DNA of 28,878 nt from a virus. The stretch spans positions 1 through 28,878 of IMG/VR virus record IMGVR_UViG_3300020182_001999. The stretch is one strand, 5' to 3'. Within the stretch, counting starts at the first letter, position 1; each line of letters opens with the position of its first letter. Below are positions 1-28,878 of the stretch, one piece after another. Under the pieces are notes generated by a model. That model had not been told where the DNA came from and did no database searches. It saw only the letters and a program-made list of their open reading frames with translations. Made by a program: the position numbers and the translations under genes.

Positions 1-873
1 TATATAGATACTCTTGACGATGGTGATGCATTTAGAGTTCTTAGGGACACAGCACCTCAGACTGTAGTGAAGGCTCTAAAAAGGGCTATAAATGACATAC
101 GAGAGGTTTTCCCACTTGTATGGAAATCAGATACTAAGACAAAAATTCGTTTTAAATTCGATGAAAAGTTTTGGAAAAAACTGGGTACGTTTATACTTAC
201 TAGTCAATTTATAACAATAAAGGATATTTATAATACTGCAATAAAATCATCAGGACAAAGCGGTGGAGCAACTGCTTTGAAAACTGCACTAAACTTGGCG
301 ACTAGAAACGTTGCAGGTCAAGTATTATTCCCTATTATAAACGCGTCGTTTTGGGGGTTTATTGCACCGATTATGGATGGCATAAGAGATAAAATAAACA
401 ACAGTGATAGTGGTTTTTGGGACTATATGAAAGACTGGTTAGGTGATGGTGGTGAAATAGGTAAGAGTTGGACTGATTTTGATAGAGATTTAACTGAGGA
501 TTGGTTTGAAAACTTATCACGTTCTTATTCTAATACGTTTAAAAAAATGATTGAAAAAGAGGGTGCATTCGGTTTAGAATGGAAAGATTTAGTACCGTTT
601 GTTGGTTTTAGGAATATAACAACTCTTATGGAATTTTTATATAATTTAAACTGGACTTCTACAGAACCAACTAATATGACAAATCCAGCTGAAGTGGAGG
701 GATATAGAGATAATATAAATTCATTCAAAAATTGGTTAAAAGACAATGATATTGAGAAAAAAACAACATCAATACCTAAGAGACTTGATGACGGTGCTTA
801 CGAAGTTACACTAAAGGGTGACAACACACCAACATATTATATTTATGATAATAACACATTTAAACAAGACTAA
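1..873 (+). CDS. Unknown phage protein, 5' end outside the window
   Basis: The reading frame is open from base 1, so this is the C-terminal 290 residues of a longer protein. A GTG at 67 is in frame, but 22 sense codons precede it, so it is unlikely to be the true start. I recognise no family. The segment is mixed in character, with many aromatic residues and one hydrophobic stretch (LFPIINASFWGFIAPIMDGI, around base 330-390) that could be a membrane or membrane-active helix. The next gene starts one base after this stop codon, so the two are probably co-transcribed. Together with the next two genes it forms a + strand block of large uncharacterised proteins ending at the terminators near 2900. 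A virion or internal protein is plausible from context only. Confidence 0.75.
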   Translation, partial: YIDTLDDGDAFRVLRDTAPQTVVKALKRAINDIREVFPLVWKSDTKTKIRFKFDEKFWKKLGTFILTSQFITIKDIYNTAIKSSGQSGGATALKTALNLATRNVAGQVLFPIINASFWGFIAPIMDGIRDKINNSDSGFWDYMKDWLGDGGEIGKSWTDFDRDLTEDWFENLSRSYSNTFKKMIEKEGAFGLEWKDLVPFVGFRNITTLMEFLYNLNWTSTEPTNMTNPAEVEGYRDNINSFKNWLKDNDIEKKTTSIPKRLDDGAYEVTLKGDNTPTYYIYDNNTFKQD

Positions 874-874
874 A

Positions 875-2209
875 GTGAAGAATTTAATTACAGAAAGTGT
901 AGGTTGGGCAAACGAAACATCAGGAAGTGGTGCCCCAAGTGGTTCAGGATGGCAAGGACCAATGAAGAAGTCAGAAGTAGAAACTGAAATAGGAGGAACA
1001 TCTAATGAATCTGATTATGATTTATATCACGACTCAGCGGTGGGACGTGAAGGTTTTTACTACAGACCATCACCTAACCCAGGAGGAACACCGCCATCAC
1101 CTAACCCAGGAGGAACACCGCCATCACCACCCGCAAGACAAAAAAGTGGTAGAGAGTTAAAAAAAGAGAAATTAAATTTAGGTAAAAGCGGTGTAAGCTC
1201 AACTGTAAATCAACAATTTAGAGATGTGGTCGATTACTTGAAAGGTATACCTTGTGGAAGAGTTTGGCCTTTAATATTCGTTCAAAGAGAACCAAACAGT
1301 CAATACGAAGATGAGAGAATTGTCTTTTTTGCTGATTCACAAACAGGTAGAAAAAATATACCGTTACCGATAGAAGAAAGAGGTGGAAAATGGGGTTTTA
1401 TAGACCCGCCGAGTAGTGGTTCATGGCAAGAATTTTCAGATTCTAATTGGTGTACAAATAAAGTTAATGAAGGGTTAAAAGACGTATTAAAAGAAAATGA
1501 AATGGAAAATTCAATACCAGAAAAAATAGATGAAAAGTTAAAAGAATTTAATTTTTATACTGCAAATGACAAAGGAAAACAAAAAGTAGTTTTTACAGAT
1601 AAAGACCGTGAAGAAATAAATAAAGAATTTATGGATTTAATGAAAAAATATCCTGAAGATATTGCATTTATTAGGTCAGTAGTAGTCGCTAAAGGTGAAG
1701 ATAAAAAAACGGGAGAACCTGTCGTTAGATTGGGTTCTTACTATAATAATGCAAATATTGAACTTCCTTTTAATTCTCAGATGAATGGATTAGGTAAATT
1801 ATTGGACGGTGGTATAATATATTTTACCATTACTAATAATGAGGGTCCTGATTATAGAGATTTTAAGATAGTCGGTGGTGATAAGATACCTGAAGTTGAA
1901 TTTGGAGGGGGAGAAAAAGAGGAAATACAAAGAGATAGTTATATCAACACACATAATCAATCGATGAAAAAAGAACAACCTTTTGAAGAGGTTATGAAGG
2001 GTAAAGAAAAGAAAGGTTTACAGTCATTACTAAATGGGGAAGGTCTTACAAACGAATTTACGAAGTCTCAGAAGGAATTTTTAGAAAACTTAAAAAAAAA
2101 AGGTTTTAAACTTAAAAAACCTGAAAACTCAGATATTTATGAAAGAGTGAGAGTTAATAGTAAGGAATTCACAGAATCAATAAATGCGTGGAAACCCAAA
2201 GAAAAATGA
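875..2209 (+). CDS. Large unknown protein with capsid-targeting-like N-terminus
   Basis: About 444 residues from a GTG at 875, one base after the upstream stop. The frame is open further upstream (to 818), but that would overlap the previous gene by more than 50 bases. The GTG start gives an N-terminus MKNLITES, close in form to the T4 internal-protein targeting peptide (MK, short hydrophobic run, then I/L-x-E before a small residue), so cleavage after ITE by the phage's own gp21-like protease is possible. Residues around 65-85 are a Pro/Gly linker made of a duplicated SPNPGGTPP unit. The rest is a mixed alpha/beta sequence with no family I recognise. Its last bases overlap the next gene as ATGA, which suggests translational coupling. 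Packaging in the head is inferred, not shown. Confidence 0.8.
   Translation: MKNLITESVGWANETSGSGAPSGSGWQGPMKKSEVETEIGGTSNESDYDLYHDSAVGREGFYYRPSPNPGGTPPSPNPGGTPPSPPARQKSGRELKKEKLNLGKSGVSSTVNQQFRDVVDYLKGIPCGRVWPLIFVQREPNSQYEDERIVFFADSQTGRKNIPLPIEERGGKWGFIDPPSSGSWQEFSDSNWCTNKVNEGLKDVLKENEMENSIPEKIDEKLKEFNFYTANDKGKQKVVFTDKDREEINKEFMDLMKKYPEDIAFIRSVVVAKGEDKKTGEPVVRLGSYYNNANIELPFNSQMNGLGKLLDGGIIYFTITNNEGPDYRDFKIVGGDKIPEVEFGGGEKEEIQRDSYINTHNQSMKKEQPFEEVMKGKEKKGLQSLLNGEGLTNEFTKSQKEFLENLKKKGFKLKKPENSDIYERVRVNSKEFTESINAWKPKEK
1067..1128 (+). repeat. 27-bp tandem repeat encoding a Pro/Gly linker
   Basis: Two identical 27-bp units (1067-1093 and 1094-1120) plus the first bases of a third encode SPNPGGTPP twice. 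The repeat is in frame and sits between a Gly/Ser-rich N-terminal part and the main body of the protein, as expected of a flexible linker. It is a site where copy number could change by slippage. Confidence 0.9.
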
Positions 2210-2841
2210 GTCTAAAACACATAGTTAAAAAGAATCTAATAGAATTAGAAACTAAAAAACTTAATAGTCTTACTGAATCTAAAATTGTTAAAGGAAGATT
2301 AGGTATTATATCTGAGTCTGTTAACTTTAATTCTAAAATTCATACCACCAAATTCTTTAATAAATTATTTTTAGAGGCTAATCATTTGATAAAAATGGGT
2401 ATTAGTGAATCCGTAGTTAATGAAGATTTAATTATGACACTTAAAGGTATTATGGGTGATGATGGTTCTAAAGTTATAGACACGTTAAAAGATAAGTTAT
2501 TATTTTTTTTAGAGGGTAAACTTAATATTGATGGTTTTGAAAAGGATGTATTGTCTCAGACAATATCAGAAATTGAAGAAGAGGAATTTTCTAAAATATT
2601 TACGGATAAGAAGTTCTTACCGAGAAGTATCGCCGATGTATTCACAAGAGAATTTGAAGAAAAATACTTAGAAGGACTTACAGATACGACAAAAGAAATT
2701 GTGATGAAGCAAATTGATAACGATAGATTTAAAAGAGATATTGAAGATAAGTTTACAACGGCGTTGGAATCTTTATTGGATTCCATTGAGTCAAATATGG
2801 ACTCGAAATTGAGAGGCATTAGAGATAAGGTCTTCTCATAA
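2206..2841 (+). CDS. Unknown helical protein, possible processed head protein
   Basis: About 211 residues. The ATG at 2206 overlaps the upstream stop codon (ATGA) and is preferred over the in-frame GTG at 2188. The N-terminal 40 residues are Lys-rich and contain several I/L-x-E sites followed by Ser or Leu (SLTES, IISES, LIEL), the pattern cut by T4 gp21-type prohead proteases. The remainder looks mainly alpha-helical and charged, with little Cys or Trp. I recognise no family. It is the last gene of the left + strand block and is followed within 35 bases by a strong terminator. A head-internal role is inferred from the cleavage-like sites and neighbours. Confidence 0.78.
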   Translation: MSLKHIVKKNLIELETKKLNSLTESKIVKGRLGIISESVNFNSKIHTTKFFNKLFLEANHLIKMGISESVVNEDLIMTLKGIMGDDGSKVIDTLKDKLLFFLEGKLNIDGFEKDVLSQTISEIEEEEFSKIFTDKKFLPRSIADVFTREFEEKYLEGLTDTTKEIVMKQIDNDRFKRDIEDKFTTALESLLDSIESNMDSKLRGIRDKVFS

Positions 2842-2875
2842 ACTTTTAAAAAAAGGGGGTAAAATTAAATCTATG

Positions 2876-2905
2876 AAAAGGACTGGCGGTGTCAGTCCTT
2901 TTTTC
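2876..2905 (+). terminator. Rho-independent terminator
   Basis: A perfect 10-bp stem (2876-2885 with 2893-2902), a 7-base loop and a run of T residues. It ends the + strand block 1-2841. Confidence 0.9.
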
Positions 2906-2913
2906 TTATATAA

Positions 2914-2941
2914 AAAAAAGTGACCCGAAGGTCACTTTTTT
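2914..2941. terminator. Bidirectional terminator hairpin
   Basis: GTGACC (2920-2925), loop CGAA, GGTCAC (2930-2935), flanked by six A on the left and six T on the right, so it can work on both strands. It lies between the convergent genes ending at 2841 (+) and 2956 (-), and probably ends the long - strand gene. Confidence 0.85.
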
Positions 2942-2955
2942 ATTTAATCGATTGT

Positions 2956-5952
2956 TTACCTGAGAACGGTTATATAACCACTCGTATCCAAGACCTCCAA
3001 ATTCCATGCCACTGCCCTAATTGTGTAAGCGTAAACTCCGTCTTGTACGTAATGCCCACCATTATTAAAACTTCCATCCCATCTTCCATTAGGGTTATCG
3101 ATTTTAAAGACCACTTGACCCCATCTATTGAAAATAGATACTTCCCATGTGTTCCAACACTCTTCGTCGGTTATTACCCCCCAAGAATCGTTTAAACCGT
3201 CATTATTAGGACTAAATGCGTTAGGTGCAAATGCCTGACCGTCGAATTCATCACAAGGACTAGGAAAAACACAAGTACCATCTTCTATCGTCGCTTCAAA
3301 ATTATAATTTAATGCGTCCATGTTAGTACATCCAAACACATCATATTCACATGACCCATCATTTACATTTGCGAACATATTATAATTGTTAGCGTTTAAA
3401 TCGGTACACCCTAATATATCGTAAGTACAACTACCATCATCCACGTTAGCAAGTGAATTATAATTGTTAGCACTTTCATCAGTACACCCAAATACATCAT
3501 ATTCACAAGAACCGTCATCGACTGTAGCTAAGAGGTTATAATTATTTGCGGTTGAGTCTGTACAGCCGAAAACGTCATAAGTACAAGACCCATCGTCCAC
3601 GTTAGCTGTTGAGTTGTAGTTATTTGCTTCTTCATCTGTACAACCATAAATATCATACGTACATGTACCATCGTCTAAATTCGCATTGGGATTGTAATTA
3701 TTAGCGCTTTCATCGGTACATCCGAATATATCGTAAGTACAACTACCATCATCCACATTTGCGTCAGGATTATAGTTATTAGCAGTATCGTCGATACATC
3801 CCACAACATTGCAATTAATTCCGGAACCTCCGATTGTAAGGACAATCATATTATTACTAATATTATCATCTTCTCCGAAATTTTCCCATGAGTTAGGACT
3901 CTCACCATTTACGTCTAAAACGTGTATACTAACAACACCATATGAGTATATGGGGTTAGGCCACTCAATAGAGATATCACCGAATGAGTTTATTGTTGTA
4001 CCCATCGCATTAAAACAAATAGTGTCGTTTGTTTGTCCTAAGACTTGAACTTTAATACAGTATTCATTTATCGCGGGATTGGTTAGATTGTTTAGATGTA
4101 ACGTAGGAACCCAGTATGGGGTAAATCCGTCACAGTATTCGTTTATAGTTATACTATCTAATGATAAATCAACCATATATTCACAACTTCCATCATCCTC
4201 AGTTGCTAACGGATTATAATTTTCCGCTATTGGGTCTGTACATCCTAAAACAAGACATACATCGGGGTCACTTATATTATTTAAGTATAAGAACGTATTG
4301 TTATATGAATATTCATCAATCTCACCTTCAACATCATATACATTAATTGTTAGTTGAGTTATAAAATCAGGTACATTAATAGTCCATATTAACTGACCCC
4401 CACCAGGTTCAATCCAATCAGTACCGTTTAAATTACCATTTAAACAAGTATCAAGACCTAATTCAGGTACTTCTACACAATACACAAATAATGTGTCATT
4501 TGAATTAAAATTACCCGTATCAGGGTTAACTACTATTATACTAATTTCGTTAGAAACTATCCCGTCATCACACACTGCATTTACAAATGAAACATATCCA
4601 CCTGCGTCAGGAGTATATATTACTTCATCATCACAGTCGAATAGATTACTATAAAACTCCCAATAAGTGCTATCGCCATGATATTCATTACATAATTCTT
4701 CTCCCTCTGGAGTATCACAATATATACATGAGTCATCATTTTCGGTTGCTTGTTGATTATAATTACAAGCGATAGGGTCTTGACAACCGTATACAGGTGC
4801 AAAAGTACAAGTCCCGTCATCATACCCCGCATTACCATTAAAGTTTTCTGCTAAAGGGTCAGTACAACCAGGGTAAATAGGGGGTGGTGCATCACATACA
4901 TTAATAGAATTTAATTCCATTGATATGTCAGGATAAAACTGTGTTTGGTCCGCACATAATCCACACGTCTGGGCCCAACCACCATCAATTTCACCAATAA
5001 TCGCAGTTTCCGAATAGTTTATTTGCCATAATACAACTTCCAAACATGAAGTTAATGTATCAGACTCTAAGATACTTTGGAAACAATCATCATAAAATGT
5101 ATCGTCAGCAAACATATTATAATTTATTGTATCACCCGCGTAATACTCAGCAAATGATACAGGATTATCAAATGTCCATCCTAAATGATATTCAGATGCG
5201 GTACAACCCCATTCATAATCCCAACCAGGTACGTGTGCACCTATTTGAACCATATTTACATAATCCATTTGTCCCGACTGACCCACCGTATTTAAAGAAG
5301 TGCCACAGTTCCAATGTGATACTACTTCAATACTTACGTCATATGTTTCAGGGTCAAATCCAAGGAAATTAACATCACAATCACAAAACGCATCATTATT
5401 TACATCAGGACAATCAGTATTAAAAGGTCCGTAGTATGGTGTTCCGTCTGAGTTATATACCCAAGCGCCATCAGCTAACCCACAACTACCTAACCTAAGA
5501 TTAAATTGTGACCAAGCCCCATCAAAAGGGAAAGATAAACCATAATACGCCCATTCCATAGACTCTTCCCACGATAAATCATTTACTCCACCAGGACCTG
5601 GGTCTTCAGGAAACCATGAAGGGAGATTTGGAATGTCGAACCAAGGGGTTGTTATTGTCCTAGTCTGACCAGGAGGTAAGGGTCCAACATTGTTGTTTGA
5701 GGTATAATCTATGGTCCATATTGGTGCACTTGAATTAAGTGACCAATACATCTTAAGTACGTCCCCTTCCCATTCACTACCCGAATTGTTTGTAACGTCA
5801 AATTGAAACTTGACACCACTACCATTATCAGTGACGACTACAGAACCCTGTTCTATAAAAACGTCACATTGAGCCCTTAATACTACTGAAAACAAGAGCA
5901 TTAAAGGTATTAAAAGCACACGGCGTGCCTTATTAAAAAAAGTAAAATTCAT
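2956..5952 (-). CDS. Secreted repeat protein with T9SS type-B sorting domain
   Basis: 998 residues. Residues 1-27 are a signal peptide (Lys/Arg, a long Leu/Val core, then LRA before QC). Residues about 30-350 are an uncharacterised Asp/Trp-rich beta region. The middle holds CARDB-like beta segments and ten copies of a Cys-containing motif of the form GCTD-x-x-A-x-NYN ... DDGSC. Seven of these are in tandem just before the C-terminus. The last 101 residues (898-998) match the gliding-motility-associated type-B sorting domain (CHU_C/TIGR04131), with APNAFSPNNDGLND, FNRWGQVVF, WDG and a final beta strand. In Bacteroidetes such domains direct export through the type IX system to the cell surface. 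A TATTTATA motif lies 37 bases upstream of the ATG. The protein is probably made during infection and exported by the host machine. The substrate or partner is unknown, and adhesion is only a guess. Confidence 0.93.
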   Translation of the reverse strand: MNFTFFNKARRVLLIPLMLLFSVVLRAQCDVFIEQGSVVVTDNGSGVKFQFDVTNNSGSEWEGDVLKMYWSLNSSAPIWTIDYTSNNNVGPLPPGQTRTITTPWFDIPNLPSWFPEDPGPGGVNDLSWEESMEWAYYGLSFPFDGAWSQFNLRLGSCGLADGAWVYNSDGTPYYGPFNTDCPDVNNDAFCDCDVNFLGFDPETYDVSIEVVSHWNCGTSLNTVGQSGQMDYVNMVQIGAHVPGWDYEWGCTASEYHLGWTFDNPVSFAEYYAGDTINYNMFADDTFYDDCFQSILESDTLTSCLEVVLWQINYSETAIIGEIDGGWAQTCGLCADQTQFYPDISMELNSINVCDAPPPIYPGCTDPLAENFNGNAGYDDGTCTFAPVYGCQDPIACNYNQQATENDDSCIYCDTPEGEELCNEYHGDSTYWEFYSNLFDCDDEVIYTPDAGGYVSFVNAVCDDGIVSNEISIIVVNPDTGNFNSNDTLFVYCVEVPELGLDTCLNGNLNGTDWIEPGGGQLIWTINVPDFITQLTINVYDVEGEIDEYSYNNTFLYLNNISDPDVCLVLGCTDPIAENYNPLATEDDGSCEYMVDLSLDSITINEYCDGFTPYWVPTLHLNNLTNPAINEYCIKVQVLGQTNDTICFNAMGTTINSFGDISIEWPNPIYSYGVVSIHVLDVNGESPNSWENFGEDDNISNNMIVLTIGGSGINCNVVGCIDDTANNYNPDANVDDGSCTYDIFGCTDESANNYNPNANLDDGTCTYDIYGCTDEEANNYNSTANVDDGSCTYDVFGCTDSTANNYNLLATVDDGSCEYDVFGCTDESANNYNSLANVDDGSCTYDILGCTDLNANNYNMFANVNDGSCEYDVFGCTNMDALNYNFEATIEDGTCVFPSPCDEFDGQAFAPNAFSPNNDGLNDSWGVITDEECWNTWEVSIFNRWGQVVFKIDNPNGRWDGSFNNGGHYVQDGVYAYTIRAVAWNLEVLDTSGYITVLR
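3263..3804 (-). repeat. Seven tandem 78-bp coding repeats (26 residues)
   Basis: Seven consecutive units of about 26 residues, each with GC-T/I-D, A-x-NYN, and D-D/E-G-S/T-C. The copies differ from each other at the DNA level, so this is an old, diverged array under protein-level constraint. Two Cys per unit suggest a disulfide in each unit after export. Three more diverged copies lie earlier in the same protein. Confidence 0.9.
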
Positions 5953-5989
5953 TAATTTATAGGTTTACTTGTTTATGAAGAACTACACC

Positions 5990-5997
5990 TATAAATA
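5990..5997 (-). promoter_or_regulatory. TATTTATA motif upstream of the T9SS gene
   Basis: TATTTATA read on the - strand, 37 bases before the ATG at 5952. The same octamer precedes several virion genes in the window (8618, 15746, 25101, 26917, 27988). If it is a phage promoter element, this export gene is expressed with the virion genes. Confidence 0.45.
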
Positions 5998-6008
5998 GTT
6001 TATAACGG

Positions 6009-6506
6009 TCAATAAGTAGAAAATCCTTTCCTAAAATCGTCCCATATAACCTCAGCTTCTTCGTATAATAAGGAAGAAAATACAGAGGGTTCATGAGGTC
6101 TATTTATTAACTTAACACCCCACTCGTTAGGGGTTTTATTACCTTTTGTAACATTACATCTAGAACAACAAGTAACCAAATTTTTCCAAGTATTCTTACC
6201 TCCACGAGAACGAGGTATAATGTGGTCGATAGTTAGATTTTTTTTTGAACCGCAATATTGGCAGGTAGACTTATCTCTTTTAAAAATTCTTTTTCTATTA
6301 ACTTTTAATGAGGTTCTTCGATATCTAATATAATTTAATAACCTTATAATTACGGGACGAACAAATTTACCTATAGTGGTGACGATATCACGGTCTCCCT
6401 TTTTTACTATTTCTGCTTTACCTTTGTTCACCAATATAAACCCTCTATGTAAAGTTGTGATATTTAATGGTGAAAAATCAGAATTTAGTACAAGTACGTT
6501 ACTCAT
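6009..6506 (-). CDS. HNH endonuclease family protein
   Basis: 165 residues from ATG at 6506. The N-terminal half (VLVLNSDFSPLN ... KGKAEIV) is the usual front part of the widespread stand-alone HNH proteins of bacteria and phages. The HNH fold occupies about residues 75-125: CxxC at 82-85, DH at 94-95 (the general-base His), Asn at 109 and CxxC at 114-117 followed by N118. All expected catalytic and zinc-binding residues are present, so the protein should be an active metal-dependent nuclease. T4-like and cos phages use HNH proteins in homing, packaging or host-DNA attack, and nothing here distinguishes these. It lies directly upstream of the T9SS gene on the same strand, with 56 bases between them. 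Confidence 0.92.
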   Translation of the reverse strand: MSNVLVLNSDFSPLNITTLHRGFILVNKGKAEIVKKGDRDIVTTIGKFVRPVIIRLLNYIRYRRTSLKVNRKRIFKRDKSTCQYCGSKKNLTIDHIIPRSRGGKNTWKNLVTCCSRCNVTKGNKTPNEWGVKLINRPHEPSVFSSLLYEEAEVIWDDFRKGFSTY

Positions 6507-6548
6507 TATGTTTTTTTTTATAATATAAAATATAATAATTTATTAGTC

Positions 6549-6580
6549 AAAAAAAAACCCCCGATTTGTTCGGGGGTTTT
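6549..6580 (-). terminator. Rho-independent terminator of the 6598-6828 gene
   Basis: An 11-bp stem (6554-6564 with 6570-6580) around a 5-base loop, followed on the - strand by nine T. It separates the small membrane protein gene from the HNH gene. Confidence 0.9.
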
Positions 6581-6597
6581 AATTTTAAAGGTTTTTA

Positions 6598-6828
6598 TTA
6601 TTTGGCCTCGGCCTCCTTAACTATTTCGAATCTATCTTTGTTCCTAAAGAATCCAAAGACCGCTATTCCTAAACCTATTAGAACCTCGATAGCATTTATT
6701 ACTGAATCTAAATTCTCAGTTAATAAGTCTACCAAAGGTATCCATGTGTTCAAACCTGTTAGTACCAACAAAGTACCAATTGCGGTTAATCCGTGTCTAA
6801 TAAGACTTTTAATTTCTGCTGTTCCCAT
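6598..6828 (-). CDS. Small two-helix membrane protein, holin-like
   Basis: 76 residues. A short N-terminus (MGTAEIKSLIRHG) is followed by a hydrophobic helix of about 20 residues (LTAIGTLLVLTGLN), a short acidic linker, a second helix (VINAIEVLIGLGIAVFGFF) and a charged tail (RNKDRFEIVKEAEAK). Size and topology fit a class II holin or a holin-like inner-membrane protein. No endolysin gene is visible beside it, so lysis is only one possibility. It is bracketed by its own terminator (6549-6580) and the terminator of the DUF6011 gene, so it is a single-gene unit. A TATTTATT motif (6856-6863, - strand) lies 27 bases upstream. A second protein with similar layout is at 25858-26088. Confidence 0.75.
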   Translation of the reverse strand: MGTAEIKSLIRHGLTAIGTLLVLTGLNTWIPLVDLLTENLDSVINAIEVLIGLGIAVFGFFRNKDRFEIVKEAEAK

Positions 6829-6883
6829 ATTAAATATTTTTTTACAGTTTATTGTAATAAATATCTACAAATATATAAAAAAC

Positions 6884-6907
6884 AAAAAAGGGGGGTGTTA
6901 CCCCCCC
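6884..6907 (-). terminator. GC-rich terminator of the DUF6011 gene
   Basis: Six G/C pairs (6901-6906 region with 6890-6895) around TAACA, followed on the - strand by six T. It begins four bases after the stop codon at 6911. Confidence 0.88.
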
Positions 6908-6910
6908 TTC

Positions 6911-7498
6911 TCACATCTTCACCATCACTCCTCCCATACCATTCCACTTAACAATCGCCCTTTTAGGAATCCAAAACTCAAACTCACCAATCTCATCAAT
7001 TTTTCGAGACATATCCTTTTTATAATTCTCGATTGCGACAGTGTCGTAAGCGCTACGAGGATGAGCAACACCAACATACTTAGAACACACAGGACCGATA
7101 CCTGTCAACTTAGAAACATCATCAGTAAGGGTTTTAGCGCAACAACGACATACACCTCCGTTTTCTTTCGTCAACTTGCCTTTGACCCGAAGTGCTCGGT
7201 CAGTCATACCCGTAACCGCAGTTACATCGATAAGGATGGGGTGAAACTCAAGACCATACTCTTCTTTAATACCCAATGCAATCTTACGACCAATCTTGAT
7301 GGTATCACCAACCAAAGTGATATTCAAACGCTGTTGAGCCTGTTCATGACGACGAGCACCCTCGATAACACGAATAGCTGCTGCGGTTTGATTATCGGTC
7401 AGTGAGTTAAACTTATTAAGACCTCTTTTGAGTGAGTTCATAAAATTGTTGGTTCCGTTGTAGTTCTGCACTTCTTCGATTACTTGTTCTTGAGTCAT
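6911..7498 (-). CDS. DUF6011-type zinc-ribbon protein
   Basis: 195 residues from the ATG at 7498. An in-frame codon at 7531 would give 11 more residues but lies on the -7 element of the promoter, so it cannot be the start. Residues about 115-145 contain CRCCAKTLTDDVSKLTGIGP followed by VC, the Cys-x-x-Cys ... GIGPVC pattern of DUF6011 proteins, which are common in phages and mobile elements and may bind zinc. The region before it (DTIKIGRKIALGIKEEYGL ... VTGMTDRALRVKGKLT) is beta-rich. No enzymatic function is established. It has its own host-like promoter and terminator, unlike the operon-organised virion genes, which suggests host-polymerase expression early in infection. Confidence 0.85.
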   Translation of the reverse strand: MTQEQVIEEVQNYNGTNNFMNSLKRGLNKFNSLTDNQTAAAIRVIEGARRHEQAQQRLNITLVGDTIKIGRKIALGIKEEYGLEFHPILIDVTAVTGMTDRALRVKGKLTKENGGVCRCCAKTLTDDVSKLTGIGPVCSKYVGVAHPRSAYDTVAIENYKKDMSRKIDEIGEFEFWIPKRAIVKWNGMGGVMVKM

Positions 7499-7528
7499 AT
7501 TAATATTGTTTATGTGGTGATTGTGATA

Positions 7529-7561
7529 CAAATATAAGTCAAAAATCCCCTACTGCCAAAA
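7529..7561 (-). promoter_or_regulatory. Bacteroidetes-type promoter for the DUF6011 gene
   Basis: On the - strand TTTTGG, 19 bases, then TATATTTG (7536-7529), matching the Bacteroidetes primary sigma factor pattern TTTG-N19-TANNTTTG. The -33 element lies inside the loop of the tmRNA terminator. Confidence 0.75.
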
Positions 7562-7574
7562 CAATAGGGGATTT
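7543..7574 (-). terminator. Terminator of the tmRNA gene
   Basis: A perfect 10-bp stem AAATCCCCTA/TAGGGGATTT (7543-7552 with 7565-7574), a 12-base loop and a T run on the - strand. It starts six bases after the tmRNA 3' end. Confidence 0.88.
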
Positions 7575-7579
7575 ATTTG

Positions 7580-7966
7580 TGGAGGTGCTGGGGCTCGAAC
7601 CCAGGTCCCAAATATTTCAAATATAGAGTCCTACACGTTTAGTTCATTATTAATTCTTAATAATCCGAAATATTCAGTTGAATTTTAACATCCTCCACTG
7701 ACAATAGATGTATGACTCGATTTAGGGTTCAGTCATTTTTCCACCACTACAACGGACTTCTGTTCCAAGGTTAACGTCCTGACCGACCCGTGGTAAACGA
7801 TGCCTTAGGCAGCGTAAACCTCTTCAGTGCGGAGTAAACCGACAGCCTGAAGTTTTGCGAAAGTTTCGCCTGTTACAAATTGAAACCGTAGATTAAAGTG
7901 ATAGGTATCCTCTCACTACGTGCACTCTACACCTGACCATACCGGTCAAATCCATAAAACACCCCC
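7580..7966 (-). ncRNA. ssrA: tmRNA (trans-translation RNA)
   Basis: About 387 bases. The 5' end GGGGGTG (7966-7960) pairs over 7 bp with CACCTCC (7587-7581), and A7580 is the discriminator base. CCA is not encoded and must be added. The 3' T-arm is CTGGG-TTCGAGC-CCCAG, and the 5' part has the reduced D-loop ATGGATTTGACCGG. Between them lies an mRNA-like segment with an open frame (7870-7805) and long stems expected of pseudoknots. tmRNA frees stalled ribosomes and adds a C-terminal degradation tag. The gene has a host-like promoter upstream and its own terminator. Phage tmRNAs are known (for example in some mycobacteriophages) but are rare. The tag frame is longer than usual. Confidence 0.95.
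7805..7870 (-). other. tmRNA tag reading frame
   Basis: From GGC at 7870 to TAA at 7805: 21 sense codons. The peptide starts GETFAK, continues LQAVGLLRT and ends EEVYAA. Bacteroidetes tags usually start with GE and end in LAA or MAA after 9-10 residues. If the resume codon is instead GCA (7858), preceded by TTTC as in the E. coli context, the tag is AKLQAVG ... VYAA, 17 residues. Either way the tag is about twice the usual length and the end VYAA differs from ALAA. Confidence 0.75.
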
Positions 7967-7985
7967 ATATTTTCAAAGAACACTA

Positions 7986-8016
7986 CAAATATAAATATAA
8001 ATCTTAAACAATCAAA
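7986..8016 (-). promoter_or_regulatory. Bacteroidetes-type promoter for tmRNA
   Basis: On the - strand TTTG (8016-8013), 19 bases, TATATTTG (7993-7986), about 20 bases before the mature tmRNA 5' end. A TATTTATA octamer (7997-7990) overlaps the -7 element, so both promoter classes of this phage may act here. Confidence 0.75.
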
Positions 8017-8580
8017 TCACTTTCGAACATTTACTACAGAATAATAAGTATTTGTTTCTCGGTCATAAAGAACTGATACAGAAATATAGTTATACTTACT
8101 ATTTGTTAAAATTTTCCAGTGTGGGGGACTTTTTTGATACTGTAAAAAAAACTGAGAAACATTATTAACATCCGACCTATGATTAGACCCACAACATTCA
8201 CCACAAGTATCAAAACCCGCCCAATCAATCCGATTTGTGAAACTGTTATACCCTTCACCATGACCAACTTTACCTGTTTTTACCTGATTTTCATTCCAAG
8301 GCACAGTCAGTAGAGATTCCATGTCATCATCGTATTCTAATCCATTCAATCCATGATTTACTCTCCATTCGTTTAATGTATTTACAAAACGTTTTTCCAT
8401 TTCCCAACAAAGAGAATCAATATTTACCTGAGGTACTGGTGTTGGGATATATCCTTCACATGAAACTTCAACCTCATTACCCTTATCATCAATATAATAA
8501 CATTTAGCACCTTCCCATGTAATTTGAGATGTGGTCGTTAATGAAATCAAACAAAAAAGGAGGGGTAATAGATTCTTCAT
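8017..8580 (-). CDS. Secreted CAP-domain (SCP/PR-1-like) protein
   Basis: 187 residues from the ATG at 8580. An ATG two codons upstream at 8586 is an alternative. Residues 1-20 are a signal peptide (MKNLLPLLFCLISLTTTSQ). A CAP domain fills about residues 55-187: LNEWRVNHGLNGLEYD at the start, GHGEGY with the first His of the CAP tetrad, a Cys cluster (DTCGECCGSN), SPPHWKIL with the second His, and the closing strand YYSVVNVRK. Bacterial CAP proteins are extracellular. Reported roles include peptidase-like activity, sterol or lipid binding and adhesion, and none can be assigned here. In a phage the signal peptide implies export by the host during infection. Its 3' end abuts the tmRNA promoter, and its start faces the + strand gene at 8639. 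Confidence 0.88.
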   Translation of the reverse strand: MKNLLPLLFCLISLTTTSQITWEGAKCYYIDDKGNEVEVSCEGYIPTPVPQVNIDSLCWEMEKRFVNTLNEWRVNHGLNGLEYDDDMESLLTVPWNENQVKTGKVGHGEGYNSFTNRIDWAGFDTCGECCGSNHRSDVNNVSQFFLQYQKSPPHWKILTNSKYNYISVSVLYDRETNTYYSVVNVRK

Positions 8581-8617
8581 AAACATAAAGATAGTGAAAG
8601 TTTTTCTTTATACAAAC

Positions 8618-8625
8618 TATTTATA
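8618..8625 (+). promoter_or_regulatory. TATTTATA motif before the 8639 gene
   Basis: TATTTATA ends 13 bases before the ATG at 8639, the same spacing as at 15746-15753. No Shine-Dalgarno sequence is present, and the leader is A/T rich. Confidence 0.5.
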
Positions 8626-8638
8626 AAGAAAAATTACA

Positions 8639-10063
8639 ATGAAGCGTAATATTATAAATGAAGTTAACCGCATGAGACAAATTATGGGGTTGGAGTTAGT
8701 TTTAGAACAAACTGACAATATAGAAAGAGTGTTTGTCTCATTATTAGATGAAAAGAGTAAAATTTATTGGGAAAGTGCTGGTGATGATTTCAGTTGTTCA
8801 CCAAGATATTATTTCAAATATAGATTCCCTGTTTCAGAATTAGAGTCTGAAAAGTTACCGGAAAAAACAACAACAAGAAGAGGTGTTGATGGACAATATC
8901 TATACAGTAGTTACAATTACATCCCTAAATCATATTTTAAAGATGAAAGCCAATATCGTAACTCTGTAAAAGAGTTAAGAAATATTGAAGACCAAAACGG
9001 TGACCGTTTAGGTCAAGTAAAATTCGGATTCCCTCTCGGCGAAGATTCGTTAAATCCGGACTTTAATGAGTCATCACTTAACGCTTGTAAAACTGGTAGT
9101 AAGGGTGTAAAAGGAAAAGACAAAAGACAATCAGGTGCCGATGTTCCTCCTATGACAGAAGAAAATAAAGAAGGGTTCATTCAATATTTTATCGATTGGT
9201 GTACTAAAAAATACCCTGAAAAGAAAGATGAAAGTACTCCTGATATAGGTGAATGTAGAAAAAATATTAAATCAATACGTCTAATACCTGGTAAGTTATC
9301 AAAAGAAGAAAAAGATGAAACTGTAATACCCGCGGTTAAAGTTAATCACTCAATAGACAAGAAAACTGAAGGTGAACCATTCCCTAACAACTCAACAAGA
9401 GTGGGTCAAGGCGTCGTTGAGTGGACTAAAAAATTTAAAGGTGATATTACCGATTTTCTAAAACAATTTCCAGATGCTAAAGTTTCAGTGGCGAATAAAG
9501 TAGACGGTGAAAACTACCCATTTGTAATTGCGACATCAGCGTCAAGATACAGAAATACAGGAGAGGCTCAGCAAATGAATTTTAAAGAACTTTCTCAAGA
9601 GAGAGCTGAAAGTGTATATAGTTACATAGTTAATGAATTAAGTTCTTTAGTACCCGACATAAGTACAGTAAATGTCACTTTAAATTCTAATGGTAGAAAT
9701 GGTGACGGTTCATCAGGACCAAATCCACCAAGTCCAAATCAATTTTCTGATGGTGGTGGTGACCCTAATTCATTTAAACAAGAGGGTGACAGAACATTTA
9801 ATGGGCAAGAACCACACAGTTCACCAAATGAATATGAACAGTATAAATATTGTATAATACAATTGGCTGTTAAATTTGATTATGATACAGAAAAGAGTGA
9901 ACCTGGTACTGATGATAAAATTGGTGAATGGGATATTAAAATAACAAGTGATACACAACCAACAGGAGGGAGAAACCGTAAGATTTTTAATTTTATTAAG
10001 AGCGGTGGTGGTGTCGGATTTTTTGAAGACAGTGGTGGTATAGGATGTGCAGCATATGACTAA
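8639..10063 (+). CDS. Large protein with targeting-like N-terminus and OmpA-like stretch
   Basis: 474 residues. The N-terminus MKRNIINEVNRMRQIMG is nearly the same design as that of the 15767 gene (MNKDILNEVKRNRELMG). I infer a head-targeting peptide that the gp21-type protease may remove. Residues about 290-355 resemble the OmpA/MotB peptidoglycan-binding fold (VIATSASRYRNTGEAQ, then N-x-x-LS-x-x-RA-x-x-V-x-x-YI, then VTLNSNG). The region 355-395 is a Gly/Pro/Ser linker (DGSSGPNPPSPNQ), and the C-terminus ends in a Gly-rich tail. If the OmpA-like assignment is right, the protein could meet the cell wall during DNA entry. It overlaps the next gene as TAATG. No closer family is recognised. Confidence 0.8.
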   Translation: MKRNIINEVNRMRQIMGLELVLEQTDNIERVFVSLLDEKSKIYWESAGDDFSCSPRYYFKYRFPVSELESEKLPEKTTTRRGVDGQYLYSSYNYIPKSYFKDESQYRNSVKELRNIEDQNGDRLGQVKFGFPLGEDSLNPDFNESSLNACKTGSKGVKGKDKRQSGADVPPMTEENKEGFIQYFIDWCTKKYPEKKDESTPDIGECRKNIKSIRLIPGKLSKEEKDETVIPAVKVNHSIDKKTEGEPFPNNSTRVGQGVVEWTKKFKGDITDFLKQFPDAKVSVANKVDGENYPFVIATSASRYRNTGEAQQMNFKELSQERAESVYSYIVNELSSLVPDISTVNVTLNSNGRNGDGSSGPNPPSPNQFSDGGGDPNSFKQEGDRTFNGQEPHSSPNEYEQYKYCIIQLAVKFDYDTEKSEPGTDDKIGEWDIKITSDTQPTGGRNRKIFNFIKSGGGVGFFEDSGGIGCAAYD

Positions 10064-11925
10064 TGAAGTTTATAACTCTATTATTAGAAGGTAAAAAGGA
10101 GCGTATAATAGATAAGTTCCGAAATCAACTTGAACCGTTAGGTGACGAGGCGATAAAATATGCCGAAATAATTATAAATAACGACCCAAGCTTAACTAAA
10201 AAGTATTCTGAATGGGGTGTTAAAAAATTTATAGATGAAATTAATAAACCCACTTCTTCAGTTGTAGGAGGAGGGGACCCAATTTCAGTCGCAAGTATTA
10301 TATGGGTCAATATTAAAAAGTATCATGATATTGTTGAAAGATTATCACCTGAAAAGGTTGATAATATGTTTAATATCTTAAATATAGAAGGAAATTTTAG
10401 TAGTGAAAGTACAGAAAAAAAGATAAGGTCAAAACCAAAAGACATTACCTCGTTTGATACCATTCACGATTTATTTCGTTTTGTTAATAAGTACGAAGAT
10501 TATTTAGATGAGATAAGGACTGAAAAAGAAGTAAAAAAAGAAGTAGATAGAGTTTATGAAAACGATAGATTTTTAATAATACGTCCATTATCACATAAAT
10601 CATCATGTTACTACGGAGCAAGTACTAAATGGTGTACCACCAGTACTGATAACGACGACTATTTTAACAGATATACATCAAGAGGTAAACTATATTACAT
10701 TATAGATAAAAAATCTTCAGACAGAACATACGGTAAAATGGCATTACTTGTACCTCATGGTAACGGCACACCTGAGGTATACAATCAACAGGACCACGGG
10801 GAAAAATTTAGTTTTTTATTAGAAAGATTTGCACCAATAAAGGAAGAGATTAATAAACTGACGGAACGTGGGGATGACTACGAAACTCTAAAGAAAGTAA
10901 AAAATAACCCTAAGACATCTATGTATGAATCATTAACATCTCACTTCTTTGATAGGTTTGATGGTGAGAACGCAATTTTTAATTTCAGTAATGAACTTAA
11001 GAATTATTTGGACTTTATGGAGGATGAGGTCGGTGAAGATGCGATAGGTTATTATCTATGGTCATATGAAAACCCTAATGGAGATTTTTTTTATGAGACA
11101 TCAAGATTTAATGACGATATGATGGAAGGTTACCCACTTTATGTATTAACACCTGAACATATAGATATATTACGTTCTATTGTTGAGATAATAGAACCTG
11201 AGTTGTTAGAGGCGTTTGATGGTAGTGAAATTAAACCTGACGGTGATTGGGACGTAAAAGTATCGAAATTTATAGAAAATAAATTACCAAAATTATATGA
11301 AGATTTTGGTTATTTGTATTCCGAAGCCGAGGACAGGTCTATACACCAAGGTGTAATAAAATATATTGAAGATGAAATATGTAATCTTTATGATGAAATA
11401 GGATTAACAAAGGTTGACGATGAAGGTTGTTTTGGTCAATATAAAATCAGTATTGATAAACTTATTGATATCTACGAGGATAATTTAGATTACAATAAAG
11501 ACTTGTCTACAGAGCAAGTGTTGGAGAACGTAATCCAACAAAATATTGACTTAGACACATACTTTATGGATAGTGTAAATGAATATCAGGATTTGGATGT
11601 GTTTAATGACTCGTTTAACAGTGATATGACAAATCTGTTGGAAAATGTTTTATCGGATGTCGAATCTGATGATAATGTAGTGTCAGACGTTAATGAGTAT
11701 AGAAGAATATTAAAGTATATAAATAATAAATTTGGTCTTAATACTCCTCACGCAATTAAATCGTCAGAAAGTGAAGATTCTATAATATTTACAGGGGTTA
11801 ACCCAAAAAACTCTAAAATTAATTTTGAAATAATTAATAAAGATAATGAAATAAAAAAAGGTAGTGCTAAGTTGACAACAATAATTAAATTGTTGAACAA
11901 CTACACACTTTTTGACCCGTTTTAA
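10063..11925 (+). CDS. Large KWCTT-motif protein, likely packaged
   Basis: 620 residues, starting in the TAATG overlap with the previous gene. The N-terminus MKFITLLLEGKK closely resembles T4 internal-protein targeting peptides, with LLE before Gly as a good gp21-type cleavage site. Residues about 40-52 (NDPSLTKKYSEWGVKKF) and about 164-245 form two blocks I recall from uncharacterised large marine myophage proteins. The second has VYENDRFLIIRPLSHKSSC, YGASTKWCTT (C182, W190, C191), FNRYTSRGKLYYIID and PEVYNQQD. The conserved Cys, Trp and Thr suggest a catalytic or ligand site, but no activity is known to me. The C-terminal half is acidic and helical. It converges on the peptidase gene with a 4-base overlap. 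Confidence 0.82.
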   Translation: MKFITLLLEGKKERIIDKFRNQLEPLGDEAIKYAEIIINNDPSLTKKYSEWGVKKFIDEINKPTSSVVGGGDPISVASIIWVNIKKYHDIVERLSPEKVDNMFNILNIEGNFSSESTEKKIRSKPKDITSFDTIHDLFRFVNKYEDYLDEIRTEKEVKKEVDRVYENDRFLIIRPLSHKSSCYYGASTKWCTTSTDNDDYFNRYTSRGKLYYIIDKKSSDRTYGKMALLVPHGNGTPEVYNQQDHGEKFSFLLERFAPIKEEINKLTERGDDYETLKKVKNNPKTSMYESLTSHFFDRFDGENAIFNFSNELKNYLDFMEDEVGEDAIGYYLWSYENPNGDFFYETSRFNDDMMEGYPLYVLTPEHIDILRSIVEIIEPELLEAFDGSEIKPDGDWDVKVSKFIENKLPKLYEDFGYLYSEAEDRSIHQGVIKYIEDEICNLYDEIGLTKVDDEGCFGQYKISIDKLIDIYEDNLDYNKDLSTEQVLENVIQQNIDLDTYFMDSVNEYQDLDVFNDSFNSDMTNLLENVLSDVESDDNVVSDVNEYRRILKYINNKFGLNTPHAIKSSESEDSIIFTGVNPKNSKINFEIINKDNEIKKGSAKLTTIIKLLNNYTLFDPF

Positions 11926-12992
11926 ATCTCTTCGTTTTCCAATAAACGCTCACGGATAAGTAGATATAAATCTGCCATATCCTTCATATTTAAAGTGACA
12001 GTATTTCCATTAATTTTACTTTCAATTTCAATTGAATCATCTGAGATGTTGAAGTAATGATTATCACTTTCTTCCCATTCTACTGATTCATAATCGTAAT
12101 CATCATCCTCAATATCATAACTAGTGAATAAACTACCTTGACCGTAGTAATCGTATGTAGGTTTGATGTAAGTGTAACCAAACTTATTCAAACCAAGCTC
12201 ATTTACAACACCAATAGCGAGTTTTAGGGCATCTTCAACATCTTTTACAACTACAAATTCAGATGTTGAATGCATGTTGTAATAACCACAAGAAAAGTTG
12301 ATACAAGAAAAATCACCTTTTTGTTTAATTTGTGAGACATCAGTATATGGGTGTGACTGAAGGTAAGGAGATACACCCATAGAGTTTTCAAAGATGGGGG
12401 TAATGCGTTTAATGAACTCACCATTACTCTCAAATAAACGAATTCCCGAACAAACTTCGGTAACCAAATGATTTCCAGGTGCGTCAAATTGAATCGCATA
12501 ACCCACATCCTTGAGGAACTCAACATCACACTCCTTAGAGCCGTGACATCCGGTCTCTTCAGATACGAAAAGACCGACCTTTACATGTGACAAAGTGCGA
12601 AGGAGTTCGAGTGCCAAGAAAACACCACATTTATCGTCACCACCGATTCCCGTTGGATTCCCTTGTGGAGTGTATCCCTTTAGAGATAAGTTTAGTTCTT
12701 CAGTAAACGTTCGACCAAAAGTGGGTGGTTTTTCGAGATTCTCCTCCTCAACAACAATGTCTTCAACCAGTTCATGAACCGTATCAGTATGTGCAACAAA
12801 CATCGGATAAAACTCACCATCAGGTAATGTACCTTTAGTGGCGTAAACGTTATTCATTGGGTCATTGTAATACGTTACACCGTCAATCGTCTCAAGAACA
12901 TTAATAATATAGTCTACCATTCCATCTTCCTTATAGGTTTTAGTTGGGATTGAAAGTACTTCTTTGAGACGATTAAGTTGTTCGTTATTCAT
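11922..12992 (-). CDS. M20-type zinc metallopeptidase (peptidase T-like)
   Basis: 356 residues from ATG at 12992. An upstream TTG at 13013 overlaps the promoter -7 element and is rejected. The dinuclear zinc site is complete: AHTDT (H68, D70), GIGGDDKCG (D119/D120), SEETG (E145 general base, E146), FDAPG (D170) and YYNMHSTSE (H241). Family members are aminopeptidases, tri- or dipeptidases or carboxypeptidases acting on short peptides in the cytoplasm. The C-terminal 70 residues (YDYYGQGSL ... VEWEESDNHYFNIS) are an extra acidic extension. It is the gene downstream of clpC, after that gene's terminator and with its own promoter. A role in clearing peptides made by Clp proteolysis, or in amino-acid recycling during infection, is inferred from this position only. 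Confidence 0.9.
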   Translation of the reverse strand: MNNEQLNRLKEVLSIPTKTYKEDGMVDYIINVLETIDGVTYYNDPMNNVYATKGTLPDGEFYPMFVAHTDTVHELVEDIVVEEENLEKPPTFGRTFTEELNLSLKGYTPQGNPTGIGGDDKCGVFLALELLRTLSHVKVGLFVSEETGCHGSKECDVEFLKDVGYAIQFDAPGNHLVTEVCSGIRLFESNGEFIKRITPIFENSMGVSPYLQSHPYTDVSQIKQKGDFSCINFSCGYYNMHSTSEFVVVKDVEDALKLAIGVVNELGLNKFGYTYIKPTYDYYGQGSLFTSYDIEDDDYDYESVEWEESDNHYFNISDDSIEIESKINGNTVTLNMKDMADLYLLIRERLLENEEI

Positions 12993-13010
12993 TTGTGGTT
13001 GATTTGTATA

Positions 13011-13042
13011 CAAATATACTAAATTATTTACTTTAAACCAAA
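13011..13042 (-). promoter_or_regulatory. Bacteroidetes-type promoter for the peptidase gene
   Basis: On the - strand TTTGG (13042-13038), 19 bases, TATATTTG (13018-13011). The ATG is 18 bases after the -7 element, giving a short leader. The -33 element follows directly on the clpC terminator. Confidence 0.78.
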
Positions 13043-13044
13043 CA

Positions 13045-13069
13045 AAAGGGGAGAAATTATCTCCCCTTT
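13045..13069 (-). terminator. Terminator of the clpC-like gene
   Basis: A 9-bp stem AAAGGGGAG/CTCCCCTTT (13045-13053 with 13061-13069) with the clpC stop codon inside the loop, followed on the - strand by TTTTG. Confidence 0.85.
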
Positions 13070-15078
13070 ATTAGTACAACCTCTTCTTTACCTTTCATTT
13101 TAAGTTTACAGGGTTTACCTTCTACGATATTACCTCTTAATACTTCTTCTGAAATTAAATCCTCGATTTTTTCTTGAATTGCCCGTTTTATAGGTCTTGC
13201 TCCATACTTCTCATCAAACCCAACCTCAGACAAAAACTTTTTAACCTTATTGTCAATGGATACCTTATAACCCAACTTAACTAATCTACGATTAAGTTTT
13301 GATAGTTCAATTTCAACAATTTTTTCCACCTCGTTTTCCTTAAGGGGATTAAAAACTACAACTTCATCTACACGATTCAAAAACTCAGGGGTAAAGTGAT
13401 TTTTAAGTTCCTTTTGTAGTAAGGACTTTTTCATTTCTTCGTTACTTGACATACGAGTCTTAGTGTCAAACCCAACACCGGTACCGAAATCTTGTAATTT
13501 CTTAACCCCTAAGTTTGAGGTCATTATAATAAGACAATTTTTAAAATTAATCTTACGACCAAACGAATCTGTTAAATGACCATCATCCATCATTTGAAGT
13601 AGAATTGAAAAAATATCTTTATTCGCCTTTTCAATCTCATCAAATAGTACCACAGAATATGGTTTATTTTTAACTGCTTCAGTTAATTGACCTCCTTGGT
13701 CATATCCCACATACCCTGGAGGAGAACCTATAAGTCTACTCATTGAGTACTTCTCTTGATATTCTGACATATCTACCCTAATCAAAGATTCCTCATCCCC
13801 GAAAATTTCTTTAGCTAATTGTTTAGCTAAGTGAGTCTTACCAATTCCTGTAGAACCTAAAAAGATAAACGAACCGATGGGTCTATTAGGGTCTTTAATA
13901 CCGACCCTATTTCTTCTAATAGACTTAGATATTGTTTTGACTGCCTCTTCTTGTCCAATAACAGAATTGTTAAGATTGCTTTCTAACTTTAATAAAGATT
14001 CTTTGTCATCCGCATTTAATTTAGACAATGGAATTTTAGTCATAGTAGAAACTACCTCATAAACCATTTCTTCGGTAATCTCTTTTCTTTTCTCATCCTT
14101 ATCACTTTCGAATTTTTCTTTTTCAAACTCAAGACGAGAAAGAATCTTTTTCTCTTCATCTCTTAATTGAGCCGCTTCCTCATATCTCTGACTTTTTACG
14201 ACTTGTATTTTCTTTTCTTTTATATTAAAAGCATCCTCTCTAAGTTTCTCTATAATTTCAGGAAATTTAACATTGATTTGTGCCTTAGCCCCAACCTCAT
14301 CCATAACATCAATCGCTTTATCAGGGAATTCTCTATCATTAACATATCTTCCTGATAAAGAAACACAAGCCTCTAATGATTCATAACTATACGATACTTT
14401 ATGATGGTCTTCATATCTAGACTTTAAGTTCTCTAAGATAACCATAGTTTCTTCAGGTGTAGACCCATCAACCATCACCTTTTGAAAACGTCTCTCCAAA
14501 GCCCCGTCTTTCTCTATATTTTCACGGTATTCATCAAGAGTTGTTGCTCCGATACATTGAATTTCACCCCTCGCTAGTGCCGGTTTAAATATATTGGAAG
14601 CGTCTAATGAACCTGAGGAATTACCCGCACCTATAATAGTATGAATCTCATCAATAAACACTACAATATCATGGTTATCATGGAGTTCATCTAAAATAAC
14701 TTTCATTCTTTCTTCAAACTGACCCCTATATTTTGTTCCCGCGACTATAGAAGTCATATCTAAAGATACGATTCTTTTATCACACAGATTTTGAGGACAA
14801 TCTCCCTCAAAAATTCTCATAGCTAAACCCTCCACTATCGCAGTTTTACCACATCCAGGTTCACCAACAATAATAGGATTGTTTTTCTTTCTTCTAGAAA
14901 GAATTTGTGCAATCCTTGTTATTTCTACTTCTCGACCTACAACAGGGTCTAATTTACCTTCCGACGCTAACTTAATTAAATCTCTAGAAAAATTATCTAG
15001 AACAGGAGTTCTGGAGTTACTAACTTCTTTTTTCTTTTTTCCTCCTCCTTTTTCGTTTGGGTCTACCGATTCTATCAT
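13057..15078 (-). CDS. clpC: ClpC-like AAA+ unfoldase lacking the N-domain
   Basis: 673 residues. The start falls where the D1 domain of ClpC begins, so the usual N-terminal adaptor-binding domain of about 150 residues is absent and is replaced by a Lys/Gly-rich leader (residues 1-20). D1: Walker A GEPGCGKT (72-79), pore loop KYRG (116-119), Walker B with DE at 143-144, arginine finger region ERRF (195-198). The middle region holds a UVR-type motif RYEEAAQLRDEEKK (298-311), typical of ClpC. D2: Walker A GSTGIGKT (408-415), pore loop GYVG (455-458), Walker B DE (480-481). GVGF (V535-G536-F537) sits where ClpA/ClpC/ClpX carry the ClpP-docking tripeptide. All catalytic motifs are intact, so I expect ATP-driven unfolding and docking to host ClpP. 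A divergent UVR protein gene lies across a shared intergenic region. Confidence 0.93.
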   Translation of the reverse strand: MIESVDPNEKGGGKKKKEVSNSRTPVLDNFSRDLIKLASEGKLDPVVGREVEITRIAQILSRRKKNNPIIVGEPGCGKTAIVEGLAMRIFEGDCPQNLCDKRIVSLDMTSIVAGTKYRGQFEERMKVILDELHDNHDIVVFIDEIHTIIGAGNSSGSLDASNIFKPALARGEIQCIGATTLDEYRENIEKDGALERRFQKVMVDGSTPEETMVILENLKSRYEDHHKVSYSYESLEACVSLSGRYVNDREFPDKAIDVMDEVGAKAQINVKFPEIIEKLREDAFNIKEKKIQVVKSQRYEEAAQLRDEEKKILSRLEFEKEKFESDKDEKRKEITEEMVYEVVSTMTKIPLSKLNADDKESLLKLESNLNNSVIGQEEAVKTISKSIRRNRVGIKDPNRPIGSFIFLGSTGIGKTHLAKQLAKEIFGDEESLIRVDMSEYQEKYSMSRLIGSPPGYVGYDQGGQLTEAVKNKPYSVVLFDEIEKANKDIFSILLQMMDDGHLTDSFGRKINFKNCLIIMTSNLGVKKLQDFGTGVGFDTKTRMSSNEEMKKSLLQKELKNHFTPEFLNRVDEVVVFNPLKENEVEKIVEIELSKLNRRLVKLGYKVSIDNKVKKFLSEVGFDEKYGARPIKRAIQEKIEDLISEEVLRGNIVEGKPCKLKMKGKEEVVLIKGR

Positions 15079-15097
15079 AATCTTAAATAATTTTATA

Positions 15098-15129
15098 CAA
15101 ATATAGTATATATTATACCATTAAATCAA
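15098..15129 (-). promoter_or_regulatory. Probable promoter of the clpC-like gene
   Basis: On the - strand TTG (15129-15127), 21 bases, TATATTTG (15105-15098), 20 bases before the ATG. The -7 element is identical to those of the tmRNA, DUF6011 and peptidase genes. The spacing is two bases longer. Confidence 0.6.
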
Positions 15130-15133
15130 GTGT

Positions 15134-15178
15134 TGACATTGTGACATATCATTTAAACTTTACCTGACATAATGTCAG
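15134..15178. promoter_or_regulatory. Cluster of TGACAT half-sites, putative operator
   Basis: TGACAT occurs at 15134-15139, 15142-15147 and 15165-15170, and its reverse complement ATGTCA at 15172-15177. The last two form a perfect 15-base palindrome CTGACAT-A-ATGTCAG (15164-15178). The cluster begins five bases upstream of the clpC -33 element, between the divergent clpC and UVR genes, where a shared regulator could act on both. Confidence 0.5.
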
Positions 15179-15257
15179 TTTTAGAGTTAATTTAATATGT
15201 TGGTACGATATTAACTATAAAAATGTAAATTTAATAAACTAATAATAAAAAAACAAA

Positions 15258-15701
15258 ATGTTACGTAGAAATTTTAATTTTAATGACTTATTTTCAGATT
15301 TTGACTCTCTTTTTGACGGGATTGGGTCATATAAATCAAACCCTTTATATATTAAAGGTAAAAAAAATGTAGAACACGGAGATGATAAAAACGGTAAATG
15401 GAAAAAAGAAACATTTATTTCTGATGATGGTACATATCAAGTCACAACGTTATATCAATATACGGATGAACCAACAACTGTAGAAACAGATGAAACTTTT
15501 ACTTTAAAAACCCAATTATCAGATGCGGTAGAAATACAAGATTATGAGACAGCCGCTAAAATACGAGACCAAATCAAAAAAATTGAGTCGAATAAAGAAA
15601 AGATTGAGGAAATTAAAACTAAATTAGATGAGTCTATAAAATCTCAGGATTTTGAATCTTCGATAAAATATAGGGATAAACTTAAAAAACTTAACTCTTA
15701 A
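15258..15701 (+). CDS. Small protein with two UVR motifs, McsA-like
   Basis: 147 residues. Residues 1-80 are polar and aromatic with no recognised fold (it lacks the Cys-rich zinc fingers of Firmicutes McsA). Residues about 84-110 (LKTQLSDAVEIQDYETAAKI, then RDQ) and 118-145 (LDESIKSQDFESSIKYRDKL) are two UVR motifs, coiled-coil hairpins that mediate protein-protein contacts in UvrB/UvrC, ClpC and McsA. The second copy has Ser-Ser in place of Ala-Ala. It is divergent from the phage clpC, which itself carries a UVR-like motif, so this may be an adaptor or regulator of that unfoldase. That function is inferred from motif and position. It has its own terminator just downstream. Confidence 0.85.
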   Translation: MLRRNFNFNDLFSDFDSLFDGIGSYKSNPLYIKGKKNVEHGDDKNGKWKKETFISDDGTYQVTTLYQYTDEPTTVETDETFTLKTQLSDAVEIQDYETAAKIRDQIKKIESNKEKIEEIKTKLDESIKSQDFESSIKYRDKLKKLNS

Positions 15702-15703
15702 TA

Positions 15704-15736
15704 AAACCCCCTCATCAAAAGTGAGGGGTTTTTTAT
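15704..15736 (+). terminator. Terminator after the UVR gene
   Basis: CCCCTCA (15708-15714), 7-base loop, TGAGGGG (15722-15728), then a run of T, flanked upstream by A residues. Confidence 0.88.
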
Positions 15737-15745
15737 TAATAGAAG

Positions 15746-15753
15746 TATTTATA
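15746..15753 (+). promoter_or_regulatory. TATTTATA motif before the 15767 operon
   Basis: TATTTATA ends 13 bases before the ATG, directly after a terminator, where a new promoter is needed. Confidence 0.55.
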
Positions 15754-15766
15754 GTAAAATATTGTC

Positions 15767-16276
15767 ATGAATAAGGATATATTGAATGAAGTAAAACGTA
15801 ATCGTGAGTTAATGGGTATTAACGAATCTGAGCTTGATGAACAAGGAATTTTTAGAGGTGTAAGAGATGGTATAAAGAAAGGTTTCCAAAAAGGTAAAGA
15901 GGCGATTAAAAACACTGTCGATAATATCAAAGATAAACTTGACGGTGATGAAGAAGAAGTAGAAGTAGAAGTAAAAAAGTATAACAATAAACCCATTGAT
16001 GAAATTATTCAGGATGTTCGAGACACGAATAAATCAGAAGGTAAAATAGACGTTAATGGTGAAACTTTATATTTTGGTGTTGCAGACTCAACGGACCGTG
16101 AAATTGCAAAGAAAAAGGCAAGGAATAATGCTGAAATAGCGGCGGCGGAAGATTTAAGAATAAGTAATGAGGACTTTAAGGTTAGTGGATTTTTAAACAA
16201 GGTTCAAAGGCTCACAATGGGAGAAGACAACGATTTTATTTCTTATATATTAATATCCAATAGTAATGTCGATTAA
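15767..16276 (+). CDS. Protein with capsid-targeting-like N-terminus
   Basis: 169 residues. The N-terminus MNKDILNEVKRNRELMG followed by INES matches that of the 8639 protein in spacing and charged pattern and contains I-N-E before Ser, a possible gp21-type cleavage site. Residues 30-75 are a basic/amphipathic helix followed by an acidic stretch (DGDEEEVEVEV). Residues about 85-165 form a small domain with an Ala-rich helix (AKKKARNNAEIAAAEDLRIS), similar in pattern to the LPP20/FlgT-type fold, but I would not assign it. First gene of a three-gene operon (overlap of 11 bases with the KTSC gene). A packaged internal protein is the best guess. Confidence 0.78.
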   Translation: MNKDILNEVKRNRELMGINESELDEQGIFRGVRDGIKKGFQKGKEAIKNTVDNIKDKLDGDEEEVEVEVKKYNNKPIDEIIQDVRDTNKSEGKIDVNGETLYFGVADSTDREIAKKKARNNAEIAAAEDLRISNEDFKVSGFLNKVQRLTMGEDNDFISYILISNSNVD

Positions 16277-16520
16277 AACAGAAAGAATATTAGGTAAGAA
16301 GATAATCTGTGAGATTGACTCTTCAACAGTCAAGATTGTGGAGTATGATACGTCGACACAAAAACTTTTAGTGACGTTTAAAGGTGAGATACAATATGAA
16401 TATAGTGAAGTGCCTCACTCTATCTTTACTAAGTTTAGAATGGCAGAATCACAAGGAAGTTTTTTTAATAAAGAAATAGGTAAAAAGTTTGATTATAAAA
16501 AAATAGATAAAGATGGATAA
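16266..16520 (+). CDS. KTSC-domain protein
   Basis: 84 residues. Residues about 20-80 follow the KTSC domain pattern: VKIVEYDTSTQKLLVTFKG, YEYSEVPHSIFTKF, then A-x-S-x-GSFFN and a basic end with FDYKK. KTSC domains are short, found alone or fused to nucleases or Lys-tRNA synthetases, and are suspected to bind nucleic acid. No activity is established. The gene overlaps both neighbours (11 bases upstream, 8 bases downstream), so it is translated with the nucleotidyltransferase-like gene, and the two may act together. Confidence 0.85.
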   Translation: MSIKTERILGKKIICEIDSSTVKIVEYDTSTQKLLVTFKGEIQYEYSEVPHSIFTKFRMAESQGSFFNKEIGKKFDYKKIDKDG

Positions 16521-17262
16521 AATAATTAGTAGTTTTTTGGTTAAGGATACTCTTAATCCTGAAATATGGGATAACTACGACAATGTTGAAGAGTCTAAAA
16601 TGAAACCTGAAATAAGAGATGGTCTTTTAGATATTGCAAACGAGTTTATTGATTTTTTGGGATTTGATATTTTTGTTCAAGATATTACTATGACAGGTTC
16701 ATTAGCTAATTTTAACTGGTCTGACTATTCAGATATTGACTTACATATAATATATGATTTTAAAGAGTCAGGAGAACAAGAAGAAATATTTAAAGATTTA
16801 TTTAACTTAAAGAGAACGGTTTTTAATTCACAACATGATATTACTGTTAAAGGATATGAAGTTGAGTTATATGTTCAAGATATGAATGAACCTCATATGT
16901 CGACAGGTGTTTATTCAGTTCTTTATAATGAATGGATGAAACAACCAAAACCGGAAGAAGTAATAATAGATACGAAAAAGATAGAATCTAAATCTCAAAA
17001 TTGGATGGATATTATTGATAATACGATAGAAGATGTAGAAGAAGAAATCGATTTAGATTCAGCCTTATTAAAATTAGATTCGGTTAAAGACAAAATAAAA
17101 AAATTTAGAAGTGGTGGGTTAGAAAAAGGAGGAGAATACTCTTATGAAAACTTAGTTTTTAAATTTTTACGTAGAAACGGATATATACAAAAACTGTTCG
17201 ATAATAAAAATGAATTGATTGATAAAACACTCTCAATCAAAGAAAATTTATCAGATAGTTAA
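16513..17262 (+). CDS. Nucleotidyltransferase-fold protein
   Basis: 249 residues. The Pol-beta-type nucleotidyltransferase signature is clear: TGSLANFNWSDYSDIDLHII with GS at 62-63 and the two metal-binding Asp residues D74 and D76. The third carboxylate is probably E116 or E118 in GYEVELYVQD. Members of this superfamily transfer a nucleoside monophosphate to proteins, RNA or small molecules. Examples are MNT-type toxins and antitoxins, tRNA enzymes and antibiotic adenylyltransferases. The C-terminal 100 residues (SQNWMDIIDNTIEDVEEE onwards) are helical and include KFLRRNGYIQKLFD. Similar proteins occur in other marine myophages, but I know of no proven substrate. It ends the operon and is followed by the TATTTATT motif of the next unit. 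Confidence 0.85.
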   Translation: MDKIISSFLVKDTLNPEIWDNYDNVEESKMKPEIRDGLLDIANEFIDFLGFDIFVQDITMTGSLANFNWSDYSDIDLHIIYDFKESGEQEEIFKDLFNLKRTVFNSQHDITVKGYEVELYVQDMNEPHMSTGVYSVLYNEWMKQPKPEEVIIDTKKIESKSQNWMDIIDNTIEDVEEEIDLDSALLKLDSVKDKIKKFRSGGLEKGGEYSYENLVFKFLRRNGYIQKLFDNKNELIDKTLSIKENLSDS

Positions 17263-17291
17263 ATAAAATAGAAAATTATGTATTTACGGTA

Positions 17292-17299
17292 TATTTATT
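17292..17299 (+). promoter_or_regulatory. TATTTATT motif before the 17314 gene
   Basis: A one-base variant of the TATTTATA octamer, 14 bases before the ATG at 17314, at the head of the morphogenesis cluster. Confidence 0.45.
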
Positions 17300-17313
17300 A
17301 AAAAAATATAAAC

Positions 17314-17496
17314 ATGGCAATCACGGGATGTACATATAGCGCAGATTCGACATATAACTTATATACTGGTGGAACACCTACGGTTCATCCTAGTATGAAT
17401 ACTGTAGAATATAACGACGAACTATCAGCATACACAATAACAGAATCAATTCAGTGTAATTTAGTACAGTTAGGTGGTAATGGTGTTTTCTCTTAA
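17314..17496 (+). CDS. Small hypothetical protein
   Basis: 60 residues, rich in Thr, Tyr, Ser and Asn (MAITGCTYSADSTYNLYTGG ...), with no charged core, signal peptide or recognised motif. The composition resembles a short beta-structured virion protein or decoration peptide more than an enzyme. It is the first gene after a TATTTATT motif and is followed 13 bases later by the gene at 17510, so it appears genuine and co-transcribed with the head genes. Function unknown. Confidence 0.65.
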   Translation: MAITGCTYSADSTYNLYTGGTPTVHPSMNTVEYNDELSAYTITESIQCNLVQLGGNGVFS

Positions 17497-17509
17497 AAAA
17501 AAATTAAAA

Positions 17510-18706
17510 ATGGCAGATTTAAACCCAATAGGAAGTGAAAAATTACAAGGAGACAGTAAAATTAGACGTATCCTAGAAATTGCTCGGTATAACGAGACCA
17601 CTCAAAATTTGAATGAAAATAAATCCGATTACACTATACAACTCGCAGATGGTAACGTTTACGGTATTGTACACGAAAAAAGTGGTTACATAGTTAAAAG
17701 AGGAATTAACGAAAGTGAATTAGAATATATTAATCCTATGAAGAATAGGAAATATTATCGCTCTTATTCACAAGCCATGAAAAAAATAAATCTAATGGCT
17801 GGCGAATTGAATAGGATTCATGAACATAGTGAAAATGTTGACTTAATAGGTGAACAAAAAAAGTTTGTACTTAAGACTCCAACACCTGAACCAGAACCAT
17901 CACCTGAAGCTTCGATGAGCGATATGGGTGGTGATTTAGATTTAGGGAGTTTAGGAGGTGAAGAAGAAGAATTAGATTTAGACATGGATTTAGAAACACC
18001 TGAAGGTGAAGAAGAATTAGACTTAGATATGGATGTACCTGAAACTGACATTGAATCAGAGGAAGACGAAATATCATTTAAATTAATCCAAAAATTAACG
18101 GGTAAACTAGGTCAAAAGTTAAGAACATTAGATTCTCAAGAAGGACTTTCTTCTGAAGATATTAAGTACGTTTTAAATTCAATTATATCTGCCGTGAATT
18201 TAGAAAACTTATCAGAAGAAGACTTAGAAGATATTTTAAGTAACTTTGAAGATGAAGAAATCGACTATGGTGTTGAGGGAGAACTTGATATTGAAGCCGG
18301 TGGTGAAGATGAGTTGGACTTAGACTTGGATATGAGTGTGGAAGAAGAACCTGTAGGTGATGAGGAATTAGGTGAAGGATACGGAATCGAAGAAGTTGTA
18401 GATGAAGTATTCACAGAATCTAAAGTAGATAAGGTTTTATCAAAGTATTTCGTAATTTCTGAAGAAGAAAAAAAGGAAACTGAAGATAAGAACGTAATGA
18501 GATTTATCACAGAAAAAGTAAACAAGGTTAAAGTTAAGTCTGAAGTTAAAGAAATGTCAGAGACTTTAGAGCAAGAATTAACCTCAGAGTTTATCATGAA
18601 GGAAAACAAGGGTTCTAAGTTCTTAGGTAAAACAAACAAGAACAACTTGGTATTTGAAGTAGATGGTAAACAATTGAAAGTATCACCTAATGGAGAATTA
18701 CTATGA
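17510..18706 (+). CDS. Acidic phage structural protein of unknown role
   Basis: 398 residues from ATG at 17510. An in-frame start at 17474 would overlap the previous gene and adds a Lys-rich stretch, so it is rejected. The N-terminus (MADLNPIGSEKLQGDSKIRR) and a domain to about residue 120 are of a kind I recall from marine T4-like phages next to the terminase. The middle (about 130-300) is extremely acidic with repeated ELDLDMD segments around a helical island (FKLIQKLTGKLGQKLRTLDS). The C-terminal 100 residues include SKVDKVLSKYFVIS and a small beta domain (LVFEVDGKQLKVSPNGELL). Acidic segments like these are common in prohead core and scaffold proteins. It overlaps the next gene by four bases (ATGA). 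Confidence 0.78.
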   Translation: MADLNPIGSEKLQGDSKIRRILEIARYNETTQNLNENKSDYTIQLADGNVYGIVHEKSGYIVKRGINESELEYINPMKNRKYYRSYSQAMKKINLMAGELNRIHEHSENVDLIGEQKKFVLKTPTPEPEPSPEASMSDMGGDLDLGSLGGEEEELDLDMDLETPEGEEELDLDMDVPETDIESEEDEISFKLIQKLTGKLGQKLRTLDSQEGLSSEDIKYVLNSIISAVNLENLSEEDLEDILSNFEDEEIDYGVEGELDIEAGGEDELDLDLDMSVEEEPVGDEELGEGYGIEEVVDEVFTESKVDKVLSKYFVISEEEKKETEDKNVMRFITEKVNKVKVKSEVKEMSETLEQELTSEFIMKENKGSKFLGKTNKNNLVFEVDGKQLKVSPNGELL

Positions 18707-19113
18707 GGTTAATCTACGTCAACGAATTGGGTCCCAATTATAAAGGGGACAATATCTATGAGTTTATATTCTCTGACGTAGAAGAAGTATGGGGTGAGGA
18801 TTGGGATTCTGAACCGGCTTCAGGTAAACCATTACCACCTAATGTTGAATATATTAAAAAAGTTGGTGTTTTGAGAAACTCAGATATTGAATTAGAGTTA
18901 GTTCAAAACTCTGACTTTTTTTCTGTTTATGACGCAGTTGAGGATGTTATATCTTTAGGATGGGAAAAATCTGATTCTGAGTTTGTAGTCGATAGTAAGT
19001 ATAAAAGATTAGTCTTTAGATACGGAGATACAGTAAAATCCGTAGAAGATAAATTATATGAAAGAGATATTGTTCTTTCTTATGAAAAAAGTTTTATGAC
19101 ACATGAAGAATAA
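18703..19113 (+). CDS. Conserved marine myophage hypothetical protein
   Basis: 136 residues. MRLIYVNELGPNYKGDNIYE, then FIFSD, a WGEDWDSEPASG segment, VKKVGVL-like and DIELELVQNSDFFSVYDAVE, and a closing DTVKSVEDKLYERDIVLSYE. I recognise this as a family found close to the terminase in many large marine T4-like phages, always of unknown function. Compact alpha/beta sequence, no signal peptide or membrane segment. Both ends overlap neighbours (4 bases upstream, 11 bases downstream), which fits strict co-translation in the head operon. Confidence 0.82.
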   Translation: MRLIYVNELGPNYKGDNIYEFIFSDVEEVWGEDWDSEPASGKPLPPNVEYIKKVGVLRNSDIELELVQNSDFFSVYDAVEDVISLGWEKSDSEFVVDSKYKRLVFRYGDTVKSVEDKLYERDIVLSYEKSFMTHEE

Positions 19114-20065
19114 AGAAAAAAAAATAGTATCATTATTAGAGGAGGGTTTTTCTTATGATACTATTAAGAAAATGTCTAACACTCACATTGATTTACTATA
19201 TGATAGATTAATTAAAGAGGCTGAAAGTTATAATACAAAAACAAAAGTTTTTGATTTAGATAATGAAACAGATAGAAAAGAGTTTGATAAAGACGCTAAT
19301 AGCGGTGAGAATAATCAGATAACCGCAACCGACCAAGGAGACGTTGCATTAACAATGAAGAATGAAAGTGAAATATCTGAGGATGAAGATTTAGATAACT
19401 CAGTAGAGAAGGAAAGTGGATATAATCCTTACGCCGGTAATAGTCCTGGTAATACTGAAGGTCCGGCAGGTAATAATCCTAGTCCGAATAGTGACGGAAT
19501 GGGGTATATTGATGAGGATGCAGTTATAGAAGATTTATTCGGTAGCCCAAAGAAAAAAATGAAAAAACCTATCGGTACTTTAACAACTTTAGGTATGTTT
19601 GAAGAGACAAGTAAAGGTACGAAGTGTTGGAAAGGTTATGAGAAGAAAGGTATGAAGACTATGTTTGGTAAAAAAGTTCCAAATTGCGTTAAAAAAGAAA
19701 GTAAGGAAGAAAAAATTAGTCATCTTGAAGAAAGTATTGTATCTTTGATTAAGAAATCACAAGGTAAAATGTTAACTAAAAAAGATATTTTGTCGGAACA
19801 ACCTAAAATTGCACCCGCAGAGCCTACTGTTAAGCCAGGGGTAAAACCTAAAAGAGGTACACCGTACAAACCAAAACATAGTCCAAAACCTAAAGCGGGT
19901 ACTGAAATAAAACCGGCAGAGCCAACGGTTAAACCAGGTGTTAAACCTGAAAGGGGTAATCCTTACAAACCAAAACATAGTCCAAAACCTAAAGCGGGTG
20001 AAGATAAAGGAGTGCCTGAGTTCTTAAAATTTAATAACCTAAATATAAAATTTAGAGATGAGTGA
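19103..20065 (+). CDS. Unknown phage protein with CWKGYEKKGMK motif and PK repeats
   Basis: 320 residues. The N-terminal 50 residues are helical (EEGFSYDTIKKMSNTHIDLL, YDRLIKEAE). An acidic, Asn/Gly-rich linker follows (NPYAGNSPGNTEGPAGNNP), then at about 172-200 CWKGYEKKGMKTMFGKKVPN with CVKK, a short basic motif with two Cys that I recall from several proteins of marine phages. Residues about 238-300 are two 33-residue Pro/Lys repeats (EPTVKPGVKP ... YKPKHSPKPKAG). The protein looks like short functional patches on disordered linkers, a scaffold- or DNA-binding-like design. It overlaps the neighbouring genes at both ends. Confidence 0.78.
   Translation: MKNKEKKIVSLLEEGFSYDTIKKMSNTHIDLLYDRLIKEAESYNTKTKVFDLDNETDRKEFDKDANSGENNQITATDQGDVALTMKNESEISEDEDLDNSVEKESGYNPYAGNSPGNTEGPAGNNPSPNSDGMGYIDEDAVIEDLFGSPKKKMKKPIGTLTTLGMFEETSKGTKCWKGYEKKGMKTMFGKKVPNCVKKESKEEKISHLEESIVSLIKKSQGKMLTKKDILSEQPKIAPAEPTVKPGVKPKRGTPYKPKHSPKPKAGTEIKPAEPTVKPGVKPERGNPYKPKHSPKPKAGEDKGVPEFLKFNNLNIKFRDE
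19814..19999 (+). repeat. 99-bp tandem repeat encoding Pro/Lys-rich units
   Basis: Two copies with a 99-bp period (starting 19814 and 19913). The 3' part of each copy, from TACAAACC to GCGGGT, is identical over about 35 bases, while the 5' part has drifted at synonymous sites. This suggests a duplication partly kept uniform by conversion. Confidence 0.88.
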
Positions 20066-21353
20066 TTTAACTAACAAAATACGAAAGGCCGTAAAAGAAC
20101 AAATCGAATACGATGGTCCTGAAAGAATGGATAGAGAAATCGAGAGGAAAATCTCTAGTGGTGAAACCCCTATTTCTGATAATCCCGCCCTACCAGGTAA
20201 AGAGAACGATGAGTTTGATAATTCTTTTGCTGAATTAATAGCTTCTACGAGATTTAAAGAAGTGGTTGATAGAGTAAAAAACTACACTGGTATGGAAGAA
20301 GTGTCAGGACAAAATGCATTTATGCAATTACAAATGATGTTAATGCAGGCAGTACAGGAAGTGAAATCTATAGAATCAAATAATGAGGGTTATTTAGAAC
20401 AATTAGCAGTAGACTTAGTTAAACAAGAATTATCACTACCTGATGATGCATTTCAATATGACGTAGAGTTACAATCAATGCCAGGTCAAATAGATACGTC
20501 TAATATGATTTCTGAACCAGAAGAGATTGATGATGAGGAAGTTCAGCAACAATTTGGAGTTAGTTCAGATGAGGCGGAAGACGATTTAGAAAACTTTATG
20601 GTGGCTTTTGAAAAATTTGATTTAGAGAAATCTAAAAGAAGGTTTATTAATTCATTAATACAGGGAGCCTCAAAAAAAGGTCATTACATGTTCCATCTTG
20701 TTGAGGAACAATTAAATAATATTAACCCTAGACTATTAAATCTTTATGGGGTCCTAATGTCTATTAACGATTTACTTTATTGGATAATGCCAGACCAAAT
20801 GATTATGTCCGCAGCCGAAAGTGGTGAGGGAGTACAGGGTTCTGAAGAAGTTGATGATACGACAGACCCACCTACTATTAAGGCTAAAGGTCTATTCTTT
20901 CCTGTTTTAGTTCATGAACTAATTAAAGGGGTTTATGAGGTATTAGGTACGTCAGGGTTACCAGACGACCCTAAGGCCGCTGATATGGTTATGGGTCAAA
21001 CAGATACACTCCCATATGAAATATGGGATTTAAGATTAGGTCCAGTTATTTGGGACAAATTTAAATCTTCGTATCCTGATAAAATATATGAAGATGATAT
21101 GAGAGAAATACAAAATTATTTATTTTCTCGTTTTTCCGCATTATCTACAGACGAGTTTTTTGAAGTAGCTCGTTTAATTATTTCAGGTTCAGACGAAGGA
21201 AAACAAATTGTTTCAAAAATGGTTAATGAAATTATTGAAGAACTTAAGGGGTATGAATATGAAGACGCAATGTCACAGTATACTGATGATGATGATGACA
21301 GCGATGATGGACTTTCTGACCTATTGGGTGACCTAGGTATTTCCTTAACATAA
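20058..21353 (+). CDS. Large head-cluster protein of unknown function
   Basis: 431 residues, directly before the terminase. The N-terminal 60 residues are charged and probably flexible. The core (70-420) is alpha-helical, with TRFKEVVDRVKNYTGMEE, NAFMQLQMMLMQAVQEVKS, GHYMFHLVEEQLNNINPRLL and LYWIMPDQMIM. The tail is an Asp run (TDDDDDSDDGLSDLLGDLG). I recall similar proteins beside the terminase gene in large marine T4-like phages, without a known role. By position it could be a terminase partner or a head-neck component, but it is much larger than T4 gp16 (small terminase). It overlaps the upstream gene by 8 bases. Confidence 0.78.
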   Translation: MSDLTNKIRKAVKEQIEYDGPERMDREIERKISSGETPISDNPALPGKENDEFDNSFAELIASTRFKEVVDRVKNYTGMEEVSGQNAFMQLQMMLMQAVQEVKSIESNNEGYLEQLAVDLVKQELSLPDDAFQYDVELQSMPGQIDTSNMISEPEEIDDEEVQQQFGVSSDEAEDDLENFMVAFEKFDLEKSKRRFINSLIQGASKKGHYMFHLVEEQLNNINPRLLNLYGVLMSINDLLYWIMPDQMIMSAAESGEGVQGSEEVDDTTDPPTIKAKGLFFPVLVHELIKGVYEVLGTSGLPDDPKAADMVMGQTDTLPYEIWDLRLGPVIWDKFKSSYPDKIYEDDMREIQNYLFSRFSALSTDEFFEVARLIISGSDEGKQIVSKMVNEIIEELKGYEYEDAMSQYTDDDDDSDDGLSDLLGDLGISLT

Positions 21354-21373
21354 AAGTTATTTAAAATGTCTAT

Positions 21374-23155
21374 ATGGCGTTAACAAAAGAAAAGGTATTA
21401 TTGGAGTATGCGAGGTGTGTAAAAGACACCTCGTATGCGTTAAAAACATATCTACAGACTTATGATAATACTCAGTCTAAATATGTTCCTTTAAAATTAT
21501 TTCCCGACCAAGAATATCTAATAAATGATTATGATACTTTTGAAGAAAACATAGCCCTTAAATATAGACAAGCTGGAGTGTCTACTGTAACATCTGCATG
21601 GATATCTAAAAAATTAGTTACAGCTTCTAAAACTAAACCAGAAAAAATCCTTATCATAGCCAATAAACTTGATACATCTGTTGAGATGGCAAGTAAAATC
21701 AGAGCTTTCATGGACCAATGGCCCTCATGGTTTGGGGTAGATTTCTCCATTGAAAAGAACTCTCAAAGACATTATAAATTAACTAATGGGTGTGAAGTAA
21801 AGTCAGTTGCAACATCGAAAGACGCACTTCGTGGATATACCCCTACCATTCTTGTGTTTGACGAAGCGGCATTTATTGAAGCCGATAATGACTTTTGGTC
21901 TGCGTGTATGGCGTCCCTATCTACAGGAGGTAAAGTAATTGTAATATCTACCCCTAATGGATTTGACCCAATATATTACTCTATTTACGACCAGTGTTTA
22001 AGGGGTATGAATGACTTTAAAATTACTGAAATGTTTTGGTACCGTGACCCTCGGTACGCTAAAGATTTAAAACTTATTAAATGTAATGATATTGTTCATT
22101 ATATGTTAAATAGGGAGGATTACAATGATGACGAGATTATTATAGAGTATGGTCACATATCACCTATGGAAAGAAATTTTGAAGAGATTAAATCTAAGTT
22201 TCTTGAGGGATATAAGCCATACTCTACGTGGTTCGAAGGTATGGCTAAAAAGCTTAAGTTTGATAGACGTAAAATTGCTCAGGAATTAGAGTGTAATTTC
22301 TTGGGTTCAGGTGATAATGTAATACCTAGTGATACTGTGGAAAAAATAAAGGAGAATTTTATTGTGGAACCAGAAAATAAATTTATGGGTGGTGCGTTAT
22401 GGCAGTGGAAAGAACCTGTTGTCGGTCACAAATATATTATGGGTATTGATGTATCTCGTGGTGATAGTGAAGACTTTACAACCTTTTGTATTATAGATTT
22501 TGATGAGAGAGAACAAGTTTTAGAGTATTTAGGTAAAATACCTCCTGATGTCGCTGCTGAAGTCGCATTTAAGTGGGCGACAATGTATTCTGCCTTTGTC
22601 GTTATTGATATCACTGGAGGTATGGGGGTTTCTACCGCAAGAAAATTGCAAGAAATGAACTATAAAGATTTATATGTTGAAGGTACTAATGTTGCTGATA
22701 AGTGGAAGTACAACCCATCAACTATAGAGAAAATACCGGGATTAAACTTTAACTCAAAAAGAGTTCAAATTGTGGCTTCTTTTGAGGAGGCTTTAAGACA
22801 TAACTTTATTGTTCGTTCGACACGTCTTATGAACGAGCTAAATACTTTTGTCTATGTAAATGGAAGGCCTGACCATATTAAGGGTCAACACGACGACCTT
22901 ATCATGGCCATGGCAATGGCAATATATGTAGGTGAAAATTCTTTCACGAAACTTGAAAAGGTGACCGACCAAACAAAGGCTATGATGGAAAGTTGGTTAG
23001 TTAATGAAACTCCGGTAAAAAATTCATCTAAAGAGTTTAATCCAGGTTTACCTGTAATGCCCGCTAATCAATACAATCACCATAGACGAATTGATGGTTA
23101 CACTAAAAAAGATTATGAGGATTACGGTTGGTTATTTGGAGGTAATCGTAGATAA
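21374..23155 (+). CDS. terL: Terminase large subunit (T4 gp17-like)
   Basis: 593 residues, close to T4 gp17 in length. ATPase: the Walker A-like loop is KYRQAGVST (63-71), in which the usual Lys before Ser/Thr is Val, with K63/R65 available upstream as in many phage terminases. Walker B TILVFDEA with D163 and catalytic E164. Motif III VISTPNG (190-196). RNase H-like nuclease: MGIDVSRGD (D359), VVIDITGG (D412) and GQHDD (D507, D508). The protein pumps genome into proheads through the portal and cuts the concatemer, headful style in T4-like phages. The ATG follows 20 bases after the upstream stop. The portal gene follows. Confidence 0.97.
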   Translation: MALTKEKVLLEYARCVKDTSYALKTYLQTYDNTQSKYVPLKLFPDQEYLINDYDTFEENIALKYRQAGVSTVTSAWISKKLVTASKTKPEKILIIANKLDTSVEMASKIRAFMDQWPSWFGVDFSIEKNSQRHYKLTNGCEVKSVATSKDALRGYTPTILVFDEAAFIEADNDFWSACMASLSTGGKVIVISTPNGFDPIYYSIYDQCLRGMNDFKITEMFWYRDPRYAKDLKLIKCNDIVHYMLNREDYNDDEIIIEYGHISPMERNFEEIKSKFLEGYKPYSTWFEGMAKKLKFDRRKIAQELECNFLGSGDNVIPSDTVEKIKENFIVEPENKFMGGALWQWKEPVVGHKYIMGIDVSRGDSEDFTTFCIIDFDEREQVLEYLGKIPPDVAAEVAFKWATMYSAFVVIDITGGMGVSTARKLQEMNYKDLYVEGTNVADKWKYNPSTIEKIPGLNFNSKRVQIVASFEEALRHNFIVRSTRLMNELNTFVYVNGRPDHIKGQHDDLIMAMAMAIYVGENSFTKLEKVTDQTKAMMESWLVNETPVKNSSKEFNPGLPVMPANQYNHHRRIDGYTKKDYEDYGWLFGGNRR

Positions 23156-23181
23156 CCTTTAATTAAATTAAGTAAAGTTTA

Positions 23182-23189
23182 TATTTATT
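23182..23189 (+). promoter_or_regulatory. TATTTATT motif before the portal gene
   Basis: One-base variant of TATTTATA, 9 bases before the ATG at 23199, in a 43-base gap. The leader after it is a run of A. Confidence 0.45.
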
Positions 23190-23198
23190 TAAAAAAAG

Positions 23199-25100
23199 AT
23201 GGCTGATAATAACAATTTTACTATATGGCAAAGGTTGACTAAGGTATTTGGACCTGATTCTACCTTAGACCAACAAGCCCCGGTTTATAATTTTGATAAA
23301 AAACAAATATTAAAAACTACCGACAAAAAAGAATATGAAAGAGAGAAATTACAAGCTCAACAAACACTATATTTAGGTCAGCAATGGCAAAAAATCGAAA
23401 ACAATTTATATACCCAAGCGGTTTATTATGAACCCACACGTTTAGCATCTTTTTACGACTATGAGAGTATGGAGTATACTCCTGAAATTTCAGCAGCTTT
23501 AGACATTTATTCTGAAGAGTCTACTACACCCGATGAAGACGGATATATATTACAAATTTACTCTGAAAGTAAAAGAATAAAATCAGTTTTAGCGGATTTA
23601 TTTAATAATAGATTAGATATTAATACTAACTTACCTATGTGGACACGTAATACATGTAAGTACGGTGATAATTTTGTGTATTTAAAATTAGACCCTGAAA
23701 AAGGTATTATGGGGGCTCAACAGTTACCTAATATTGAGATTACTAGACAGGAGAGAGGTATGAAAATTAAACCTGAAAGAAACTCAACGGAAAGTGAAAA
23801 TGATTCATTAAAATTTTTGTGGCAGAATAAAGATATAACTTTCAATACTTGGGAAGTCGCTCACTTTAGATTATTAGGTGATGATAGAAAACTACCATAC
23901 GGTACATCTATGTTAGAAAAAGGTAGACGTATATGGAAACAATTAATCTTATCAGAAGATGCTATGTTAATCTATAGGACTTCTAGAGCACCAGAAAGAA
24001 GGGTATTTAAAATATTTGTAGGTAACATGGATGATAAGGATGTTGAACCTTATGTACAACGAGTCGCTAATAAGTTCAAAAGAGACCAAGTAGTTGACTC
24101 CAACAATGGAAATGTGGACTTAAGATATAATCAAATGGCTGTTGACCAAGATTACTTTATTCCTGTTAGGGACCCTAATGCTCCTAACCCTATAGATACA
24201 TTACCAGGGGCTCAGAACCTATCTGAAATTGCGGATATTGAGTACATACAAAAAAAGTTATTAACTTCTTTGAGGGTACCTAAAGCTTTCTTAGGTTTTG
24301 AAGAGGTTGTTGGAGACGGTAAAAGTCTATCTTTACAAGATATTAGGTTCGCTAGAACTATAAATAGAATACAAAAATCTATGGTTCAAGAACTTAATAA
24401 AATAGCTATAGTTCATTTATACCTTTTAGGTTTTGAAGACGAATTAGGTAACTTTACTTTAGGGTTAACTAATCCATCTGCACAAGCAGAATTATTAAAA
24501 ATGGAACAATGGACACAGAAAATACAACTTTATAGGGATGCTGTTAGTGACCCAGGTAATGGTATTCTACCTGTTTCATCATCTTGGGCTAAGAAACACA
24601 TTCTCGGATTTAGTGATGATGAAATTAAGTTGGATATTCAACAACAAAGAATGGAAAAAGCAGTTGCCGCTGAATTAGAAAAGACATCTGAAGTAATAAG
24701 TAAAACGGGTATATTTGCTAATATAGATAAGTTATACGGTAATAAACCTGGTGAAGGTGGTGATGCTATGGGTGACGAAACAACAGACTCCGAAGTAGGT
24801 GATATGGGAGGAATGTCGACTGGTGATTTAGGAGGTGATTTAGGAGGTGATTTAGGAGGTGATTTAGGTGGTGATTTAGGTGGTGATTTAGGTGGTGATT
24901 TAGGTGGTGACGCAGGTGGTGACGCAGGTGGTGACGAAGGTGGGGGAGATTTAACACCTGAAAGATTTATTAGTAATAAAGATTTAGATATATTATTAGA
25001 AGATGATTTTATTAATGGAAAAACTATATTAGACTTATCTAAAGGAAGACAGTCGTTAGGTGAAATTGAAGATAAATTGAACGAATTACTAAATGATTGA
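23199..25100 (+). CDS. gp20: Portal protein (T4 gp20-like)
   Basis: 633 residues, somewhat longer than T4 gp20 (524). Typical gp20-family blocks are present: SFYDYESMEYTPEISAALDI with YSEESTTPDEDGYIL near residues 86-125, the wing segment MWTRNTCKYGDNFVYLK, the HFRLLGDDRKLPYGTSMLEK block, RAPERRVFKIFVGNMDD, the clip/stem region GNVDLRYNQMAVDQDYFIPV, and LRVPKAFLGFEE with the long crown helix after it. The extra length is a C-terminal tail of nine GGD(L/A/E) units followed by a short conserved end. The portal forms the dodecameric vertex through which DNA passes and docks the terminase encoded just upstream. Confidence 0.96.
   Translation: MADNNNFTIWQRLTKVFGPDSTLDQQAPVYNFDKKQILKTTDKKEYEREKLQAQQTLYLGQQWQKIENNLYTQAVYYEPTRLASFYDYESMEYTPEISAALDIYSEESTTPDEDGYILQIYSESKRIKSVLADLFNNRLDINTNLPMWTRNTCKYGDNFVYLKLDPEKGIMGAQQLPNIEITRQERGMKIKPERNSTESENDSLKFLWQNKDITFNTWEVAHFRLLGDDRKLPYGTSMLEKGRRIWKQLILSEDAMLIYRTSRAPERRVFKIFVGNMDDKDVEPYVQRVANKFKRDQVVDSNNGNVDLRYNQMAVDQDYFIPVRDPNAPNPIDTLPGAQNLSEIADIEYIQKKLLTSLRVPKAFLGFEEVVGDGKSLSLQDIRFARTINRIQKSMVQELNKIAIVHLYLLGFEDELGNFTLGLTNPSAQAELLKMEQWTQKIQLYRDAVSDPGNGILPVSSSWAKKHILGFSDDEIKLDIQQQRMEKAVAAELEKTSEVISKTGIFANIDKLYGNKPGEGGDAMGDETTDSEVGDMGGMSTGDLGGDLGGDLGGDLGGDLGGDLGGDLGGDAGGDAGGDEGGGDLTPERFISNKDLDILLEDDFINGKTILDLSKGRQSLGEIEDKLNELLND
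24831..24938 (+). repeat. Nine 12-bp repeats encoding GGDL/GGDA/GGDE
   Basis: Nine tandem 12-bp units: six encode GGDL, two GGDA and one GGDE. The DNA units come in blocks (three ggaggtgattta, three ggtggtgattta, two ggtggtgacgca, then a variant), a pattern expected from stepwise slippage. They form a flexible acidic tail on the portal protein. Confidence 0.93.
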
Positions 25101-25108
25101 TATTTATA
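25101..25108 (+). promoter_or_regulatory. TATTTATA motif before the 25121 gene
   Basis: TATTTATA immediately follows the portal stop codon and ends 12 bases before the ATG at 25121. Confidence 0.5.
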
Positions 25109-25120
25109 AAATAAAATACC

Positions 25121-25861
25121 ATGAATTCATTTGGAGTAATAAAAACTAAAATCGAAACTTTTTTTGAAAAAAATTACAAAAAAGATATTTTTAAAAAAGG
25201 TTTAAAAGAATTTAAACATTACGTTATAGGTGATAAATCTATTTCTGAGGCTTATTATATATACGATGAGTTATCGTCACAAAAGGGATTAAATGAAAGT
25301 ATAGTTGATGATTACATATCAGAATCATTTGAACAATTAAGAGATTTAATTAATAATAATCAAACTAAAATTAACTCTTTAGGTGAATGGATTGACGGGT
25401 TACTAAAAGAAAATGTGGATAATAGATATGCCGATATTGATTATCAAATCTACACTAAAAACGTTGTGAAGAACTTAGAGTCTCTTTTAGAGTCTAAATT
25501 AAAGATTAAAAACAATTTATTAAAAACAATAGTAGTTAAAGAAAGTACATCAGTTAATCTACCTCTATCAACTATGTTAAAAGTTGCAACTAAAACATTT
25601 AATGATGAGTATGTCACATTAAATGAGTCGGATAAGAATGAGTTAAAGTATTTTATTTCTTTAGACGGTAAATCATTAAAAGAGGAAATATCCAACACAA
25701 AAGACTCAGTAATAGAAAAGTTAAACAATAATCTAAACGAATCTACCGATACCGAATTAAAAGAAAAATTACAAAAGACTATTAATAAAATTAATGAGTC
25801 GGAAAATAGTTTAACGTCTTTATATAAATTAAGACAATTAGAAAGTGGACTTATTTCATGA
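25121..25861 (+). CDS. Helical head-cluster protein of unknown function
   Basis: 246 residues, mostly helical and Lys/Glu/Asn-rich, with SISEAYYIYDELSSQKGLNE near residue 50 and a coiled-coil-like C-terminus (NLNESTDTELKEKLQKTINK). Several I/L-x-E sites followed by Ser occur (GLNES, TLNES). I recall the N-terminal pattern from large marine T4-like phages, always between portal and protease. In T4 the small core proteins gp67 and gp68 sit in this interval, so a prohead-core role is reasonable but unproven. The stop overlaps the next start. Confidence 0.78.
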   Translation: MNSFGVIKTKIETFFEKNYKKDIFKKGLKEFKHYVIGDKSISEAYYIYDELSSQKGLNESIVDDYISESFEQLRDLINNNQTKINSLGEWIDGLLKENVDNRYADIDYQIYTKNVVKNLESLLESKLKIKNNLLKTIVVKESTSVNLPLSTMLKVATKTFNDEYVTLNESDKNELKYFISLDGKSLKEEISNTKDSVIEKLNNNLNESTDTELKEKLQKTINKINESENSLTSLYKLRQLESGLIS

Positions 25862-26088
25862 GAAAATTTTTCACATCATTATTAGGTGACGTCGATGGTC
25901 AAAAATCATCAAAAAGATTTGTTACTATAATAGCATTTTTCATGATGTGTGTTGCATTTATATCCAACATCTTTATGGAAATACCTCTACAAAAATATGT
26001 TTGGGATGGTATGATGTATATTGTTGGAGCCGGACTAGGATTCACCACACTTGAAAAATTTTCAAGGAGTAGAGGGGTCGAAGAATAA
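25858..26088 (+). CDS. Small two-helix membrane protein, holin-like
   Basis: 76 residues. N-terminal cytoplasmic-type segment (MRKFFTSLLGDVDGQKSSKR), a first membrane helix (VTIIAFFMMCVAFISNIFM), a short loop and a second hydrophobic helix (GMMYIVGAGLGFTTLEKF), with a basic tail. It resembles short phage membrane proteins often annotated as holins. Its place inside the prohead operon, overlapping both neighbours, is unusual for a lysis gene, so a role in membrane-anchored prohead assembly is an alternative (T4 proheads assemble on the inner membrane with gp40). A similar-sized protein is encoded at 6598-6828. Confidence 0.75.
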   Translation: MRKFFTSLLGDVDGQKSSKRFVTIIAFFMMCVAFISNIFMEIPLQKYVWDGMMYIVGAGLGFTTLEKFSRSRGVEE

Positions 26089-26189
26089 TGTCAGACAGAA
26101 AATATCTTAAATGGTCCAATACTACTGTTAGTGACGCTGAGATAAGAAAGAATTTGGATATTTTCGACCAGTGGTACTCTAACAGTTAA
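26088..26189 (+). CDS. 33-residue coupled small protein
   Basis: Its ATG overlaps the stop of the membrane protein (TAATG), and the frame runs 33 codons: MSDRKYLKWSNTTVSDAEIR, then KNLDIFDQWYSNS. Typical codon use, no hydrophobic segment. Its stop codon overlaps the convergent bS21 stop (shared TTAA). Overlap with the upstream stop and the well-formed amphipathic sequence support a real gene, but no family is recognised. Confidence 0.6.
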   Translation: MSDRKYLKWSNTTVSDAEIRKNLDIFDQWYSNS

Positions 26190-26371
26190 AGGTCGTTTCT
26201 TTTTTTATTTACGTAGATAGCTTTTTTGCGCTCCTCCCTTCTTTCAACCGAAGGTTTCGTATACTCTTTATTTTCATTGATTTTCTGCATCTGCTTAGTT
26301 CTATAAACTTTATATTTATAGTTCTTCAAAGCTGATTCAATATTCTTATTTTTTACCTCTATTATTAACAT
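26186..26371 (-). CDS. rpsU: Ribosomal protein bS21, phage-encoded
   Basis: 61 residues, the usual bS21 length. MLIIEVKNKNIESALKNYKY is the N-terminal helix start, and the C-terminal half has the family signature Y-x-KPSV-x-RR-x-ER-x-KAIY followed by a basic end (VNKKRNDL). bS21 sits on the 30S platform near the 3' end of 16S rRNA. In Bacteroidetes it helps hide the anti-Shine-Dalgarno sequence, with a C-terminal Tyr reported to contact the rRNA. Tyr53 is at the matching place here. Large phages are known to carry bS21, probably exchanging it into host ribosomes. It is the only - strand gene inside the morphogenesis cluster and has a TATTTATA motif 17 bases upstream. Confidence 0.92.
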   Translation of the reverse strand: MLIIEVKNKNIESALKNYKYKVYRTKQMQKINENKEYTKPSVERREERKKAIYVNKKRNDL

Positions 26372-26388
26372 TATACGGTTTTATGTAA

Positions 26389-26396
26389 TATAAATA
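26389..26396 (-). promoter_or_regulatory. TATTTATA motif before the bS21 gene
   Basis: TATTTATA on the - strand, 17 bases before the bS21 ATG, in the divergent region shared with the 26471 gene. Confidence 0.45.
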
Positions 26397-26403
26397 TATG
26401 TTT

Positions 26404-26432
26404 TTGACATATTACCATTATTAAACTATATT
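26404..26432 (+). promoter_or_regulatory. Sigma70-like promoter before the 26471 gene
   Basis: TTGACA (26404-26409), 17 bases, TATATT (26427-26432), 38 bases before the ATG. This fits the classical -35/-10 pattern and not the Bacteroidetes -33/-7 pattern. In such AT-rich sequence a chance match is possible. Confidence 0.4.
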
Positions 26433-26470
26433 TTATTTAAATAAATAAACTTTTAAAGTTATGCTAAAAT

Positions 26471-26914
26471 ATGAAAAAAGGAAAAACATCACAGCTAAAA
26501 TTATTTAGCGATATAAAATGTTATTATGGGACGGTAGATGCAAAAAATTTAAAATCACTGTATATTGTATTACAGACATGGGTAGAACCCATAAAAGAAT
26601 TTGATAACTGGGATAGAGCGACAAGTTATTTAGAAAAAACTATAAAACAGACATTACATGAGATTTGTGACCCTTTAGTATTTGAGAAATTTAATATAGT
26701 GGATTTAGACTTAAGAAGTAGTGGAATTCAAAAAGGTAAAAGAAGTTTTATGAACTTAGAAATAACCTTATTTGTTAAAGAGTCTACAGATTTTAAATCC
26801 TTAATCTTGAGGGAAAAAATAAAAGATATACTTAGAGCGGTATACAAAGACAACATAAAAGGGATAAATTATTTCAAAGTACATAAGAGTAAATCGACAA
26901 AAGAGTTGGTCTAA
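26471..26914 (+). CDS. Conserved phage hypothetical protein before the protease
   Basis: 147 residues. Mixed alpha/beta, with a central segment LYIVLQTWVEPIKEFDNWDR and a strand-rich part with DLRSSGIQKGKRSFMNLEIT, ending in a basic tail (FKVHKSKSTKEL). The RSSGIQ-x-GKRSFM block resembles proteins of other marine T4-like phages at this position. No function is known. It stands 22 bases before the prohead protease gene and is probably a head component. Confidence 0.78.
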   Translation: MKKGKTSQLKLFSDIKCYYGTVDAKNLKSLYIVLQTWVEPIKEFDNWDRATSYLEKTIKQTLHEICDPLVFEKFNIVDLDLRSSGIQKGKRSFMNLEITLFVKESTDFKSLILREKIKDILRAVYKDNIKGINYFKVHKSKSTKELV

Positions 26915-26916
26915 CA

Positions 26917-26924
26917 TATTTATA
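26917..26924 (+). promoter_or_regulatory. TATTTATA motif before the protease gene
   Basis: TATTTATA starts three bases after the upstream stop and ends 11 bases before the ATG at 26936. Confidence 0.5.
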
Positions 26925-26935
26925 ATAAAAAAAGT

Positions 26936-27658
26936 ATGAAAATATTAGGACCAAACGATACAGGTAAAGGTATTTTAGTTGAGTGGGATGCTGGGTCAAT
27001 AAACCCTAAGGATGGTAGGAACTCTAAAGTAATTAAAGAATCTTACGGACAACTAGAACACTCTAAACCCTTTGAGTTTTATGCGACTTTACAGAAATTT
27101 GATACACCAAATAGAAATGGTAGAGTATATCCTGAAAAAATATTAAGACGTGAAGCCGATAATTATAAAAAGGCAATTGAAAAGGGATTATCAATATCTG
27201 AACTTAATCACCCTGAATCGTCTTTAATTGATTTAGACCGTGTTTCTCATCTTATAACAGATGTGTGGTGGGAAGGTAACACTCTTATGGGTAAGATTAA
27301 ATTACTAACCTCACCAGGATTTCATGAAAGAGGTGTCGTATCTTGTCCCGGAGACCAAGCGGCCAACTTAATGAGACAAGGGGTTACTATGGGAGTATCT
27401 TCTCGTGGAGTAGGTTCACTAGTAAAGAAAGGAGAAAGAAATGAAGTTCAAGAGGATTTTGAATTAATATGTTTTGATTTGGTCTCGTCACCTTCAACAC
27501 CCGGAGCTTATTTATTTTTAAATAAAGACGATAAAGGTAAGTATGAAGAAAATATTGAAGAGGAGACACAGAATAGAGCTACTGAACAGAATATAGATGG
27601 TAGTTTAGGTAAAAGTGTTGACTTAATGAAAAAGTTATCCGATTATTTAGGTTATTAA
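26936..27658 (+). CDS. gp21: Prohead protease (T4 gp21-like)
   Basis: 240 residues, near T4 gp21 (212). The herpesvirus-type serine protease core is visible: FYATLQKFDTPNRNGRVYP at the start, ELNHPE with catalytic His92, GVSSRGVG with Ser155/Ser156, and CFDLVSSPSTPGA with Asp181. In T4-like phages this protease is built into the prohead core. It is activated after assembly, cuts scaffold, capsid and internal proteins after I/L-x-E and then digests itself. The candidate substrates in this window (N-termini at 875, 2206, 8639, 10063 and 15767) carry such sites. It is followed by the DUF4494 gene and the scaffold candidate. Confidence 0.95.
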   Translation: MKILGPNDTGKGILVEWDAGSINPKDGRNSKVIKESYGQLEHSKPFEFYATLQKFDTPNRNGRVYPEKILRREADNYKKAIEKGLSISELNHPESSLIDLDRVSHLITDVWWEGNTLMGKIKLLTSPGFHERGVVSCPGDQAANLMRQGVTMGVSSRGVGSLVKKGERNEVQEDFELICFDLVSSPSTPGAYLFLNKDDKGKYEENIEEETQNRATEQNIDGSLGKSVDLMKKLSDYLGY

Positions 27659-27678
27659 ACATTATTAAAAAAATAAAA

Positions 27679-27888
27679 ATGGACGAAAAATATTTTGTTG
27701 CTAAAGTACAGTATGACCTTCCTGATGAAAATTCAGGTAAGGTAAAAAAAATCAGAGAAGAAAAATTAGTTAAAGGTTATAATGTAACTGATGTTGAGGC
27801 TAAGGTCACTAAACATTTTAAAGATTTTGTTTATGACTGGAGAATTACAGCGTGTGTAGAGAGTAAAATTGATGAGGTATACGAATAA
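27679..27888 (+). CDS. DUF4494-family protein
   Basis: 69 residues: YFVAKVQYDLPDENSGKVKK at the N-terminus, a central EEKLVKGYNVTDVEAKVTKH helix and a C-terminal strand ending ESKIDEVYE. This follows the DUF4494 pattern, a family almost confined to Bacteroidetes genomes and their phages. No function is known. Its position between protease and scaffold genes is not part of the T4 plan, so it is either a small core protein or an inserted regulatory gene. A terminator follows. Confidence 0.8.
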   Translation: MDEKYFVAKVQYDLPDENSGKVKKIREEKLVKGYNVTDVEAKVTKHFKDFVYDWRITACVESKIDEVYE

Positions 27889-27916
27889 TATACTTTAACA
27901 TAATATTTTAAAAATT

Positions 27917-27949
27917 AAAATCGGGACTAAAATCCCGATTTTTTTTTGC
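27917..27949 (+). terminator. Rho-independent terminator
   Basis: AAAATCGGGA (27917-27926), 6-base loop, TCCCGATTTT (27933-27942), then T residues. It separates protease/DUF4494 from the scaffold unit. Confidence 0.92.
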
Positions 27950-27987
27950 TATTAGTTATTAAAATTACACTTTTTTAGTAATTGGCA

Positions 27988-27995
27988 TATTTATA
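27988..27995 (+). promoter_or_regulatory. TATTTATA motif before the scaffold gene
   Basis: TATTTATA 36 bases before the ATG at 28032, just after a terminator. The spacing is close to that of the T9SS gene (37 bases). Confidence 0.45.
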
Positions 27996-28031
27996 TGTAA
28001 ACTATAATAAACTTTTTTGCAAAAAAAATAA

Positions 28032-28878
28032 AATGGCAGACAAAAAAACACTAGTTGAGGAAGCTTTATTGCAGATGGAAAATCTACAAGAAGCCATTAC
28101 AGAAAATGCAAAAGGAATACTTGCTTCTACTATGAAGGAAGAAATCAGTGAATTAGTAAAAGAATCTCTCGAAGAAGAAGAGGTTAAAAATTCTGAAACA
28201 GAAATGTCAGAACAAGAAGAAGTTCTTGATTTAGACATTGATGTGGATGATGATGGAGAGGATGATATTGAAGGTCTTGAAGATTTAGTTCTTGGAGATA
28301 TTGAAATGGACTCTGATAACGACGAAGAGTTAGACTTAGGTGATGAGGAAATGTTAATGACTGATTTACCTGGTGATGATTTAGAAGTCGATGATGAAGA
28401 AGAAGTTCTATTACCACTTGATTTAACAGGTGCTTCCGATGACGAAATTTTAAAGGTCTTTAAGGCTATGGGTGAAGATGACGGTGTCATTGTCACACAA
28501 GACGAAGAGGGTATTAATTTAAAAGATGATGAAGCAGATGTAGAATATGAGATTCGTTTAGAATCTGAAGATAAAGAAGAAGCTCTTGCAGAAATGGAAG
28601 AGGAGGAAGTCGTGTATGAAATTGAGATTGGTGAAGAAGATGTCGAATTAGAAATCGGAGAAGATGACGGAAACTATTATGGTGACTCGGCTGAGGACGA
28701 CTACTCACAAATTGAGAAGTTGAAAAAAGACGCACACTATGATTCTGAAGAACATCACAAAGAGGAAAATTACGAAGGTAAGTATGGTGGAAACAAAGGC
28801 GATGAGTCTAGGTCCCACAGAGATTACGAAGCTAACGAAGGTAAGTATGGTGGAAACAAAGGCGATGAGTCTAGGTCC
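28032..28878 (+). CDS. Prohead core scaffold-like acidic protein, 3' end outside window
   Basis: The frame is open to the last base (282 codons seen). The N-terminus is helical (MADKKTLVEEALLQMENLQE, then AITENAKGILASTMKEEI), followed by a very acidic region (LDLDIDVDDDGEDDIEGLED and similar), a small module with SDDEILKVFKAMGEDDGVIV, more acidic beta-like segments, and at the end an EGKYGGNKGDESRS repeat. Placement directly after the gp21-type protease, where T4 has gp22 scaffold followed by the gp23 capsid protein, and the acidic helical make-up suggest the prohead core scaffold. Sequence similarity to T4 gp22 itself is not visible by eye. The capsid gene would be expected beyond the window. 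Confidence 0.75.
28774..28878 (+). repeat. 42-bp exact direct repeat at the window end
   Basis: The 42 bases 28774-28815 recur exactly at 28837-28878 (offset 63 bases), encoding EGKYGGNKGDESRS twice. The second copy ends at the last base of the window, so more copies may follow. Confidence 0.93.

Follow-up and report, generated by a model that had tools for sequence, protein, structure and literature searches.

Background

Type-B substrates of the type IX secretion system (T9SS) require cognate PorP/SprF carriers, according to the available part of one report (PMC12618676), and anchor to PorP-like proteins, according to the accessible text of another (PMC9143113). Phage-encoded T9SS cargo is also already known from earlier reports. 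In 2020, cryophage proteins with a T9SS type-A sorting domain were described and, in the portion of that paper at hand, hijacking of the host system was proposed, perhaps for superinfection exclusion (PMC7468147).

Results

The window, that is, the whole 28,878-nucleotide stretch of viral DNA that we analysed, contains a 998-codon open reading frame (ORF) at 2956..5952, which we identify as a T9SS type-B cargo gene from the ORF list and the PF13585 and TIGR04131 profiles. The initial annotation had placed a 998-residue gene at these positions without giving its strand, which is minus. Its location among phage virion genes was borne out by profile matches to a terminase large subunit (21374..23155, plus strand; PF03237, 6e-9), a T4-type portal protein (23199..25100, plus strand; PF07230, 9e-79) and a prohead protease S77 (26936..27658, plus strand; profile 1e-22). 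With a gp20 portal, a T4-type terminase and an S77 prohead protease, the phage meets the criteria for a T4-type myophage. An HNH endonuclease gene, found in the window at 6009..6506 (minus strand; PF14279, 1e-17), is the gene immediately upstream of the cargo gene in the nine loci of this phage group. Copies of the cargo gene that are 99-100% identical occur in five other IMG/VR contigs, and the window matches these five at 99.9% over 12.9-13.95 kb spanning both ends of the gene, ruling out the chimeric join near the gene ends that would have refuted the initial reading. A sixth relative (L007) was dropped: its match fell in the repeat region only, without a CHU_C domain.

The proposed type-B sorting domain is clear-cut by both profiles. 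CHU_C (PF13585) matches amino acids 909-996 of 998 (2965..3228, minus strand) with E=1e-17 and 64.4 bits (cut-off 27), and TIGR04131 matches amino acids 910-980 with E=4e-12 and 46.1 bits (cut-off 35). This domain forms the very C-terminus of the window cargo and of all 65 complete family ORFs described below, which end on its last motif. At the other end, the signal peptide (amino acids 1-28; 5869..5952, minus strand) is convincing by eye, with an n-region ending in KARR, a hydrophobic core and a RAQ/C junction (MNFTFFNKARRVLLIPLMLLFSVVLRAQ followed by C), but it did not pass our strict automatic criterion. That fixed criterion was passed by 49 of the 65 complete family ORFs (a count that includes near-identical copies); the corresponding figures were 51 of 462 for ORFs in the neighbourhood and 18 of 230 for this phage's own ORFs. 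Among the 16 family ORFs it missed, the window cargo included, 15 have what resembles a signal peptide by eye and one (L065) does not.

Between these ends lie a first extracellular domain (CDVFIEQGSVVV...; amino acids 29-185; 5398..5868, minus strand), delimited only approximately by eye from the translation, and the family-defining domain (CDVNFLGFDPETYDVSIEV...LEVVLWQINYSET; 4897..5385, minus strand, boundaries approximate), which is a row of alignment A4. Three relatives (L063, L066 and L067) have an N-terminus like that of the window cargo. Next come the ten cysteine-containing repeats noted earlier, of the form GCTD...DDGSC (amino acids 362-894; 3271..4869, minus strand), which we recovered as GC...D(D/G)..C-type units starting at amino acids 362, 389, 570, 718, 744, 770, 796, 822, 848 and 874. 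GCTD repeats are also present in marine bacteria and archaea. In Synechococcus phage S-CAM3 (NC_031906), a protein with GCTD repeats carries a virion structural annotation; the repeats alone are therefore no argument for secretion. The tblastn matches in S-CAM3 and in AG-345-P14 were set aside as confined to the repeat region. When solved structures were searched by sequence, a single repeat gave two weak hits to macrophage-expressed gene 1 protein (E=0.05), and nothing else matched. In a comparison aimed at host mimicry, in which the best few candidates per genome were scored, the best-scoring cellular type-B tails in 395 sampled genomes were 45% identical to the window cargo and 43% to that of a carrier-less relative (L113).

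A promoter-like motif, TATTTATA, lies 45 nucleotides upstream of the cargo ATG (5990..5997, minus strand). It had been described as shared with virion genes, and indeed it occurs in 39 of 237 upstream regions of this phage, virion genes included, against 4.4 expected. The motif also precedes this phage's M43 metalloprotease gene, while no exact copy was found upstream of its SprF gene. Its occurrence ahead of virion genes suggests that the cargo is expressed late in infection; the timing has not been measured.

The survey of viruses for sorting-domain relatives that had been called for uncovered a family of 47 clusters across several phage lineages, whose members combine a beta-rich domain, a spacer and the sorting domain. 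Relatives were the best 80 of 226 found with alignment A1 (five sorting-domain rows) as the query. One of these five rows is MT839536 (L038), a match from the phage collection that proved to be a piece of bacterial DNA encoding UvrA and a transglycosylase and was excluded from the phage count. Cargo ORFs were analysed in 76 of the 80 relatives, excluding four copies of this phage (L059-L062), and 65 of the 76 are complete. A model of the family domain detected all 15 held-out viral contigs and a single one of 395 Bacteroidota genomes, that one borderline, with the best few candidates per genome scored. Judging from these searches, the cargo family appears to occur almost only in viruses.

Family genes often lie near terminase or head genes, and in other loci too the cargo gene is flanked by virion structural genes. 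Of the loci from the best 80 of 226 relatives, 22 have a phrog_6681-type terminase close to the cargo gene, and in 18 the distance is at most 260 bp. The position of the cargo gene varies among related phages: some carry it upstream of the terminase, others have it between head genes. Within one podovirus group it is an insertion, as its four neighbouring head genes occur in identical order in two relatives that lack it. Pairwise dN/dS was 0.058-0.25 in 15 of 16 cargo pairs (one saturated); the final ~91 codons gave 0.051-0.205 in 13 of the 16 (three saturated). As estimated from these codon comparisons, the family is under purifying selection. A fold search with the family domain gave generic Ig/FN3-like matches only, at low TM, and we thus propose no enzymatic reading. 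The best structure-library match (BFVD/UniProt) carries no name and shares 38% identity across the entire model, while three of the best six are uncultured-phage proteins labelled 'gliding motility-associated C-terminal domain'. These auto-annotated phage entries offer names only, with no linkage or function in the search output.

Of 60 M43 metalloprotease genes in viral contigs, 45 stand next to a cargo gene, and eight more are cut off. Adjacency was scored at all 60 loci and required a stop-to-stop cargo frame that either starts in the interval between 400 bp ahead of the M43 frame's end and 150 bp past it, or ends no more than 150 bp from where the M43 frame starts. Only six of the 60 fetched pieces showed a phrog_6681-type terminase, so that the viral nature of most others rests on the IMG/VR classification. 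The zinc motif HExGHxxxxxH is intact in all 60 proteins, and PF05572 scored above its cut-off in all seven that were scanned. This phage carries its M43 gene elsewhere in the genome, outside the window; an M43 search of the phages collection yielded one fecal fragment. A 270-kb sister contig encodes a 125-amino-acid 'naked' protein consisting of a signal peptide and CHU_C only (PF13585, 5e-14). The same contig also encodes fasciclin and TonB-receptor-like proteins. The M43 proteins and the fasciclin protein have type-A-like tails, by eye only: TIGR04183 had no match in six records (five of them this phage) or in four M43 proteins scanned, and PF18962 reached E=0.15, below the cut-off, in one M43 protein.

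The same phage also carries, outside the window, a PorP/SprF gene (PF11751, E=4e-45, amino acids 24-309, model positions 3-271 of 273). It lies ~7 kb from the cargo gene on the opposite strand, and is thus not adjacent to it. PorP/SprF is present in four of five sister contigs and in a diverged relative (G007), and a relative whose SprF is 61% identical has the same SprF-cargo linkage. Phage SprF dN/dS values were 0.27, 0.14 and 0.085. Among 50 of the 75 other cargo-bearing contigs (short ones and duplicates were left out, and many are fragments), PorP/SprF was found in one; most family members must therefore need another carrier, or one lying beyond the fragment. The three phage SprFs keep cysteine in the C-terminal tail, one as a single Cys and two as Cys-x5-Cys. 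Cys-X-Cys is absent from these three tails, and the eight best-scoring cellular relatives inspected likewise lack it and keep a tail cysteine. BLAST with the phage SprF, scoring the best few candidates per genome, matched 84 of 395 sampled genomes; the best-scoring match was 37% identical, and the highest identity to a cellular protein among the matches listed was 39%. No SprF relatives were found in GTDB by exact 8-mers, in the phages collection, or among solved structures by sequence. An AlphaFold2 model of SprF from three sequences had a pLDDT of 29.9, too low to show whether it folds as an outer-membrane beta-barrel. While the gene itself is plainly present, its pairing as carrier with the type-B cargo is inferred.

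Discussion

The initial reading, in which the phage uses the surface-export machine of its host, is supported at the level of sequence; secretion, timing and roles have not been shown. It is strengthened by the phage PorP/SprF gene, the virus-centred family and the protease-cargo pair, all of them found beyond the window. There is good support for the family and for its likely export route, and we consider it probable that the phage displays its cargo on the host surface via the host T9SS, probably late; no experiment has been done and no T9SS-bearing host has been matched. The cargo would be transcribed during infection from a promoter class common to virion genes (the motif is observed, the timing inferred) and, by inference, exported by Sec through its signal peptide. 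It would then cross the outer membrane by way of the host's SprA translocon, its type-B domain being read by a PorP/SprF carrier. That carrier may be encoded by this phage itself, and in other family phages could be a host protein or one unseen in the fragments. From known type-B biology, we infer that the cargo may remain at the host surface, its beta-rich and Cys/Asp-rich repeat modules forming an adhesin-like array.

The purpose of such display is far less certain. The superinfection block, adhesion change and released factor proposed initially remain hypotheses that present data cannot distinguish. Late remodelling of the host surface, in which receptors would be removed or masked, thereby saving released progeny from loss to dead cells and shutting out competing phages, is the likeliest purpose, a hypothesis we hold only tentatively. 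Somewhat more doubtful is a nutritional or ecological role, an auxiliary function directed at neither receptors nor rivals, in which extracellular proteolysis or adhesion (for example, to particles) feeds or relocates infected cells. The M43 partner, the fasciclin and TonB-receptor-like proteins of the 270-kb contig, and the fact that F. johnsoniae type-B substrates are known or predicted adhesins in the available part of PMC12618676 are all compatible with it, but the virion-gene motif suggests late expression (again, unmeasured), when nutrition would be less important. Alternatively, type-B domains and the naked protein might compete with host adhesins (SprB, for example) for translocon or carrier and, by blocking receptor export, strip receptors from the surface. 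Although the naked form exists and some flavobacterial phages adsorb via gliding proteins, as far as the accessible text of PMC13288928 goes, we regard such a decoy as unlikely: the naked form occurs in one contig only, most family members examined have large extracellular parts under purifying selection that a decoy would not need, and a phage SprF would relieve carrier competition rather than impose it.

A place in the virion, as a fibre or head decoration re-using CHU_C in assembly, would fit cargo genes among or near virion genes, the motif that the window gene has in common with them, the frequency of beta-sandwich and Ig-like domains in tail proteins, and the S-CAM3 annotation. It is nonetheless improbable, given that most members have a signal peptide, for which a virion assembled in the cytoplasm would have no use, that the gene's place differs among related phages, and that the podovirus relatives keep their four head genes without the insertion. 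Least credible of all is a host fragment or assembly artefact. The occurrence of GCTD repeats in marine bacteria and archaea is its one support, and it is refuted by joins common to the window and five other contigs at 99.9%, by a family domain that all 15 held-out viral contigs contain and that the sampled Bacteroidota genomes almost entirely lack, and by synteny in diverged phages.

The usual view is that phages act within the cell or at the moment of lysis. A virus-centred cargo family under purifying selection that appears to leave by a host secretion system, with one group having its own carrier, implies that the surface of an infected cell may be phage-rebuilt; if this is true, Bacteroidota surface proteomes may include viral products. 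It is possible, though we put it forward with low confidence, that Bacteroidota phages possess a dedicated surface-export kit of virus-specific type-B cargo, secreted M43 and, in some, their own PorP/SprF, for a late T9SS takeover serving receptor destruction and superinfection exclusion. Cargo, carrier and protease provide testable pairs, and some flavobacterial phages also adsorb by way of the T9SS/gliding system, as described in the available text of PMC13288928.

Open-licence PMC papers yielded no report of a phage PorP/SprF or protease-cargo pair. The cryophage cargo (PMC7468147) is similar in being phage-encoded with a T9SS sorting domain, but is type A rather than type B and comprises endoglucanase, GH39 and PA14-domain proteins; the available portion of that report mentions neither a PorP/SprF nor an M43-cargo pair. 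In gut contigs, the crAss-BACON phages of cluster 2 likewise encode proteins with a T9SS sorting domain, upstream of the head section, but these have BACON domains, and the accessible part of the source describes no carrier or type-B family (PMC6949934). In its combination of type-B cargo, PorP/SprF carrier and, by inference, surface anchoring, the phage system resembles SprB-SprF of F. johnsoniae (PMC12618676, PMC12635249) and PG1035-PorP (PMC9143113), as these are presented in the text available. Cellular cargo-carrier pairs are, however, commonly side by side in the available part of PMC12618676, whereas the phage genes are ~6-7 kb apart, and the F. johnsoniae SprF tail has Cys-X-Cys (in close homologues only, according to the accessible text of PMC12635249) where the phage tails have one Cys or Cys-x5-Cys. 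The viral M43 proteins, finally, share PF05572 and the zinc motif with cellular M43 (pappalysin) proteases, but lie in viral contigs and adjoin a type-B cargo gene at 45 of 60 loci.

A phage gene for a predicted type-B T9SS cargo

The IMG/VR virus record is the window itself (28,878 bases) and carries head genes of the T4 type, namely portal, terminase and S77 prohead protease. On its minus strand, an ORF call gives the 998-aa cargo gene (5952→2956). Its product starts with what looks by eye like a signal peptide and continues with two extracellular domains, ten repeats of the GCTD...DDGSC type and, finally, a T9SS sorting domain of type B. The initial annotation had placed the C-terminus in the type-B families, and it does match them, above both the Pfam and the NCBIfam cut-offs. 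Five further IMG/VR contigs, 55 to 270 kb long, carry copies of the gene that are 99-100% identical. Because these sister contigs align collinearly with the window at 99.9%, and the alignment runs across both gene ends, a chimeric join there, which would have refuted the earlier reading, is ruled out.

One GCTD repeat (residues 847-871) has a weak match to part of macrophage-expressed gene 1 protein (E=0.05), and GCTD-like repeats are also present in marine Euryarchaeota and Neomarinimicrobiota. The minus-strand block of the cargo gene also includes a gene for a second secreted-looking protein, with a CAP domain (8017-8586, minus; PF00188, 4e-7). Elsewhere in the window, the gene at 19103-20065 contains a local duplicated stretch (19813-19999) with copies 87.5% alike, about 99 bp apart.

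TATTTATA is located 45 nt upstream of the cargo ATG. Of 237 upstream regions in the 270-kb sister contig, 39 contain this 8-mer, versus 4.4 expected from its density across that contig; its distance to the start codon is often 18-24 nt, and virion genes are among those bearing it, in agreement with the motif sharing originally proposed. It also lies 40 nt upstream of the M43 metalloprotease gene of this phage; the exact motif was not found upstream of the SprF gene or of a gene for a 125-aa protein that has, besides a signal peptide judged by eye, only a type-B sorting domain (L013:1396-1773, plus strand, a piece of the 270-kb contig; PF13585, 5e-14). This naked-domain protein was found by scan in one contig only, and is a possible competitor for the T9SS. 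From the motif shared with virion genes, we infer that the cargo gene may be expressed late.

Genes for a putative carrier and a protease accompany the cargo gene

In four of the five sister contigs a PorP/SprF gene (PF11751, 4e-45) and the cargo gene are about 7 kb apart; the fifth contig stops short of the PorP/SprF position. A diverged relative, G007, has an SprF about 6 kb from its cargo gene and 61% identical to the phage SprF. The SprF genes gave dN/dS values of 0.27, 0.14 and 0.085. For SprF, a sample of 395 Bacteroidota genomes gave 37% identity to the best-scoring relative and at most 39% among the matches listed. SprF occurs in only one of 50 other cargo-bearing contigs examined, a viral-contig scan with the phage SprF alignment recovered only the five contigs already named (the four sister contigs and G007), and tblastn gave no SprF match in the INPHARED set. 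A C-tail cysteine is kept in the three phage SprFs and in the eight cellular ones inspected. In F. johnsoniae, tail cysteines in a Cys-X-Cys motif connect SprF to the gliding track (PMC12635249), whereas the phage SprFs lack that motif. Type-B cargo requires a cognate carrier (PMC12618676); therefore, a phage encoding its own carrier may not depend on those of the host.

Some contigs have an M43 metalloprotease gene upstream of the cargo, and a search of viral contigs found 60 M43 loci, all with an intact zinc motif. A cargo ORF is directly adjacent in 45, the contig end cuts off eight, and seven are non-adjacent by our rule (cargo frame starting -400 to +150 bp of the M43 frame end, or ending within 150 bp of its start). 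These seven comprise four from this phage, where about 28 kb separate M43 from cargo, one apparently frameshifted copy beside a cargo ORF, and two at 1.3 kb. Clustering reduced the 60 loci to 28 clusters, 23 with cargo adjacency. Between the M43 protein of this phage and its counterpart in L075, a locus whose contig has a different gene order, identity is 74%. By eye, the M43 tails look like type-A sorting domains; no model match confirms this in the proteins scanned. The 270-kb contig also encodes a fasciclin-domain protein (L026:17002-18060, minus) and a TonB-dependent-receptor-like protein with a carboxypeptidase-regulatory domain (L027:8082-10835, minus).

A viral cargo family, with an inserted accessory gene as the likely state in one group

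A search of viral contigs with five aligned sorting domains, including one from a bacterial fragment (L038), yielded 226 relatives, the best 80 of which were analysed further; cargo ORFs from 76 of these form 47 clusters at 90% identity. Family members typically begin with a signal peptide, followed by a domain that starts QCD(L/V/M) and often carries a (V/I)WQI(N/S) motif; GCTD repeats or DTVYIELPPDT-type spacers come next, and the sorting domain closes the protein. The model built for the shared domain, A4, matches the cargo ORF itself in 68 of the best 80 loci and all 15 viral contigs left out of model building. It matches one of 395 Bacteroidota genomes, right at threshold (9.9e-4), and none of five Bacteroidota genomes reached via a separate GCTD-repeat search. 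A fixed criterion assigned a signal peptide to 49 of 65 complete members, versus 51 of 462 neighbouring ORFs. Cargo dN/dS is 0.058-0.25 in 15 of 16 pairs; for the sorting-domain end it is 0.051-0.205 in 13 of 16, the remainder being saturated in both comparisons. The AlphaFold2 prediction for a 299-aa member (pLDDT 76.7) is a β-rich chain resembling only generic Ig/FN3-type folds among solved structures, at low TM. Two type-B cargo genes stand in tandem in L126, from a 169-kb viral contig (3217-5076 and 5073-5963, plus strand). Phage records LR756502 (642 kb) and LR745206 (635 kb) also have genes for large proteins that combine a CHU_C domain with a signal peptide recognised by eye (locus pieces L014:2673-5369 and L015:1653-5270, plus strand).

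Among the best 80 of 226 loci, 22 have a phrog_6681-type terminase; in 18 of them it lies downstream of the cargo gene at no more than 260 bp, and in four the distance is 2.2-2.4 kb. In 14, leaving out two further short matches, a gene resembling the one in locus L113 (matching phrog_10356) precedes the cargo gene by ~1.2 kb. Virion structural genes stand on both sides of the cargo gene in five loci and on one side in a sixth; in five it follows a protein resembling the 1,307-aa one of locus L071. In the nine loci of this phage's group it follows an HNH endonuclease gene (6009-6506, minus, directly upstream), which could move it between phages. Relatives of these terminase and head genes belong to phages of Flavobacterium, Cellulophaga, Tenacibaculum and Maribacter, members of a class in which the T9SS is common. 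Four genes around the cargo of locus L132 keep their order, at 33-69% identity, in NC_055853 (an isolate) and MW202828 (a metagenomic genome), neither of which has a counterpart of the cargo or the 268-aa gene preceding it. Since the flanking genes occur there without it, the cargo behaves like an inserted accessory gene.

Possible function and comparison with known systems

The sorting-domain cargo, carrier gene, protease, shared promoter motif, selection and linkage are established here; Sec export of the cargo, its translocation by SprA and its anchoring at the surface would follow by inference. Our hypothesis is a late remodelling of the host surface in which receptors are removed or masked. 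The surface is a sensible target because gliding proteins, several of them T9SS parts, are used at adsorption by some flavobacterial phages (PMC13288928). A nutritional or adhesive role remains as a rival reading, as does that of a decoy. The cargo might also serve in the virion, a role which likewise remains and for which a GCTD-repeat protein of phage S-CAM3, annotated as virion structural, speaks.

UniProt already lists proteins similar to family members under automatically assigned names. In open-licence PMC papers, we found neither a phage PorP/SprF nor the type-B family or its M43 pairing described. In crAss-BACON phages, T9SS domains have been reported near the head section (PMC6949934). 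Hijacking and superinfection exclusion were already proposed for Cryophage, which encodes a T9SS cargo (PMC7468147); that cargo, however, is of type A, whereas the one described here is of type B.
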